Assembly (NCBI RefSeq): GCF_963664965.1
Contig: NZ_OY761823.1
Span: 3,653,031 to 3,717,030, forward strand
Length of the DNA: 64,000 bases
Origin: an uncultured Pseudodesulfovibrio sp.
GTDB lineage: Bacteria > Desulfobacterota > Desulfovibrionia > Desulfovibrionales > Desulfovibrionaceae
Reading direction: 5' to 3'
In this document: positions 1-64,000 of the stretch, in pieces
Position numbering within the stretch: position 1 is the first letter of the stretch
How the letters are laid out: every line of letters starts with the position of its first letter
Program-made: the position numbers and the translations under genes
Notes under the pieces: model-generated
Told to the model about the DNA's origin: nothing
The model's input: only the letters and a program-made list of their open reading frames with translations
Databases searched by the model: none

Positions 1-734
1 CCTTCTATGGACCACTGAATCATGGGCAGCCCCATGGAGGCCAATATTTCTGCGGTATGTTCATTGTTGCGGCCATACGGCAGGCGCAGCACCCGGAGAC
101 AAGATGGCACCTTGCCCATTTCACCGGCCATGCCACGCTTCTTCGCCCACGCCTGCAATCGCTCGTACAGCACCTCATACTGGGCCTGCGTCCAATCCAC
201 CTGCTCCCGCACTTCGGCCTCGTTCATCAAGGCGAAATTGCCATGAGTCCAAGCGTGATTCCCCACCTCGAAAAGAGGATCGGCCATGAGCTGCATGGCC
301 TTTTCCGGATGGCTTTGCATCCATTTGCCCCCGGCAAAGAACGTGGCCTTCACACCTTCGCTCCGCAGGTAGTTGACGATGTCCTTCTGATACCCCGCCA
401 GATGAGGAGCACGTTCGCAAAGATCAAAGGTCAGCGCCATGACCTTGCGGCCATTTTCCGGAACGACACGCACGATGACCTGCTGCAACTCGGGTGGAAC
501 CTGAGGCAGGACATGGACAGGCCGAGTTCGCAGCGGTGGGCGCAAATCCGGGTCAGCCAAAGTGGCACGGGCCACATCGCTGTCAGCTCCGGCCAGTTGT
601 TCATCAAACCACAAGGTATGAAGCAGCTTTTCCGAGCCGAATGACTCAGGCCCAGCGGCCTTTTTACCGCTACAACCACCGAGAATGAACAGGAAGGAAG
701 CGAAAATGAAGAGCGTAACTCGAAGCGCAGACAT
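1..734 (-). CDS. Lipoprotein polysaccharide deacetylase (NodB domain), 3' end outside window
   Basis: Likely a cell-envelope carbohydrate esterase of the NodB/CE4 family, removing N-acetyl groups from a glycan; the substrate is not evident. The start at 734 has a GGAGG ribosome site a few bases upstream. Residues 1-21 form a lipoprotein signal ending in the lipobox LGGC (Cys21). The NodB domain begins near residue 95: MALTFDLCE at 99-107 supplies the catalytic Asp104, and NHAWTH at 159-164 is the metal-binding His block. The second Asp of the usual TFDD motif is Leu105 here, a variant I believe occurs in one NodB subgroup. The C-terminal part runs off the left edge, so 244 residues are visible. 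It is separated from proC by a terminator-like hairpin. Family confidence is high, substrate unknown. Confidence 0.85.
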   Translation of the reverse strand, partial: MSALRVTLFIFASFLFILGGCSGKKAAGPESFGSEKLLHTLWFDEQLAGADSDVARATLADPDLRPPLRTRPVHVLPQVPPELQQVIVRVVPENGRKVMALTFDLCERAPHLAGYQKDIVNYLRSEGVKATFFAGGKWMQSHPEKAMQLMADPLFEVGNHAWTHGNFALMNEAEVREQVDWTQAQYEVLYERLQAWAKKRGMAGEMGKVPSCLRVLRLPYGRNNEHTAEILASMGLPMIQWSIE

Positions 735-860
735 GAAAAGACCTCCGGTCGGGCAGGCGCTGCCCGGATTGAATACAGCGATGCAAATTATACCGGCGGC
801 ACCGATGCGTCAATGTGCTCAGAGAAAACCGAGTAGGGTCAACGCCTCAGACAAAACAGA

Positions 861-904
861 ACAGGCCACGACACTTCCGGAACACCCATAGTGTCATGGC
901 CTGT
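861..904 (-). terminator. Terminator-like hairpin after proC
   Basis: A 15-bp arm at 861-875 pairs with 890-904 with one mismatch, leaving a 14-base loop. On the minus strand it follows the proC stop codon by about 30 bases and is followed by a T-rich stretch (TTCTGTTTTGT). This fits a rho-independent terminator for the lpxB-proC transcript. Confidence 0.65.
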
Positions 905-936
905 TACCAAAGCAAATATATTGTCCGGCTGTTCTA

Positions 937-1728
937 TCAACCGAGTTCTATGCTTCGCACATACGCCATGCGGATCGCGTCCATTATGTTACCGCGCACG
1001 GCAGTACGGTCAAAATGAGCGAGAGCGGCAATAGTCGTTCCGGCCGGTGCAATGGACATTTCCTTCAACATGCTGACATGCTCGTCCGCCCGCTCGGCCA
1101 TGAGGCTGGCACCACTGAACAGCTTTTTGACCATGCGGGATGAAACGTCCCGGTGCAGCCCCAGCTCGACGCCTGATTCAATCATGGTTTCAATGAGATA
1201 GAATATGAAGGCAGGTCCCGATCCGATGACTGCGGTAAACACGTCGAACTCACCTTCAGACAGGATATGCACGTCGCCCGAATTACGGAACACGGCCTGA
1301 ATGCCTTCCTTCTGGTCCTCTGAAAGAGTCTTGTCATCCAGACAGATGGCGGTCACGCCTTCCCTGATGACAACGGGAGTATTGGGCATGACCCGAATGA
1401 CCGGACAGATATTGTGTGTACTGGCCTTCAGTGACTCCAGAGTCAATCCCGCGGCAATGGAGACCAGACACTTATCTTTCGTCAAAGCCGGAATTATTTC
1501 AGGCCAGACATCCTCTGCCTGCTGCGGCTTGACGGCAAGGACGACGAAATCCGATTTTTCAACCAATTCCTGCACGCTGTCGCAAGGGACAAGGCCGGTC
1601 TCTTTTGCCAACTCTTCCAGTTTGGCTCTGGTCTGGTTCAAGCCATACACAGTCAGCCCATCCATCCCAGAAAGGGTTCTGATGATAGCCCCGCCCATGT
1701 TTCCCGTTCCGATAAAACCGATATTCAT
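937..1728 (-). CDS. proC: Pyrroline-5-carboxylate reductase
   Basis: Catalyses the last step of proline synthesis, NAD(P)H-dependent reduction of 1-pyrroline-5-carboxylate to proline, in the cytosol. The 263-residue protein has the usual family length. It opens with the Rossmann motif IGFIGTGNMGGAI, has the central motif RVMPNTPVVI, and ends with the family signature region containing PAGTTIAAL. The start at 1728 is chosen because AGGAGG lies just upstream and the Rossmann strand begins at residue 2; a longer frame upstream would overlap lpxB. It follows lpxB by 14 bases and is probably cotranscribed with it. Confidence 0.95.
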   Translation of the reverse strand: MNIGFIGTGNMGGAIIRTLSGMDGLTVYGLNQTRAKLEELAKETGLVPCDSVQELVEKSDFVVLAVKPQQAEDVWPEIIPALTKDKCLVSIAAGLTLESLKASTHNICPVIRVMPNTPVVIREGVTAICLDDKTLSEDQKEGIQAVFRNSGDVHILSEGEFDVFTAVIGSGPAFIFYLIETMIESGVELGLHRDVSSRMVKKLFSGASLMAERADEHVSMLKEMSIAPAGTTIAALAHFDRTAVRGNIMDAIRMAYVRSIELG

Positions 1729-1742
1729 TTCAAGCCTCCTTT

Positions 1743-2849
1743 TTACTGCGCCAGAATGGTTTTTGCAGCAGCCGCCATTCCGCCAGTGGGGCCTGCGATA
1801 TGACGCAACTCTTTCAACTTGCAACGCAATTCAGCCAATACGCCGGGATTGTTCAGCCAGGTCGCAGTCTGCTGATAAAGACTCTCCGCATTGGCCTTTT
1901 CCTGTAAGAATTCAGGGAATAATTCCTTTTGTAATAAAATATTGGTCAGGCTGATGAACTTTGAATAGGCAAGCCTGCGAAGAACAAATGCAGCAGGACG
2001 ATCCAGCTTGTATGCCACTATGGTCGGCGTTCCGATAAGCGCGGTCTCAAGGGTCGCCGTTCCCGACGCGGCCAGAATCAGGCAGGATTTCCGGATCATC
2101 TGAAACCTGTTTTCCGGTTCCACGATGTTCATGGGCAGGTTCTCGGGCCATAATTTTAGCAGGAACTCCCTGCTGACACCCGGAGCACGGGCGACCGAGA
2201 ACACCATCCACGGCTTTTTCCGATAAATTCTGGACGCAGCCTCGGCAAAATCAGGCAGCAGAAACGATATTTCCTTTTTCCTGCTTCCCGGCATGATGCC
2301 GATCTGGTGATGGCTCGGAGTCAGCTTGTCCAGAGCCTGCAACGGAATGACATCCTGAAGCGGATGCCCCGCATACAAAGCCCGACACCCTCTCTCCTGA
2401 AAATACTCCGGCTCGAACGGCAAGGCGCAGATGATGTTTTGCACGTATCTCTGCATGATCTTCATGCCCTGCTGCTTCCATGCCCAGAACTGCGGTGCCA
2501 TGAAATAATGAACCGGGATATTCATGGCATGTGCCGTTTTGGCAAGCGGCAGGTTGAAGTCGGGGCAATCCACCATCACGATCGCATCGGGACGGTCCTG
2601 CTCCCAGCTTTTTGCAATTTCCTTTTGCAGGCGAAAAATTCCCGGAAGGCCCAGCAGGACATCGAAAAAACCGGTAAAACAGATACGGCTCATCGGGAAA
2701 CGCACGTCGGCTCCCGCCTGCTCCAGCGCAGGCCCGCCCATGCCGCATATCTCAAGCGTCGGATTTTGCCGAAACAACTCTCCGGCCAACGCTCCGGCGC
2801 ACATGTCACCGGAAGCCTCACTGCAATTTATCCATATTTTACGCGGCAT
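1743..2849 (-). CDS. lpxB: Lipid-A-disaccharide synthase
   Basis: Condenses UDP-2,3-diacylglucosamine with lipid X to give the lipid A disaccharide at the inner membrane, showing the host makes lipopolysaccharide. The 368-residue length matches the GT19 family. Visible landmarks are the N-terminal SEASGD motif (residues 8-13), HYFMAPQFWAWK in the middle, the nucleotide-binding GIMPGSRKKEI, and ASGTATLETALIGTPTIV near residue 270. The start at 2849 follows a good AAGGAG site and sits inside the 3' end of the upstream EamA gene (11-base overlap), so the two are probably translationally coupled. Confidence 0.95.
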   Translation of the reverse strand: MPRKIWINCSEASGDMCAGALAGELFRQNPTLEICGMGGPALEQAGADVRFPMSRICFTGFFDVLLGLPGIFRLQKEIAKSWEQDRPDAIVMVDCPDFNLPLAKTAHAMNIPVHYFMAPQFWAWKQQGMKIMQRYVQNIICALPFEPEYFQERGCRALYAGHPLQDVIPLQALDKLTPSHHQIGIMPGSRKKEISFLLPDFAEAASRIYRKKPWMVFSVARAPGVSREFLLKLWPENLPMNIVEPENRFQMIRKSCLILAASGTATLETALIGTPTIVAYKLDRPAAFVLRRLAYSKFISLTNILLQKELFPEFLQEKANAESLYQQTATWLNNPGVLAELRCKLKELRHIAGPTGGMAAAAKTILAQ

Positions 2850-3714
2850 GTTCGCTCCTTCGCTCCAAGGCCAGCAAAAACACGGCACAGAGAATCAGGG
2901 AAAACCCTACCCACCCTATGGAAGTGAAGTTTTCACCAAAAAAGAGACACACCCAGAGCGTCCCCAGAATCGGCTCCAGATTGCAAAACACGGCGACATG
3001 GACTTGCGGGATGCGCTTCATGCTCTGCCCGTAAGCCCAGAAAGCCACATAGCCCGTGAAAACCGCAGTCATCAGGATGGCAGGCCATGTCTGTGCGGAA
3101 TATGGGGTATGGAAATGGATGAAGGGCAGCAGGACCAAGGCCCCGCCCAGCTGCATGTATGTGTATAATACTTCGGTTCTGTAGTATTTCTGCCAATGCT
3201 TGAAGAATGGATACTGCAAGGCATAGCAGAACCCGGAAGCCAATCCGCAGACAATGCCTGTGACGGATGTTTTCGCCTGAAGACTTCCGCCAGAGAAACA
3301 GATGCACACGACACCGCACAGGGCAATGCAGATGGCCAACCATCGCTGCCTTGAGACGGCTTCATGCGAAATGAACTTTGAAAATATGGCAACCCAGACG
3401 GGGGCCGTATACAGCAGGATCTCTCCCATGGCGGCCCCGCTGTAGTGCATCGACATGAAAAAGACATAGAACAGGCCACCGATACTCATCATTCCCCAAG
3501 CCATGAACAGCAATACGTGGCTTGGCCTGATGCCGAGTGCACGCGAACTGGCAGCATGAATTCCAAAACAAAGACACCCGAAAGAAGCGCGCCAGAACGA
3601 CACCTCCAGAGGAGATAAACCGGCCGCAAAGAGAATCTTCGAAAGAAGCGTCATGAGCGACCAGCAGAAAGCGGCGAGGGCAACGAAGCCATAGCCCGAC
3701 GAGACTCTAATCAT
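2839..3714 (-). CDS. EamA/DMT-family transporter
   Basis: A 291-residue integral membrane protein with about ten hydrophobic segments arranged as two EamA repeats, the layout of the drug/metabolite transporter superfamily. Members export metabolites or import nucleotide-sugar-like compounds; the substrate cannot be read here. The second repeat contains GYVAFWAYGQSMKRIP and NLEPILGTLW, typical of the family. The gene overlaps lpxB by 11 bases and heads an EamA-lpxB-proC unit. The coupling to lpxB may hint at a lipid A precursor or modified-sugar role, but that is inference. The ribosome site before 3714 is weak. Confidence 0.8.
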   Translation of the reverse strand: MIRVSSGYGFVALAAFCWSLMTLLSKILFAAGLSPLEVSFWRASFGCLCFGIHAASSRALGIRPSHVLLFMAWGMMSIGGLFYVFFMSMHYSGAAMGEILLYTAPVWVAIFSKFISHEAVSRQRWLAICIALCGVVCICFSGGSLQAKTSVTGIVCGLASGFCYALQYPFFKHWQKYYRTEVLYTYMQLGGALVLLPFIHFHTPYSAQTWPAILMTAVFTGYVAFWAYGQSMKRIPQVHVAVFCNLEPILGTLWVCLFFGENFTSIGWVGFSLILCAVFLLALERRSEHAA

Positions 3715-3755
3715 TGCTTTGAAATTCTTTTATTTTCACCATCAGTTCAGGAAGA

Positions 3756-3791
3756 GACAGTGCCCCCCGGCATACACCGGGAGACACTGCC
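3756..3791 (-). terminator. Hairpin between MFS gene and EamA gene
   Basis: Arms 3756-3770 and 3777-3791 pair over 15 positions on the minus-strand RNA if G-U pairs are allowed, with a six-base loop. It lies just after the MFS stop codon and before the EamA start. No strong T run follows, so it may be a weak terminator or an RNA-stabilising 3' end of the catabolic operon. Confidence 0.5.
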
Positions 3792-3816
3792 ATAACGAGG
3801 TCAGGCCAGAGTTGGG

Positions 3817-5172
3817 TTACGCTCCGGCATGTTCAACGGATGCTCCGGAAGAGGAATGGCGGCCTGCGAACTTGGGGGAAGTTTCGGGGGCCAGAGCCTG
3901 ACAGACAACACCACCGATGACCAAAGATGCAATGCAGCATCCGAGTGTGACGGTAACGCCATACTGCTCGGTGACGACAGGCAGCATCCAGGTTCCCATA
4001 CCGGCACCGATGCGGCTGAAGGCGATGGTCAGGCCAACACCAGAGCCTCGAAGTTCGGTGGGGAAGAGTTCCGGCGGATACAGCCACTCGGCAACGATGG
4101 AGATGGCGAGAACGGTGGAGAATGTGCCCAGCAGGACAAAAGCCAGAGTGGCGGGCATATTCTGCCAGACAGTCATGAGGGTCAGGACAGCGGCAGCACC
4201 ATAGAACGTCCACAGCAGGAAGGCGCGGCGGGAGATCTTGTCGGCAATCAGGATACCGATGATGACACCGACCATGGTGAAGCCGTTATACAACATGCCG
4301 GAGGCATGGGGGTTGGCGATGTGGAGTCCCTTCACGACCACCGGCAGGAAGATGGAGATGGCAAAGAAGGGAAGGACCTGACAGAGGAAGAAAGTACAGG
4401 AAGTAAGGGTATTGCGCCACAGCTCAGGGCTGAACAGCCTGAAGAAGGAAGCAGATTCGACCTTTTCCTTTTCTTCGGGAAGACCGTAATTGGTGCCAAG
4501 ATGCTGATGGACCAATGCCAAGGCTGCACCGGCACCCTTCTTTGCCAGAGTCCAGGACGGGGACTCGGGAGTACCCAGACGCACGATAAGGGTAATCAAG
4601 GCGAGTACGGCAGAGGAACAGATGATCCAGCGCCATCCGTTTTCACCCAAATCGCCGAGGGAGGCGATAAAGAAACCGGCGAAGTAGGAGATGATGTATC
4701 CGAACGTCCACGCGGCCATGAGCCAGCTCATCATCTTCGTGCGGACCTTTTCCGGAGTCCATTCGCTGAGCAGTGCGACACCGACGGTGTAGTCGGCACC
4801 GACGCACATGCCGAGCAGGAACCTGACGATCACCAACAGTGTCGGGTCAGACAGGAAAAACTGCAACACAGACAAGATCAGACTGAAAACAGCGACAAAG
4901 GCGTAGGCCGCCCTTCTTCCCACCCGGTCAATGATGATTCCGGTCAACAGGCTTCCAAGCAGGATTCCGAAAAGGGCTCCGGCTCCGATCAATCCCATCC
5001 AGAAGCTGTCCAAGCCCAGCGCCCCAGTGGCATAAGACAGGGCAATACCGACAATGCCGAGAATATACCCGTCGCAGATCTGCCCCATGAAGGTGCCCAC
5101 TGCGATTTTTTTGTGAATGGAAGAAAAAGGAGCATCTTCAAAGTTAATACCGTTCTGTCCATTAGGTACCAT
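3817..5172 (-). CDS. MFS transporter (sugar/organic-acid porter type)
   Basis: A 451-residue major facilitator protein with about twelve membrane segments. The loop motif between segments 2 and 3, GIIIDRVGRRAAY, and the mirrored DKISRRAFL in the second half are the MFS A-motifs, and PTELRGSGVGL resembles the sugar/aromatic-acid proton symporter group. The start at 5172 has AGGAG 8-10 bases upstream. It is the last gene of the minus-strand oxidoreductase operon, so it probably imports the substrate or exports the acid end product. Substrate unknown. Confidence 0.85.
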   Translation of the reverse strand: MVPNGQNGINFEDAPFSSIHKKIAVGTFMGQICDGYILGIVGIALSYATGALGLDSFWMGLIGAGALFGILLGSLLTGIIIDRVGRRAAYAFVAVFSLILSVLQFFLSDPTLLVIVRFLLGMCVGADYTVGVALLSEWTPEKVRTKMMSWLMAAWTFGYIISYFAGFFIASLGDLGENGWRWIICSSAVLALITLIVRLGTPESPSWTLAKKGAGAALALVHQHLGTNYGLPEEKEKVESASFFRLFSPELWRNTLTSCTFFLCQVLPFFAISIFLPVVVKGLHIANPHASGMLYNGFTMVGVIIGILIADKISRRAFLLWTFYGAAAVLTLMTVWQNMPATLAFVLLGTFSTVLAISIVAEWLYPPELFPTELRGSGVGLTIAFSRIGAGMGTWMLPVVTEQYGVTVTLGCCIASLVIGGVVCQALAPETSPKFAGRHSSSGASVEHAGA

Positions 5173-5239
5173 TGCAAACCTCTCCTATCGAGTAACACAT
5201 TGATTTGAAAAACCTACACTTCCCACTCCAGATCAGCGG

Positions 5240-5617
5240 CTAATCCTTGTAAGCGATTGCGTCCATTTCCAGCAGGCATCCGTGAGCGATTTCACTGGCC
5301 CCCAGGCAGAGTCGCGCCGGACGGTGGTCCCCCATGAACTCGGCGTAGACTTCATTGAATCCGTCGAAATCATCCATGCTGGTCAGAAACACGTTGGTTT
5401 TGGTGATGTCCGAAATGTCGAGTCCTGCGGCATCAAGCACAGCCTTCAGGTTGTACAGCGTCTGAAACGCCTGTTCCTTGATGGTGGCTCCGACGACCTC
5501 TCCGGACACAGGATGAAAGGGCACCTGCCCACAAATGTAATATGTGTTGCCAGCCTTCACACAATGACTGTAAGGCCCTACAACTTCTGCCGATTCTGCT
5601 GAATTAAAGAATTCCAT
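5240..5617 (-). CDS. RidA/YjgF-family imine deaminase
   Basis: A 125-residue protein of the RidA family, which hydrolyses reactive 2-imino or enamine acids to 2-oxoacids and ammonia. The family core is present: GPYSHCVKAG near residues 14-23, ICGQVPF, the central DITKTNVFLTSMDDF and the C-terminal RPARLCLGASEIAHG, with the Arg near residue 102 that normally binds the substrate carboxylate. AAGGAG precedes the start. It lies directly downstream of an FAD amino-acid oxidoreductase, an enzyme type that makes imines, which strongly suggests that RidA finishes that reaction. Confidence 0.92.
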   Translation of the reverse strand: MEFFNSAESAEVVGPYSHCVKAGNTYYICGQVPFHPVSGEVVGATIKEQAFQTLYNLKAVLDAAGLDISDITKTNVFLTSMDDFDGFNEVYAEFMGDHRPARLCLGASEIAHGCLLEMDAIAYKD

Positions 5618-5640
5618 TGGGTACTCCTTTGGGTATGGGG

Positions 5641-5694
5641 CTCCTGCAGGAAGGGTGCTGACGGTATGATCAGCACCCTTCCATGAGGCAGGAG
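5641..5694 (-). promoter_or_regulatory. Intercistronic hairpin between FAD oxidoreductase and RidA genes
   Basis: A perfect 13-bp stem (5650-5662 with 5670-5682 as core) carries an eight-base loop and is extended by an outer CTCCTGC/GCAGGAG pairing at 5641-5647 and 5688-5694. No T run follows on the minus strand, so termination is unlikely. A role in transcript stability or in setting different expression of flanking genes is inferred. Confidence 0.6.
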
Positions 5695-5713
5695 TTGGCT
5701 AGGATGGGGTGAC

Positions 5714-7039
5714 TTAGATTTCTTTCTTGGCGTTGAATTCTTCGTAGAAGAGTCTGGCTTCAGCGCCCATGGTCAGGAACGGTTCCGGGGGAAGGCGTTT
5801 GGGAGTCGAAATCCGCTTGAGGAAATCGAGATTCTGACTCGGAATGCCGCTGACCCATTCAGCGAGGTAGTAGCCAAGCAGGCTTGTCTTGGCCACTCCG
5901 GCTCCTTCACCGCAGGCCGAAGCAAAGACAGTGGGATGCTGCTGCAGCATCAAGGGCCGGTAGTTCATGGTCATATTGATCATGCCGCCATACACGAACT
6001 CGAAGTTGACGTGTTTGAGTTCGGGGTAACGGTTTTCATATGCCTTACGCAGTTTCGGGATGGACCGCTGGATGCGCTGGTGCGAAGTCGTGAGATTGGT
6101 TGCAAAGGAGAAACCGTTACGCACGAAGATGCGGTTGTCTCTGGTAAAGCGGACAGTGGTTCCGGCAGGATGTCCGGCAGTACAGCCCCACGGCTTGACG
6201 CCTTCCATGTGCCGCATCTCTTCGTCGGTGAACTGACGGGTGAATGCGCCGTAGGAAAGCACCGGGCAGAACACTTTCTTGCCAATGCCGAATTCCTGAA
6301 TGAAGGGGCCGCCGGTGACCAGAACGAACTTGCCCCGGACTCTCTTGCCGCTTCTGAGCACGATGCTGGTCGGGCTGCCTTCGTCGATACGCATGACTGG
6401 GCATTCCTCAAAAACATCCACGTTCTCAGGCATTACGGAGAACATGCCGCGCAGGACATCTGCGGGGTTGATGAGCACGGTACCGGGGGTATACAGGGCT
6501 TTCTTGTAGTACCGGGTGCCAGTACGGCGATACAGGTCTTCGCCTTCGACCACTTCGTAAGAGCAGTTCATCTTCTTGAGCTCTTCGATTTCATGATCGA
6601 TCAGCTTGAAGCTCTTTGTCTCGGCGCAGCAAAGGTATTTGCCGCAGTGATCCCAGTCGACGTCCTCAATACCGTTATTCATGATGGTGTCTTCCATCCA
6701 CTTGATGATAAAGGTATTCAGTTCGAAGTATTTCTGGTTGTCCTCGAAAGAGGAAGCGCCCTGATCACCGAAGTCGTGCGGCACGTCGATAATGAAGCCC
6801 GCGTTCTTGCCGCTGTCGTTGTCGCCGATCTTGATGGCTTCAAAAACAGCGATCTTGGAATCCGGGTGCAGCTCGGCCAGACGTCGGGCAGCAGCCTGTC
6901 CGCCGTAACCGGCACCGACAATTATATAGTCGTAGGCATCTTTGATTTCAGAGCGGTCTTTGAAATTATGGTGCTTATACGCAGACATTTCCACCCAGCT
7001 CTGACCGGTAGTTGTGGGAAAACGCTTTACATCTCGCAT
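5714..7039 (-). CDS. FAD-dependent amine/amino-acid oxidoreductase (DAO family)
   Basis: A 441-residue flavoprotein of the D-amino-acid-oxidase/PuuB-like superfamily, which oxidises a C-N bond of an amine or amino acid to an imine. The dinucleotide-binding motif GAGYGG is at residues 42-47 after a 35-residue leader, followed by SGKNAGFI, the counterpart of the flavin-contacting ASGRNGG segment. The C-terminal MTMNYRPLM and ACGEGAGVAKTSLLG fit the family. It is preceded by the acyl-CoA synthetase gene and followed by RidA, so the product is probably an imino acid passed to RidA. The electron acceptor is unknown; in an anaerobe it is unlikely to be oxygen. Substrate not readable. Confidence 0.85.
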   Translation of the reverse strand: MRDVKRFPTTTGQSWVEMSAYKHHNFKDRSEIKDAYDYIIVGAGYGGQAAARRLAELHPDSKIAVFEAIKIGDNDSGKNAGFIIDVPHDFGDQGASSFEDNQKYFELNTFIIKWMEDTIMNNGIEDVDWDHCGKYLCCAETKSFKLIDHEIEELKKMNCSYEVVEGEDLYRRTGTRYYKKALYTPGTVLINPADVLRGMFSVMPENVDVFEECPVMRIDEGSPTSIVLRSGKRVRGKFVLVTGGPFIQEFGIGKKVFCPVLSYGAFTRQFTDEEMRHMEGVKPWGCTAGHPAGTTVRFTRDNRIFVRNGFSFATNLTTSHQRIQRSIPKLRKAYENRYPELKHVNFEFVYGGMINMTMNYRPLMLQQHPTVFASACGEGAGVAKTSLLGYYLAEWVSGIPSQNLDFLKRISTPKRLPPEPFLTMGAEARLFYEEFNAKKEI

Positions 7040-7078
7040 AACTCAACTCTCTTCTTAAATAGTTTAAAATTTATATAT

Positions 7079-9226
7079 CTAGCCGCGCAGAATGATTCTG
7101 GCATCTGCAATGGCCAAACCTTTTTCCCAAGCAAACACGGGATTGAGGTCGACTTCCGCAATATCGCGCAGTTCGTTCACCAACTGCGAAATGACGCAGG
7201 CGGTTTCGGCAAGGGCTTCCAGATCGCAGGGCTTGGTACCCCGGGCACCCTGAAGCATTCCCAATCCCTTGATTTCACGAATCATGCTTCGGCAGGAAGG
7301 CATGTTCACCGGAGCCACCCTGAAGGCAACGTCCTTCAGGATTTCCACAAAAATACCGCCCAGACCGAACATCACTGTCGGACCGAAGGTGTTGTCATGG
7401 CTGGAACCGATGATGCACTCGACTCCACCGGGAAGCATGGTGGTCATCATGACGCCGAATATGTCGGCATCGGATTTGTATCTGCGACCGTTCTTCACCA
7501 ACTGCTCGAAGGCTTCGCGGGCCTTGTCTTCGGAGTCGATGTTCAGGGCCACGCCACCGGCATCGGTCTTGTGCAGGATGTCGGGAGAAACGATTTTCAT
7601 GACGACCTTGCCGCCGATATTCCTGTAGAATTCGGCTGCTTCGTCAGCGGTTGTGGCCAGATAATCTTCCGTGAGATCAAGGCCGTAGCAGCGAAGCACG
7701 TCTCTTGCCTCGGTTTCGACAAGGCTGGTGCGACCGGAATCCTTGACGGCTTTCAGGATGGCCTCGGCCTTTTCCTTGCGGTCGGCAGGCATGTCCGGCA
7801 GCTCTTCTCCGGCCTCTTCCTTCAGGGACTTCTTGAGGTCGCTGTAGTTGGAAAGGAGACCCATGGTACGGACCGCGGCATCCACTTCTCCGAAAACCGG
7901 AACACCGTTTTCACTGATGTATTCCAGGCATTCGGGGCGTTGCGGTGCGTAGATGGAATGCATGACAACAGGCTTGTCGCTTTCGGCAATCTTCTGGGTC
8001 ATGCTCTTGGCAACGTCCATTTCCAGCACCTTGAATTCCTCGGACAGGTCGGCATAGCCGCCATAGAGACCGACGATGAGGATGCCGTCCACATCCGGGT
8101 CCTTCAGGAGCACGTCCAGACAACGGTCAAACACCCACATATCCGCTTCAGGAGTTCCAGCCAGATCGACCGGGTTCTTGATGGGGCAATGCGGCATGAG
8201 GATTTCTTTCAGCTTGGACTGGGTGGCGTCGGAAAGAACCGGCGCTTCGAGATCGAACTTTTCAGCGAAGTCGGTTGCCATGACACCGTGACCGCCACCA
8301 TCAGTCAGAATGGCAATGCGCTTGCCCTTGGCAGGCTTGCACTTGGAGAATGCCTCAGCGGCATCAAGCAACTGGCCGGGGCTGTCCACCCGGATGATAC
8401 CGGCCTGCTTGAGGGCGGCATCAAAGATCTTCTCACTTCCGGCGAGGGAACCGGTATGGGAGGCAGCAGCACGGGCACCGGCTGCACTGCGACCGATCTT
8501 GATCGCGGCAATTGGTGTCTTGGCAGCCGTTCTCTTGGCGGCCTCGATAAACTTGCGGCCATCTTCCTCGCTCTCGACACGCAACCCTTCCATGTACAGG
8601 AGCAGGACCTTGGTGTTGTCGTCGGTTTCAATGTATTCCACAAAGTCGTGGAAGCGCATGTCCATCTGGTTGCCGATGGTTGCCCAGCAGCTGTAACCAA
8701 GGTTTCTGGCCTTGGCATTGAAGTTGATGTCAATGCCGAAGTTGCCGCTCTGGAGCACCAGACTCATGGGGCCGGAAGCCAGATCGATGATACTGGCGTT
8801 CATGCTCTTGGCGGCACTGTATGTACCCATGCAGTTCGGACCCTGCACGCGCATGTTACCCTTGCGGGCGATTTCGAGCATCTTGCGTTCAAGTTCTTTT
8901 CCTTCAGGGCCGACTTCACCAAAGCCGGTGGAAACGACGATGGCGCACTTGACGCCCTTCTCCACGCACTGCTCCATGACGGGCAGGATGAATTTCGGGG
9001 CGATGGCGAGGATGGCAAGATCCACATCACCGGGCACCGAAAGGATGTCAGGATACGTGGTATGACCGAACAGTTCGCCGCCGGAACGGGAAACAAGATA
9101 TATGTCCCCTTCAAATTTGTTTTCAACCAGGCTCTTTGCTGTCCAATAACCGTACTTCTTCGAATTGGAGGAAGCGCCGATCAGGGCAACGCTCTTGGGT
9201 TGAAAAAGAGGAACCAGATCACTCAT
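7079..9226 (-). CDS. Acyl-CoA synthetase, NDP-forming (fused alpha-beta)
   Basis: A 715-residue fused acyl-CoA:ADP ligase that interconverts acyl-CoA, ADP and phosphate with the free acid, CoA and ATP. The N-terminal CoA-binding domain starts PKSVALIGASSN; the phosphorylated His is expected in SHTGSLAGS near residue 255; the C-terminal ATP-grasp domain contains VVMKIVSPDILHKTDAGGV near residue 550. AAGGAG supports the start at 9226 rather than an upstream Met. It follows the ferredoxin oxidoreductase subunit genes, so it most likely works toward ATP, using the acyl-CoA they make. Fermentative and syntrophic amino-acid users carry this pairing. Confidence 0.92.
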   Translation of the reverse strand: MSDLVPLFQPKSVALIGASSNSKKYGYWTAKSLVENKFEGDIYLVSRSGGELFGHTTYPDILSVPGDVDLAILAIAPKFILPVMEQCVEKGVKCAIVVSTGFGEVGPEGKELERKMLEIARKGNMRVQGPNCMGTYSAAKSMNASIIDLASGPMSLVLQSGNFGIDINFNAKARNLGYSCWATIGNQMDMRFHDFVEYIETDDNTKVLLLYMEGLRVESEEDGRKFIEAAKRTAAKTPIAAIKIGRSAAGARAAASHTGSLAGSEKIFDAALKQAGIIRVDSPGQLLDAAEAFSKCKPAKGKRIAILTDGGGHGVMATDFAEKFDLEAPVLSDATQSKLKEILMPHCPIKNPVDLAGTPEADMWVFDRCLDVLLKDPDVDGILIVGLYGGYADLSEEFKVLEMDVAKSMTQKIAESDKPVVMHSIYAPQRPECLEYISENGVPVFGEVDAAVRTMGLLSNYSDLKKSLKEEAGEELPDMPADRKEKAEAILKAVKDSGRTSLVETEARDVLRCYGLDLTEDYLATTADEAAEFYRNIGGKVVMKIVSPDILHKTDAGGVALNIDSEDKAREAFEQLVKNGRRYKSDADIFGVMMTTMLPGGVECIIGSSHDNTFGPTVMFGLGGIFVEILKDVAFRVAPVNMPSCRSMIREIKGLGMLQGARGTKPCDLEALAETACVISQLVNELRDIAEVDLNPVFAWEKGLAIADARIILRG

Positions 9227-9243
9227 GAAAAAACTCCTTGTCA

Positions 9244-9275
9244 GTGCCATCCCCGACACGGGCCGGGGATGGCAC
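9244..9275 (-). promoter_or_regulatory. Intercistronic hairpin upstream of the acyl-CoA synthetase gene
   Basis: A perfect 12-bp stem pairs GTGCCATCCCCG (9244-9255) with CGGGGATGGCAC (9264-9275) around an eight-base loop. It sits between the ferredoxin-subunit stop and the synthetase ribosome site. It lacks a T run, so it looks like an RNA processing or stability element within the operon. Confidence 0.6.
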
Positions 9276-9279
9276 ACTA

Positions 9280-9495
9280 CTACTTTTCTACGACAACACC
9301 AATAGCAACATCAGGACAAACAATGCCGCAAATATCGCAAAGAACACACTTTTCCGGATTTTCCTGAACTACGTAGTTGTAGCCCTGACCATTGATCGCA
9401 GAGCCGATGGCAAGAACACCTTTGGGGCACTTGTCCACACAAATCCCACAGGACTTACAGCGGCGGGCATCAATTACATGATGTTTCTCACTCAT
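9280..9495 (-). CDS. 2-oxoacid:ferredoxin oxidoreductase, delta (4Fe-4S) subunit
   Basis: A 71-residue ferredoxin-like protein with two complete cluster motifs, CKSCGICVDKCP (residues 13-24) and CVLCDICGIVCP (residues 50-61), enough for two [4Fe-4S] clusters. In four-subunit 2-oxoacid oxidoreductases the delta subunit carries electrons from the thiamine-containing core to external ferredoxin. Its start overlaps the end of the gamma-subunit gene by eight bases, indicating coupled translation and a common complex. Confidence 0.9.
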   Translation of the reverse strand: MSEKHHVIDARRCKSCGICVDKCPKGVLAIGSAINGQGYNYVVQENPEKCVLCDICGIVCPDVAIGVVVEK

Positions 9496-10045
9496 TACCG
9501 GACTCCTTTTTCACAGCGGCATAACCGGTGCGAAGTGCATCGATATTCAGGCCGACCAGTTTGGGCTTTTTCGCTCCCAGAAAATCATTGATGACTTCTT
9601 CAACCGTTTCCATTTTGAGGATGCCGGTTCCGGCTATCACCGCACCCAGCATGACCATGTTGGCGCAGCGGACGGTGCCGAGTTCAACGGCCGTGTCGGA
9701 GACGGGAAGGAAAAACTGCTCGAAACCGTCAGCATCCTTCGGTTCCTCGACCATGGAACTGTTGGTGAACAGCTTTCCGCCGGGGACGACCCCTTCAACG
9801 CAGTTGCCGTAGATGGACTGGCTGAGCGCCACGGCAATATCGGCATCGTTTTCAACGATGGGGCTGCCGATGGGCTCGTCAGAGACAATGACGTAGGCCG
9901 TGGAATCACCGCCACGCTGTTCAATGCCGTACGTCTGCGTCATGACAACCTTCAAATCTTCCTTGATCGCTCCAAGGCAGACCATTTTTGCCATCAGTGC
10001 GGAACCCTGTCCGCCTGACCCTGAAAACATACATTTATGCAACAT
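9488..10045 (-). CDS. 2-oxoacid:ferredoxin oxidoreductase, gamma subunit
   Basis: A 185-residue member of the PorG/KorC family, the catalytic-domain subunit that contacts CoA and thiamine diphosphate partners in 2-oxoacid:acceptor oxidoreductases. The N-terminal SGSGGQGSALMAKM motif is diagnostic, followed by QTYGIEQRGGDSTAYVIVSD. I place the start at 10045, with GGAG seven bases upstream and an 11-base overlap with the beta gene; a Met at 10063 is possible. It lies in the order alpha-beta-gamma-delta. Confidence 0.9.
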   Translation of the reverse strand: MLHKCMFSGSGGQGSALMAKMVCLGAIKEDLKVVMTQTYGIEQRGGDSTAYVIVSDEPIGSPIVENDADIAVALSQSIYGNCVEGVVPGGKLFTNSSMVEEPKDADGFEQFFLPVSDTAVELGTVRCANMVMLGAVIAGTGILKMETVEEVINDFLGAKKPKLVGLNIDALRTGYAAVKKESGNE

Positions 10046-10796
10046 CTTCCTGCTCCGTTTCATCTTTGAAGACCTGAGGGGTGAAGTAATCGGTCATCTC
10101 ATTTCCACACCTTTCATAGGAATCCTTGACCTTCATCTTGAGGCCGGTCGGACAGGGAACGATGACTTCCACGAAGGCATAGCCCAATCCCTTGACCTGA
10201 CACTCGAACGCCTTCTGGATACTTTTCTTGGCCTTGCGAATCGCCTTGGGAGAATCCACGCTTTCCCTGGCAAGGTATTTCACACCGGGCATGGCCCGCA
10301 TCATTTCCGGAACCAGAAGCGGATAGCCCTGACTGGTGATGTCACGGCCCTTCACGGTGGTTGCCGTGACCTGACCATCCAGCGTGGTGGGGGACATCTG
10401 TCCGCCGGTCATGCCGAACACGGTGTTGTTGACCATGATGGTGGTGATGGGCATGCCCTTGTTGGCCGCATGCAGGAGGTCGCCAAGGCCGATGGCACAG
10501 GTGTCGCCGTCACCGGCGTAGGTGAAGACGATGTTGTCCGGTCTGGCCAGCTTGTACCCTTCGGCAAAGGAAGGAGCACGGCCATGGGTGGCTTCAATGG
10601 CGTCAATGTCCATGTAGTGATGGGAGAACCCGCCGCAGCCGATGCCCACAATGGCAATAGTCCGCTTCATAATATCCAGATTCTCGATAGCCTCGGCCAC
10701 CAGACGCGTCACGATTCCGTGACCGCAACCCGGACAGTAGCTGGTCAGCTTGTCCAGATTTAAGGTTTTTCCGTATTTTGCACTCAAGTTTTCCAT
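10035..10796 (-). CDS. 2-oxoacid:ferredoxin oxidoreductase, beta (thiamine diphosphate) subunit
   Basis: A 253-residue thiamine-diphosphate-binding subunit. YCPGCGHGI (Cys21, Cys24) near the N terminus is conserved in the family. The cofactor motif opens at AGDGDTCAIG and closes at NNTVFGMTGGQMSPTT. Together with the alpha subunit it decarboxylates a 2-oxoacid and passes two electrons to ferredoxin while forming an acyl-CoA. The TVTATT-rich segment after the motif fits the KorB/VorA type. It starts three bases after the alpha stop codon. Confidence 0.92.
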   Translation of the reverse strand: MENLSAKYGKTLNLDKLTSYCPGCGHGIVTRLVAEAIENLDIMKRTIAIVGIGCGGFSHHYMDIDAIEATHGRAPSFAEGYKLARPDNIVFTYAGDGDTCAIGLGDLLHAANKGMPITTIMVNNTVFGMTGGQMSPTTLDGQVTATTVKGRDITSQGYPLLVPEMMRAMPGVKYLARESVDSPKAIRKAKKSIQKAFECQVKGLGYAFVEVIVPCPTGLKMKVKDSYERCGNEMTDYFTPQVFKDETEQEDVA

Positions 10797-10799
10797 TGG

Positions 10800-11870
10800 T
10801 TATTCCCCCAGGATTCTGTTTGCTTCGGCAATCATGTCTGCCAGGGTGTACATGGGCAGGTCGCCACCGGTCTTGCCGAGAAAATGAACGGGCATCCGTC
10901 CATTCACGGCCAGTTTGACATCATCGATCATCTGCCCGTGGTTCATCTCGACCACCAGAATGTTCTTCACCGAATCAGGCAGAGCTTCGAAAGCCTTGTC
11001 AGGGAACGGCCACAGGGAAATGGGCCTGATGAAACCGACCTTCTTGCCATCGGCTCGCATCTTGGCGACCAGATCGCGGCACATGCGGCCATGGATGCCG
11101 AAGGCGGCAACCACCAGATCGGCGTCTTCCACCTGCTCCGCTTCCCACATCTGCTCGTTTTCTCGAATGACTTCGTACTTGGCACGAAGCCTTTCATTCA
11201 TGTCGTAGCCATCCTGATGGGAATAGCTGCCGGTAATGAGAGCGCGCTTGGGATGATCCTGCGTTCCGGTGAAAGCCCAATCGGAAGTATCGAATTCGGC
11301 AGAATAGTCGTTGTAGGCGGGAAGCGTCGTGGACTCGGTGGTCTGGGCGCTGACACCGTCAACCACGAAGAGGACCGGAGTCCGGTACTTGTAGGCCAAC
11401 CTGACACCCTGCGGCATGATGTCGGCGATTTCCTGACCGGAAGCGGGAGCCAGAACGATGACATGGTAGTCGCCATGGGCACCGCCACGAGTGGCAACGT
11501 GATAGTCGCTCTGGGCACCGATGATGTCGCCGTCACCAGGACCGACGCGCATGGAGTCGAGCATGATGCACGGCAGTTCGGCCGCACACATGAAACCGAT
11601 GGCTTCATGCATCAGGGTCAGGCCGGGGCCGGAACTGGAGGTTGCTACCAGCGTACCGGTACAGGCGGCACCGGCCAGGGCGCTGGAAACCGCCAGCTCA
11701 CTTTCCATCTGCATCATTTCACCGCCGTACTTGGGCAGGATGACGGCCATACGCTTCATGACGTCCGTTGCCGGAGTAATCGGGTAGGCAAAGTGATATT
11801 TCACTCCGCAGCGCGCCAGACTCTCGGCAAAGGTTTCCGTGTTTTTCAAAAACAAAGTTTCTTGGGTCAT
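10800..11870 (-). CDS. 2-oxoacid:ferredoxin oxidoreductase, alpha subunit (VorB/KorA-like)
   Basis: A 356-residue pyrimidine-binding subunit, the first gene of the operon. YPITPATDVMKRM near residue 29 is the family signature, and ESELAVSSALAGAACTG and SSSGPGLTLMHEA follow. Its length and four-gene context resemble 2-oxoisovalerate or 2-oxoglutarate ferredoxin oxidoreductases; the exact 2-oxoacid cannot be told by eye. The start at 11870 follows TGAGGTGA and is preferred to an upstream in-frame Met at 11906, which lacks a better site. Upstream lie palindromic operators and a candidate promoter. Confidence 0.9.
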   Translation of the reverse strand: MTQETLFLKNTETFAESLARCGVKYHFAYPITPATDVMKRMAVILPKYGGEMMQMESELAVSSALAGAACTGTLVATSSSGPGLTLMHEAIGFMCAAELPCIMLDSMRVGPGDGDIIGAQSDYHVATRGGAHGDYHVIVLAPASGQEIADIMPQGVRLAYKYRTPVLFVVDGVSAQTTESTTLPAYNDYSAEFDTSDWAFTGTQDHPKRALITGSYSHQDGYDMNERLRAKYEVIRENEQMWEAEQVEDADLVVAAFGIHGRMCRDLVAKMRADGKKVGFIRPISLWPFPDKAFEALPDSVKNILVVEMNHGQMIDDVKLAVNGRMPVHFLGKTGGDLPMYTLADMIAEANRILGE

Positions 11871-11933
11871 ACTCACCTCAATGCAATTCTGCTGTGGTTC
11901 GTTCATCGAATCGCAACGACTGCGTTTCGTATT

Positions 11934-11950
11934 GTGGTACGTCGTACCAC
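11934..11950. promoter_or_regulatory. Operator-like palindrome O1
   Basis: GTGGTACGTCGTACCAC is a perfect 7+3+7 inverted repeat, about 65 bases upstream of the alpha-subunit start. Its TGG-N9-CCA frame matches the 15-bp palindromes bound by IclR-family regulators, and an IclR-type gene lies 2 kb away. Confidence 0.7.
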
Positions 11951-11997
11951 TTAGTTGATCAAAAAATTTTTGCCGCTATCTTGAGACACAATTCTTT

Positions 11998-12024
11998 GTA
12001 CCATATTGCGGTACTGTGTACCAC
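11998..12024. promoter_or_regulatory. Overlapping operator-like repeats O2
   Basis: GCGGTACTGTGTACCAC at 12008-12024 matches O1 except at one arm position and the spacer. GTACCA at 11998-12003 adds a further half-site in the opposite arrangement. The repeats begin just downstream of the -10 of the candidate minus-strand promoter, a position suited to repression of the oxidoreductase operon. Confidence 0.65.
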
Positions 12025-12032
12025 TTGTCTGA

Positions 12033-12061
12033 ACACTAGCTGAGACATTTATGCACGTCAA
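12033..12061 (-). promoter_or_regulatory. Candidate sigma-70 promoter of the oxidoreductase operon
   Basis: Read on the minus strand, TTGACG (12061-12056) is separated by exactly 17 bases from TAGTGT (12038-12033). The -10 is weak, but the operator O2 begins about nine bases downstream, which supports a regulated promoter here. Confidence 0.45.
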
Positions 12062-12188
12062 CCCCCTTTTTCAAAGTTGAGTGCAAGTTTTTTTACATAA
12101 TAATATGAGTATATAAGAGCAGGCATGCTGCACCACACACACCCGAAGCCCGCAAAAACCGACCACTCAAAAAAATGCAAAAAGCGTG

Positions 12189-12217
12189 TTGACATTATTG
12201 TTTAAGACTCCTAACCT
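12189..12217 (+). promoter_or_regulatory. Candidate sigma-70 promoter of the BCCT gene
   Basis: A perfect -35 TTGACA (12189-12194) is followed after 17 bases by TAACCT (12212-12217), a weak -10. The operator-like repeat at 12218-12232 begins directly after it, covering the expected start of transcription. The region 11871-12383 holds no gene. Confidence 0.5.
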
Positions 12218-12232
12218 TACCACAAAATGGTA
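12218..12232. promoter_or_regulatory. Operator-like repeat O3
   Basis: TACCACAAAATGGTA carries the same TGGTA/TACCA half-sites as O1 and O2 but with the arms facing the other way and five bases between them. It abuts the -10 element of the BCCT promoter candidate. Confidence 0.55.
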
Positions 12233-12383
12233 CGCCATACACAATTATGGTTCAAAATGTGTTTTTTCACAGAAATGTTCCGACAAAATTGTCGCCTCGT
12301 TTAAACAACGACTTTGATCTTGTCTCGTGATAGTCAACACCACGATTACAAAGACAATTTCTCGGACAAACAGGAGAAAGATT

Positions 12384-13949
12384 ATGCCAGAGGGAAAATC
12401 AATAGATGACCGTAGAAAACTCAATCACTATACTTTCTGGCCCGGATTTCTGCTTTTACTCGCTGGAATCACACTCGGACTGATTTACGAGGAAGGACTC
12501 GCGACCATCCTCGGCAACACCAAGGAATGGATTCACATCAACTTCGGGTGGCTTGAAGTCTCACTGGGCATCATCATTGTCATGTTCACCATAGGCATCG
12601 CGTTTTCCCCCATCGGCGACATTCGGCTCGGCGGCAAGGACGCCAAGCCCGAATTCACTTTCTGGCAGTGGTTCGCCCTCTCTCTGTGCGGATGCATCGG
12701 CATCGGGATACTCTTCTGGGCCATGGGCGAACCCATCTTTCACATGATGCAGCCCCCGCTGAGCCTTCACATAGACCCCGGATCCAAGGACGCCGGAGTC
12801 TTTGCCATAGCTCAGACAACCCTGCACTGGACCATCGCCCAATACTGTTTTTACACCATCTGCGGCGTCGCCATCGCACTGGTCAGCTACAACCGCAACG
12901 AGCCGCTGTCCGTAGCAGCCGGAATGTACGCTCTTTTCCCGAAAAAATGGCATCCGGTACTGGCTCCGACGGTTCACGCAATCTGCCTTTTCTCCCTTTG
13001 CTGCGCCATTGCCACCAGCATGGGCGCCGGCCTCATGCAGATCGGTAGCGGGACCGGAAAAATCTTCGGCTACACCCCCGGCCCCACAACATGGGCAGCC
13101 GCCGCCGCGATCATCATTCCGATTTATGTCCTGTCCTCATACTCCGGCCTGAAAAAAGGCATGCGTATCCTTTCAACGGGAACCACGCGGGCCTTTTTCT
13201 TTTTCATGGCCCTTGTCCTTTTCATGGGTCCCACGCTCTTCATTCTGGGGATCGGTGTTGAATCATTCGGATACTTTGCCAACAATTTCTTCCGCAACAG
13301 CACCCTGCTCAACACCATGCAGATCAACGACACATGGCCCATGCAGTGGCTTGTTCCTTACATGGAAATCTTTTTCATCTTTGCTCCGTTGCTTGGGCAC
13401 TTTCTCGCCCGCATGGGAAAAGGAAGGACTGTCCGCCAGTTCATTCTGGTAAACATCATCCCGCCGACGATCTTCTGCCACTTCTGGATTGCGACCTTCG
13501 GCGGAACAGCGGTCTTCTTCCAATGGAGCGGACTTGTCGACGTTTGGACCGGAATTCACCAGTACGGAATGGAATCCATGGTATACATCCTGCTTTCCCA
13601 GTTCCCGTTCAGCAAAATCCTGATGGGCATATTCGTCGTCACCATCGTGTTTTCATTTGCCACCATGACAGACTCTCTGGTCGCCACCCTGGCCATCATT
13701 TCGACCAAAGGAGTCCGGGCAAGTGAAGAACCCCCCAAGCGTCTGAAGATCGTCTGGGGTGTTGTCACCGGACTCATCGCGTACGTTTTGTGTGCGTGCG
13801 GCGGGATCGAACCGGTCCGAGGCCTGATATCACTTGCCGGTTTCCCCATGATGATATTCACATTCGCAATGTGCGTTTCGCTTGTAAAAGATGGGGTATA
13901 TTTATTAAATAAACCTAATTGGCTGGACAATAAAAACGAAAACAGCTAA
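12384..13949 (+). CDS. BCCT-family transporter (betaine/carnitine/choline type)
   Basis: A 521-residue, twelve-segment secondary transporter of the BCCT family, which imports quaternary-ammonium or related zwitterions such as betaine, choline, carnitine or dimethylsulfoniopropionate. The family motifs GIGILFWAMGEP (about residues 104-115) and ATSMGAGLMQIGSG (about 211-224) are clear. CAGGAG precedes the start at 12384. It is divergent from the 2-oxoacid oxidoreductase operon and shares its operators, so it is probably the uptake system for the compound that operon degrades, not an osmoprotectant porter. A strong terminator follows. Confidence 0.92.
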   Translation: MPEGKSIDDRRKLNHYTFWPGFLLLLAGITLGLIYEEGLATILGNTKEWIHINFGWLEVSLGIIIVMFTIGIAFSPIGDIRLGGKDAKPEFTFWQWFALSLCGCIGIGILFWAMGEPIFHMMQPPLSLHIDPGSKDAGVFAIAQTTLHWTIAQYCFYTICGVAIALVSYNRNEPLSVAAGMYALFPKKWHPVLAPTVHAICLFSLCCAIATSMGAGLMQIGSGTGKIFGYTPGPTTWAAAAAIIIPIYVLSSYSGLKKGMRILSTGTTRAFFFFMALVLFMGPTLFILGIGVESFGYFANNFFRNSTLLNTMQINDTWPMQWLVPYMEIFFIFAPLLGHFLARMGKGRTVRQFILVNIIPPTIFCHFWIATFGGTAVFFQWSGLVDVWTGIHQYGMESMVYILLSQFPFSKILMGIFVVTIVFSFATMTDSLVATLAIISTKGVRASEEPPKRLKIVWGVVTGLIAYVLCACGGIEPVRGLISLAGFPMMIFTFAMCVSLVKDGVYLLNKPNWLDNKNENS

Positions 13950-13952
13950 CAA

Positions 13953-13986
13953 CGAAACGCCCTTCATATTGATGAAGGGCGTTTCG
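13953..13986 (+). terminator. Strong hairpin terminator after the BCCT gene
   Basis: A perfect 15-bp stem (13953-13967 with 13972-13986) with a four-base loop is followed by CTTT. It separates the BCCT transcript from the regulator gene and rules out the two in-frame Met codons at 13969 and 13972 as likely regulator starts, since they lie in the stem. Confidence 0.85.
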
Positions 13987-14034
13987 CTTTCCACCTTATA
14001 TTATGACATAGAAAACCTGTTTTCCGGATACACA

Positions 14035-14856
14035 ATGCCCCAGAACGACAAGTATTACATGATGCGCTCCTTGGAGAAGGCTCTTTTTGTCATTGAAACC
14101 ATGGCAACCAGAAGCAACTGGAAACTCAAAACCCTCAATGAAGTCTGCTCAATCCCCAAAGGGACGCTGCAACGCATCCTGCGAACACTGGAAGAACTCG
14201 GGTATGTACGTCAGATAGAACGGGGCGGCGCTTACACACTGACACTGAAATTCCATAAACTGGGCAAGCAGATCGTATCTCAAAGCAGCATCGTATCCCT
14301 GTTGCAGCCAACCCTTCGCAGTCTTCGGGACAAGGTGAATGAAACCGTCAACCTGAGCGTCCTTTCCGACGTGGACATGGTGGTCGTTCATCAAATCACC
14401 TCCAGCCACGCCTTGCAGATGGATTCGATTATCGGAACATCATTTCCCGCGTATATCTCGGCATCCGGAAAAACCTTTCTTGCCTTTTTGCCCGAAGACG
14501 ATCTGCGGCATTTCATCAAGGAACTGAGGCGCAGCAATTCCGACATAAACACCGATAAAATCAATCTCATCTACAAAGAGATTGAAGCAATCCGAAGAAT
14601 AGGCATAGGCATGGACTTTGAGGAACTATTCCAAGGAATACGTTGTCTTGCCGCACCTGTTTTTGATGACACAGGAAAAATCATCGCCACCATCAGTAGT
14701 TCCGTGCCCACGGTGCGCCTGGACCGGGCCCTGTCCAAGAAACTTCTTCAGGAAATACCCTCGGCCGCGGCTGAAGCCTCCAGAGTTTTCGAAGCGCCGG
14801 AACACGCATTCAGTTTGGACATCGACACAATAGTGGAACGGCTTATAGCGCCATAG
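14035..14856 (+). CDS. IclR-family transcriptional regulator
   Basis: A 273-residue regulator with an N-terminal winged helix-turn-helix (about residues 7-65, containing IPKGTLQRILRTLEELGYV) and a C-terminal IclR effector domain (from about 80, with SASGKTFLAF and GIRCLAAPVFDDTGKIIATI). The family binds small acids or aromatic compounds and controls adjacent catabolic genes. The start is uncertain: 14035 is chosen because the earlier Met codons fall in a terminator hairpin; the ribosome site is weak. The TGG-N9-CCA palindromes at 11934-12024 are its likely sites, which is inference from context. Confidence 0.88.
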   Translation: MPQNDKYYMMRSLEKALFVIETMATRSNWKLKTLNEVCSIPKGTLQRILRTLEELGYVRQIERGGAYTLTLKFHKLGKQIVSQSSIVSLLQPTLRSLRDKVNETVNLSVLSDVDMVVVHQITSSHALQMDSIIGTSFPAYISASGKTFLAFLPEDDLRHFIKELRRSNSDINTDKINLIYKEIEAIRRIGIGMDFEELFQGIRCLAAPVFDDTGKIIATISSSVPTVRLDRALSKKLLQEIPSAAAEASRVFEAPEHAFSLDIDTIVERLIAP

Positions 14857-15105
14857 CGGCTCGACAAGCAACTTCCTTATTTGAACTCATACATCTTCCC
14901 GAAACAACTCGGCCCAGCCTCGCGCAGGGCAAGGATGTTGATTTATTCATCATGGATTGCTGGACTTTAGCCTCCATTTATAAAAAAATGGCGAGCGGGC
15001 CACCTCCGGAAAAGTGCTTTGACATTGAAATCCGCATTGGCAGACAGTATGCCATGGCCTGTACAAGATTAAATACGCCAAGCCCTCAAGCCTCAGGAAA
15101 GAACT

Positions 15106-15714
15106 ATGAGCCATACCACCAAAAAACGTCTGACAGTAGGCATCAGCGGTGCCAGCGGCTCCGTACTGGCCCTGGAACTTCTCAAATCCCTCAAGGAAAT
15201 GCCGGAATGGGAAACACATCTCGTCATCAGCAAAGGCGGCGTCCGAACCCTTGAGCACGAGACGCATGTCACGGAATCCCAACTGACCGACTATGCCACC
15301 CGGGTTTATGACCGTGAAGACGTGGGGGCCAACATTGCAAGCGGCACGTTTGTCACTGAAGGCATGGTCATTGTCCCATGCAGCATGAAGACCGTCGCCG
15401 GAGTCTGCCACGGATATTCCGACAACCTGCTTCTGCGGGCCGCCGACGTGACCATCAAGGAACGTCGCAAGCTGGTCATGATAGCCCGGGAAACACCGCT
15501 GAGCCCTATTCATCTACGCAACATGCTCTCCCTTGCCGAATCCGGTGTCGTGGTCATGCCTCCCATGCTGACATATTACAATCACCCGCAGTCCATTGCT
15601 GATGCGACCAATCACATCGTGGGGAAAATCCTCCATGAATTCGGCATTGAAGGAAAAAACTTCAAACGGTGGGGAACCGATGAATGCGTCACCCCGCTAC
15701 GGGCGCTTTCGTAA
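15106..15714 (+). CDS. ubiX: UbiX-type flavin prenyltransferase
   Basis: A 202-residue flavoprotein of the UbiX/Pad1 family, which joins dimethylallyl phosphate to FMN to make the prenylated flavin used by UbiD decarboxylases. Signatures are GISGASGSVLALELL near the N terminus, PCSMKTVAGVCHGYSDNLL in the middle and IARETPLSPIHLRNML. The usual PAFY motif reads LTYYNHP here. AGGAAAG precedes the start. No ubiD lies in the window, so its decarboxylase partner, or a role in quinone synthesis, must be elsewhere. It stands alone between the IclR gene and nhaB. Confidence 0.88.
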   Translation: MSHTTKKRLTVGISGASGSVLALELLKSLKEMPEWETHLVISKGGVRTLEHETHVTESQLTDYATRVYDREDVGANIASGTFVTEGMVIVPCSMKTVAGVCHGYSDNLLLRAADVTIKERRKLVMIARETPLSPIHLRNMLSLAESGVVVMPPMLTYYNHPQSIADATNHIVGKILHEFGIEGKNFKRWGTDECVTPLRALS

Positions 15715-15740
15715 TCAAACGACGTAAACAAAACGCCCCT

Positions 15741-15766
15741 GCCATGAGATGACAACCTCTCATGGC
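15741..15766. terminator. Hairpin downstream of ubiX
   Basis: GCCATGAGA (15741-15749) pairs perfectly with TCTCATGGC (15758-15766) around eight bases, about 25 bases after the ubiX stop. It has no T run and precedes a stronger bidirectional terminator. Confidence 0.4.
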
Positions 15767-15790
15767 GACGCCTCAAACGACCATACAAAA

Positions 15791-15822
15791 AAGGGTTCCC
15801 GAACATCGGTTCGGGAACCCTT
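15791..15822. terminator. Bidirectional terminator between ubiX and nhaB
   Basis: A perfect 14-bp stem (15791-15804 with 15809-15822) with loop ATCG is flanked by an A run on the left and T residues on the right, so it can end transcripts from both converging genes. Confidence 0.88.
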
Positions 15823-15848
15823 TGTGTTTGATGATGCTGTTTTGGGAT

Positions 15849-17471
15849 CTAGAGGAAGGCGTACACAGCCGCAAGTCCCGTCAGGGACATGGTGATGGTA
15901 TACGGAAGCGCCAATATGACCATTCTGCCGTATGAAAGGCGAATGACCGGGGCCAGCGTACTTGTCAGCAGGAACAGGAACGCGGCCTGACCGTTCGGGG
16001 TTGCCACCGAAGGAATGTTGGTTCCGGTATTGATGGCCACGGCCAGTTTGTCGAAGTGATCCATTGTCTCCTTGACGTGCATCGCGACATCCTTGGGAAG
16101 GGTCGCAAGGACATCGGCCCGCGCAATGTGCGCGTCAGTCAGTTTGGCCATGAGCTCCTGCCCGCTCATGCCGATTCCCTGAATGGCATCCAGCACATGA
16201 ACGAAGTGCAGCTTGGTTTCGGAGATATACACCGTTGCCACGAACACGTTATCCGAAATGGAAGAGAGGATTCCGTTGGCAAGGTAGTATGCTGCGAGCT
16301 GATCCTGTCCATGCAGGCTCAGGACGTATCCGATGATCGGGGCGAAAAGTCCCTGTGAGTGGATCACTGCGACAATGGCGAAAAACACGACCAGAAGAGC
16401 GGTGAAAGGCAGGGCTTCTTCAAAGGCATGCCCGAGCTGATGTTCCTCGGTGACGCCGGTAAAGGCTGTCAGCAGAATAATGACGGAAAGTCCGATCAAA
16501 CCGACCGCAGCGAGGTGAAATGCCAGCGCCGCGATAAGCCAGACAGCGACCAGCGCCTGCATGACCAGTTTCAATTTCCCCTTGCTCCCGGCCTTGTTTT
16601 CCATCTCCACTGCGCTCTCGAGCAGAAAGGAGCGGATGTTGCCGGGAAGCTGAAATCCGTATCCGCAGATGCCGAGTTGCTCCACTGCCAGACAGGTCAG
16701 CAGGCCGATAGCGAGAACAGGCATGGTGACAGGCACGGCATGCAGGAAAAACGGGATGAAGTGCCAGCCCATTTCGCCGCCAACCAGCAGGTTCTGCGGT
16801 TCGCCAACGAGGGTGCAGACACCGCCGAGAGCGGTACCGACTGCGCCATGCATCATGAGATTACGCAGGAAACCGCGGAACTGTTGCAGGTCTTCCCTGT
16901 TCTTTTCCTTGATAGCCTCATCCGAGCTGAGGTCATGGGATTCAGCATACCCTTTGCCGGAAACGAACCTGTGATACAGATTGTAGAATCCATAGGCAAC
17001 GGCCATGATGACAGCCGTGACGGTCAGGGCATCCAGAAAGGCGGAAAGGAATGCGCCCGCAAAACAGAACATGAGGGAAATGAGCTTCTTGGATTTCACT
17101 TTCACGAGAATGCGGGTGAAGGTGAACTGCAAAAAATCCTTCATGAAGTAGATGCCCGCAACCATGAAGATAAGGAGCAGGATGACTTCGAAGTTGTTCA
17201 TGGCTTCGTGGTACACGGTCTCGGCCGAGGTCAAGCCCATGGCGACCGCTTCGATCGCAAGCAGACCGCCCGCGGGCAGCGGGTAACATTTCAGCGCCAT
17301 GGCCAGTGTAAAGATGAACTCGGCTATCAATGCCCAGCCAGCCACAAAGGGACCTGCGGTCAACATCAAAATGGGGTTGGCCACAAGGAAGCCCACTATC
17401 ACCAGCTTGTACCAGCCGGGGGCATTTCCAAGAAACGTCTGGGCAAATGTTCTTGATAACGGTGTGTTCAT
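15849..17471 (-). CDS. nhaB: Na+/H+ antiporter NhaB
   Basis: A 540-residue, twelve-segment inner-membrane antiporter that expels sodium in exchange for protons. The N-terminal half contains [19 protein letters not shown] and [19 protein letters not shown], and the second half [18 protein letters not shown] and [15 protein letters not shown], all matching the NhaB family; the length is slightly above the 513 residues of the Escherichia coli protein. AAGGAG lies upstream of the start. It is monocistronic, between a bidirectional terminator and a long noncoding region. A sodium-handling role suits a marine or brackish host. Confidence 0.95.
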
Positions 17472-18315
17472 TCGAGTTCTCCTTCAACACGGTGAGAACA
17501 TCTCATGGCGGCTATTACTCATGCCGCCCCAGAGACGTTTCTCCAATGGAATGTCAAATTAGTTGGTTAAACGATTAATATTTCCTGCGTCCGAAAAAAA
17601 AGAATCGATGTTCACCACCGATACCTTCTTGATTTCCAATAAGATTTCATGAATGCGACGACCATCACGCCCGAGTGGAGGTCTGTCATGCCTGCAACGA
17701 ACCTCGGGTGAGGGAGGAAAAAGGACGTGCTCCCTTGCAGGTCGCATAAAGTCCGACAAGACACGCACTTCGGCTTGCTGCGGATATTTTCCGCTAAAGC
17801 CTGCGCCCTCTTCTTTTCATCGTCTTGAGGAAAGCCATGAAATTCTCCCTGATCAGATTGTCGGAGATTTCTCTTCACTTTCTTTCATGTTTCAATCAAA
17901 ACACATGCCAAAATCACATCCATAACAACACACTGTAAACATTGACAAATCAAAAAGCAAAAACACCTAACGGAGAAAGAGTTGTTACACTTTGCAACAC
18001 CCACTTCCAAAGCAAGGAAACACCGTCGCAAGACAGACGCCTTTCCTGCAACAAACAAGTGATGCAAAACGCAACAGAGAGCTATGCCAATCCGTATTCT
18101 TGAAACGGGAATGAGCCGAAATGCGGCTTTATTGAGGGGAATTCACTTTTATAAAAGCATTGACAAACTCGCACTTTTTCCGAGCGTCATTGACTTTTAC
18201 CCTGTGATAAAAAAGAAAGCGAAACAGGAGAACGTAATACGGCTTCAACCAAGGCAGGTGTTGCAAAATGCAATCCCGACGTAACAGCCCCACCATTTCC
18301 TTACAGTCCTGTGCT
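17472..18315. other. 844-base noncoding region between nhaB and the response-regulator gene
   Basis: No convincing gene is seen; short frames here lack good start sites and family motifs. The only pattern noted is a loosely repeated TTGCA-N3-TGCAA element: perfect at 18261-18273, with one change at 17985-17997 and two at 18062-18074. The nhaB promoter must lie in the first part, but no clear -35/-10 pair was found, and no sigma-54 -24/-12 pair was recognised. Confidence 0.4.
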
Positions 18316-19647
18316 CTAGCCCAAGTCGTACCTTTTGAGCTTTCGCCAAAGAGAGACCCTGTCTATTCCGAGAATACGCGCGGCCTGCGTCTTGTTTTCG
18401 CCCGATGCGGCAAGCACTTTGCGGATGTGGGTCTTTTCCACATCTTCCAGTGTGGGGAGTGGAGCATCTGCCTTGGCGTCACAAAGGTCAGACGGCAGCA
18501 GGTCCGGTGTGAAGGACTGTCCCTGCCCAAGGGCGAGGGCGCGCTGCACGATGTTCTCCAGTTCGCGCACGTTGCCGGGAAACGGGTAATTCATGAGTAT
18601 GTCGAGCGTATCCCGTGCGATGGAACTGACAAATTGTCCGGACTGACGATGCTTCTCCAAGAAATGGCCGACAAGAACCGGGATGTCCTCACGATGCTCA
18701 CGCAACGGAGGAGCCTGAATAGTGACCACGTTCAAACGGTAATACAGGTCCCGGCGGAATTGTCCCTTTTCAACCAGCTCACGCAGGTCGCAGTTGGTGG
18801 CAGCGACCACACGAATATCAACCGGTATCTCCCGCGTACCGCCAACGCGCAGGAACGTCCGCTCCTGAAGAACGCGGAGCAGCTTGACCTGCATGCTCAA
18901 CGACAGTTCGCCGATCTCATCGAAAAAGACCGTACCCCCATCCGCGACTTCAAGAATGCCCTTCTGCCCCCGATTGGCCCCGGTGAACGCTTCCTTCTCG
19001 TGGCCGAACAACTCATTGTCCATAAGCTCCGGGGTGAAAGAGCCGCAATTGATGGCCATGAACCGTCCTTCGGACCGCTGGCTGAACTGATGGATGCCCC
19101 GTGCCACAAGCTCCTTGCCGGTGCCTGTCTCACCCTGAACAAGGACGTTGCAGTTCATCTGGGCCAATTGCCTGACAGTCTTTTTCAGTTGGACGAACAC
19201 ATCGCTTTGTCCGACCAAGGGAAAATCACTTTTGCCCTGCGCCACGATTTTTCGCAGGCGCTGAACCTCCGCAGAAAGAGCGTGCTGCTCCAAGGCCCTT
19301 TCCACCTGAAGCCGCAATTCATCCAGCTTGACGGGCTTGGCAATGTATGAATGTGCGCCTTTCTGCATCGCCGTGACAGCGTTCGAAACAGTGGCATGCC
19401 CCGTGACCACTATGACCATGACGAACGGATGCTGGGTACGAATCCGCTCCAGCATACTGATGCCGTCCATCCCCGGAAGCATCAGGTCGGTGATGACGAG
19501 GTCGTACTCCTTTTTCTCCAATTCACGAAGCCCTTCTTCTGCGGAAGCCAAGGCCGTGACATCAAGACCTGTCGCAGTCAGTACATGCGTCAGGTTCTCT
19601 CTGGCTATTTGTTCATCTTCCACGACAAGAACAGACGATCGCGTCAT
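18316..19647 (-). CDS. Sigma-54-dependent response regulator (NtrC family)
   Basis: A 443-residue activator with a receiver domain (residues 1-120, phospho-acceptor Asp54 in VITDLMLPGMDG), a sigma-54 AAA+ domain (about 140-375) and a Fis-type helix-turn-helix at the C terminus (NKTQAARILGIDRVSLWRKL). The Walker A motif is GETGTGKE and Walker B ends VFFDEI. The sigma-54 contact loop reads EAFTGA (residues 219-224), so the first Gly of GAFTGA is Glu. The start overlaps the end of the kinase gene by four bases. No target promoter could be assigned. Confidence 0.93.
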   Translation of the reverse strand: MTRSSVLVVEDEQIARENLTHVLTATGLDVTALASAEEGLRELEKKEYDLVITDLMLPGMDGISMLERIRTQHPFVMVIVVTGHATVSNAVTAMQKGAHSYIAKPVKLDELRLQVERALEQHALSAEVQRLRKIVAQGKSDFPLVGQSDVFVQLKKTVRQLAQMNCNVLVQGETGTGKELVARGIHQFSQRSEGRFMAINCGSFTPELMDNELFGHEKEAFTGANRGQKGILEVADGGTVFFDEIGELSLSMQVKLLRVLQERTFLRVGGTREIPVDIRVVAATNCDLRELVEKGQFRRDLYYRLNVVTIQAPPLREHREDIPVLVGHFLEKHRQSGQFVSSIARDTLDILMNYPFPGNVRELENIVQRALALGQGQSFTPDLLPSDLCDAKADAPLPTLEDVEKTHIRKVLAASGENKTQAARILGIDRVSLWRKLKRYDLG

Positions 19648-21056
19648 GCTGCCCCCTCCTGCCCCAGCGGGAGTCTGATATGAAAAGCGGTTCCCATGCC
19701 CGGTAGGCTTTCAACCCGGATCGAACCTCGGTGTTCTTCAATTATTCCGTACACGATATACAGCCCAAGCCCTGTTCCCTGCCCCACATCCTTTGTGGAA
19801 AAGAACGGATCGAATATGCGTTCCTGGACGTCGGGAGGAATGCCTGCCCCCGTATCCGAAATGGTAAGGATATTGTGATCACCATCAGGCGTTGTCTTGA
19901 TTTCAATGGTTCCCTTATCATCACCTATGGCCTGACCGGCATTGATGATGAGATTGAGCAGTGCTTCCTGAAAACGCCTTCTGTCCAAAAACAGGATCGC
20001 CGTGTCAGACACCATTATTCTGACAGATATTCGAGGGCCGAGCTGGCTGGCTGCCAACCGGACAGCACTTTCAAGTATATCCTTGAGATTGCAGGGACGG
20101 GGGGAAAAATCCTTGTGCCGGGAAAATTCGAGCAACCCCTTGACGATATCGCGGGCGCGCCGCGTTTCCTGCGTGATATTGTCCATCATCTTGTCCGCAA
20201 AGTCATTTCGTCCGGCTGTTTCCTCGGCAAGAATCTGAACAGAGGTCGAAATATTGTTGAGTGGATTGTTCAACTGATGCGCGATGCCTGACGCCAGAGT
20301 GCCGATGGAAGACAGTTTCTGCGCCTGCACGAGCTGCGCCTGACGTTTCTGGAGTTCGTCGACCATCGAATTCAGCGCGACGCAAACCTGCTGGATTTCA
20401 TCCTCCGCATTTTTGACTGCAAAAGGAGCAAAGGTGCCCCGGGCAATCTGACGCGTGGCCTCCTGCACCTCGCGCAACGGCCCGAGAATACTCCTGGAGA
20501 CAAAAACAACCAAAGCAAGGACCACCACGGCCACAACGGCCATGAAGATGACCATGGTCATCCGCAGCTCCTGATTGATGAGCAGAATGTATTCCCGCTC
20601 GTACTCGGCAATGGCTCGAGAGTGCTCGACAAGCCTCTGGCCCGTTTCACGCAGGGCGCGCGCCTCAGGGCTGTTCTCGCCTATTTCATCAGGAGCAGAA
20701 CGGATCGCTTCCAGAAGACCGGCATAATCCCGAATACCCCGCACCAACCCGATGTCGTGTTGTTCGCCCTGCGTTCCGGTGAATTCTTCTGAAAGAAAAC
20801 CGAGAATTGCCGTCGCCTTCCCCAGATTCTCCTTGCCGACAGAAAACAGCGACGTATCCTGATACAGAAAAAAGTTCTTCTCTTCACGACGAATCTCGAG
20901 AATGAGATTGAGAAGGTCGTCAGCCTGCTCCACAAGCACAACTTCCTGCTGCAATTGATTGATATTGGAAAGCGACAGCAAGGCGATACCGCCAAAAGCG
21001 AGAATGAAAATCACGATTCCAATGATGATGGTCTGTCTGAGATTCGGCCTGACCAT
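19644..21056 (-). CDS. Membrane sensor histidine kinase
   Basis: A 470-residue kinase. A first membrane segment (about residues 9-29), a mostly helical periplasmic sensor of about 135 residues and a second membrane segment (about 168-188) precede a HAMP linker. His260 in GIAHQLNNPLNNIST is the phosphorylation site, and the ATPase domain has NLIINAGQAI, ISDTGAGIP and GTGLGLYIVYGI. It overlaps the regulator gene by ATGA, so the pair forms one two-component system. The periplasmic domain looks like a four-helix sensor with no readable ligand. Confidence 0.93.
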   Translation of the reverse strand: MVRPNLRQTIIIGIVIFILAFGGIALLSLSNINQLQQEVVLVEQADDLLNLILEIRREEKNFFLYQDTSLFSVGKENLGKATAILGFLSEEFTGTQGEQHDIGLVRGIRDYAGLLEAIRSAPDEIGENSPEARALRETGQRLVEHSRAIAEYEREYILLINQELRMTMVIFMAVVAVVVLALVVFVSRSILGPLREVQEATRQIARGTFAPFAVKNAEDEIQQVCVALNSMVDELQKRQAQLVQAQKLSSIGTLASGIAHQLNNPLNNISTSVQILAEETAGRNDFADKMMDNITQETRRARDIVKGLLEFSRHKDFSPRPCNLKDILESAVRLAASQLGPRISVRIMVSDTAILFLDRRRFQEALLNLIINAGQAIGDDKGTIEIKTTPDGDHNILTISDTGAGIPPDVQERIFDPFFSTKDVGQGTGLGLYIVYGIIEEHRGSIRVESLPGMGTAFHIRLPLGQEGAA

Positions 21057-21528
21057 GAAACAGTCCTTCCTGCATTATTCAAAAAAAGTTTTTAACCCCT
21101 ATTCCCCGTATGGAGAAAACACAAGGCTCAGCCATGAAGCGGCCCATTTCGGCACTCACCAAGCAACGAAAAGCGGTCATGGAAAAATCGCCCGCGCGAA
21201 AAACGACCAATCACATTCCCCACCACCCAAAACAATGTCACCAATCATATCAAATCACACCCAGCCTACCAGAAAAAACGTGAAGTGAAAGACGGCAAAC
21301 ACAAGACTCCGATTCACGAAGGCGACGAATACGAAATCTATCGGGTAAAGGCCCTCACCAAGAATTGCAAAGCGTCACACACTTGAAAAAACACCTCCAA
21401 AGACGTCATCTCCCTTGACCTGATCTGAAAATACAGCATATGAGATACTTACATTCGCAATACCTTGATATGATTCCGTACAGCGTGTCGGCAAGCCTCG
21501 CTTCACGGCCAGCCCTACACTCACGATC
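21057..21528. other. 472-base intergenic region with a possible coding remnant
   Basis: The stretch between the kinase gene and the polytopic protein gene has no complete gene. A short frame at its right end resembles the tail of a protein and is listed separately. The promoters of both divergent flanking genes should lie here, but no clear consensus was seen. Confidence 0.4.
21285..21386 (+). pseudogene. Possible C-terminal remnant of an unknown protein
   Basis: A GTG-started frame of 33 codons, open further upstream without a good start, encodes a hydrophilic tail including TPIHEGDEYEIYRVKAL. Codon use looks coding-like in the last 30 codons only. No family is recognised; it may equally be a small gene or chance. 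Confidence 0.2.
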
Positions 21529-23358
21529 ATGCACAAAACGATACCGAACTCCCTGCTCATCACCGTTGCCGCCCTCGGTGCGGTTCTGGCCTATCCGCCC
21601 GCACTCCCGTTTCTCTTTCCCGGCATCATCCTCATGACGCACCCTTTTTCCAAAGGACACGACGAGGCTGCGTGGGACTTTTCCGGCACGCTCATCAATG
21701 GCATTTTCCTTTCCCTCGGCTACTGGATTGCCTCGGCATGGATCCTCAAGACAGTCGGGCTTCCCATGACATTGTTTTGCTATGGCACGGTAGGGCTTTC
21801 GATACTCCCGGCTCTCGTGGGGTGGTGGAAAAGACCGGCACACTCCGTCACTGTCACGGCCAAGGATGTGTTCATCCTCATCGCCCTTGGGCTTATGACG
21901 TGGTACAAGCTCGTCCCCTACCTTTCCACCATCGCCCCGGCAGGCGCGGACATGAGCATGCATTCGTACATCACACGGCTCATCGCCATGACCGACGGCG
22001 TACCGGACAGTTATCAGCCGCTTGTCAATCTCGACACTTTTTCCGCATTTCCCATAGGCTTTCATACCGTTTCCGCAATCATCAGCAGCATATCCGATCT
22101 TCCTTCGTGGCGGGCGGCCTTCCTGATGGCCTGCCTCTCCCACGCATTTTTCTGCATGGCCATATTCCAACTCGCACGGCAGGTGGCAGACTGGCGTAGC
22201 GCACTGGCCTGTGCCATCGGCGCATCGCTGCTCCTTCGCGCGCCTCAAGAGATGGCCCACTGGGGCGGCAACCCCACGGTTCTCGGACTTGCCTTCATCC
22301 CCATGCTCCTGGCCGGAGAAACCCTGATGACCAAGCGCCCCGCTTTGGGGGCGGTCATGTGCACGGCATGTCTGATAGGCCTCTTTCAAACGCACACCAT
22401 CATCTTCATTCAGACAGCATACATCTGCATCCCAACATTTGTTATCGTAAAAACGATCTCGCCTCGGCCACCCGCTGCCTACTGGAAAGCCGTGGCCGCC
22501 GTCTGCCTGCTCTTCTTCGCACTCCAGCTCCCATATATCATTAATATAAACCTCGGCGGAATCGACAGCCAAGTCACCAGTTGGATCGAAAACTGGGTTC
22601 GCAACACCTCACACGCATGGCGGGGCACTCTCGGCAACAGCTTCTGGAGCATCCCGGTCTACCTATACCACCGCCTGAACCTAAACAGCATGTTCCTGCC
22701 GTTGTTTCTGCTGACAGGACTCATCGGCGGCATATCTCTCTGGAACAAGCAACGGGAGGCCTGCCTCACCTACGCCCTCTTTTTCCCGTTCGTTTTCCTG
22801 CTGGTACTCAACTGCCAATACTGGGTGCTGCCAGCATCCTACCTCATCTACCCGGAACGGACAGCGGCCATGCTGGCCATTCCCATCGCCGTGCTGACCG
22901 CCGCAGGGCTTGACCTGCTTCTGAACAAAACCAGCAAGGATGCGGCCAACTACATCAGGCTTTCCATCCTGCTCGTCGCCCTCGGCGCAGGCGATTTCTA
23001 CTCGCAACAATACTACGTCAACGGCATCCGAGGGGAATCCACGGTCACCCAATCCGACATGGCCGCCATGGAATGGATGACCTCCAACGTCCCGCACGAC
23101 GCACTCATCGCCAACAACTACGGCGACGCAGGTATCTGGATTCCGGCAATTACCGGCCATGCCGTCGTCGGCCCCCATGTCAATATCGCCGTACAATTCC
23201 AGGCAAAAAAGCGCACCAATCCAGATTATGTCTTCATCGGGGCAAAGCAGGTCTACGGCAAGCCATCCTTCACCGCGCAAAAATTGCTGAAACAGAAAAA
23301 AGGCTATACGTTACTTTTCAGAAACGGAAACACCTTTATTTTCAAGACAATCAAATGA
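21529..23358 (+). CDS. Polytopic membrane protein, possible GT-C-type glycosyltransferase
   Basis: A 609-residue integral membrane protein with about 13 hydrophobic segments and a hydrophilic C-terminal domain of roughly 100 residues. An early periplasmic loop contains APAGADMSMHSYI, and the C-terminal part contains MEWMTSNVPHDALIANNYGDAG, a layout seen in lipid-linked-sugar transferases of the GT-C type, where an acidic pair in the first loop acts in catalysis. The function is inferred from topology alone. The stop codon overlaps the start of the next gene (ATGA), a GT2-GtrA protein, so the two probably work in one glycan pathway. The ribosome site is weak. Confidence 0.6.
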   Translation: MHKTIPNSLLITVAALGAVLAYPPALPFLFPGIILMTHPFSKGHDEAAWDFSGTLINGIFLSLGYWIASAWILKTVGLPMTLFCYGTVGLSILPALVGWWKRPAHSVTVTAKDVFILIALGLMTWYKLVPYLSTIAPAGADMSMHSYITRLIAMTDGVPDSYQPLVNLDTFSAFPIGFHTVSAIISSISDLPSWRAAFLMACLSHAFFCMAIFQLARQVADWRSALACAIGASLLLRAPQEMAHWGGNPTVLGLAFIPMLLAGETLMTKRPALGAVMCTACLIGLFQTHTIIFIQTAYICIPTFVIVKTISPRPPAAYWKAVAAVCLLFFALQLPYIININLGGIDSQVTSWIENWVRNTSHAWRGTLGNSFWSIPVYLYHRLNLNSMFLPLFLLTGLIGGISLWNKQREACLTYALFFPFVFLLVLNCQYWVLPASYLIYPERTAAMLAIPIAVLTAAGLDLLLNKTSKDAANYIRLSILLVALGAGDFYSQQYYVNGIRGESTVTQSDMAAMEWMTSNVPHDALIANNYGDAGIWIPAITGHAVVGPHVNIAVQFQAKKRTNPDYVFIGAKQVYGKPSFTAQKLLKQKKGYTLLFRNGNTFIFKTIK

Positions 23359-24467
23359 GCCACACATTCACCACCTCATTCGTTTTTTCAGTCGTCGTCC
23401 CCTGTTACAATGAGGAGGCCACTCTCGTACAGAGCGTGGAACGCCTCCTTGAAATCGCAGACGAGCACCTGTCGTTGGAAGTACTCATCGTGGACGACTG
23501 CTCCACGGACAAGAGCCTGCAACTCGCACAGGAATTGGCCGAACGGCACAATGAAATCCGTATCCTTCAACATGACCGAAACCAGGGGAAAGGAGCGGCC
23601 CTGCGGACCGGATTCCAACAAGCCACGGGGGACTATGTCGGCATTCACGACGCTGACCTCGAGTACAACCCGCAGGACCTGCGCTGCCTGCTTGAACCGT
23701 TATTGGAAGGCAAGGCGGACGCGGTATTCGGTTCTCGCTACCTGAGCGGAAAGGCCCGACGCGTCCTGTATTTTTACCACACCATGGTCAACAAGTGCCT
23801 GACTTTCATTTCGAACATGTTTACCGACCTGATGCTGACGGACATGGAGACCTGCTACAAACTGTTCCGCAGAGAACTGATCCAATCCATCGACCTTCGG
23901 GAAGACAGGTTCGGCATTGAACCTGAAATGGTTTCGAAAGTGGCCCAGACCGGAGCGCGAATCTATGAAATCGGCATATCCTATGAAGGCCGGACATATG
24001 ATGAAGGCAAAAAAATCGGCTGGAAGGACGGAATCAGGGCTCTCTATTGCCTGATGCGATACAATGCTTACCGCGCCCCCATGCCGATCCAGTTCTTCAT
24101 ATACCTCTTTATAGGCGGCACCGCAGCCGTGTTCAACGCAGTGTGCTTCCTCCTTCTTCTGCTCGCCATGCCGTCAGGCCTTGCCGCGTTCATCGCCTTT
24201 ATCGCAGCGGCGTATCTCAATTACGAATTGTGCATACGCCTTCTTTTCCGCTCCCGCGTGCGCTGGAACGCCACATCTGAATACCTCTATTATTGGATAA
24301 GCGTAGGCGGCATAGGAATTCTAGACGCCAGCGCCACCAGTTGGCTCATGAGTCTCGACTTTACCCCGCTTAGCGCCAAACTCTGGGCCACTTCCGGGAG
24401 TCTGATTCTCAACTTCGCAGCCCGCAAGTATCTTGTCTTTTACGAAAAAACAAAGCAGCCTTTTTAA
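23355..24467 (+). CDS. GT2 polyprenyl-phosphate glycosyltransferase fused to a GtrA-like membrane domain
   Basis: A 370-residue two-domain protein. Residues 1-235 are a GT-A transferase of the dolichol-phosphate-mannose-synthase type: VVVPCYNEEATL, VDDCSTDKS and the metal site HDADLEY, followed by GSRYLSGKARR. Residues 245-365 form four membrane segments of the GtrA type, thought to flip lipid-linked sugars. It would charge undecaprenyl phosphate with a sugar and help move it across the membrane. The ATG overlaps the stop of the preceding polytopic protein gene. Confidence 0.88.
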   Translation: MSHTFTTSFVFSVVVPCYNEEATLVQSVERLLEIADEHLSLEVLIVDDCSTDKSLQLAQELAERHNEIRILQHDRNQGKGAALRTGFQQATGDYVGIHDADLEYNPQDLRCLLEPLLEGKADAVFGSRYLSGKARRVLYFYHTMVNKCLTFISNMFTDLMLTDMETCYKLFRRELIQSIDLREDRFGIEPEMVSKVAQTGARIYEIGISYEGRTYDEGKKIGWKDGIRALYCLMRYNAYRAPMPIQFFIYLFIGGTAAVFNAVCFLLLLLAMPSGLAAFIAFIAAAYLNYELCIRLLFRSRVRWNATSEYLYYWISVGGIGILDASATSWLMSLDFTPLSAKLWATSGSLILNFAARKYLVFYEKTKQPF

Positions 24468-24698
24468 TATCGCCCGCAACAACGGCCATGGCAACAACTC
24501 GCCGGCCTAAAATCGCCTAAGCTAAGAAAAAAACAAATATTCGATTCACCTCCCACAAAAAACCTGTGAAAAACATCACAAAAAACACTTCGTCTGTTAT
24601 CGTCCGCAAGCATAAAAACACCATAACCGGCTAAAAGAATTACGCTTATCGACAAAGAAACTATTTTTCAAAGAGATGAAGAAAAAAAACCAACCCCC

Positions 24699-24727
24699 TT
24701 GACTTCTTATCTGCAAACACTTAGAAA
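24699..24727 (+). promoter_or_regulatory. Candidate promoter of the large lipoprotein gene
   Basis: TTGACT (24699-24704) and TAGAAA (24722-24727) are separated by 17 bases, about 100 bases before the lipoprotein start. The surrounding gene-free stretch 24468-24824 is markedly AT-rich and shows nothing else. Confidence 0.5.
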
Positions 24728-24824
24728 ATGGCAGTTATATGGACTGATAACACCATATGCGTTTCAGCTTTTCAATGTGCTAACTATAAATGAACCTGTT
24801 TCGTGCAAAAGTAGAGGAGGATGC

Positions 24825-27002
24825 ATGCTTAGGTCTGGAATGAAATTTATTGTGCCACTTGCCATAGTGGCTATGCTCGCCATGGGAGCAGCGCTCGTCG
24901 GTTGTGGCGGCGGTGGAGGCCTTTCGGCAGCAGCAGGAGCCATCGGCGGTGGTGCTGGTAACACCCCTGTCAAAAACGGTACCATTAACGCGATCACGAG
25001 CACCGGAAGAATCAACAATGTTGGCTCAACTAACGGCAGTGGTGTCGTCAGCATCACCTCTTCCAACCTTTCCGGCGTGACCAACTATCCTCTTATTTTG
25101 GAACTCGTCAACGGTGACGATTTTGCCGGAACCATGTACGCTGTCATGAGCTCCAGCACAACCACTCAAGTCTACTTCTCCGTCTTCTCCACCATGTGGG
25201 TTGAACGCGCAGCCGGCATCGCAGGCAGCATTGAAGACATCAGCCAAGCTGACCTGACTGCTGCAAAGACTGAAATCCAGTCTGTCTACGCCCTGTTGGT
25301 GAACGACGCCAACGCAGGCGACTTCACCCAGATCAACCCGCTGGCAAGCGCCGAAATGGCGATTGTCCATCAGGTATTTGACGCCGACTCCGGCGCGGGT
25401 AACGCTGACACCGGTTACTCCGGTTTCGACACGGCCATCGACAACATGGTCACCACCCTGAACGGCGGCGGTACTCCGCTGGCTGCCATCACCGGCAACT
25501 TTGAAACCGCAACCAGTTCTGCCAATCTGCTTAACCTGATCCAGACTGTTGCAACCAGCTCGACCGTCCGCGAAACCATCGCAAATGCTTACCCGGACCT
25601 CTCCACAGGAGATATTCAGACCGAGCAGGGCACTATCAACTATTCCACTTCGGCTGCGGCTTCCCTGCTGGGTCCCGTGACCATGACCGGTCTGACCGGC
25701 AGCGACGCCTCGACTCCGGCGTACAATGCCAGCCCCACCGACAACGTCATCCAGTTCCCGAACCCCGGTGCGGTGACTTGGTATGATGCTGACTACACCG
25801 CCAAACTGGCAGATGGTACCAACGTTGCGAACACCACGACGCTCAGCGTAAGCACCACCCTTGGTGAGGTTTCTGTGGACGGCGGCACCACTACAGGCGC
25901 TTCTGTGACCGGCAACACGGCTGGCGGCGCGTTCACCATCCGCGTGATTGCTCCGAACCCGCTGCCCGCAGCCGGCACCACCGCTACGGTAACTTGCACC
26001 GTTACGACTGCCAGCAACAGCTCCTACACCTTCTCCAACACCATCAAGTTCTTTGACAGCTCTGTCCAGAACCCGAGCTCCACCACCTGTACGGTGACTG
26101 CCAGCGGTTCCAACCTCACGCTGCTCGAACTTGATGTGACCGAAGGCTCCGGCTACAAGACAGCTGAGACGTACAACGTCACCGCAGCTGTGACCGGACT
26201 CGGTTCCGGCAACTTTGCTGCCGACAGCTACAAGGTCAACTTCTACCCGCCCGCAGGCACCAAGTTCCTGTCCGGCTCCACCCAGTACGACAACTACCTG
26301 GTCAAGATCGGTGCTGTTGCAAGCCCCGCGACCATCAACCTGAACGATGCCACTTACGGCCTCGGCTCCAGCCCGGTGGTCTACACCGACAGCCGTTCCG
26401 TCGGCACCAAGGGCAACTTCCGCGCCGTCATCACCGATGACAGCGGTACGGCCCTGTCCCCGGCAGTCAAGGCTTCAAGCGCAGACTACTACCAGGTTGA
26501 CAACGCCAACCGCCTGAAGGCAATCACCCTGGATATCGACACTGACACCACTGGTGCCGTCTCCTACGGCAAATACCGCACCACTGCTGCAAGTGTTGCC
26601 GACCAGGCCTCCACGAACCTCGACGCATTCCGCGTCACCTTCGTGACCTGGCTCACCTCCGTTGGCGGAGCCTTCGACGACGCTTGGATCAGCGCAAAGA
26701 CCGGTGCCACTGACGCCTTCACTCTGGTCGTCGACCGCGACAATCAGGGCTTCACGGCTGACAGTGTTGCCAGCGGCAACTACGATATCACCTCCTTCGT
26801 TGACGCCTCAGCAACCATGACTGAGACCCAGACCGTCGTGAACGGAGCTGGTGGTCCTCCGGTTGCCGACCTCAGCTACACCGTCCAGATGCAGTCCGGC
26901 GATGACAACAAAGATGGCATCACCCTGATCTGGAAGTACGTTGAAAGCGGCACCACTTACTCTGTGACCTCCTCTTCTGTCACCTTCCAGGGTAAGAAAT
27001 AA
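24825..27002 (+). CDS. Large Ser/Thr/Asn-rich surface lipoprotein of unknown function
   Basis: A 725-residue predicted lipoprotein. The signal ends at the lipobox LVGC followed by five Gly, and the rest is rich in Thr, Ser, Ala and Gly with few charges, as in beta-rich extracellular proteins. It contains nine N-X-S/T sequons (for example NGT, NGS, NLS, NYS, NAS, NTT, NSS, NLT, NVT). AGGAGG lies four bases before the start at 24825; a Met 15 bases later is less well placed. It has its own promoter candidate and terminator. It sits directly before an oligosaccharyltransferase gene, so it may be a glycoprotein substrate. No domain family is recognised. Confidence 0.75.
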   Translation: MLRSGMKFIVPLAIVAMLAMGAALVGCGGGGGLSAAAGAIGGGAGNTPVKNGTINAITSTGRINNVGSTNGSGVVSITSSNLSGVTNYPLILELVNGDDFAGTMYAVMSSSTTTQVYFSVFSTMWVERAAGIAGSIEDISQADLTAAKTEIQSVYALLVNDANAGDFTQINPLASAEMAIVHQVFDADSGAGNADTGYSGFDTAIDNMVTTLNGGGTPLAAITGNFETATSSANLLNLIQTVATSSTVRETIANAYPDLSTGDIQTEQGTINYSTSAAASLLGPVTMTGLTGSDASTPAYNASPTDNVIQFPNPGAVTWYDADYTAKLADGTNVANTTTLSVSTTLGEVSVDGGTTTGASVTGNTAGGAFTIRVIAPNPLPAAGTTATVTCTVTTASNSSYTFSNTIKFFDSSVQNPSSTTCTVTASGSNLTLLELDVTEGSGYKTAETYNVTAAVTGLGSGNFAADSYKVNFYPPAGTKFLSGSTQYDNYLVKIGAVASPATINLNDATYGLGSSPVVYTDSRSVGTKGNFRAVITDDSGTALSPAVKASSADYYQVDNANRLKAITLDIDTDTTGAVSYGKYRTTAASVADQASTNLDAFRVTFVTWLTSVGGAFDDAWISAKTGATDAFTLVVDRDNQGFTADSVASGNYDITSFVDASATMTETQTVVNGAGGPPVADLSYTVQMQSGDDNKDGITLIWKYVESGTTYSVTSSSVTFQGKK

Positions 27003-27026
27003 GCCAGACCAGATAACCTAAAAACA

Positions 27027-27056
27027 AAGGGCCGCGCTTTTGCGCGGCCCTTTTTA
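27027..27056 (+). terminator. Rho-independent terminator after the lipoprotein gene
   Basis: A 12-bp perfect stem AAAGGGCCGCGC (27027-27038) pairs with GCGCGGCCCTTT (27043-27054) around TTTT, and is followed by further T residues. It lies 25 bases after the stop codon. Confidence 0.92.
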
Positions 27057-27090
27057 ATGTCCGTCAACCCACAACTACCGGAATACGAAC

Positions 27091-29129
27091 ATGATGAAAC
27101 GCCTTACGTCTGCTCCGGGCAAGTACCTCGTACTCGTACCCATTCTCTTCTTTGTCGTACTCCACTTCTGGCAACTCCCGAGTTTCGACCAAAAGCCGGC
27201 CAACAGGGAACATGGCATAGGCCATCGCCTGATGACCACGGTTGACGCATACTTTTTCATCCGCCTTGCAGACGACCTGCTCAAAGACCAATACACGACT
27301 CTTGACTCCGTGCGTCCTACCGCGCGTCCTTTCCCGCCTCCGGCACTCTCTTCCATGGCAGCTTCCATCGTGCGTGCAACCGGCATCCCCCTTGCCGATG
27401 TAGCTTTTTTCCTGCCCCCCATGCTTGCCATTCTGATGATTCCACTGATGTGGGTATGGTCACGCCGCATTTTCCCAGACGACAAACTCGGAGCCGTGAT
27501 CGCCAGTTCGGCCGTTTCCATCAACTATGCATTCTACACACGAACCACGCTCGGAAGTTCGATACGGACGCCCTCAATATAGTCCTGTTCTGGGCCATCG
27601 GATTCCTGTTGTATGAATTCACCCGCCGCTCTGGAAAAGACAGATTCCTCTATCTGGGACTCGCGTTGCTCTCTCTTTTCGGCCTTGGGTACTGGTGGTT
27701 TCCTGCCGGATTGCCACTCGGACTGATCATGTTTTTCTTCCTCGGGTGCTCAATCATGCTTCCGTCTCCCAAACGGGACAAATGGCTCAAAGGCGTTATC
27801 CTTGGCGGTGCCGCAGTGGGCGGCGTCATCCTCGTACTGGCCGGTTTCACATCCGTCCTCCCCAAGGTCATAAACGACCTGTTGTCGCCCTACATGCAAC
27901 ATCTGACGCTCATTCAAGGAGAAACGAAATCCCTTTTCCCGGCCATGGGTAAAACCATCGCCGAGCTTCAATCCCTTGATTGGAAAACCACCATGAAATG
28001 GATTGCAGGATCATGGTTCGTGCCCATCATCGCTGTCGCAGGCTTACTCGTATTGGTACGCAGGGAAAGGCGTACGCTCTTTTTCGTACTCCTGCCCTGT
28101 CTATTCTTCGGAATCATGTCCTTTGAAGGACTCCGTTTTATCATGTTCCTTGCCCCCGGCATCGCCTTGGGCATCGCCGCCTTTGCTCTTGAAATTGTCC
28201 GTCCAGTAGCATTTTCACTCTTTGACCGCGCATCAGCGGCAACTGCAATGGCCGTTGCCGCGGCCGTTATTCTTATCGCTCCCGGCACCGTCCATTGCAT
28301 GAGCTATGGGCTCCGGGCCAGCTTTGACGGCAATATGGTGCTCGTAGCACAGGAAGTGAACAAAAAAGCAGGCAAATCCGCATTCGTATGGAACTGGTGG
28401 GGACCGGGATACATGATCGAGAACTACAGCCAACGAAAAGCCTTCATTGACGGCGGGCTTCAGGAACCACAACGATCATGGATCGCAGCGGTACCGTTGG
28501 CGACTCACAACTATACACTGGCACGGAACTGGATTCGCTTCTTTGCGAAGAATCCCATGGCCATTACGTATTTCTCCCGTCTGCTGAAAGACACGGAAAA
28601 AGCGACTGCATTTTTGCTGGAAGCATTGAAAGACAAGAACAAGCTGTCAGAAGTTTTGGAAAAATACGGTCTGCCGAAAACAAAAAGAAACTGGTCAAAA
28701 TTCCTGTTCCCGGAAACGGAAGTCTACCTTGTTCTACTCAGCGACATGCTGACCCACGGGTCGTGGCTGCCCATCGGCAAGTACGTCCCCGGCGGACCGG
28801 GCATGACCAAACGTTCTCCTTTTTACGCCATCCCCAACGAAAAAGTCATGGTGAACACTGAAAGAGGACAGCTCCTGCTTCCAGAAGGCCGCCAGCTTCC
28901 CATGAGCCGCTTTTATATCATCAGGCCCAACGAGTTGCGGCACGACGTTTTCAAACAATCAGGAGTCGTAGTGATCGGCGTATCCGGAACGGATTACGTC
29001 ATATACATGGATGAGGACCACCTCAACACATTGGCCCTGCACCTGCTCTTCGTCTCCCCGGACAAGACGCCGGGATTCACTCCTGTCCGATACAATCCCT
29101 TTGTGGGTGGAGCTTGGAGAGTCGACTAA
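27091..29129 (+). pseudogene. STT3/PglB-type oligosaccharyltransferase, interrupted by a frameshift
   Basis: Encodes the membrane enzyme that transfers a lipid-linked glycan to Asn in N-X-S/T. The first part (27091-27582, 163 codons) has the loop motif TVDAYFF (Asp52) and ends abruptly; the second frame picks up at about 27556 and runs to 29129 with KFDTDALN, many membrane segments and the catalytic WNWWGPGYMIENY near residue 433, equivalent to WWDYG. Restoring one A in GGAAG (27553-27557) joins them into GKFDTDALN and gives about 679 residues, near PglB length. The break falls exactly in the metal-site motif. It may be a true mutation, a sequencing error, or rarely a programmed shift. Confidence 0.85.
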
Positions 29130-29142
29130 AAACGATCAGGCA

Positions 29143-30276
29143 TCAGGAATTCTGAAGAACCGCGTACAGTTCAAGCGTCTGACTCGCGGCATTCTCCCAG
29201 GTAAATTGCGCGGCCTGCTTCATGCCGGCCGCAGCAAGACGCTCACGCATGTCGTTTTCATGAAGGATTCGATCCATGGCATCGGCCCACTGCGCGGAAT
29301 CATGTGGTGAAACCCTGACCGCGGCATCACCTGCCACCTCGGGAATGCTGGCTACATCCGAGCACACTACCGGGGTTCCGCAGGCCATGGCTTCCAAGAC
29401 CGGCAGGCCAAATCCCTCGTACAGGCTGGGGTAAAAGAACACGTCCGCACCGCAATACACGCAAGCCAACTCTTCATCGCTCAGGTATCCGGGAAAATAA
29501 ACCCTGTCCTGCAAACCAAGGCGATTCAATTCGCGCCTGAACACCGGATCGCCCCAGCCGCTCCAACCAACGATCACCAACGGCAATGCCGCTTTGCTCC
29601 GGGCTAGGGCGTTCAATAGAGTCGAAAGGTTTTTGCGCGGCTCCAGCGTGCCGACAAAAAGTCCGTATTCGGATGGCAATCCATACTTCTCAAGCACCTC
29701 GCGAATAACTCCCTGTGGCCGCGGCCCGAAACAGGTATCAACGCCTTCGGGGATGACAACCGCTCTGGATCCGGCCATCCCGGCATAATCGCACAGCTCC
29801 TGTTTGACGAACAGCGAAGGGACTATGATGGCGTCCGCTTCATTGAGCCGGGGTTCAAAAAAACGCTCAAAGAACAAACGGCGGTCTAGCGAATGGGTTT
29901 CCGGATATCGGATAAGGGACAGGTCATGCAGAGTAAAAACCTGCATCGCGCCGGTGCCAATCCGGGCCGGAGTGTAAAAACTCTCATGGAAAATATCGAC
30001 GTGGCGATGCTCAGCCACATACCGGGCATAGGCTTCATATGCCAGCCAATGGACCGTGCGCGTCCAGTAGAGAAAGCGCGAAGGAAACCGAAGCAGGGAG
30101 TCGAGCGTCCCACCCTGTCGAGCACCCGACGGCGGTTTGGAACTGCATTTGCCAGGAGACACGTAGGTCACGTCCACCCGCCCTGTGGCCTTCATGTGGC
30201 TACACAGATTCGTCAGATATCGGGCGATCCCGGTATGAACCGCCATAAGCGGCAGGGCATTGACGGCAAGATGCAT
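29143..30276 (-). CDS. GT4-family glycosyltransferase
   Basis: A 377-residue GT-B transferase. The N-terminal domain opens NALPLMAVHTGIARYL, the type seen in mannosyl- and related transferases, with FTLHDLSLIRYPE; the C-terminal nucleotide-sugar domain contains YGLFVGTLEPRKNLSTLL and the E-x7-E block SLYEGFGLPVLEAMACGTP. It should act in the cytosol on a lipid-linked glycan. I start at 30276 by domain alignment; a GTG at 30288 with GGAA upstream is an alternative. It converges on the oligosaccharyltransferase gene, with 13 bases between stops. Confidence 0.88.
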   Translation of the reverse strand: MHLAVNALPLMAVHTGIARYLTNLCSHMKATGRVDVTYVSPGKCSSKPPSGARQGGTLDSLLRFPSRFLYWTRTVHWLAYEAYARYVAEHRHVDIFHESFYTPARIGTGAMQVFTLHDLSLIRYPETHSLDRRLFFERFFEPRLNEADAIIVPSLFVKQELCDYAGMAGSRAVVIPEGVDTCFGPRPQGVIREVLEKYGLPSEYGLFVGTLEPRKNLSTLLNALARSKAALPLVIVGWSGWGDPVFRRELNRLGLQDRVYFPGYLSDEELACVYCGADVFFYPSLYEGFGLPVLEAMACGTPVVCSDVASIPEVAGDAAVRVSPHDSAQWADAMDRILHENDMRERLAAAGMKQAAQFTWENAASQTLELYAVLQNS

Positions 30277-30418
30277 TTTTTTCAACACGGAATTCCATTC
30301 TGCAAGGTGGACAACGACTCGCTGTTTATGCATGACTCCAAGCGGTTTGTCGAGGTATCCGCATTGCCTGTATAGATAATTTTTGCTAGTGTCCGCAAAA
30401 AGGTTTTTCTGAATTTTC

Positions 30419-31108
30419 ATGCCAAAAATCGATACCCTGATCATTATTCCGGCCCACAACGAGGCCGCCCTTGTCGGCAACACGGTGCGCGACATTCTTG
30501 ATGCCACACACCTGCCGGTTGTCGTTGTCGACGACGCCAGCACGGACGACACCACAACAAGAGCGCGTAAGGCCGGAGCACAGGTCATCCCCCTCGCGGC
30601 CCAACTCGGAGCTTGGGGGGCGACACAGACAGGACTCAGATACGCCCTCAAAAACGGCTACCGCAACGTGGTCACCATCGATGCCGACGGGCAGCACGAT
30701 GCCCAAAGCATTAATCATCTACTCGCAACCATACGATCAGAAGATGCAGACCTGGTCATTGGCTCCTGCACCCGCCGCGGAAGTGCGGCAAGAAAAACGG
30801 CTTGGTCATTGCTACGCATCCTGTCAGGCCTCACCATGCGCGACCTGACCTCCGGTTTCCGGGCTTACTCACACAAAGGGATATCGCTTCTCGCAAGTCG
30901 GGCCGCCACCAGCCTCGACTATCAGGACATCGGCGTCCTATGCCTGATGAACAATGCCGGGATGAAAATTATCGAAACAGATGTCTGCATGTATCCGAGG
31001 GCCGACGGGAAATCACGAATTTTCCATTCCTGGCTGGCGGTTTCCCAGTATATGCTCTACAGTGCAATCCTTGCTGTAAGCCACATGAAACACACGAAAA
31101 AGCGATGA
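30419..31108 (+). CDS. GT2 polyprenyl-phosphate sugar synthase-like transferase
   Basis: A 229-residue GT-A enzyme of the dolichol-phosphate-mannose/glucose synthase type, with IIIPAHNEAALVGN at the N terminus, VVDDASTDDT and the metal site IDADGQHD near residue 87. It lacks C-terminal membrane segments and ends with an amphipathic stretch. Its last bases overlap the following DUF2304 gene (ATGA), a partnership common in bacteria where the small membrane protein is thought to anchor or assist the transferase. The ribosome site is poor. Confidence 0.85.
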   Translation: MPKIDTLIIIPAHNEAALVGNTVRDILDATHLPVVVVDDASTDDTTTRARKAGAQVIPLAAQLGAWGATQTGLRYALKNGYRNVVTIDADGQHDAQSINHLLATIRSEDADLVIGSCTRRGSAARKTAWSLLRILSGLTMRDLTSGFRAYSHKGISLLASRAATSLDYQDIGVLCLMNNAGMKIIETDVCMYPRADGKSRIFHSWLAVSQYMLYSAILAVSHMKHTKKR

Positions 31109-31473
31109 TAAACTACAACATAACCACCGCAATCCTCGGAATCAGCACGACGGCCTGCATCTTTTGGCTAATCCGGAAATATTCCATCTATATAAGATAC
31201 ACAGTCTGGTGGGTCTTCATATGCGCCTCAGTGCTTGTCTTCAGCATATTCCCCCAATTGTCCGATATTCTCGTGCATTCCCTGGGTATCAGCTACGCTC
31301 CGGCATTCTTCTTCCTCGCCGCCATCCTCATGCTTTTCGTGAAAACCCTGTTCATGGACATTGACCGCTCAAAACAGGAAGTCCGCATCCGGCGACTCAT
31401 CCAGCGCGTGGCCATGCTTGAAGCAAAATTGGAAAAGCACCGTTCCGAAACCGGAAACACAACCGGGGAATAA
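31105..31473 (+). CDS. DUF2304-family small membrane protein
   Basis: A 122-residue protein with three hydrophobic segments (about residues 6-23, 31-50, 65-85) and a charged helical tail (RRLIQRVAMLEAKLEKHRSE) that could form a coiled coil. This matches DUF2304 proteins, usually encoded beside GT2 polyprenyl-phosphate sugar synthases. It overlaps the GT2 gene by four bases and is followed after five bases by gspF. Confidence 0.75.
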   Translation: MINYNITTAILGISTTACIFWLIRKYSIYIRYTVWWVFICASVLVFSIFPQLSDILVHSLGISYAPAFFFLAAILMLFVKTLFMDIDRSKQEVRIRRLIQRVAMLEAKLEKHRSETGNTTGE

Positions 31474-31478
31474 TCACC

Positions 31479-32714
31479 ATGCCGGTCTTCAAGTACAAGG
31501 CAGCCTCAAGCGGAGGAAAGAAAAAAAGCGACATCATTGATGCCGCCAGCCGCACACAAGCCGCACGCAAACTCCGGGAGCAGGGCCTTTTCCCGCTGGA
31601 AATCACGCAGGTCAAAGCCAAAGGAACCGGCAACTCACCCTCCAGCCCCAAATTTTCCCTTAATCAGTTACGCCGGGTTCCGCGGGACGCCCTCGCCTCC
31701 ACCATACGCCAGTTGGCCACCTTGCTGAACGCAAGCATGCCGCTGGACAAGGCCCTGAACGCCATCATCAAGGGAGAAGGGAAGCAGGATGAACTGCAAC
31801 GCATCATGACCGAAGTACGAGAAACGGTCCGGGAAGGCGGCGACCTCGCCACGGCTTTTTCAAAACACCCCAACGTATTCAACACCACGTTCATCACCAT
31901 GATCCGCGCCGGAGAAAACTCCGGCACACTGGACATCGTCATGGAGAGACTGGCCGATCATATCGACCAGCAGTTGGCGTTACGGCGAAAAGTCCAGGCC
32001 ACCATGGCCTATCCCGTTCTCATGATGATCGTCGGCGTCTGCGTCGTCATCTTCCTGTTGTCCTTTGTCGTGCCGAAAGTCACGGAAATATTCTTTGACA
32101 TGGAAAGGGCACTTCCCACGCCCACGCGCATTCTCATCACGGTCAGCGATCTCATGAGAAAAAGCTGGGACATCCTGCTGCTCATCGGATTGGCCCTCGG
32201 CTACGGAGGCTACAAGGCCGTGAAGACGCCCAAAGGCAAGGCTATATTCGACGACCTGCTCCTCAACACTCCCGTCCTCGGCGACCTCATCAAGCAACTC
32301 GCGGTCGGCAGGTTTGCCAAGACCTTCGGCATGCTTCTGAAGAACGGCGTTTCTTTGGTCAGTGCGCTGGAAATAGTCAAGAGCGCATCGGGCAACGAGG
32401 CCATGAAAGCTGTAATCGAAGAGATGCATCATGACGTACAGGAAGGCAAACCCTTGACCGGCCCCCTTGAATCGTCATCCATTTTCCAGCATGCAACCGT
32501 CCAGATGATCGCGGCAGGCGAACAAAGCGGGAGGCTTGATGAGCTCCTGCTCATCGTTGCCGACGACTGCGAGAGCAAGGTCAACTCGCGGCTCCAGATG
32601 CTCACCTCCCTGATGGAACCCGTCATGATCCTGATCCTTGGCGGAATGGTCGGCTTCGTAGTCCTTGCGATCATGTTGCCGATCTTCGAAATGAGCAACC
32701 TCGTCGGCGGATAA
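31479..32714 (+). CDS. gspF: Type II secretion/pilus inner-membrane platform protein GspF
   Basis: A 411-residue polytopic protein with the two T2SSF repeats of the GspF/PilC family. It opens with MPVFKYKAASSGGKK, and both repeats carry the Glu-rich F-domain signatures (FNTTFITMIRAGENSGTL near residue 145 and VQMIAAGEQSGRLDELL near 345). Three membrane segments are visible, the last near the C terminus. It forms the cytoplasmic platform with GspE. It lies between glycosyltransferase genes, 28 kb from gspD, gspE and gspN at the window's right end, so the secretion locus is split or this belongs to another pilus-like machine. Confidence 0.9.
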   Translation: MPVFKYKAASSGGKKKSDIIDAASRTQAARKLREQGLFPLEITQVKAKGTGNSPSSPKFSLNQLRRVPRDALASTIRQLATLLNASMPLDKALNAIIKGEGKQDELQRIMTEVRETVREGGDLATAFSKHPNVFNTTFITMIRAGENSGTLDIVMERLADHIDQQLALRRKVQATMAYPVLMMIVGVCVVIFLLSFVVPKVTEIFFDMERALPTPTRILITVSDLMRKSWDILLLIGLALGYGGYKAVKTPKGKAIFDDLLLNTPVLGDLIKQLAVGRFAKTFGMLLKNGVSLVSALEIVKSASGNEAMKAVIEEMHHDVQEGKPLTGPLESSSIFQHATVQMIAAGEQSGRLDELLLIVADDCESKVNSRLQMLTSLMEPVMILILGGMVGFVVLAIMLPIFEMSNLVGG

Positions 32715-32723
32715 AGGCAAAAC

Positions 32724-33854
32724 GTGCGAATTCTCCAACTGTCCAAGTTCTATCCCCCGGCACCGGGTGGCATCGAGTCCTTTGTCCGAGACCTGTCGCA
32801 CGCCCTTGTGGCTGAAGGCCATGAAAACACCGTACTTGCTCATACGTTCGAACCGTCCGAACCCCACAATATCTCAGGAGACATGGGGCGGGTTATCCGC
32901 GTCCCGAGTTACGGTCAGATCATGTATGCCCCTCTGGCCCCGGCATATCCTTTCCATCTCCACCGACTGCTCAAGGACTTCAAACCGGACGTGTTGCTGG
33001 TGCATATGCCGAATGTCTCCGGATTCTGGCCGCTTTTCATGCCTCTCCCCTGCCCACTCACGGTCTTCTGGCACGCGGATGTGATCTTTCCCAAAAGCGA
33101 AAGACTTCTTAATACGGCTTACAAAGGATACGGATTTTTCGAAAACAGACTGCTACGAAAAGCCCGTCGCATCATAGCGACGTCCCCCCCCTACCTTGAA
33201 ACCAGCCAAAACCTGCGCCCTTTCCGCGACAAATGCGAGGTCATCCCCCTCGGCATTTCTCCGGACAGGATACCAAATGTGCCAAAGGAAACAGTGGCTG
33301 CCGTCAAACGGGCATATTTTGGAAACGCGGATGCACAATACGTGTTCGCAGCCGGAAGATTCGCACATTACAAGGGATTTGATCGGCTGGTGAAAGCAGC
33401 AGCCGCCATCCGGGAAAGCGATCCGAACCTCATGTTTCTCATCGCCGGGGAGGGAGAAACACGTCCTGCCATACGTAACATGATACGATCCGAGGGCATG
33501 ACCAACCGCGTCCTGTGTCCGGGGTACGTCCCAGACGAAGAGTACTGGGCACTCATGCAGGGATGCGAATTTTTCTGCCTGCCGTCCGTGGAGCGAACCG
33601 AGGCATTCGGCGTCGTGTTGCTGGAAGCCATGAGTAAAGGAAAGCCATGCCTGAGCACGGCCATCCCCGGTTCGGGAACTGGGTGGGTCAACAAAAACCA
33701 CGAAACCGGACTAGTCGTCAGCCCCGGTGACACGAAAGAACTGGCACAGGCGATCAGCTCCATGCGGCAAACGGTCTGGAACACAGACAGCATCAGACAA
33801 CACGCAGCACGATTCGATATCAGCGTCGCGGCACAGCGTATCGCCATACCATGA
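32724..33854 (+). CDS. GT4-family glycosyltransferase
   Basis: A 376-residue GT-B transferase starting at GTG with AAGG upstream. It opens MRILQLSKFYPPAPGGIES, the Gly-rich acceptor-side loop of GT4 enzymes, and has FAAGRFAHYKGFDRLVKAA and the E-x7-E motif RTEAFGVVLLEAMSKGKP. The C terminus stops directly after FDISVAAQRIAIP, slightly short compared with many relatives. It follows gspF by nine bases and is probably in the same transcript. It is likely part of cytosolic assembly of a surface glycan. Confidence 0.87.
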   Translation: MRILQLSKFYPPAPGGIESFVRDLSHALVAEGHENTVLAHTFEPSEPHNISGDMGRVIRVPSYGQIMYAPLAPAYPFHLHRLLKDFKPDVLLVHMPNVSGFWPLFMPLPCPLTVFWHADVIFPKSERLLNTAYKGYGFFENRLLRKARRIIATSPPYLETSQNLRPFRDKCEVIPLGISPDRIPNVPKETVAAVKRAYFGNADAQYVFAAGRFAHYKGFDRLVKAAAAIRESDPNLMFLIAGEGETRPAIRNMIRSEGMTNRVLCPGYVPDEEYWALMQGCEFFCLPSVERTEAFGVVLLEAMSKGKPCLSTAIPGSGTGWVNKNHETGLVVSPGDTKELAQAISSMRQTVWNTDSIRQHAARFDISVAAQRIAIP

Positions 33855-34022
33855 GCACGATGGCCGCACACCGCACAGGTAAAGGCGAATCATGCATACG
33901 CCATCCACATACAGAACAATGCTTCAGTTGAACATCAGCACAAAAAAAGATAGACAACGAATGACTTTAGAAATCCAAGGCCATCCAGCAACCCAAAACC
34001 CTTATGGGTAAATAGGCAACAT

Positions 34023-35426
34023 ATGATCCAGCCAGTCATACTCTGCGGCGGCAAAGGCAGTCGGCTCTGGCCCCTGTCCCGCGAGTTTTATCCGAAACAG
34101 TATCTCCGCATCGGCGAAGACCGAACCCTTTTCCAGGAAACCGTATTGCGGACAAACGGTTTTGACGAAGTGCGTCCACCAGTCGCCATCTGCAATACCG
34201 AGCATCGTTTTTTCGTGGCCGAGCAACTCCAAACGCTGGGAATCAAGGGCGAAATAATCCTTGAACCGATTGGAAGAAACACGGCCCCAGCCATCGCCAT
34301 CGGAGCACTGATGCACAAGGATGACGACCCACTGCTGTTAGTCATTCCTTCGGATCATGTGATCAAGAATGTCGAGGCATTCGAAGCTGCCGTCAAGAAA
34401 GCCGCGCCATTGGCGGAAGATGGCTTCCTTGTGACTTTCGGCATCGTTCCGGACCGTCCGGAAACCGGATTCGGCTATCTGCGTAAAGGTGATTCCATCG
34501 GAGCCGGATTCAAGGTCGAGCGATTCGAGGAGAAACCGCCGCTCGATCTGGCCACGGAATATGTCACATCCGGCCAGCACTTCTGGAATAGCGGCATGTT
34601 CCTGTTCAAGGCGTCCGTCTACCTTTCCGAACTCGGCGCGCTGGCTCCCGAAATGTTGACAACCTGTGAAAAGGCATTGGCTGACAGTATTCAGGATCTC
34701 GACTTTGTCCGTCTCTGCCCCGAAGCCTTTGCACAGTGCCCGTCCGACTCAATCGACTACGCGGTCATGGAAAAGACCGACAAATGCGTCATGGTCAGCA
34801 TGGATGCGGACTGGAGCGACCTTGGCTCCTGGAGCGCCATGTATGACGCCAAGGACAAGGACCGGGACAATAACGTGCTCGTGGGTGACGTCATCGCTCT
34901 GGACACGAAGAACAGCTATCTCCATGCCGAAACCCGCCTTCTCGCCGCCGTCGGGCTGGACAACATCGTTGCCGTAGAAACAGCGGATACCATTTTCGTG
35001 GCTCCCAAGGACAAAACCCAGGACGTCAAGAAGCTGGTAGAGGAATTGTGTGATTCCGGACGGAGCGAAGCCATGTTCCACCGCAAGGTGTACCGCCCGT
35101 GGGGCGCTTACGAATGCACGGATCAGGATGAACGTTTCCAAGTAAAACGCATCACCGTGAAGCCGGGACAAATCTTGTCCCTTCAGAAACACCACCACAG
35201 ATCGGAACATTGGGTCGTGGTGAGTGGAACCGCCAAAATAGTCAACGGGGACAAGGAATTCATCCTGACTGAAGACCAGTCCACCTACATTCCCCTCGGA
35301 GCGATGCACCGATTGGAAAATCCGGGCAAGATACCGCTGAAACTGGTAGAAATCCAGACCGGCTCATACCTCGGCGAAGACGATATCGTTCGCTTTGAAG
35401 ACGTCTACGGACGGACAGAAGGATAA
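34023..35426 (+). CDS. manC: Mannose-1-phosphate guanylyltransferase / mannose-6-phosphate isomerase
   Basis: A 467-residue bifunctional enzyme making GDP-mannose. The nucleotidyltransferase domain opens LCGGKGSRLWPLSREFYPKQ, and DYAVMEKTDKCVMVSMDADWSDLG is family-typical. The C-terminal cupin domain (from about 355) holds LQKHHHRSEHWVVVSGTAKI, the metal site of the isomerase half. It heads the surface-polysaccharide operon and is followed after three bases by gmd, which uses its product. Confidence 0.95.
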   Translation: MIQPVILCGGKGSRLWPLSREFYPKQYLRIGEDRTLFQETVLRTNGFDEVRPPVAICNTEHRFFVAEQLQTLGIKGEIILEPIGRNTAPAIAIGALMHKDDDPLLLVIPSDHVIKNVEAFEAAVKKAAPLAEDGFLVTFGIVPDRPETGFGYLRKGDSIGAGFKVERFEEKPPLDLATEYVTSGQHFWNSGMFLFKASVYLSELGALAPEMLTTCEKALADSIQDLDFVRLCPEAFAQCPSDSIDYAVMEKTDKCVMVSMDADWSDLGSWSAMYDAKDKDRDNNVLVGDVIALDTKNSYLHAETRLLAAVGLDNIVAVETADTIFVAPKDKTQDVKKLVEELCDSGRSEAMFHRKVYRPWGAYECTDQDERFQVKRITVKPGQILSLQKHHHRSEHWVVVSGTAKIVNGDKEFILTEDQSTYIPLGAMHRLENPGKIPLKLVEIQTGSYLGEDDIVRFEDVYGRTEG

Positions 35427-35429
35427 TTC

Positions 35430-36518
35430 ATGACCAAGAAAGCACTTATCACGGGAATTACAGGACAGGACGGAGCCTACCTCGCTCGCCTGCTGCTGGA
35501 CAAGGGCTATGAGGTCCACGGCATCAAACGTCGGGCCTCACTGTTCAATACGGCAAGAATCGATGACATCTACGAAGGGCCTCACGCGGAAAACAAAAAG
35601 TTCTTCCTGCACTATGGCGACCTGTCTGATTCATCCAACCTGATCCGCCTCGTCCAGCAGATTCAACCCGACGAAGTGTACAACCTCGCAGCCCAGAGCC
35701 ACGTCGCAGTGTCCTTTGAGAGCCCGGAATACACTGCCGACGTAACAGGCCTCGGCACCCTGCGCCTCCTTGAGGCCATCCGCATCGCCGGACTCGAAGC
35801 ACATACCCGCTTCTACCAGGCGTCGACGTCGGAACTCTACGGACTGGTACAGGAGACACCCCAAACGGAAAGCACCCCGTTCTATCCCCGTTCTCCCTAC
35901 GCCGTTGCCAAGCTGTATTCCTACTGGATTTGCGTCAACTACAGGGAAGCCTACGGCATGTATGCCTGCAACGGCATCCTGTTCAACCACGAATCCCCGG
36001 TTCGCGGCGAGACCTTTGTCACCCGAAAAATCACCCGTGCGCTGGCCCGCATCAAGCTCGGCCTGCAAGACACGCTGTATCTGGGCAATATGAACGCATT
36101 GCGAGACTGGGGACACGCCCGGGATTACGTACAAATGCAGTGGCTCATGCTGCAACAGGACGCTCCGGTGGACTATGTCATCGCCACAGGCGAACAACAC
36201 TCTGTCCGGGAATTCGTGGAAGCCACAGCTACCGACCTCGGCATCAGTATCGAATGGAAAGGCAAAGCCGAAAACGAAAAGGGTTATGACTCAGCCACCG
36301 GAAAGATGATCGTGGCCGTGGACCCGAGCTACTATCGTCCCACCGAAGTCGAGACCCTGCTAGGCGACCCTTCAAAGGCCAAGAACGAGCTGGGCTGGGA
36401 ACCCCGGATTTCGTTCAGCGAACTGGTCCGCGAAATGGTCCGGGAAGACCTGCGCGAGGCCGAACGCGAGGCAATGTGCCGCCGCAATGGATTTGAAGTC
36501 AACCTGCCGCAGGAGTAA
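35430..36518 (+). CDS. gmd: GDP-mannose 4,6-dehydratase
   Basis: A 362-residue short-chain dehydrogenase/reductase that converts GDP-mannose to GDP-4-keto-6-deoxymannose. The NADP motif [11 protein letters not shown] is at residues 8-18, and catalytic Tyr/Lys are in [33 protein letters not shown] and [10 protein letters not shown] are characteristic. It is tightly packed between manC and fcl, so the product goes to GDP-L-fucose. Confidence 0.96.
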
Positions 36519-36523
36519 TTTGA

Positions 36524-37456
36524 ATGATTTTAGCCCCTTCTGACAGAATTTATATTGCCGGACACCGAGGACTAGTCGGTTCCGCCATCGCCCGCAGACT
36601 GACCAAGGACGCTTGCGACAATCTTGTTCTCCGCACCAGCAGTGAGCTGGACCTGCGGGAACAGGCCGATGTACGCACCTTTTTCGAAGAAGAAAAACCC
36701 GACTACGTGTTTCTCGCGGCAGCCCGCGTCGGCGGCATCCACGCCAACAACACCTATCCGGCAGACTTCATCCGGGACAACCTCCAGATTCAGACCAACA
36801 TCATTGACGCCGCCTATCGATCCGGCGTCAAGAAACTCCTGTTCCTGGGATCGTCATGCATTTATCCCAAATTCGCTCCGCAACCCATGCCCGAAGACTG
36901 CCTGCTGACCAGCGAACTGGAGCCCACCAACGAATGCTACGCCCTCGCAAAGATCGCAGGGCTGAAGATGTGTGCGGCCTACCGACGGCAATACGGATTC
37001 AACGCCATCAGCGCCATGCCTACCAACCTCTATGGCCCAGGCGACAATTTCGATTTGGAGAACTCACACGTCCTTCCGGCATTGCTCCGAAAATTCCATG
37101 AAGCCAAGGAATCCGGTGCGGAACATGTGGTCGTCTGGGGGACAGGAACCCCCCGCCGCGAATTTTTGCACGTGGACGATCTCGCCGACGCCTGTGTTCA
37201 CTTGATGCGGACCTACGAAGAGGAACAGTGGGTCAACGTCGGTGTCGGCGAAGACATCTCCATCGGGGAACTGGCCCAACTCGTGGCTAAGGTCGTCGGC
37301 TACACCGGAAAGATACAATACGACACGACCAAACCGGATGGAACGCCGAAAAAACTGCTGGATGTCGGCAAAATCAATTCACTCGGCTGGAAGGCGAAAA
37401 TCGACTTGAAAGAAGGCATCAGCGAAACGTATCGACATTTCTGCACGGAGAGGTAG
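36524..37456 (+). CDS. fcl: GDP-L-fucose synthase
   Basis: A 310-residue epimerase/reductase completing GDP-L-fucose. The NADP motif is [10 protein letters not shown], followed by the family-specific [18 protein letters not shown], the [15 protein letters not shown] active-site block, and the catalytic Tyr/Lys of [15 protein letters not shown] lies eight bases before the start. With manC and gmd it supplies L-fucose for the exported glycan. Confidence 0.96.
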
Positions 37457-37541
37457 CTCGCCGTAATTCAGACTACTGATACAACAGAGAGAGCTGTCAC
37501 AAGCAACTCTTCACCTTCCCCAACGCAACAAAGAGATTTTT

Positions 37542-40500
37542 ATGTCTGCCCCAATCAAGTTCTTTCACGCACAGAAATATTTGGACATCAATGAAGCCCG
37601 TCTGACTCATTTGGCGAGCTTGGGGTTGAATGTCGAAAATAAAACAATTCTGGAACTTGGAGCGGGCGTTGGCGACCTGTCACCTTTTTTTATGGACCAC
37701 GCGAAAAAGATGACAATCGTCGAAGGAAGGCAGGAAAACGTCGCGAAAATCAAAAAACGGTACCCCAAAACCCAGTACCCCAATGTGAAGATCATCCAAA
37801 TGGATCTCACCAACCCGACGGAATCGGATATCCCCCCCCATGACATCGTCTTTGCTTACGGGCTGCTCTACCATTTGAACGACCCACTCTCTTTTTTGAC
37901 TTGGGTCTCGTCCATTACGACCGAAACACTGCTGCTTGAGACCTGCGTTACCCCACGCGGGAAAGAGATCAATCTTGTCGATGAAGATTCTGGCGATGCC
38001 ACACAGGCTCTTACCGGAGAAGCATGCAGACCGGGCCGGGAATTGATATACGAAAAGCTCACAGAACTTTTCCCCTATGTATACCTTCCCAAAACCCAAC
38101 CAAACCACTTTCAATTCCCGACAGACTGGACGACAGACCACAACGGCACTCTGACGCGAGCCATTTACGTCGCATCTCAAAAAAAGATAACCAACTCAAA
38201 GCTTACGCAAAAATTTCTTTCTCAACAGTTGCCGCTCCCCGTCCTGCATTCCACGGAAAGGCCGCGTGAAACACAAATAAATCCCTCCGTAAAAAAATCT
38301 GGAAAAAACATGATTTCCTATTCACAAAACTTTGAAGATGTCATTCTCAACCGCATTTTCAAACATAAAAGAAATGGGTTTTATATTGATGTCGGAGCTC
38401 ACGATCCAAACGAATTGTCCGTCACCAAACATTTTTACGAAAAGGGTTGGAACGGAATCAATATTGAACCCATCCCACGAAGCTATCAGCGACTCAAAGA
38501 AGCCCGCCCCCGCGATATCAACCTGAATGTCGCAATTGGACAAGCAGAGACGCATATGTCTTTCTACGTTGTCGTCGATCAAAACCATGACAAAACGGAT
38601 GTCAGCGCGTTTTCTTCATCGAATCTTGAAGAAGTCCAGGAGACATGCCGCAAGCATACGGATGAATTTGGCAGAGAACTCCAATACGAAGAAATTTCGG
38701 TAAAAACACAACCATTGGCAGACATATGTGACCAATTCTGCCCAGATTTCATAGATTTTCTCAAAATCGACGTAGAGGGAGCCGAAGCTGAAGTCTTAAA
38801 AAGCTGCGACTTCGAACGCTATCGCCCTACCGTGGTTCTGCTTGAGGCAAAAAAGACCTACACCAACCCCATCACCGATCAAGTCGAAGTATATCAGGAC
38901 TGGGATTCCTTCGATCCTATCATCCAAGACGCCGGTTATGAATTCGTCTATTTCGATGGACTGAACAGATACTATCTCAGGAAGGAGTCCCTCTCGCTGA
39001 AACACCGTTTCGATGTACCGCTTTGCATGTATGATCGCTTCATCACCGAGGCCCATGGCAAAGCTATCGAAAACGGCAATCAATGGGAAAAACGTGCGAA
39101 CGAACTCACGACCAAGGTGACGGAACAAACTCACCATTTCAATGCCGAGATCGAGAAAGCCGATAAGGAATTGCAACGGCTTCAAGCCGACATACAGGCT
39201 CTCCGCAATGAAAAAAGAGCTTTGGAGAAAGAGAAAGAAGCCGACATACAGGCTCTCCGCAACGAGAAAAAGGCTTTGGGAAAAGAGAAGGAAGCCGCCT
39301 TGGCCGCGAACCTTCAGTTGACCCAAAACCTGACAAGGCAAAAAGAACAAAACGCCAAGCTCACCCGGAAAAACCAAAAAGAGCGGGAAGCGCACGGCAA
39401 GGCCGCTACGCGACTCGTCAACCACTGTGCTGCTGTTGCCAGATGTGCCGAAGAACAATTCGACAGGCATTTTCAACTCGCGATGGGGATGCATGCTTGG
39501 CAAAATGCATTCGATACCTGTCCGATTCCCAACCTGCTCCTTCCGAAAATACCCACACCGGCCATTCCGGATTCCCCGGCAATCCTCAAGGAACCATTAC
39601 CGGTAATCCCCTCTTCGGACGACTCGGTTTCGGCTCAGACTCCCCCGGCGGAAAAAACCGCCCCTGCTGTCGTGTACCCATACGGTTCACTCAGACGATA
39701 TCCCGATCTTACAGGCAAAAGAAAAGCCGAAGGAGGGAGCCGCCTTTCCGGAAAGGTTCGCAATTCCCAAGCGGGCAAACCACTCGTCACAGTTGTCACG
39801 ACTGTTTACAACGGAGTGAAGCACCTTGAGCAAGCCATGCGCTCGATTTTTAATCAATCGTATGAGAACATCGAATACATCGTCATCGACGCCGCTTCCA
39901 CAGACGGAACGCTCGATGTGATAAAAGCCTGCGAAGACCGCGTGGACTATTTCATCTCAGAACCGGATGAAGGAATATACTCCGGCATGAACAAGGGGCT
40001 TTCCCTTGCTTCCGGAGAATTCGCCATCGTTCTCAATGCGGACGATTATTATACTGAGGATGCCATTGCAAAACTCGTAAACAAGGCCCTTGCCGAAAAA
40101 GCCGACATCACGGCTGCACACTCAAAAAATATCGACCCGTCCGGTAACCGGGTGGAGGGCAAACCCGGCGGCCTTTCCCGCTCGACCTGGACCCCCTTTG
40201 CCTACATAGCATGCCCGCTCAAGCACGAAACCATGTTGGTAAAAAGGCATGTGTACGAAGAGGTGGGCCTCTATGACGAAAGCATACGAATCTGTGCGGA
40301 CTGGGTCTGGATGGCCACAGCATACGACACGATGAAGCTCAATGTTTCCATCGTGGATGAGGAATTGCTGTTCTTCCGAAAAATCGGTGTCTCCCAAAGT
40401 GCTGCCCTGGCCGAACGCCACGCCGAGGAACGCTTGCAAATATACCCCCGCTTCTTCCCGGGAATCAATGAACAGGATCTTCAAAAACTCAAATGGGTCG

Positions 40501-40625
40501 GCGGTATTAAAGATCAATTCGTCGAAGAGCTCATCCGCAACAACCCAGACTGCGACAATCTTCATGCCGCCTTGAAAGCCAAGGATTCATGGAAATACGC
40601 TACACGTTGCGACATAGCCAACTAG
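37542..40625 (+). CDS. Fusion protein: methyltransferase, FkbM methyltransferase, coiled coil, GT2 glycosyltransferase
   Basis: A 1027-residue protein with four regions. Residues 1-215 are a class I SAM methyltransferase (motif ILELGAGVGDLSPFF near 36). Residues 255-480 are an FkbM methyltransferase (FYIDVGAHDPNELSVT near 280; FLKIDVEGAEAEVL near 406). Residues 515-640 are Glu/Lys/Gln-rich coiled coil containing an 18-residue tandem duplication. After a Pro-rich linker, residues 745-1000 are a GT2 transferase (VTVVTTVYNGVKHL, NADDYY). It lies between GDP-fucose synthesis and wzm/wzt. Two methyltransferases plus a coiled coil recall the chain-terminating, length-measuring protein WbdD, although no kinase domain is present. 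A soluble, possibly membrane-associated role in glycan capping is inferred. Confidence 0.88.
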   Translation: MSAPIKFFHAQKYLDINEARLTHLASLGLNVENKTILELGAGVGDLSPFFMDHAKKMTIVEGRQENVAKIKKRYPKTQYPNVKIIQMDLTNPTESDIPPHDIVFAYGLLYHLNDPLSFLTWVSSITTETLLLETCVTPRGKEINLVDEDSGDATQALTGEACRPGRELIYEKLTELFPYVYLPKTQPNHFQFPTDWTTDHNGTLTRAIYVASQKKITNSKLTQKFLSQQLPLPVLHSTERPRETQINPSVKKSGKNMISYSQNFEDVILNRIFKHKRNGFYIDVGAHDPNELSVTKHFYEKGWNGINIEPIPRSYQRLKEARPRDINLNVAIGQAETHMSFYVVVDQNHDKTDVSAFSSSNLEEVQETCRKHTDEFGRELQYEEISVKTQPLADICDQFCPDFIDFLKIDVEGAEAEVLKSCDFERYRPTVVLLEAKKTYTNPITDQVEVYQDWDSFDPIIQDAGYEFVYFDGLNRYYLRKESLSLKHRFDVPLCMYDRFITEAHGKAIENGNQWEKRANELTTKVTEQTHHFNAEIEKADKELQRLQADIQALRNEKRALEKEKEADIQALRNEKKALGKEKEAALAANLQLTQNLTRQKEQNAKLTRKNQKEREAHGKAATRLVNHCAAVARCAEEQFDRHFQLAMGMHAWQNAFDTCPIPNLLLPKIPTPAIPDSPAILKEPLPVIPSSDDSVSAQTPPAEKTAPAVVYPYGSLRRYPDLTGKRKAEGGSRLSGKVRNSQAGKPLVTVVTTVYNGVKHLEQAMRSIFNQSYENIEYIVIDAASTDGTLDVIKACEDRVDYFISEPDEGIYSGMNKGLSLASGEFAIVLNADDYYTEDAIAKLVNKALAEKADITAAHSKNIDPSGNRVEGKPGGLSRSTWTPFAYIACPLKHETMLVKRHVYEEVGLYDESIRICADWVWMATAYDTMKLNVSIVDEELLFFRKIGVSQSAALAERHAEERLQIYPRFFPGINEQDLQKLKWVGGIKDQFVEELIRNNPDCDNLHAALKAKDSWKYATRCDIAN
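39186..39293 (+). repeat. 54-bp tandem duplication inside the coiled coil
   Basis: Two adjacent 54-bp copies (39186-39239 and 39240-39293) encode residues 549-566 and 567-584 of the fusion protein, both beginning ADIQALRNEK. They differ at a handful of bases. Eighteen residues is five turns of a 3.6-residue helix, so the duplication keeps the coil continuous and in frame. Confidence 0.9.
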
Positions 40626-40651
40626 CCGCCAGCACTAAAAAAGAGACTCCA

Positions 40652-42190
40652 ATGGTAAAAATATCCGTACATACACCAGTCTACAATGCATCGGAACATC
40701 TCGCCGAATGTCTGGATTCCATACTGTCGCAGACCCTTTCAGATTTTGAAGTGATATGCGTCAACGACGGAAGTACAGATGACTCTCTGGACATCCTCAA
40801 TGCCTACGCTTGCAAGGACGCCCGGATCAAAGTCTTCGACCAGGGCAGGAATACCGGCACCCTGCAAGCCAGAAAGCGCATCTTCGAAGAAGCCACAGGC
40901 GAATACATGGCTTTCATCGACGCAGATGACCTGGCTCAGCCGGAAATGTTGGAGGAGTTGTATGGGAAAGCGATTGAAACCGATTCGGACTTCGTACAGT
41001 GCGGCGCAACGATCCTGGATAAAGACAATACTCTTTCCAAAGACATCTTCGAACAATATAATAGCTATTTCAGCAACGTGACCCGCTTCGCCGCGACAGG
41101 CGAGGATATCTTCCAAGCATATGGGAAAAAAATAAAAAACAATTTCTGGGTCAGCCTGTTCAAACGGGATGTATACAAGGCAATCATTCCCCACATCCCC
41201 GACGCCCCCATTCCCCACGGCAACGACAACATTCTCCTCTTCATGCTGATGTTTTTCTCAAAAAACTATACCTCACTGCACAAAAACCTCTACCGCTACA
41301 GGGCAAGCGGGACAACTTCGAACCTGACAATCCCCAGCCCGGGAAAAGCAGCAGCCCACATCGTCAGCCGAGGAAGGGTCATCAAACTCGCTCAAGACTT
41401 CCTGCTCACGCAAAATCCGGAGCAGGATCTCAAACAACCTCCTTTCTCAACCTTGAAAAACAATACGTTCGCCTACACGGTTCGTCTCATGGATCGCTGT
41501 CTCGAGACGCATCCCGAAGAGAAAGAACAGCTCCACTCCCTCTTGAGGGAGCACTTCGGTTCCATTGCCGAAGAACACCTTAGCGAACGCACTGAAAAAG
41601 GTTCCTTTGAGATTCAGCAAAAAATTGACACCATGGAACAGGAAGAAAAGCCAACGTTCCACCCCATTGAGGAGTTTGTGAACACTCCGGTCCTGCACAG
41701 AATCTACCGGACATTGCCTCGGCCTTTCAGAAAACTGCTCACCTGGATAAAATACAGCGTCCTCCTTCCCGTCGCCTATGGTCCGAGTACCGTTCGCGAC
41801 TATTGGGCCATACGGCAATCAGGATTGTTCCTTCCGGCCTACTATGAATACCAAAACCCGAGATTCAGGGAGTTGGGAGCATCCCCGATTTTTCATTACC
41901 TCAATCATGGCGCAAAAGAGGGAACCAACCCCAATCCGTTCTTTCACACGACCTGGTATCTGGACAATAATCCTGACGTCAAAAACAGTGACATGAATCC
42001 ACTCGTCCACTATGTCCGATATGGTTGGAAGGAAAGAAGGCAACCCGGTCCCGCATTCAAATTGGGAACCTACTATAAAAACCGACCGGACGTGCAGGAG
42101 TCTCGAATTGAACCGCTCCGGCATTTTCTTCTGTATGGCACCATTGAAGGCGGCACAGGAATCAAGCCCCCCAAACAGCAGTCTGCGTAA
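40652..42190 (+). CDS. GT2 glycosyltransferase with C-terminal NPDV/HY repeats
   Basis: A 512-residue protein. Residues 1-230 are a GT-A transferase (VKISVHTPVYNASEHL, NDGSTDDS, FIDADD near residue 90). Residues 400-500 hold three degenerate repeats of the form PLxHYxxxGxxE...FxxxYYxxNPDV (for example DNNPDVKNSD and NPLVHYVRYGWKE), a module I recall from other polysaccharide-locus proteins, function unknown. The start at 40652 is chosen because an upstream Met overlaps the preceding gene's end. It lies just before the ABC exporter genes. Confidence 0.85.
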   Translation: MVKISVHTPVYNASEHLAECLDSILSQTLSDFEVICVNDGSTDDSLDILNAYACKDARIKVFDQGRNTGTLQARKRIFEEATGEYMAFIDADDLAQPEMLEELYGKAIETDSDFVQCGATILDKDNTLSKDIFEQYNSYFSNVTRFAATGEDIFQAYGKKIKNNFWVSLFKRDVYKAIIPHIPDAPIPHGNDNILLFMLMFFSKNYTSLHKNLYRYRASGTTSNLTIPSPGKAAAHIVSRGRVIKLAQDFLLTQNPEQDLKQPPFSTLKNNTFAYTVRLMDRCLETHPEEKEQLHSLLREHFGSIAEEHLSERTEKGSFEIQQKIDTMEQEEKPTFHPIEEFVNTPVLHRIYRTLPRPFRKLLTWIKYSVLLPVAYGPSTVRDYWAIRQSGLFLPAYYEYQNPRFRELGASPIFHYLNHGAKEGTNPNPFFHTTWYLDNNPDVKNSDMNPLVHYVRYGWKERRQPGPAFKLGTYYKNRPDVQESRIEPLRHFLLYGTIEGGTGIKPPKQQSA

Positions 42191-42235
42191 GGGAAATCTT
42201 TCCTCCGTATGAAAACAACGAATGCCGAAGGAAAC

Positions 42236-42991
42236 ATGCTAAATCTTCTTCTTTTCAAATCAGCGGCCAACCTTCGCACCGAAGTCTCCCGCTACTATCT
42301 AAATTACCTCTGGTGGATCATTGAACCCATCCTGAGCATGGCGGTCTTTTATCTTGTTTTCGGCATCTTCCTGAACAGGGGGACGGAACACTATGTCGCC
42401 TTCCTGCTTGTCGGCCTTGCCGGCTGGAACTGGTTTGCCCGAAGCGTTCAGAACATTTCCACCAGCATCTACCAAGCGCGGGACCTGATGCAGTACATCA
42501 AAATCCCGAAATCTTTTTTTCCCCTTGAAATATTCCTGCAAGACGCTTTCAAAAACGCCTTTGTCGTGGCCCTGTTGCTGCTGTTCCTCATCGTGTACCC
42601 GACCCCGGTGTCAATCACATGGCTCGCGCTCCCGGTCATCATGGCTGTCCAGGCCCTGCTCATCCTTGCCACGGGAATGCTGTGTGCAGCGCTCATTCCC
42701 TTTGTGCAGGACCTGAAATTCATCGTATCCACGGCAATCCATTTGCTGTTTTTCGGATCGGGCGTTTTCTACCGCATCGAGGACGTCGTCCTTCCCAAGC
42801 ACCAGTTTTTGTTGCAACTGAACCCGGTCGTGGGGTTGCTCCGGGCGTACCGGGAGTCCCTGATCTACGCAACATGGCCCGATTGGATTTATCTGACCAA
42901 AGTCACGCTTGCTTCCGGCCTGTTGTTGTGCTGCGCCGTATGGCTCCTTCGCCGTTTTGATCGTGTTTACCCGAGGATATGCCAGCAATGA
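42236..42991 (+). CDS. wzm: ABC polysaccharide export permease
   Basis: A 251-residue ABC-2-type permease with six hydrophobic segments, opening with the cytoplasmic amphipathic LLLFKSAANLRTEVSRYYLN and YLWWIIEPILSM, and ending with PVVGLLRAYRESLI, as in Wzm/KpsM/RfbD proteins. It forms the membrane channel that moves lipid-linked polysaccharide across the inner membrane. GAAGGAA lies just before 42236; a Met at 42209 is an alternative start. Its stop overlaps the start of the ATPase gene. Confidence 0.9.
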   Translation: MLNLLLFKSAANLRTEVSRYYLNYLWWIIEPILSMAVFYLVFGIFLNRGTEHYVAFLLVGLAGWNWFARSVQNISTSIYQARDLMQYIKIPKSFFPLEIFLQDAFKNAFVVALLLLFLIVYPTPVSITWLALPVIMAVQALLILATGMLCAALIPFVQDLKFIVSTAIHLLFFGSGVFYRIEDVVLPKHQFLLQLNPVVGLLRAYRESLIYATWPDWIYLTKVTLASGLLLCCAVWLLRRFDRVYPRICQQ

Positions 42992-43692
42992 TGAACACCC
43001 CACTAATCACACTGGAAAATGTCGGCTGCCGATACAAGTATCGCAAAAGCCGTTTCAGCTTCGGCCACCACGATGCACTCAAAGATATCAATATGACCCT
43101 CCATCGGGGGGAAACTCTCGGCGTCATAGGCCGCAATGGCGCGGGAAAATCAACCCTGCTCCGACTGGTAGCCGGCATCATCGAACCGGACTTTGGACGA
43201 ATCATTACCCCGCAGCCCGTCACAGTATCCCTGCTTACGCTGCAAATCGGTTTTTCCAATGAACTCAGCGGGCGAGACAACGCCATTCTCGGCGCAATGC
43301 TTCTCGGGCATTCCAAAAAGGAAGCTCTGGAACGAGTTGAGGATATCAAGGATTTTTCTGAACTCGATACTTGGTTCGAAGAGCCGATAAAATTTTATTC
43401 ATCAGGCATGAGGGCAAGACTGGGCTTTGCCGTCGCCATAGAAATGTGCCCCGATGTGCTGCTCGTGGACGAAGTGCTTGGCGTGGGCGATGAGTCCTTT
43501 CGAAAAAAGTCGACCCGTGCCATGAAAGAAAAAATGAATTCCGACCAAACCGTACTCTTTGTCTCGCACAACCTGAACACGCTCAAGGAACTCTGTCCCC
43601 GGACCATGTACATAGAAAACGGCGTGACCAGAATGGTGGGAGAGACTGAAGACGTTATACAGCGATATCTGGACACCCTGAACCAGGGTTAA
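42988..43692 (+). CDS. wzt: ABC polysaccharide export ATPase, short form without carbohydrate-binding domain
   Basis: A 234-residue ATPase with Walker A GRNGAGKST, Q-loop LQIGFSNELSG, signature YSSGMRARLGF, Walker B LLVDEVLGVGD and switch HNL, all typical of Wzt/TagH. The protein ends directly after the nucleotide-binding domain, without the extra 150-residue domain that reads a terminal cap in O9a-type systems. The ATG at 42988 overlaps the wzm stop; a Met nine bases earlier is also possible. It energises export with wzm. Confidence 0.92.
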   Translation: MMNTPLITLENVGCRYKYRKSRFSFGHHDALKDINMTLHRGETLGVIGRNGAGKSTLLRLVAGIIEPDFGRIITPQPVTVSLLTLQIGFSNELSGRDNAILGAMLLGHSKKEALERVEDIKDFSELDTWFEEPIKFYSSGMRARLGFAVAIEMCPDVLLVDEVLGVGDESFRKKSTRAMKEKMNSDQTVLFVSHNLNTLKELCPRTMYIENGVTRMVGETEDVIQRYLDTLNQG

Positions 43693-43768
43693 TACCAGCA
43701 ACCGTGCCACGCGGCACGCCATGTCGGCCCGAAAGCAGGACGTTGCAAGCGATTCCTAAGGAGAAAAC

Positions 43769-45334
43769 ATGACTTTTCGTTTCTGGGAGATAGACATCTC
43801 CGTCGCAATCACAGAATGGTGGAAATCGCTTGATAAAAAATACAAGTTCGCATTCACCGCATGTCTGGTATGCAACGTCTTCGTCTACTGGTTGTTCATT
43901 TCACACTATATGATGCACAATCACGGACTCCGTTTCCCCTGGATCAATCCGCATGACCAGTTATTTGCCGGACGATGGTTCGCCGTCTTCTTTTATTCCC
44001 TCACTGGTTTTGCCAACGTCCCAGTGCTCCAACAGGCCCTCGGCATCATCCTCAACACCTCCACAGCTTTTATTGTGCTCCACTTATGGGGAACAAAGAA
44101 ATCCAGCACATACGTACTTGCCTGCACGGCATTGATCCTGACGATATATCCAGCCAACCTCGCCGCCTTCTATTATACGTGGCAGGTCAATATCTTCGCC
44201 GGAGCCATGCTTTTATGTGCTCTCGGCCAGTGGGCAGCTTCCTCCCTTTCGCCAATCCGAGTCATCGCAGGCAGCCTGCTCACGACCCTGGGAATCGCGA
44301 CCTACCAGCCAAGCCTCAGCACCGCCATCACCATAGCTCTCTCCTGTTGGATAGTGAGTCTAATAAAACACAAGGACCGCCCCTTTCGCATCGCGGACCA
44401 CTGGTCGCCCATGGTCCCCCAAGCCCTTGCAATTCTACTTGGCGGGCTGGGCTATATCGCCAGCCTCCACATGCTGGGAATTGAAGTAGGCTCTGCCCAC
44501 AGCCTCAAAACGGTGCCGTTGAACGAACTTCCGTTCAGAGTGATTGTCGTCGCGACAGAAAGCCTGAAAGCCCTTTGGTATACCCAACCGGAAATTCAGA
44601 CCACGACACGAATCAGCCTGCTTGTTGCCGTGGCAGGAGCAATACTCCTCACAATCTCTCTTTTCCTGCGAGCATCGAACAGGTTGATCCGCACACCACT
44701 GATCATCGCCTGCATCATTGCCATGATCTTGGGAACCAAAACAATGTTCCTGCTCTCCAGCAACAATGCCTTCTGGCAGTACAGGTACAACTTCGCACTC
44801 GGCTATTTTTACGCATTCTGTTTTTACATCCTGCTTACTCAAGTCCACCTGCCTCTGCTCAAAAATGCAGTCTTGGGTTTGACCATTCTCACCATCGTCT
44901 TGTTTGCCCAGGCCGACCTCGTCCGACAGGGAGTCCTGCTCCGGGGGGAAATGCACGATCTTGCTCTGGCCAACAGGATGCTTGACCGGGTCGAACAACT
45001 TCCCGACATCGATTTTTCCAAAGAATACTTTTTCGTACGTATCGGCAATTATCCGGCAGTCCGTTCCAAGGCCCTCAAGTCACGTAATCATGCTTTCGAC
45101 AGGGGCGGCGATGGACACATGGACATCGGTGAAATTTCGGCTTTGTGGACTCCGGCGACGGTTTTCCAATCCCTTGGCAGCAAAATCCGGTGGAAGGGAC
45201 TCGTCTACATGCCGGATTTCAAGAAAAAAATTGCGGCAGCAAAACAGGTTGCCCTTGACCAAGGACGTAAACCATGGCCTCACTCCTCCTCCATTTTCAT
45301 TTACAAGGATTGGGTCGTCGCCTACATGCGTTAG
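43769..45334 (+). CDS. Polytopic membrane protein, GtrII-like glucosyltransferase family candidate
   Basis: A 521-residue protein with about eleven membrane segments. An early periplasmic loop contains NPHDQLFAGRWFAVFFYS; the His/Asp followed by GRWF resembles GtrII-type glucosyltransferases that decorate O antigen from a polyprenyl-phosphate sugar. A soluble C-terminal domain of about 110 residues follows (from LANRMLDRVEQLP). AAGGAG precedes the start. Placed after wzt, it would modify the glycan on the periplasmic side. The family assignment is from memory of motif and topology, not certain. Confidence 0.6.
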   Translation: MTFRFWEIDISVAITEWWKSLDKKYKFAFTACLVCNVFVYWLFISHYMMHNHGLRFPWINPHDQLFAGRWFAVFFYSLTGFANVPVLQQALGIILNTSTAFIVLHLWGTKKSSTYVLACTALILTIYPANLAAFYYTWQVNIFAGAMLLCALGQWAASSLSPIRVIAGSLLTTLGIATYQPSLSTAITIALSCWIVSLIKHKDRPFRIADHWSPMVPQALAILLGGLGYIASLHMLGIEVGSAHSLKTVPLNELPFRVIVVATESLKALWYTQPEIQTTTRISLLVAVAGAILLTISLFLRASNRLIRTPLIIACIIAMILGTKTMFLLSSNNAFWQYRYNFALGYFYAFCFYILLTQVHLPLLKNAVLGLTILTIVLFAQADLVRQGVLLRGEMHDLALANRMLDRVEQLPDIDFSKEYFFVRIGNYPAVRSKALKSRNHAFDRGGDGHMDIGEISALWTPATVFQSLGSKIRWKGLVYMPDFKKKIAAAKQVALDQGRKPWPHSSSIFIYKDWVVAYMR

Positions 45335-45460
45335 ACTGGTGACCATCTGCACCCCACACAACTCCAAACAGGCACAAGACATAAACCGGACGGGAATGAA
45401 CAGACAAATGCCAAGCCAACGCAAAGGATGTCAGAACCGAAGGTCATCACGGAGTCATCA

Positions 45461-47626
45461 ATGAACTTGCTCAAATATTTCGAAAATATCACTTCCGCCA
45501 TGGAAAACGACGCCCCCTCCCCTCTGCTGTTTGCCACACATTTTCTTCTTGCACTGCCGATCATGTCAGCTTTGATAGCGGCAATCGGTTTTTTCCTCAC
45601 AATTTCAATCCACCCTGCACACTTCATTCTGGCTATCATCCTTTCCGCCATGTTCAGTCGGTTCCTTGTCAGACTTCCACTCAAGGAGACGCTGAAAACG
45701 CTGACCGCCTCAATAATCCTGGTGGTGGCTCTGGTACTCTTTGTCACCCCGTTTTATGATTTTGCCCGTGACGCCAAGGGATTCCACAATCCTGCCATCA
45801 TCACACTCGCCCAAGGGTGGAACCCTGTTTATCAAAGCGACGTCCAGGAATTCACTCAGGTCAAAAGCAAACAGGATCGGGAATTCAACTATGCACACGT
45901 TTCTGATGATGCGCTGGGTCAACATATGGCAGGAGCTGTAGCTGCCAAATTTTTCAACCGAACAGGAGCTGCCAACTACACCCATGGACTCATGGTCATC
46001 CTCTCCGTCCTCATCGCCTTCATGGGACTGGACTCCATCCCGAAGGTCACAAAGGAAATGGCCATTGCCGGAGGACTGGCCCTCGGCCTGTGCCCCATAG
46101 CCGTCGCTCAATTATACACTGCCATGGCGGACGGTGTTCTCGCTTCATGCTTCATCATTTTCACGACATCACTCATCGGCTATTTTTTCTCACGAAAACG
46201 AAAATTCATCGTTTTCTTCATCCTTTCGCTTACATACATTCTCGTCATCAAAATGTCCGGCCCGGTGTACAGCGTAATCCTGTTCCTGTTCTTCGTAGCC
46301 GGAGGCTTGTTGGAAAAACTAATTTCGAAAAAGGAACTCCCTCTCCTGGCCGCCGGATTTCTTCTGTCGTGCCTTCTCGCCGGGGGCATCGGCTTCCATC
46401 CATATGTCCACAACCTCATAGAAAAGGGAAACCCCCTTCCGTTCATCACGCAGACCAAAAAAGCCGCCATCATGCCGGCAATCGTCCACAAAGGATATTC
46501 AGGCCTCAACAGAGGGCTTCAATTGTACGACTCCCAAATTTCGCTCGGCTACATCCCCAAAGCCACCCAACGATTCACGCAACCCCACACGCCATGGCAG
46601 GAACCCAACGCATTTGGAGCATGGTTCGGCATATTGCTGATTGGCTCACTTTTTCTGGCCCCATTCATCGCCCACAAAAAACTCGTTTATACTCTGCTTG
46701 CCGGAATAGCCCTGACCGTTTTTCTGAACCCCGCACCAGCTATTGGCCGATACATTCCTCAACTTTGGATGATTCCTATCCTCCTGGCCTTTTTCTTTGC
46801 ATTGGAACGCAGGAACTCCCCAACAGCGACTGTCACGGCAAACGCCATCATGATCGCACTTTGCGTCAATTCGCTCATGATCGGATATTTTGTCTTCCAT
46901 AAATCCATGGAAGCCACGAACTACCACTTCTCCGAGGCCGTCACTACGGACAATGGATTTGCCTTCTTCACCAGAAGCGACGAAAGGGCATACAGCAAGG
47001 CTTTCATCCGGGAACGATTCGGCAAAAGCATTTCTTCCATTATCAAGGCCCCCACACCCAAGGGACACTACAACTATTTAGCTATTGTTGGCTCCCCACA
47101 AAAAAATCGAGCATACATCCCGCAGCAACTGCAACACCTTACCCTTGCACAAGTTCTGACCACCTTCAAAAACAGCCTCGTCATTCTTTGGGCACACGGA
47201 GACATAAAACCGGAACTCAGCCCTGAGCTTGCCGACATTTTACGTCAAGTCGGGAGCCGCCACACCGATTTCCCGGTACTCGATTCATACATAGGCATAC
47301 TTCAGGCAGGACACATCAACGAAACATTTGGCGATAACGGCATTGCCAGAGTTGACATGGACATTCCCGGCAAGGGAATCAATATGCAGGTCAAGAGTGA
47401 CTCCATCGACACCCGAATGCATATCGACTACTCATCAGCCAGAATCAATGACATTTTTTTCAAAGGCACCCGAGGCATCAACCTGTTGGTGTATCATCCC
47501 AGCTATCCGGGAATCCTGTACATGAACTACCCCAATTCCAAGAGACCCGCTGCACTGCGAATTCTCAAACCAGCAGTATCGTATTGGGAGTATTTCAAGC
47601 TGGCATGGCTCGGCAAAAATTATTGA
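45461..47626 (+). CDS. Large polytopic membrane protein of unknown function
   Basis: A 721-residue protein with about twelve hydrophobic segments in the first 475 residues and a 240-residue soluble C-terminal domain. An early loop (about residues 98-150) contains FYDFARDAKGFHNPAI and GWNPVYQSDV, possible acidic catalytic residues as in GT-C transferases. No family is recognised with confidence. GGAG seven bases before 45461 decides the start over a Met at 45428. Its place between a GtrII-like gene and a GT2 gene suggests sugar transfer on the outer face of the inner membrane. Confidence 0.55.
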   Translation: MNLLKYFENITSAMENDAPSPLLFATHFLLALPIMSALIAAIGFFLTISIHPAHFILAIILSAMFSRFLVRLPLKETLKTLTASIILVVALVLFVTPFYDFARDAKGFHNPAIITLAQGWNPVYQSDVQEFTQVKSKQDREFNYAHVSDDALGQHMAGAVAAKFFNRTGAANYTHGLMVILSVLIAFMGLDSIPKVTKEMAIAGGLALGLCPIAVAQLYTAMADGVLASCFIIFTTSLIGYFFSRKRKFIVFFILSLTYILVIKMSGPVYSVILFLFFVAGGLLEKLISKKELPLLAAGFLLSCLLAGGIGFHPYVHNLIEKGNPLPFITQTKKAAIMPAIVHKGYSGLNRGLQLYDSQISLGYIPKATQRFTQPHTPWQEPNAFGAWFGILLIGSLFLAPFIAHKKLVYTLLAGIALTVFLNPAPAIGRYIPQLWMIPILLAFFFALERRNSPTATVTANAIMIALCVNSLMIGYFVFHKSMEATNYHFSEAVTTDNGFAFFTRSDERAYSKAFIRERFGKSISSIIKAPTPKGHYNYLAIVGSPQKNRAYIPQQLQHLTLAQVLTTFKNSLVILWAHGDIKPELSPELADILRQVGSRHTDFPVLDSYIGILQAGHINETFGDNGIARVDMDIPGKGINMQVKSDSIDTRMHIDYSSARINDIFFKGTRGINLLVYHPSYPGILYMNYPNSKRPAALRILKPAVSYWEYFKLAWLGKNY

Positions 47627-47637
47627 TATGAAATCTC

Positions 47638-48663
47638 ATGACAGACACACCCCAGACAACCAAACAGACAAATAACGCCCCGCGCCTTCCGCGCGTTTGT
47701 GCCGTGGTGCTCAACTACAACGGCATCCGGCACAACTCCCGTTGCCTGCACTCGCTCCTTGGGCAAGACTATCCGGCACTCCACGTCCTCTTCGTGGACA
47801 ACGGGTCCACGGACGATTCGCTTTCCCTCGTCAAAAACGAATTTGGGAGCCAGCTCGAGTACTTGGAAAACAACGAGAACCTATACTTTGCCGCCGGGAA
47901 CAACCGGGGAATTCGCCATGCCCTCAAGGCCGGATTCGAATACGTTTTCATCGTCAACAACGACACTGAACTGGAGACTTCGTGCATCACCGAACTCACA
48001 ACGTTCATGCAAAATCATCCTGCCGCAGGGGGCTGTCAGCCGCTCATCCATCAACTTGATGAAGCGCGCTCACATCTGGTGGCATCAGCCGGGGTCCGGA
48101 TTTCCCTGAGCGGGCGCTGCTGGGATGCCGGGACAGGGCGACCTGTCACAACCTTTGGCTCGCATCACCGCGAAGTGAGCGGCATCACAGGGGGAGGCAT
48201 GTTTCTTTCGGACAAAGCCCTTTACGAGACCTGCGGTTTTGACGAAAGCTATGTCATGTATTTTGAAGATGTGGATATCTCTTTCCGGCTAAGAAAGGCC
48301 GGTTATACACTCCATCTGGTTCCGACAGCCCGCATGGGGCACCGGGTCGCTGCAACGAGCAATGAATTTGTGCCCTTGCTGCGAATTTCCCTCTGTGAAA
48401 CGAACAGCTACAGACTCATACAGACCCATTTTCCCTCTTCACTCCGGTTGCGTTCATTGCTGGCGAGTTGCGGCTTTACCCTTGGTTCAACCGCAGCCAG
48501 TATTCTGAAGGGCGATCTCCGGAAAGCATGTTCTCTCCTTCAAGGCGGCTGGCAAGGCGTCAAATTGGTCTGGCAATCATTCTTCACACCGCAAACGGCT
48601 CAATCCAACGACAAACTCATAGATTCCATCGAGCAGGACATCTGGTTTCCACCCAAAAACTGA
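47638..48663 (+). CDS. GT2 glycosyltransferase (rhamnosyltransferase-like)
   Basis: A 341-residue GT-A enzyme with VCAVVLNYNGIRHNSRCL, VDNGSTDDS, the NRGI motif and VNNDTELE, followed by GGGMFLSDKALYETCGFDE and FEDVDISFRLRKAGY. This arrangement is that of the GT2 group containing rhamnosyl- and galactofuranosyltransferases. It is soluble apart from a C-terminal hydrophobic stretch. It follows the large polytopic protein by 11 bases. Donor sugar not readable. Confidence 0.88.
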   Translation: MTDTPQTTKQTNNAPRLPRVCAVVLNYNGIRHNSRCLHSLLGQDYPALHVLFVDNGSTDDSLSLVKNEFGSQLEYLENNENLYFAAGNNRGIRHALKAGFEYVFIVNNDTELETSCITELTTFMQNHPAAGGCQPLIHQLDEARSHLVASAGVRISLSGRCWDAGTGRPVTTFGSHHREVSGITGGGMFLSDKALYETCGFDESYVMYFEDVDISFRLRKAGYTLHLVPTARMGHRVAATSNEFVPLLRISLCETNSYRLIQTHFPSSLRLRSLLASCGFTLGSTAASILKGDLRKACSLLQGGWQGVKLVWQSFFTPQTAQSNDKLIDSIEQDIWFPPKN

Positions 48664-48775
48664 TACACATTCCGCAAAGCGATATCTGGACAACGTCCCT
48701 CACCCATGACACAGTAACGAACAGGCTTCAGATCGCCAAAACCATACCCAGAACAAGACAATAGAGCCTTTTACA

Positions 48776-50200
48776 ATGGTCTTTTCATCACCAGTATTTC
48801 TGTACTATTTCCTTCCGCTCCTCCTTGCGCTCTATTTTCTCGCATATAAGGCTGATGGCAACAAAGCCCGTCTTCCCAACGCAATCCTGCTACTTGGAAG
48901 CCTTTTCTTCTATTTTTACGGGGCCAACGTCTATATCGGCATCCTGCTGATCGTCACTTTTTTTTGCTACATCAGCGTCCTTCCGACCAAGACGGCGTTG
49001 GGCAATAAACTCCTGCTTTACTCGGGAATCGTGGTTCCGCTTTCACTGCTAGCCTATTTCAAATACGCCAACTTCGCGACGTCCCAGCTCTCTCCTGTTT
49101 TGGCGGACATCGCGGCAATCCAGCTCCCCGTAACCAACGTAGCTCTTCCCATCGGCATATCCTTCTTCGTATTCCAGGGCATATCCTACGTTATCGACGT
49201 CCACCGCAAGGAAGCCCGACCGGCGCGGTCCTTTTCAATGCTCACCTTGTACATCACCATGTTTCCCCAATTGATCGCTGGCCCGATCGTCCGTTACCGG
49301 ATCATTGACGAGCAACTGTCTGAAAGACGGCTCAGTCTGGAGAATTTCGCCATCGGGGCAACGCGCTTCATGTTCGGCCTTTGCAAAAAGGTAATCCTTG
49401 CCGACGCCTGTGCAGTTATAGCCGATGCCGCGTTCACCATGCCGACAAACGAACTGCCGTCTTCCATGGCCTTACTGGGAACCTTGGCATACACGTTCCA
49501 AATATATTTCGATTTTTCAGCATACTCCGACATGGCCATTGGCTTGGGGCGCATTCTTGGCTTCACCTTTCCCGAAAACTTTCTCCGCCCGTATTCGGCC
49601 ACTTCATTCACGGACTTCTGGCGTCGGTGGCACATAACGCTCTCTTCCTGGTTTCGAGACTATGTATACATTCCACTCGGAGGATCCCGTTGCGGCAGTT
49701 TCAGGACGTACGCCAACCTCTGGATCGTCTTCCTCTGCACGGGCATATGGCATGGAGCCAACTGGACCTTTGTGGTATGGGGAGCTTTTAATGGGGCAAT
49801 GTTGACCTTGGAACGCCTTTTCGGCCTACGCACGCATAAACGCAATCAAATGTTATGGCAGTTCCTGACCTTCACACTTGTCTGCTTCGGATGGATCCTT
49901 TTCAGAGCCGACAGCATCGGACACGCTCTCCAATTTACGGAAAGGCTTCTTTTCAGCAATGAATGGGCGATACCGCCAGAATTCCGCTACATATTTACAA
50001 ACTTCAACAAAATCGCCCTACTATGCGGATTATTCACCCTTTTCTTCCCCAAGGACTTCGTCACCGGGAAATACCTTGAAAATACCCAAGGCCGACTCCG
50101 CCTGCCAAGTTACACGGCCGTCGGCTTATTGTGCCTGACCATAGTGGCATTTCGGATCAGCAGCATGCACTATAGTCCGTTCATCTACTTCCAGTTCTAG
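48776..50200 (+). CDS. MBOAT O-acyltransferase (AlgI-like)
   Basis: A 474-residue polytopic membrane O-acyltransferase. The catalytic His lies in GIWHGANWTFVVWGAFNG, and FSAYSDMAIGLGRILGF with SFTDFWRRWHITLSSWFRDY are standard for the AlgI branch. It passes an acyl (usually acetyl) group through the membrane to a periplasmic partner. The next gene, eight bases on, encodes an AlgX/AlgJ-like protein, so the two form an acylation pair acting on the exported polysaccharide. Confidence 0.93.
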   Translation: MVFSSPVFLYYFLPLLLALYFLAYKADGNKARLPNAILLLGSLFFYFYGANVYIGILLIVTFFCYISVLPTKTALGNKLLLYSGIVVPLSLLAYFKYANFATSQLSPVLADIAAIQLPVTNVALPIGISFFVFQGISYVIDVHRKEARPARSFSMLTLYITMFPQLIAGPIVRYRIIDEQLSERRLSLENFAIGATRFMFGLCKKVILADACAVIADAAFTMPTNELPSSMALLGTLAYTFQIYFDFSAYSDMAIGLGRILGFTFPENFLRPYSATSFTDFWRRWHITLSSWFRDYVYIPLGGSRCGSFRTYANLWIVFLCTGIWHGANWTFVVWGAFNGAMLTLERLFGLRTHKRNQMLWQFLTFTLVCFGWILFRADSIGHALQFTERLLFSNEWAIPPEFRYIFTNFNKIALLCGLFTLFFPKDFVTGKYLENTQGRLRLPSYTAVGLLCLTIVAFRISSMHYSPFIYFQF

Positions 50201-50207
50201 AGGCAAA

Positions 50208-51395
50208 ATGCAGAAATTCAGCACCCATTGTGCAGCCCTGCTCTTCATTTCCTTCCTCCTGCTTCCGCAGGTTGCCCGATTCGTGGTTGAGCCCCCCTCG
50301 GCAAAACTGGAAAACAGAAAACTGGCGGAACTGCCTACTCCTACAATAGCAGCAGTCATGTCCCCCACCTACTGGACAACGGTAACGGACTATGTTCGGG
50401 ACCACCTCCCCATGCGTAAACAACAGCTGAAAGCCAACAACTGGATATCCTTTCACCTGCTTCAGGACTCTCCCACCCCGGATAAACTGATTCGAGGAGA
50501 AGGCGACTGGCTGTACGCTTCAGTGATCACACTGGATGAATCTTCCCTTCTGAACCGAGATCAGGACAAGGTCATCGAGGCATTCAAACAATTCGAAAAA
50601 GCCGTCACTCAAAGAGGAAAACGCTGTCTTTTCCTGCTCTCTCCATCAAAACCAATGATCTACCCGGAATTCCTCCCGGATTTCGCAAGACAGCACTTGA
50701 AGGACAACTTTACGGCATTTCATGACCGTTACTCGGAGACAGCCAAAAATCACGACACGTTCCTTCTATTGTGGGACGAAATGTGGAAAGTAAAAAAGGC
50801 AAATGCTTCGCTCATCGCGCCAGTTCCGTCCGAAGAGCAACGCCTTCACCTACTATTCAATCCCAGAGATCTCCACTGGGGCGTGGCAGCACAAACCCTA
50901 CAGGCACAAGAGCTGGTGAACGCCATCAGTCCGGGGCTCTGGGATGCTTCCAGCTATGCCATCGACTATGACAACTTCAAGGTTCGGCAATCCGAATTCT
51001 CCCGCATCTGGCTGAAGACCTACCTTCCAGAACCGTATCCTAAATTCCGTCACCGCAAAAAAGTCGAAGTGGTCAAAACCATCAAGACGAACGCCCCTGG
51101 CAAACCGATCAGATTTTATCGTCCAGCAGAAGCAGCACCTTCTCCTCTAAAAGTGCTCGTCATCCATGATTCTTTTTTCGGCGGCACCTGCATCAATCTC
51201 ACAGCAGCACATTTTACAGAGCTCATCTCGGTACGATGGGAAATTCTTCGCGACACCCCCTTTCCGGCCATGGACCTCATCAACCAAGCCGACGTCATCG
51301 TCATCCAATGTCGTGACGGCCTCATAGCCCGCCATGGACGCTACAACATGCTAAACAAGGTCACACAACAACTACGGAAGCAAAGAAACAGTTAA
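50208..51395 (+). CDS. AlgX/AlgJ-like SGNH-type acetyltransferase partner
   Basis: A 395-residue protein with an N-terminal hydrophobic anchor or signal (about residues 8-24). The SGNH-like core is seen as RGEGDWLYA near residue 88, the Asp-x-His pair in FNPRDLHWG near residue 224, and VLVIHDSFFGG near residue 318 carrying the catalytic Ser. This resembles periplasmic AlgJ/AlgX proteins that receive acyl groups from an MBOAT protein. It ends the plus-strand run before an AT-rich insert on the other strand. Confidence 0.85.
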   Translation: MQKFSTHCAALLFISFLLLPQVARFVVEPPSAKLENRKLAELPTPTIAAVMSPTYWTTVTDYVRDHLPMRKQQLKANNWISFHLLQDSPTPDKLIRGEGDWLYASVITLDESSLLNRDQDKVIEAFKQFEKAVTQRGKRCLFLLSPSKPMIYPEFLPDFARQHLKDNFTAFHDRYSETAKNHDTFLLLWDEMWKVKKANASLIAPVPSEEQRLHLLFNPRDLHWGVAAQTLQAQELVNAISPGLWDASSYAIDYDNFKVRQSEFSRIWLKTYLPEPYPKFRHRKKVEVVKTIKTNAPGKPIRFYRPAEAAPSPLKVLVIHDSFFGGTCINLTAAHFTELISVRWEILRDTPFPAMDLINQADVIVIQCRDGLIARHGRYNMLNKVTQQLRKQRNS

Positions 51396-51485
51396 TACAC
51401 GAAAGGGCAGGAACGAGACATAAATCTCAGTTGTTAGCCTCCGGGCAACGAAAAGGGAACACCAACCACGTCCTCCCCAGTACCT

Positions 51486-53057
51486 TCACTGAGTTTTCTT
51501 GACCCATCCCTGAATTTGATACCCCCCCATGACCGAGTGGACTCTTTTGTCATAAATCAAGTCGTATGACTTTATGATATCAGGAAATTGCTTCCGTCTG
51601 AATCGTGGCGTCACCAAGAGAAGATCAAAATAACCAGCGGCAAACTTTTCATGTAACACTTTGGAGTAATTTTCTTGAGCAGCCCGAAACGCCTTCTCAT
51701 TGAAGGGAGTTAGTATCTTGAAATAGTACTGCCCCTGTCCAGCATCATAGACGGTCTTACCTTGCGTCATTAAAATATTGTTTAACAACCGGTGTGTATA
51801 AATCTTGTCGTGTTTTGCAATCAGCCCGGACACCTCATGCCATTCTTCTGAACGGTCCATGCTACACGACATGACTTTTGGTTTGAGTGAATTCCCATAA
51901 GCAAACAAAAGGATCAGTGTTAATGAAATATACGGCAATGTCCCCAAAAAGATATTGAACTTCTTGCTACCTCTATTCATATGACGCAACAGAAAATTGA
52001 TAGATGACCACAGGAAAAAGAATAAAAAGGTATGCGCTATATAAATATCCTTGTTGCCGCTATGCCACCCAATAACTCCTAAAAAGAAAACTAGTAAAAA
52101 AAACGAAACAAATGTGCAGTAATTCGGCTTTAAATCTCTAGCCCATGTGACAAGAGCCTTTACACTTCGAACCCGCAAGCCTCTCTGACGAGCAACAACC
52201 ATTCCCACAATGAGAACAGAAAGCAAAAGAGGCCACATATAGTGGAATACAAACCGATATACCTGAGGGAAAAATACAGAGGCATTAAAGTTAACCTTGG
52301 CATTCCCCGCCCAATAAATTCCATGTGAATTTTCCTGAAAAAATTCAAAAAAGAGTATTCCTGATACAACCAAAACAACAGACAAAACGCCGAAGCAAAC
52401 AGCCTTTCTCTTGCTTTTGTATAAAAAGTAGTAAGTTAGCAAAGGACCAAATCCGACAATAAAGTATTGCTTTGTGAAATAAGCAAGGGCAATCAAGAAA
52501 ACCCCAAAGAACATCGACCTATTTGAAAAATGGAAAATATATGGGAGTGTGATTCCGGCAACCATAAAGAGATATCCCAAGTTCCCCGGCTTAGATCCCA
52601 TTTCATTTGAGGACGTCGTCAGAAAGGTAAAAACCGTAACAGCTATGGCCAATGAAAGAGCAAAAGGGATGGAGTCTTTTTTCAGGACAAACAATAAATA
52701 AAGCAAAGTAAGCCCAGAGGCTCCCCACGCAAGCGACCTGAGTATTATCGCTATATCTGAAAACGTATCTGCATCTACAAAAACAGCCCCTAGATAATAA
52801 TATATTGGGGCATAGGTATTAATTAATCGCGGAAAGGTTTGAAGGGAAAAAGGGTTTTCTCCCATGGCAAGTTGACGGGCATAAAGGACATCAGCCGTCT
52901 CGCGACAGTGAAATGGCCGATCCAGAAAAATGCTCATCTTACAATAAGACAACACTTCAATCAGGACAAAGCCGCAACAGATAAGCAGCAACGCGCAAAC
53001 GAGTATTTGAAGCAAAGAGAAATCGTCACTCAAAGAAGCGTCATTTTTATTTAACAC
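51486..53057 (-). CDS. Polytopic membrane protein, putative GT-C glycosyltransferase, AT-rich
   Basis: A 523-residue protein with about eleven hydrophobic segments, starting at GTG after AAGGGCGA. The first loop holds HCRETADVLYARQLAMGENPF and NTYAPIYYYLGA, resembling the acidic periplasmic loop of GT39-like transferases, and a soluble C-terminal region of about 130 residues follows. Base composition is visibly richer in A and T than in all neighbours and the strand is opposite, so acquisition by transfer is likely. No specific family is certain. It starts ten bases after the end of a small upstream gene. Confidence 0.65.
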   Translation of the reverse strand: MLNKNDASLSDDFSLLQILVCALLLICCGFVLIEVLSYCKMSIFLDRPFHCRETADVLYARQLAMGENPFSLQTFPRLINTYAPIYYYLGAVFVDADTFSDIAIILRSLAWGASGLTLLYLLFVLKKDSIPFALSLAIAVTVFTFLTTSSNEMGSKPGNLGYLFMVAGITLPYIFHFSNRSMFFGVFLIALAYFTKQYFIVGFGPLLTYYFLYKSKRKAVCFGVLSVVLVVSGILFFEFFQENSHGIYWAGNAKVNFNASVFFPQVYRFVFHYMWPLLLSVLIVGMVVARQRGLRVRSVKALVTWARDLKPNYCTFVSFFLLVFFLGVIGWHSGNKDIYIAHTFLFFFLWSSINFLLRHMNRGSKKFNIFLGTLPYISLTLILLFAYGNSLKPKVMSCSMDRSEEWHEVSGLIAKHDKIYTHRLLNNILMTQGKTVYDAGQGQYYFKILTPFNEKAFRAAQENYSKVLHEKFAAGYFDLLLVTPRFRRKQFPDIIKSYDLIYDKRVHSVMGGYQIQGWVKKTQ

Positions 53058-53067
53058 TTATTCGCCC

Positions 53068-53403
53068 TTACTGTTCACAAAATCTTAAAAAATTAAAACC
53101 ATACCATCGCACCATTTTAAGGTGATCAGTATATCTTGAAACAATTCCTATAGTCTTGCTATAAAATTGGTAAGGGTAGAGAGCCTCCAACACCCAATAC
53201 CAAACAGAATTGTTGGATTCCACTTGAGTCATTCGCATCATACTCTTTTCAGTAGCTAATAGACTCGTCTCTACATGTAAAGCAGCTATATCGAAATCCA
53301 TATAACCGCCTGAAATAAACGTTATCCCGACTCCACGCTTACCCATAATTCGAAAGACATATAGTCGATATTTACAATCTGGACGAAAAGCCGAATGTGT
53401 CAT
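53068..53403 (-). CDS. Small hypothetical protein, possibly a truncated gene
   Basis: A frame of 111 codons, as AT-rich as the downstream polytopic gene and spaced ten bases from it. It encodes a soluble, aromatic-rich protein ending KMVRWYGFNFLRFCEQ. No family is recognised; the ending looks like the C terminus of a longer enzyme, so it may be the surviving tail of a broken gene. The start at 53403 has no clear ribosome site, and an internal Met (GGCGG upstream, near residue 35) is possible. Confidence 0.4.
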   Translation of the reverse strand: MTHSAFRPDCKYRLYVFRIMGKRGVGITFISGGYMDFDIAALHVETSLLATEKSMMRMTQVESNNSVWYWVLEALYPYQFYSKTIGIVSRYTDHLKMVRWYGFNFLRFCEQ

Positions 53404-53454
53404 ACTGTGTGGCGCTGTTTACTTGACCATCATCCCTATGCATCAGGAGAAATA

Positions 53455-54672
53455 ATGTCCGCAGAAGAATTCCAGCCCCCCGTTGATGTCACCTTTGTCA
53501 TGCCGTGTCTGGACGAAGCCAAGACTCTGCCCACCTGCATCAAATGGGCCCTCGAGGCGGCAGAAGATTTAAAGAAGGACGGGCTTTCGACAGAAATACT
53601 GATCTCTGACAATGGCAGCACCGATGGCAGTCAGGAACTGGCTCGATCCCTTGGTGCCAGGGTAACCGAGTGCCCACACCGGGGATATGGCAATGCGCTC
53701 ATCTGGGGCGGACGGGAAGCAAGAGGACGATACATCGTCATGGGAGATTCCGACGCATCCTATGACTTCCGCGACGGAGCCAAGATGGTTCGCAAACTGA
53801 CGGAAGGCTATGAACTATGCATGGGAACCCGCCTCAAGGGGACCATCATGCCAGGAGCGATGCCATGGAAAAACCAGCATATAGGCAACCCCATTCTTAC
53901 AGGCATTTTGAATTTGTTCTTCCGTTCGGGGCTTTCTGACGCGCATTGCGGACTCAGGGCGTTCACCAAAGATGCTTTTTTCAAGATGCAACTTGAATCC
54001 CAAGGAATGGAATTTGCGAGCGAAATGGTGGTCAAGGCTGCCATTCTGAATCTGAAGCGCACGGAAATCCCCACGACCTTGCACAAGGATGGTCGGGATC
54101 GCCCGCCACATCTCCAACCATGGCGAGACGGCTGGCGCCACCTGAAATTCCTGTTGGTCTACAGCCCGCTATGGCTTTTCTTTATACCGGCACTGCTTTC
54201 CCTGCTCGTCGGCGGCGGAATCATTGCCCTGCTCCTCTCCACCCCCGGAGACGCCTTGGCGCAATTTGCAGGACTCCAACTGGGAGATCACTGGCTGCCC
54301 ATTGCATCAGCCATTCTCATCGTAGGCTACCAGTTCTTTCTATTGGGCGTTGTTTCCTGCGAGTTGCACGCATCACAAGAATTCGTTTCAAAACGGTTGC
54401 CGTGGTACATAAAAAAAATGCATGCGATACTCTCGGTGAACAACCTTTTTATCATAGGCGGAAGTCTACTTGGAATCGGCACGCTGCTCTTTTTATATGT
54501 TCTCATCCTGTGGGCCGGGGAAGGCTTTGGAGGACTCAGGGCCATGCGTCCCCTCATGTTGTCGACGACGGCACTGATCTGCGGTTCCTTTACGTTTTTC
54601 GTCGGATTTCTGTTCGCTTCCGTAGAAAGCGATGCCAGTCCCTGCGCCGTACGCAAGACGGACTCCCAGTAA
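53455..54672 (+). CDS. GT2 glycosyltransferase with C-terminal membrane domain
   Basis: A 405-residue protein. Residues 1-235 are a GT-A transferase with FVMPCLDEAKTLPTCI, SDNGSTDGS, the metal site GDSDASYDF and GTRLKGTIMPGAMPW, a subgroup resembling polyprenyl-phosphate glucose synthases. The remainder has four membrane segments. The start at 53455 has CAGGAG upstream, and an earlier in-frame Met lies in poor context. It begins the plus-strand run after the AT-rich insert and precedes a flippase-like protein, so both may handle one lipid-linked sugar. Confidence 0.88.
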   Translation: MSAEEFQPPVDVTFVMPCLDEAKTLPTCIKWALEAAEDLKKDGLSTEILISDNGSTDGSQELARSLGARVTECPHRGYGNALIWGGREARGRYIVMGDSDASYDFRDGAKMVRKLTEGYELCMGTRLKGTIMPGAMPWKNQHIGNPILTGILNLFFRSGLSDAHCGLRAFTKDAFFKMQLESQGMEFASEMVVKAAILNLKRTEIPTTLHKDGRDRPPHLQPWRDGWRHLKFLLVYSPLWLFFIPALLSLLVGGGIIALLLSTPGDALAQFAGLQLGDHWLPIASAILIVGYQFFLLGVVSCELHASQEFVSKRLPWYIKKMHAILSVNNLFIIGGSLLGIGTLLFLYVLILWAGEGFGGLRAMRPLMLSTTALICGSFTFFVGFLFASVESDASPCAVRKTDSQ

Positions 54673-54715
54673 CCCCTTTCCTGAAATTGCTTGTAGCAGA
54701 CAAAGGAAAAGCTTT

Positions 54716-55732
54716 GTGATCTCGCTGAAAAAAGCAACCGTAAGCGCTGCCTCTCTGGCGGCTGGAGTCGGGCTGATTGCGACCCTGCTTCACAAAACCG
54801 GGGTCGACGCAACAATGCTCGCGGAGACATTGAGGCGAACGGACATGTTCTGGGCTTCCGCCGTTCTGCTTTCCACCTTTCTGAATCTGTGGCTTTCAGC
54901 ATACAAATGGAAACGGGTTTTACGCCGTCTTGGTGAAAGAAAACGCATTCCCTACATGGCGTATACATCTCTTGGTGCCGTACTCGGCAACTTCGTGCCG
55001 GCGCAGATTGCCATCAGCACAGCCCGGGGACTCGGAGCAAAACTAGGGCAAAGAGTTTCAGCGACCAAAGCCCTTGGAAGTTCTATGCTCGATCAGATGT
55101 ACGACCTGCTCCCACCAATATGCGCTTTTTTCCTCGCCATCCCCATCATGCACGGCTCCCTTGACTTCACTAGCGGCACATTGATTTTCATAGGTATACT
55201 GGCCATCGCATTCGTGACTTTAAGCCTGTTTCAGAAACGCCTGATCGACATCGTTGTGGTCACCCTGTACAGGCTCAGGTCCATTACACATCGATTCCGA
55301 AAAAAAGACGGTGCCCCCAGCCTGACGCAAGTGGACTCAACACAATTAAACTTGCGCGAAGGATTGTCGTTGTCCGCGCTGACTTTTTTACGCTATGCCA
55401 ATCTCTTTCTTCGGGTATATCTGGTCACCCTTGCCGTAGGAATCCCTTTGGATTTACATGTCCTTTTCTGGGCCTTTCCGGTTGTTCAGCTATCCATGCT
55501 CGTCGGGATCACCCCCGGTGGCGCAGGAATCATGGAGGCCGGCTGGATCGGCGTATTGTCGCTTTTCCACGTTCCGACAGACGCGTCACTTCTTGTCGCG
55601 CTGTCACTTCGGCTACTGGCCTTGGGCTGCCAAATCATAATCGCCAGCTCCGCCTGGATTCTTTTATTCAGCAAAAAACGAAGGCAACACGAAATGCCGC
55701 CCCATCCCCCTCTTCAACGCACCAAAGACTAG
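54716..55732 (+). CDS. UPF0104/LPG-synthase-like flippase-domain membrane protein
   Basis: A 338-residue protein starting at GTG (AAGG upstream) with seven or eight membrane segments. The YKWKRVLRRLG segment near residue 62, VPAQIAISTARGLGAK near 98 and GITPGGAGIMEAGWIG near 262 match the lysyl-phosphatidylglycerol synthase transmembrane family, seen alone in many glycan clusters, where a lipid-flipping role is suspected. It lacks the soluble aminoacyl-transfer domain. It lies 43 bases after the GT2 gene and probably shares its transcript. Confidence 0.75.
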   Translation: MISLKKATVSAASLAAGVGLIATLLHKTGVDATMLAETLRRTDMFWASAVLLSTFLNLWLSAYKWKRVLRRLGERKRIPYMAYTSLGAVLGNFVPAQIAISTARGLGAKLGQRVSATKALGSSMLDQMYDLLPPICAFFLAIPIMHGSLDFTSGTLIFIGILAIAFVTLSLFQKRLIDIVVVTLYRLRSITHRFRKKDGAPSLTQVDSTQLNLREGLSLSALTFLRYANLFLRVYLVTLAVGIPLDLHVLFWAFPVVQLSMLVGITPGGAGIMEAGWIGVLSLFHVPTDASLLVALSLRLLALGCQIIIASSAWILLFSKKRRQHEMPPHPPLQRTKD

Positions 55733-55756
55733 TCAGAAAAATATAAAAGGATATTC

Positions 55757-56623
55757 ATGCCCACACCAACCTTTCTCTATGTCGGTTCAGCAAAATGCGC
55801 CTCCACCTGGATGTGGCGAGTCTTTGACGAGCATCCGGAAATATTCGTGACGACGTCAAAAGAACTCATGTTTTTCAACGACTACTACGAGCGGGGAACA
55901 GACTGGTATCTATCCCACTTTGAAAACGGGAAAGAATATGCTTGCCGAGGGGAACTGTCCCACGACTATTTCCTGAAATCGATATATGCAGAAAGAATCC
56001 ACAAGGATTTTCCGGACGTCAAAATACTCTGCTGCCTACGCGAACCCATGTCCTTGTTACGCTCATACTACAAGTATGATCGTCGAATATTCAAACGATT
56101 CTCAAAACATGAACACGCCAACATGGACTTCATTGATTTTGCAAAATCAGAAAACGTCAACAACTACGTCGATTACTATTCAAACTTGACGCCATTTTAT
56201 GAACTGTTTCCGCGCAACAAGATTCATGTGATGTTCTATGAAGATCTCGTAAATACCCCAATGGAATTCTACACATCAATGTTGGAATTTCTACAAGTTT
56301 CCCCTTCGCACGTGGTTCCCAGCGCCCACAAAATCATTAACCCCGCAATGACTCCAAGAAATGCCCTGTTGTCATCATTGGCCACATGGGTCGCAGACAT
56401 GCTCCGACGACACAAACTGGAATCCATTCTTGGAATACTCAAGGCCAATATATTACTTGAAAAGCTTTTCTTCTCCTCAAAAAAGCCACCTATTGACCTC
56501 GCCATTGATGAAACGTCTCCCGAATACATGCATCTTTACAGGGAATTTCATAAATATGACGACAAGCTCTCTTCGCTCATTGGGAAAAATCTTCCCAAGG
56601 AATGGAGCGAACCAGCAAATTAA
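55757..56623 (+). CDS. Sulfotransferase (PAPS-dependent)
   Basis: A 288-residue cytosolic sulfotransferase. The phosphate-binding loop GSAKCASTWMWRVFDEHPEI at residues 10-29 and the 3'-phosphate segment CLREPMSLLRSYYKY near residue 94 are the two diagnostic elements, and FYEDLVNTPMEFY near 160 is typical. It would transfer sulfate from PAPS to a glycan or lipid acceptor. In a sulfate reducer APS is abundant, but PAPS also needs APS kinase, which is not in the window. AAGGA precedes the start. It lies among polysaccharide genes. Confidence 0.87.
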   Translation: MPTPTFLYVGSAKCASTWMWRVFDEHPEIFVTTSKELMFFNDYYERGTDWYLSHFENGKEYACRGELSHDYFLKSIYAERIHKDFPDVKILCCLREPMSLLRSYYKYDRRIFKRFSKHEHANMDFIDFAKSENVNNYVDYYSNLTPFYELFPRNKIHVMFYEDLVNTPMEFYTSMLEFLQVSPSHVVPSAHKIINPAMTPRNALLSSLATWVADMLRRHKLESILGILKANILLEKLFFSSKKPPIDLAIDETSPEYMHLYREFHKYDDKLSSLIGKNLPKEWSEPAN

Positions 56624-56700
56624 AGCACAGTTACCGCTACTCTTGGCAGACAAAAATCCCCCATGATCGAAATCAATTTCAAATCAAACGAGGTCGATAA

Positions 56701-57399
56701 GTGAATTTTGATAAGAACGCTCCGACATATTCAGACGAGCTGAATCAAGGACTGAAGTTGACCGGTGAGTCACGAAATTATTTCATCAATGCCAGAATAC
56801 GCCTTGTCAAGGCATGGCTTGAGAAACGAAAAAGTTCGGTCAACAACGTCTTGGATTTCGGATGTGGAGATGGTTCCAGCGCTCATGCATTGGCGGGCAT
56901 TCCCGATGTGGCAGAATATACAGGGACAGACACCGCCGTCGAGGCCATGAATGTCGGCAAAACCCAGCTTGAAAAGACGCAGAGATCAATCGAAATCTCT
57001 TTTATAGAAACAAGCAAGGTGGCTGACGATTCCTTTCAACTAGCCTATGTCAACGGAGTCTTCCATCACATCCCGGTAAAGGAACGACTGATGTGGATAA
57101 AATATCTTGCGGCAAAGCTCCAAGATGGCGGATATTTGGCTTTTTGGGAAAACAACCCGTGGAATCCTGGCACGCGACTACTTCACAAACTGGTTCCTTT
57201 TGATCGGGATGCAATATTTGTCTATCCATCCACAGGAATGAAACTCATAGAACAAGCGGGCCTCACCGTCCTCAGACGCAGCTATCACTTCATCTTCCCC
57301 GGCGCTCTTAAACCGCTCAGATTTCTGGAACCTCATCTTGAACATCTTCCTTTTGGCGGACAGTACTGCATATTTGCACAAAAGCAGTCAGCAACATAA
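56701..57399 (+). CDS. Class I SAM-dependent methyltransferase
   Basis: A 232-residue methyltransferase starting at GTG with GAGG upstream. Motif I is VLDFGCGDGSSAHAL, followed by the acidic YTGTDTAVEAM and the post-motif region FHHIPVKERLMWIKYL, all typical of class I small-molecule or sugar methyltransferases. It is the last plus-strand gene of the polysaccharide region and likely methylates the glycan or its lipid carrier; the acceptor is unknown. Confidence 0.85.
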   Translation: MNFDKNAPTYSDELNQGLKLTGESRNYFINARIRLVKAWLEKRKSSVNNVLDFGCGDGSSAHALAGIPDVAEYTGTDTAVEAMNVGKTQLEKTQRSIEISFIETSKVADDSFQLAYVNGVFHHIPVKERLMWIKYLAAKLQDGGYLAFWENNPWNPGTRLLHKLVPFDRDAIFVYPSTGMKLIEQAGLTVLRRSYHFIFPGALKPLRFLEPHLEHLPFGGQYCIFAQKQSAT

Positions 57400-57482
57400 A
57401 AACCGAATCAACCACCTTGAAAGTATAAGCAAAATGCCAGCCTGCGGTAAGCCAGAGAGGAAGAGACCGGCCAATATAGCAT

Positions 57483-58439
57483 TTAACCCCCAGCCCACAA
57501 ACCTGACAATGCAGGGCCTATGCAGTGCCACTCTCCCCGCAGGGCGAGCAGGGCTGGCTTGAGCAGACTTCGGAGCAAGAGCACCGGAGGCAGGAGCCAT
57601 GGGTAGTGCTTGCGTGTGAACAGAAAGGTAGAACGGGCCTCATGGTAGGCCGCAGTACGGCCTTGATGATGAGAAGCTGTCTCTGGCCTGCCGATGGAGG
57701 CACTGACGTCATGGTTCACTATGCACTCCCTGCACCAGCCAAGGGAATATCCGGCCGCTTTCGCACGAAGGCACAAGTCAAGTTCTTCGTAAAAAAGAAA
57801 AAACTTCTCATCAAGCAGACCTATGTCGTCAAAAAGCGACATCGGCACAAACAGGCTGGCTCCATAGACGTAATCCATGGGCAAATTCGACAATCCGGCC
57901 ATATCCTCCAGCCGTGTCCCTGCGTGATTCGGTTCAATGCGGGACAGCCATGGCGTATATTGCACACCACCGGCCACTTGAATGCGCTGTCCGGCTTCCC
58001 CGCCATGCACCACTGTCGCGCCGAGAATGGACTTCGGTGATGCTGCAAGGGTCGTGAGCAACGCTTCCACCGCCCCCTGCTCGGGCCTTGTATCGTTATT
58101 CAGAAGCCAAACGGCATTGAACCCGCCAAGGCTTCGGACCAAGCGAATACCGCTGTTGCATCCAGCTGCAAACCCCCGGTTCCCGCAATTGTGAAGCACA
58201 ACGACACCGCCACGCTTGTCCCACGACTCAGAAATGTCTTCGAACTCGGTCAACAGGCTGTTCACTTCGAGAGAATTCTCGGCAAAGGAAGCCAGCTCCT
58301 CCGCATGTTCCCGTCCGGCATTGTTGGAAACGACCACCAAAGACTCCGGTGCCACACTCGCCAAACGTTCCAGACACCGCTTGGTCGTTTCAGGCTTGCC
58401 ATAGTGCACGAGCACGATGGCAGTCGTCGAAAGGCGCAT
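57483..58439 (-). CDS. GT2 glycosyltransferase (rhamnosyltransferase-like)
   Basis: A 318-residue GT-A enzyme with AIVLVHYGKPETTKRCL at the N terminus, NCGNRGFAAGCNSGI, the metal site LNNDTRPE, and YGASLFVPMSLFDDIGLLDE followed by FYEELDLCLRAKAAGY. It resembles the 47638-48663 protein in layout. The start at 58439 is set by AGGAG at ideal spacing, leaving 13 bases after the upstream GT4 gene, with which it forms an operon. Confidence 0.9.
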   Translation of the reverse strand: MRLSTTAIVLVHYGKPETTKRCLERLASVAPESLVVVSNNAGREHAEELASFAENSLEVNSLLTEFEDISESWDKRGGVVVLHNCGNRGFAAGCNSGIRLVRSLGGFNAVWLLNNDTRPEQGAVEALLTTLAASPKSILGATVVHGGEAGQRIQVAGGVQYTPWLSRIEPNHAGTRLEDMAGLSNLPMDYVYGASLFVPMSLFDDIGLLDEKFFLFYEELDLCLRAKAAGYSLGWCRECIVNHDVSASIGRPETASHHQGRTAAYHEARSTFLFTRKHYPWLLPPVLLLRSLLKPALLALRGEWHCIGPALSGLWAGG

Positions 58440-58452
58440 GACGTGCTCCTGA

Positions 58453-59619
58453 CTATTCATGTAAACATCGTTCATAAAATGAAAGGACGTTCTTCGCACT
58501 TTTTTCCCAGCTCAGATGCGTACGTGCAAACATACGCCCCGCAGCGCCAATCTCCTTCCGCAACGCAGGGGCGGCAATCAACCGCTCAACACTTTGCACC
58601 AACTCTTCCACGGTTCCGTTTCTAAGCAGCAGGCATTCCTTTCCATGCTCCAAATGACGGCCAATGTTGGTTGCCGGGAGAAGAACCGGCCGCCCGCTCG
58701 CAAGAAACATGGGGACCTTGCTGGGAAAGCGAAAATCGTTGAACCGGTCCGGCTTGCCGGGTTGAACCAGAATATCGGCCCCGGCAAGATAACGCACCAA
58801 CTCCTGCGGAGGAAGACTCCCCAGTTCCACGACAAAAGGGGCTGAGGCCTGCTTCACGTCTTCATCCATCCCTGCGTGGGTGGCGCCGCAACGGAGCAAT
58901 CTCACATCCCGGCCCCGGCTATTCAGTTCGGCAATCCCGGCATACAAAGTCTTGACTTCACCAAGGTTGGCCGCATGCACGTTCCCGGTGTACGTCAATA
59001 CAATGGACGACTCGGGGATTCCCAAGGATCGCCGCACCCCAAGGTCAGGCGTGACCGGGAGGTCAAATATTTCCGGCTCACAGGAAGGCCAGAAGGTCAT
59101 GGCCGGAACAGATTCCGGCACTCCTGTTTCAAGGGAGTCCATGATGCAGGTCACTCCGGCGGCGTTCGCAATGAATTTCCGGTACCGTGCCGGATGGATG
59201 AACGCACGGGGCATCCGCATCCGCCGAAGCCACGACAACTGACCAACGTCTTCCGGAGAAACGCCCATGTGCGTCTCAAAGACGAGTTGCTCGTTATCCT
59301 CCAAATGAACGAAATAGGGAATGCCTGCACGCTTGCCAACGGCATCAACGCAACTTCGAACGACCTCTCGCGGTGTCCAGGCATGCAGGATCGCCCCCTC
59401 TTTGCGAAGCGCTCCACCACCAAACAGGAATTTGCGTTTCAGGGCCGAAAACCCAATGACATCATATCGAGGGGAACCGCAATTGAACACATGCCCAGCC
59501 ACACGAGGCACACAGGCAGTACAACGCACGCCGAGGCGCTCCAGGGCATTAGCGAGAAAATGAATATGAATTCCACTTGAGCCTTCGAAGTGGTGATAAT
59601 TGACGAAATAAACGTGCAT
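58453..59619 (-). CDS. GT4-family glycosyltransferase
   Basis: A 388-residue GT-B transferase. It opens with VYFVNYHHFEGSSGIHIHFL, the acceptor-domain start, and its second domain has SIVLTYTGNVHAANLGEVK, a PGKPDRFNDFRFPSK donor region and FLASGRPVLLPATNIG. The E-x7-E block is replaced by a less regular segment, so the sugar donor is uncertain. The start at 59619 is weakly supported; a GTG four codons upstream is possible. It lies before the GT2 gene and 69 bases after gspN. Confidence 0.83.
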   Translation of the reverse strand: MHVYFVNYHHFEGSSGIHIHFLANALERLGVRCTACVPRVAGHVFNCGSPRYDVIGFSALKRKFLFGGGALRKEGAILHAWTPREVVRSCVDAVGKRAGIPYFVHLEDNEQLVFETHMGVSPEDVGQLSWLRRMRMPRAFIHPARYRKFIANAAGVTCIMDSLETGVPESVPAMTFWPSCEPEIFDLPVTPDLGVRRSLGIPESSIVLTYTGNVHAANLGEVKTLYAGIAELNSRGRDVRLLRCGATHAGMDEDVKQASAPFVVELGSLPPQELVRYLAGADILVQPGKPDRFNDFRFPSKVPMFLASGRPVLLPATNIGRHLEHGKECLLLRNGTVEELVQSVERLIAAPALRKEIGAAGRMFARTHLSWEKSAKNVLSFYERCLHE

Positions 59620-59688
59620 CCTGCTTGTCACCCCGGATTCCGGATCATCCTTCCTCGCCACGTGTATCCACTGCGGCCATGGTGTGTA

Positions 59689-60642
59689 CTATTTCAACAT
59701 GACCTGCGGATTCGCGACGCTCCCGCGGAGCCGAACCGGAACGGCCTGTTTCTTCTTCATCATGGCCACGGCCTTGGGATCGAGCACGCTTGTGGCCAGT
59801 CTCTTGGGCGAACCGAGAAACTTGCCGTTCATATCGAACGTGCTCTTCTGGAAATTATTGGCATCCACAGACAACGCGCCAGCCGTCTTCAGGGAAATGC
59901 CGTCCGTGCTCACGATATCAAGCTGAGAAAAGGACCACACGCCCTTTTCCATGGCGCAATCAAGATTCACGGAAAAGTCCTTGAGTCGAGCCCCTTTGAT
60001 CACCGGAAAACGGTTTTCCATATCAAGCCGGTCCAGACGGGCTACCACCTCACCTTCGACTTCCAGAGGGGCGTTGACCGGCCCTTGAACCGAGGCGTCG
60101 ATGGTCAGAAATCCTTTCATACTTCTGTCAAAAGACTTGATTTGAGGGATGGTCCCCAGATCGATCATTTCGGTCCGAACGTCCGCACTCAGCCAGTCCG
60201 TATTGAAAAACGCCCCAGTAGACAAATCAATGTCCACAAGGCCGCCATACGCCCTACTCGTGGCCGACAGACTCAGCTTACCCACCAGCAGCGGAAAAAG
60301 GGAAAGACGAAGGTCCGTATCCTTCAGGATCAAGAGAGGTTTCCTCGTCTTCTTGTGATAAACACGCACATACTCCACGGTCACCCGCGGAGGCACCAGT
60401 TGTGGTTCAAGATAGGGGAATTCCACGGTGACGCCGTCCAGCTCGCCGACAACCTCACGCACCAAAGCGTCAGTCTGAACGACATAATATCGGGCCGTAA
60501 ACACCAAACTAAAGACAGCGAGACCGAACAGAAAATACCCGGTCCCTGCCAAAACCATCCCTCGCGTCACTTCAAAATCAAGCAACCTGCCAAGCAGGGG
60601 GGACTTGGCAAACAGTTCACGGACGGTATTCAACGGATTCAT
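59689..60642 (-). CDS. gspN: Type II secretion system protein GspN
   Basis: A 317-residue protein with one N-terminal membrane segment (about residues 30-50) and a large periplasmic region of alternating beta strands in the AsmA-like manner seen in GspN proteins (LSLSATSRAYGGLVDIDLS, GPVNAPLEVEGEVVARL). Its exact role in secretion is not settled. It starts three bases after the gspE stop, in the order gspD-gspE-gspN, which supports the naming. Confidence 0.8.
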   Translation of the reverse strand: MNPLNTVRELFAKSPLLGRLLDFEVTRGMVLAGTGYFLFGLAVFSLVFTARYYVVQTDALVREVVGELDGVTVEFPYLEPQLVPPRVTVEYVRVYHKKTRKPLLILKDTDLRLSLFPLLVGKLSLSATSRAYGGLVDIDLSTGAFFNTDWLSADVRTEMIDLGTIPQIKSFDRSMKGFLTIDASVQGPVNAPLEVEGEVVARLDRLDMENRFPVIKGARLKDFSVNLDCAMEKGVWSFSQLDIVSTDGISLKTAGALSVDANNFQKSTFDMNGKFLGSPKRLATSVLDPKAVAMMKKKQAVPVRLRGSVANPQVMLK

Positions 60643-60645
60643 ACG

Positions 60646-62346
60646 CTAGAGATTGGTCACGCGAAGCACTTCCGACAAAGTCGTCAGGCCCGCCTTGGTT
60701 TTGAAGCAGCCATTCATGGTCAGGCTCTCCATGCCGTCCTTCTTGGCTTGCACACGAATCTGGTTGGAATCAGCAGTGCTGAGCACAAGAGACTTGGTGG
60801 AATCAGACAGTTCCATGATCTCGTAAATAGCCATGCGCCCCTTGTATCCCGTTCCCATGCAGGCATCGCACCCCACGGGCTGATAAATCTCGTGACCGCG
60901 GAAGTCGTCAGCGAACGAGCCGAAGTCAGCATCCAATTGGGTTTCGGAGGGAACATAGGACGTCTTGCACTCAGGACACAGCCTGCGTACCAGTCGCTGG
61001 GCCACAACGGCCCGGAGCACAGACGACAACAGAAATGGTTCCACCCCCATGTCGAAGAGGCGGGTGACAGCACTCGGCGCATCGTTGGTATGCAGCGTTG
61101 AAAAAACCAGATGCCCGGTCAGTGCCGCCTGAATGGCTATTTGAGCGGTTTCCTTGTCGCGTATTTCACCGATGAGTATCACGTCGGGGTCCTGACGGAC
61201 AATGGAACGCAGGCCGGAAGCGAAATCAAGCCCGACCTTGGAATTCACCTGAATCTGCCCGATGCCGTCCAACTGATATTCCACCGGATCTTCGATGGTC
61301 AGAATATTCTTGTCCGACGAATTGATGTAGTTCAACACCGCGTACAAGGACGTGGTCTTGCCGCTGCCGGTAGGCCCCGTCACCAAAATGATGCCATGGG
61401 AAATTTTCACGAGCCGCTGCATGCGGGCGAGGTTTTCGTCGGTCAAGCCGAGGTCGGGCATATTGAGAATCTTGGTACTCTTTTCCAGCAAACGCATAAC
61501 GATGCGCTCGCCAAGAGCCGTGGGCAGACAAGAGACACGGAGATCAACCAGACGACCTCCAAGGGACAGGGCAATGCGGCCGTCCTGCGGCAACCGTCTC
61601 TCGGCGATATTGAGTTTGGCCATAATCTTGATACGCGACACAATGGACGCATGAAACCGCTTGTCGATGGAGTGCTTGTCGTACAGCACGCCATCAAGCC
61701 GGAAACGGACGCGAAGAATGTCCTTGTACGGCTCGATATGGATGTCACTCGCATTAGCCCGGACCGCCTGCGAAAGGACCATGTTGACAAGCTTGATGAA
61801 CGGGGCGTCGCTTGTGTCGTCCAGCAAATCCTCGATGGTGTCGTCGTCAAAATCGCTGAAGGAGCCGACGGCCGCTCCGTCGAGCACCTCCAAGGCTTCC
61901 AGATCCTCTTCTACGTCACCAAAGACCTTGTTGATGGCACCAAGCACACCTTCCGCCGGAGCAAACACCGCCTGAATCGAATCGTTTTTCAATACAAGCC
62001 GAAAATCATTGAGCGACCCCAAGGCCGAGGGGTGACTGACCGCAATAATGATCGTGCCGTCTTCCCGTTGCAACGGAATGGCATTGAGCCGCTTGAGATA
62101 ATGGATGGAAAACTTGCGAACAAGCTCGGGAAAAACAAGGCCGGAATCAATGGCGTCAAGGCACTCCACGTCATGGAAGTCGGCATAAAAACGCACAACG
62201 TCCACCTCGGACATTTGCCCATTTTTCGACAAGAGCCCAGGGAGGTCGAGCCCCTGCTCCTGTGCTTTTTCCAGAAGCTCCTGCACTTCATCGGCAGAAA
62301 TCACGCCGGATGAAACCAGAGCCTTCTCGACGCTGAAATCGAACAT
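60646..62346 (-). CDS. gspE: Type II secretion ATPase GspE
   Basis: A 566-residue secretion ATPase that powers pseudopilus assembly at the inner membrane. An N-terminal GspE/PilB domain (residues 1-150) precedes the ATPase core: Walker A GPTGSGKTT near residue 325, the Asp box, and DPDVILIGEIRDKETAQIAI with the His box HLVFSTLHTNDA. The zinc site is formed by CPEC near 455 and CDAC near 490. The start ATG overlaps the gspD stop by one base (TAATG). Confidence 0.95.
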   Translation of the reverse strand: MFDFSVEKALVSSGVISADEVQELLEKAQEQGLDLPGLLSKNGQMSEVDVVRFYADFHDVECLDAIDSGLVFPELVRKFSIHYLKRLNAIPLQREDGTIIIAVSHPSALGSLNDFRLVLKNDSIQAVFAPAEGVLGAINKVFGDVEEDLEALEVLDGAAVGSFSDFDDDTIEDLLDDTSDAPFIKLVNMVLSQAVRANASDIHIEPYKDILRVRFRLDGVLYDKHSIDKRFHASIVSRIKIMAKLNIAERRLPQDGRIALSLGGRLVDLRVSCLPTALGERIVMRLLEKSTKILNMPDLGLTDENLARMQRLVKISHGIILVTGPTGSGKTTSLYAVLNYINSSDKNILTIEDPVEYQLDGIGQIQVNSKVGLDFASGLRSIVRQDPDVILIGEIRDKETAQIAIQAALTGHLVFSTLHTNDAPSAVTRLFDMGVEPFLLSSVLRAVVAQRLVRRLCPECKTSYVPSETQLDADFGSFADDFRGHEIYQPVGCDACMGTGYKGRMAIYEIMELSDSTKSLVLSTADSNQIRVQAKKDGMESLTMNGCFKTKAGLTTLSEVLRVTNL

Positions 62347-64000
62347 TACTCACCCAGATCCTTCTCGACCATCCCCTTGGATTCCACCGCGCGCATAAAA
62401 ATCGGATCCACAGGCTCGGACATGAGTATCTTGGGCAATCCCAACCCGCTCCCGTCCAGCTCGGCGTCATGAATGACCTTCTTCTTCAGTCGGGCCAAAG
62501 AAGCGGACTCGTCGTAGGTATTGATGACCTTGGGCGTGATGAACACGAACAAATTCGTCTTGGCGCTCTTCTTCTCTTTCTGCTTGAACAACCAACCGAG
62601 CAGGGGAACGTCACCCAGTCCGGGAACCTTGCCCCTGCCGTCAGAGTCATCCTGATTGATCAGTCCGGCGATAACTGCGGTCTGGTTATCCTGCATCTGG
62701 ATAACCGTCTCGATCTCACGCTTCTTGGTGGTCGGCGCAATCACATTCTGCGTCTGGGAGAGAGCCACCAGGCTTTCGACGAGGCGACTGACTTCCTGCC
62801 GGATCTCAAGACGCAACGTGCCCTTTTCCCCGATGTGCGGAGTGATTTCAAGCTTCACGCCGACATCCTTGTAATCAAGGCTCTGCGAAGAATAGTCGGA
62901 ATTGACGTTCGACGTCTGGGTCTGCTTGGAATACGGAATGTTGTCGACCACACTGACGCTCGCCTTCTCGTTGTCCAGAGTCAACAATTGCGGAGTCGCC
63001 AGAATCTTGTAGTCGTTATTCGTCTCCACTGCGCTGATAATGGATTGAATGCTGTAGCTCGTCCCGCCAATATTCAGGGCATCACTCATGATGGCCCCGA
63101 TGGACCCGCCGGAGGGGAATCCGGCTACCTTGGCCCCGGTGTCAGGCAGGGTGATGCCTCCGCCTCCAACATTGACGGCACCGAAACCGGAAGTGTCTTT
63201 ACCCGAGCCGCCCACGGCCCAGTTCACACCGAAAGAAAAATCAGCATCGGACGAGACTTCCATGATCAGCGCTTCAATATACACCTGCTTTCTCAGGATA
63301 TCCAACTTCTGGATAGTCCCCTGAAGGGTGATGAACTCATCGGGACGGGCCGTGAGGATCAGGCTGTTGGTGGCCTTGTCTGCGACTACCTTGATATCCT
63401 TTGACAACTTGGTAGTCTTGCCCTCCTGATCCGTCTGCTTGGAAATCAGTTCGTTTAATATTTTGGCAACGTCCTCGGCGTCCGCGTTCTCAAGGCTCAT
63501 GTAATGGATATCGTCCTTGCCCTGAGGGGTGGGGATATCCAAAGCCTCGATCATCTCCGCAATGGTTTCCAAACTATACGGGTCACCGAGTGCCACCACG
63601 GAGTTGGTACGCTGGTCCGCCTCAACCAGGGCCATGCCCTTCTTGCCGATCTTTTCCAGCTCCTGAATCTTCGTGGTCATGATCTTGGAGATGCTGGATG
63701 CAATAGCCTTGGCATCACCGTGCTCAAGAGGAAACGTCTCCATCTGGGGCGCGTAAGTACTCTTGTCCACTTCGTGGATGATGGACAAAATACGCTTAAT
63801 ATTGGTGGACGGAGCCGTTACGATCAGGGTGTTGGTCGGCATGTAAACATTGACCACGGCATTCTTGTTGACCAACCCGCCCAAAAGTTTCGCCAATTCG
63901 GGCGCACTGGAGTTACGCAAAGGGATAATCTGTGTGACCAACTCGACACCGACGCCACGCGGCACGAAACGACCAGCCTTGACGGGAATTCCTTCCCGGC
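62346..64000 (-). CDS. gspD: Type II secretion secretin GspD, 5' end outside window
   Basis: The visible 551 residues of the outer-membrane secretin cover the N-domain repeats (IIPLRNSSAPELAKLLGG, VVNVYMPTNTLIVTAP, YMSLENADAEDVAKILNEL) and the C-terminal pore domain (QVYIEALIMEV, NIPYSKQTQTSNV, VGVKLEITPHI, DVPLLGWLFKQKEKKSAKTN). The reading frame is open through position 64000, so the signal peptide and the first N domain lie beyond the edge. It forms the exit channel for the machine powered by the adjacent gspE. Confidence 0.95.
   Translation of the reverse strand, partial: REGIPVKAGRFVPRGVGVELVTQIIPLRNSSAPELAKLLGGLVNKNAVVNVYMPTNTLIVTAPSTNIKRILSIIHEVDKSTYAPQMETFPLEHGDAKAIASSISKIMTTKIQELEKIGKKGMALVEADQRTNSVVALGDPYSLETIAEMIEALDIPTPQGKDDIHYMSLENADAEDVAKILNELISKQTDQEGKTTKLSKDIKVVADKATNSLILTARPDEFITLQGTIQKLDILRKQVYIEALIMEVSSDADFSFGVNWAVGGSGKDTSGFGAVNVGGGGITLPDTGAKVAGFPSGGSIGAIMSDALNIGGTSYSIQSIISAVETNNDYKILATPQLLTLDNEKASVSVVDNIPYSKQTQTSNVNSDYSSQSLDYKDVGVKLEITPHIGEKGTLRLEIRQEVSRLVESLVALSQTQNVIAPTTKKREIETVIQMQDNQTAVIAGLINQDDSDGRGKVPGLGDVPLLGWLFKQKEKKSAKTNLFVFITPKVINTYDESASLARLKKKVIHDAELDGSGLGLPKILMSEPVDPIFMRAVESKGMVEKDLGE

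Follow-up and report, generated by a model that had tools for sequence, protein, structure and literature searches.

The window, i.e., the whole stretch of 64,000 nucleotides from an uncultured Pseudodesulfovibrio sp. that was analyzed, contains a gene for a fusion protein that probably caps and measures a surface polysaccharide. Two methyltransferase domains, a long helix and a GT2 glycosyltransferase domain are joined in one chain. By analogy with characterized systems, and with slightly better than even confidence, we regard the protein as a single-chain enzyme for glycan assembly that works on the cap-and-ruler principle. Its product would leave through the adjoining Wzm/Wzt transporter, and the gene set resembles that of a capping system, except that the exporter is without a cap reader. 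The features are as follows (positions of the window, basis in brackets).

34023 to 35426, plus strand: ManC-type GDP-mannose synthesis enzyme (Pfam)
35430 to 36518, plus strand: Gmd, GDP-mannose 4,6-dehydratase (Pfam)
36524 to 37456, plus strand: Fcl-type epimerase/reductase of the GDP-fucose route (Pfam)
37542 to 40625, plus strand: fusion protein of 1027 amino acids in the order methyltransferase, FkbM, helix, linker, GT2 (ORF calls, Pfam, AlphaFold2)
37542 to 38231, plus strand: N-terminal class I methyltransferase domain, residues 1-230, ELGAGVGD at 38 (Pfam, homologues)
38304 to 39041, plus strand: FkbM methyltransferase domain, residues 255-500, DVGAHDP at 283, KIDVEG at 408 (Pfam PF05050, conserved columns, pLDDT)
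39048 to 39461, plus strand: continuous predicted helix, residues 503-640, about 20 nm if extended (AlphaFold2, periodicity)
39184 to 39297, plus strand: 54-bp tandem repeat in the helix, 2.1 copies, 18-residue unit (repeat search)
39522 to 39776, plus strand: proline-rich linker, residues 661-745 (sequence, low pLDDT)
39780 to 40496, plus strand: GT2 glycosyltransferase domain, residues about 747-985, NADD at 832 (Pfam, NCBIfam)
40589 to 42190, plus strand: GT2 with C-terminal NPDV-type repeats, recognized by eye; the true start may be 40652 (Pfam)
42209 to 42991, plus strand: Wzm-type ABC permease (Pfam ABC2_membrane; 61% identical, tblastn, in the same-genus locus L037)
42979 to 43692, plus strand: Wzt-type ABC ATPase, 237 amino acids, without Wzt_C (Pfam, NCBIfam; 63% identical, tblastn, in L037)

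The reading frame of the fusion protein starts with ATG and contains zero internal stops. Pfam analysis revealed class I methyltransferase models at residues 28-127 (Methyltransf_25 at 36-115, E 8.7e-7), an FkbM match (PF05050) at residues 283-468 with an E value of 6e-27, and a GT2 match (PF00535) at residues 750-868 with an E value of 1e-24. The best NCBIfam glycosyltransferase model for the GT2 domain was WcaE, at 64 bits versus a cut-off of 369. For the FkbM domain the curated cut-offs were exceeded by both models (PF05050, 95.2 versus 22.7 bits; TIGR01444, 79.8 versus 37.7 bits), and D283, G285, D410, E412 and G413 were invariant in an alignment of 44 rows; by cut-offs and motifs the domain belongs to the FkbM methyltransferases.

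The structure was predicted with AlphaFold2 as a single chain from an alignment of 43 relatives, which span FkbM and the beginning of the helix. No rows supported the N-terminal and GT2 domains, and the linker and both outer domains were of low confidence. The pLDDT of the FkbM domain was mostly above 90, with a dip at residues 431-450. The Foldseek matches were general class I methyltransferase folds, and a profile of FkbM plus helix had zero matches among PDB sequences at 0.01.

The model contained a single uninterrupted helix from residue 503 to 640, i.e., 138 residues or about 205 Å. A structure prediction had been set as a check for a long continuous coil in the first-pass annotation, and such a helix was indeed found; the domains and their order in the 1027-residue protein were also borne out (Pfam, AlphaFold2), while the coil is about 138 residues long and not 125. 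The mean pLDDT per ten residues was 91-96 up to residue 570, 86 at residues 571-580, 72-74 to residue 610 and 54-66 to residue 640. The hydrophobic period of residues 510-660 was 3.54, which was matched by none of 500 shuffles. For residues 560-640 the period was 3.58, near that of a plain straight helix, and this part may also be a single unpaired helix, which that value would fit too. A single-chain model would be expected to give the same outcome for a coiled coil and for a lone charged helix; Glu and Lys make up 26% of residues 520-640, and Ala is the commonest residue. The 18-residue unit of the tandem repeat equals 11+7, a step that is tolerated by coiled-coil packing. An amphipathic stretch at residues 619-642 was no more pronounced than another within the coil and gives no support to a membrane-binding helix. 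With the putative cap enzymes and the putative polymerase at opposite ends of a long predicted coil, the modelled protein has the anatomy, as distinct from the activity, of a cap-and-ruler enzyme.

Next, the protein was compared with known capping systems. According to excerpts of PMC11231755, ORF6 of Klebsiella pneumoniae O7 likewise has an N-terminal methyltransferase, a central coil and a C-terminal GT2 and is encoded in a wzm/wzt cluster; its methyltransferase, coil and GT2 modules can terminate and polymerize in one chain, and the terminator lies at the end of the coil, far from the glycosyltransferases. It differs in possessing a cryptic kinase, a CBM-like domain and a second GT2 module, where the window protein has a second methyltransferase (FkbM) and a single GT2. 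The same excerpts describe WbbB (O12 antigen), which also unites cap enzyme, ruler and polymerase in one chain, but caps with Kdo through a glycosyltransferase and not by methylation. Thus, the principle of a one-chain cap, ruler and polymerase is already known from O7 ORF6 and O12 WbbB (PMC11231755, in the parts available), and the description of the window protein as an undescribed case of it had to be given up. What makes the window protein a variant is that it has two methyltransferases, that its putative cap enzyme is FkbM, and that the reader is missing.

WbdD of Escherichia coli O9a has a coil of roughly 20 nm with the methyltransferase at its end, as is predicted for the window protein, and its O8 homologue is described as methyltransferase-only (parts of PMC3482155 and PMC5082667); the WbdD coil holds the cap enzymes about 200 Å from the polymerase (PMC5082667, in part). 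The window protein differs in having no kinase, no detected sequence kinship and no cap reader found, and its glycosyltransferase is fused, whereas that of the WbdD system is separate (WbdA). The WbdD-like layout that had been proposed is nevertheless present, i.e., a helix of WbdD-like length, a glycosyltransferase opposite the methyltransferases and an ABC exporter close by. The further idea that the second methyltransferase takes the place of the kinase is no more than an analogy: a relative in the same genus (G005) has no N-terminal methyltransferase in its chain, and elsewhere this enzyme is a separate gene. WsaE of Geobacillus stearothermophilus, the gene of which overlaps wzt, resembles the window protein in combining a capping O-methyltransferase with glycosyltransferases in one chain; it has two glycosyltransferase domains and one methyltransferase, and the excerpts of PMC2943079 do not mention a ruler. 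At least 80% of the fusion protein in one place was found in 0 of 72,556 plasmid records, and among the matches listed for 98 relatives, with up to 8 candidates scored per genome, there were partial matches alone, so that within these collections the full four-part order was seen only in the window protein.

The genes for ManC, Gmd and Fcl lie upstream of the fusion gene. The downstream order is GT2, Wzm, Wzt, a GtrII-type protein, a 732-residue protein with zero Pfam matches, GT2, MBOAT and an AlgX-like protein. A single gene (40589-42190) separates the fusion gene from wzm, and not the larger distance of "three genes before" the exporter that had been reported; its repeat part has a 43% match in L037. 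The Wzt of the window consists of the ATPase domain only (Pfam), and the genome contained zero matches to Wzt_C (PF14524) at E <= 0.001, in agreement with the earlier statement that the cap-reading domain is lacking. A transporter ATPase with Wzt_C, one of the marks of a cap-and-ruler system, is absent from the window. The best NCBIfam model for this Wzt was a galactan exporter ATPase (171.6 bits, below the cut-off of 400).

A scan of named genomes was used to analyze the distribution of the FkbM-plus-helix arrangement. It yielded at least 590 pattern matches with 342 relatives among them, and the best 80 of the 342 loci were analyzed. A Wzt with Wzt_C was encoded at most 1.1 kb upstream of FkbM-plus-helix in 34 of these best 80 of 342 loci, and the wzt stop was at most 30 bp away from the start of the FkbM domain in 28 of the 80. 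Thirty-two of the 34 Wzt_C neighbours were recognized by phmmer, and two (L052 and L065) were added by Pfam; one of the 34 (L112) had no Wzm in the DNA examined. The remaining 46 of the 80 best relatives, several of them on short contigs, had no Wzt_C-bearing Wzt within 1.1 kb; at two loci (L057 and L064) a Wzt with a Wzt_C match was present beyond this distance, that of L064 slightly below the cut-off. Genes for FkbM plus a coil-like stretch were found behind wzt in Massilia, Duganella, Bordetella petrii, Pseudomonas oryzihabitans and others. These genes share the FkbM subfamily and the coil-like stretch with the window, but in contrast to it they are often free-standing and accompanied by a transporter with Wzt_C. 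In a Nitrosospira MAG (L075) FkbM, a 220-residue coil-like stretch, GT4 and GT2 form one chain of 1767 residues, which is encoded directly after a cap-reading Wzt. Dickeya undicola (L100) and Paraburkholderia rhizosphaerae (L054) have FkbM plus a tail together with a short Wzt and Gmd, outside the clade of the window; the tail is periodic in the former and not in the latter (63 of 200 shuffles as high). FkbM-plus-helix is thus a recurrent unit.

A coil-like stretch of at least 40 residues followed FkbM at 56 of the 80 loci, compared with 79 of 674 long ORFs other than these and with none of 132 controls (Wzt, Wzm and GT2). With the same threshold the detector called 61 of 86 real tails (the 80 loci, the window and five other loci), and since 32 of the 86 shuffled tails also passed, the coil-like call rests largely on composition. 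Periodicity (at most 10 of 200 shuffles as high) was found in 38 of 74 testable tails, where about 4 were expected. Coil-like tails were present at 27 of the 32 loci with an adjacent Wzt_C detected by phmmer and at 29 of the 48 others (Fisher p 0.026), a weak association within the survey.

Two loci combine the parts of the window with a cap reader. At the Bradyrhizobium cytisi locus (L052) the gene for a homologue of the N-terminal methyltransferase (45% identical) precedes wzm, which is followed by another FkbM gene, a wzt with Wzt_C and a gene that joins FkbM, a long coil-like stretch and GT4 in one chain; next come several GT2 genes and those for Gmd and Fcl, and ManC is encoded upstream on the opposite strand. 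In a Burkholderiaceae MAG (L065) the methyltransferase homologue is 37% identical, and it is accompanied by a Wzm match, Wzt with Wzt_C, an FkbM-coil-GT4 chain, GT2 matches, Gmd and Fcl. Both loci thus share with the window the N-terminal methyltransferase homologue, a chain of FkbM, coil and glycosyltransferase, Wzm/Wzt, Gmd and Fcl, and both differ from it in that the methyltransferase is a separate gene, the fused glycosyltransferase is a GT4, and Wzt carries Wzt_C. To judge from gene content, the methyltransferase pair of the window here belongs to a cluster that bears every mark of a capping system; having been chosen via FkbM, the two loci give no frequency for the pairing.

The pairing was also seen from the side of the N-terminal methyltransferase. 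Its homologues were 41-51% identical and some were free-standing; close homologues occurred in 6 of 395 genomes of the phylum, including that of the window, and none were found in viral contigs or plasmids. In five of the six (the window, G148, G167, G384 and G448) FkbM was present in the same chain or cluster, in G167 as a fusion of the homologue to another FkbM type; on the 5.4-kb contig of G412 no FkbM was seen by eye. Because FkbM genes are common in glycan clusters, this pairing is suggestive only.

A tree of 85 FkbM domains places the window together with G005, from the same genus (locus L037), and G148, from another family of the same phylum (locus L046), with a support of 96/91. This grouping is fair rather than firm, as the bootstrap was unsettled, the branch of G005 is long and the letter composition of G148 is unusual. 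All three transporters adjoining FkbM are devoid of Wzt_C; the G005 genome had no Wzt_C match, and that of G148 encodes one Wzt_C protein elsewhere. The G005 chain consists of FkbM, a coil-like stretch, GT2, an NKWYS domain and a second FkbM match; its Pro-free stretch has about 107 residues versus 168 in the window, and its tail shows no clear periodicity (equalled by 39 of 200 shuffles). Besides the permease and a double-domain ATPase, the G148 cluster encodes ManC, Gmd, Fcl, the N-terminal methyltransferase as a stand-alone protein, a radical-SAM protein and an FkbM protein with a coil-like tail of 125 residues; the order ManC, Gmd, Fcl, methyltransferase is common to it and the window.

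In the cap-and-ruler mechanism that we propose, the C-terminal GT2 domain would be positioned near the membrane and act on a lipid-linked, probably deoxyhexose-containing chain, and the helix, probably a multi-stranded coiled coil, would keep the two methyltransferases, FkbM and N-terminal, at a distance of about 20 nm. Elongation would stop when the growing non-reducing end reaches the methyltransferases and is O-methylated, and the finished chain would leave through the adjoining Wzm/Wzt, in this clade without a cap reader borne by Wzt. Enzyme activity, oligomeric state, terminal methylation, length measurement and sugar identity are what we infer for this system, and the reader would have been lost rather than never present. 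The mechanism is favoured because the domain order resembles that of O7 ORF6 and the helix length is near that of the WbdD spacer (both as far as the excerpts describe them), because FkbM-plus-helix recurs directly behind cap-reading Wzt proteins among the best 80 of 342 loci, and because L052, L065, L075, G005 and G148 hold comparable sets; it gains further weight from the N-terminal methyltransferase homologues in L052 and L065. It is weakened by the composition-driven coil detector, by periodicity in 38 of 74 tails and by the 46 of 80 loci without a nearby Wzt_C. The main evidence against the full model is the absence of Wzt_C here, because every terminated example in the available text of PMC11231755 has a Wzt with a cap-reading CBM.

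That absence would fit another explanation, which we consider possible but rather unlikely, namely that the helix only oligomerizes or tethers the enzymes, that methyl groups are placed along the chain, and that length results from competition between the polymerase and a cap-blind transporter. The length of galactan-type O antigens is thought to be set by competition of this kind, and the best model match of the window Wzt, below its cut-off, is indeed a galactan exporter ATPase. In addition, G005 has a similar transporter but a different methyltransferase set, which makes an exporter reading one particular cap less likely. However, FkbM-plus-helix often lies directly behind a cap-reading Wzt (best 80 of 342 loci), and L052 and L065 have the same methyltransferase pair together with a reader; both observations point to an origin as a terminator.

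It is improbable that the fusion protein serves another glycan than the adjacent transporter and that their adjacency reflects a mixed polysaccharide island. The island also carries STT3/PglB-core, GtrII, MBOAT and AlgX-like genes, and some FkbM-plus-helix chains, among them those of L034 and L069, are without an ABC exporter in the DNA examined. On the other hand, a second species of the genus (G005) shows a similar succession of fusion gene, GT2, wzm, wzt and GT2, and in G148, L052 and L065 an ABC exporter likewise accompanies the same parts. A genuine homologue of WbdD that makes a methyl-phosphate cap would share the general layout of methyltransferase, second catalytic domain and coil beside wzm/wzt, but is very improbable and was rejected: Pfam and NCBIfam detected no kinase model, the second domain is FkbM, the PDB sequence matches did not include WbdD (which may not be among the sequences searched, so that remote kinship is possible), and an O7-like cryptic kinase, which would evade the models, would need an unassigned stretch of a size that is not left.

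A literature search revealed no paper that joins FkbM with coiled coil, O antigen and ABC transporter, with Wzm, or with polysaccharide chain length, the 2019 terminator census (Mann, Kimber and Whitfield, Glycobiology) lying outside the search; in a broader search FkbM was named, among the matches listed, solely in a flagellin-modification paper. Tentatively, and at clearly less than even confidence, FkbM-plus-coil may represent a widespread, experimentally unexamined class of methyl-cap terminators, of which the clade of the window would measure without reading, with the ruler fused to the polymerase glycosyltransferase and, here, to a second methyltransferase, possibly resulting in a multiply methylated deoxyhexose cap. 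The clade would then be a natural set with a coil but no reader that, compared with close relatives that have the reader, could test whether a ruler alone measures length. The position of FkbM-plus-helix behind a cap-reading Wzt gives a testable function to numerous proteins for which FkbM family methyltransferase is the sole annotation.

The FkbM chain of the Nitrosospira MAG (locus L075, 2497-7800; 1767 aa) was closer than the window protein to the canonical scheme of cap enzyme, coiled-coil ruler and polymerase, with an exporter containing a cap-reading Wzt. It comprises FkbM, a coil-like stretch of 220 residues, the segment SWRITWPLR, and GT4 and GT2 domains, and it is encoded directly downstream of a cap-reading Wzt. 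The segment, in the general form SWR(L/V/I)TxPLR, marks the end of the coil-like stretch and recurred in the tails of L075 and of three further FkbM-plus-helix loci (L034, L035 and L036); it is possibly a membrane-binding helix. In G005, which belongs to the same genus as the window, the chain (L037, 9004-12636; about 1170-1210 aa) has the order FkbM, coil-like stretch, GT2, NKWYS capsule domain and a second FkbM match.

The transporter ATPase of G148, from another family of the same phylum, has 521 aa (L046, 3630-5195) and contains a tandem pair of ATPase domains, a build that seems unusual for a Wzt-type protein.

Two further genes lie in the glycan island of the window:

27450-29129, gene for a possible oligosaccharyltransferase, whose product carries an STT3/PglB core domain
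31479-32714, type II secretion F-type (GspF) gene, surrounded by glycan genes

The G+C content was mostly 0.49-0.57 across window positions 28000-51000, and it dipped to 0.45 at 38000-38999 and to 0.40 at 52000-52999; this would fit with the acquisition of parts of the region.

In the Bradyrhizobium cytisi cluster (L052), a third methyltransferase, again FkbM, is encoded between wzm and wzt (7576-8547), and, thus, the cap may involve up to three methyl transfers.
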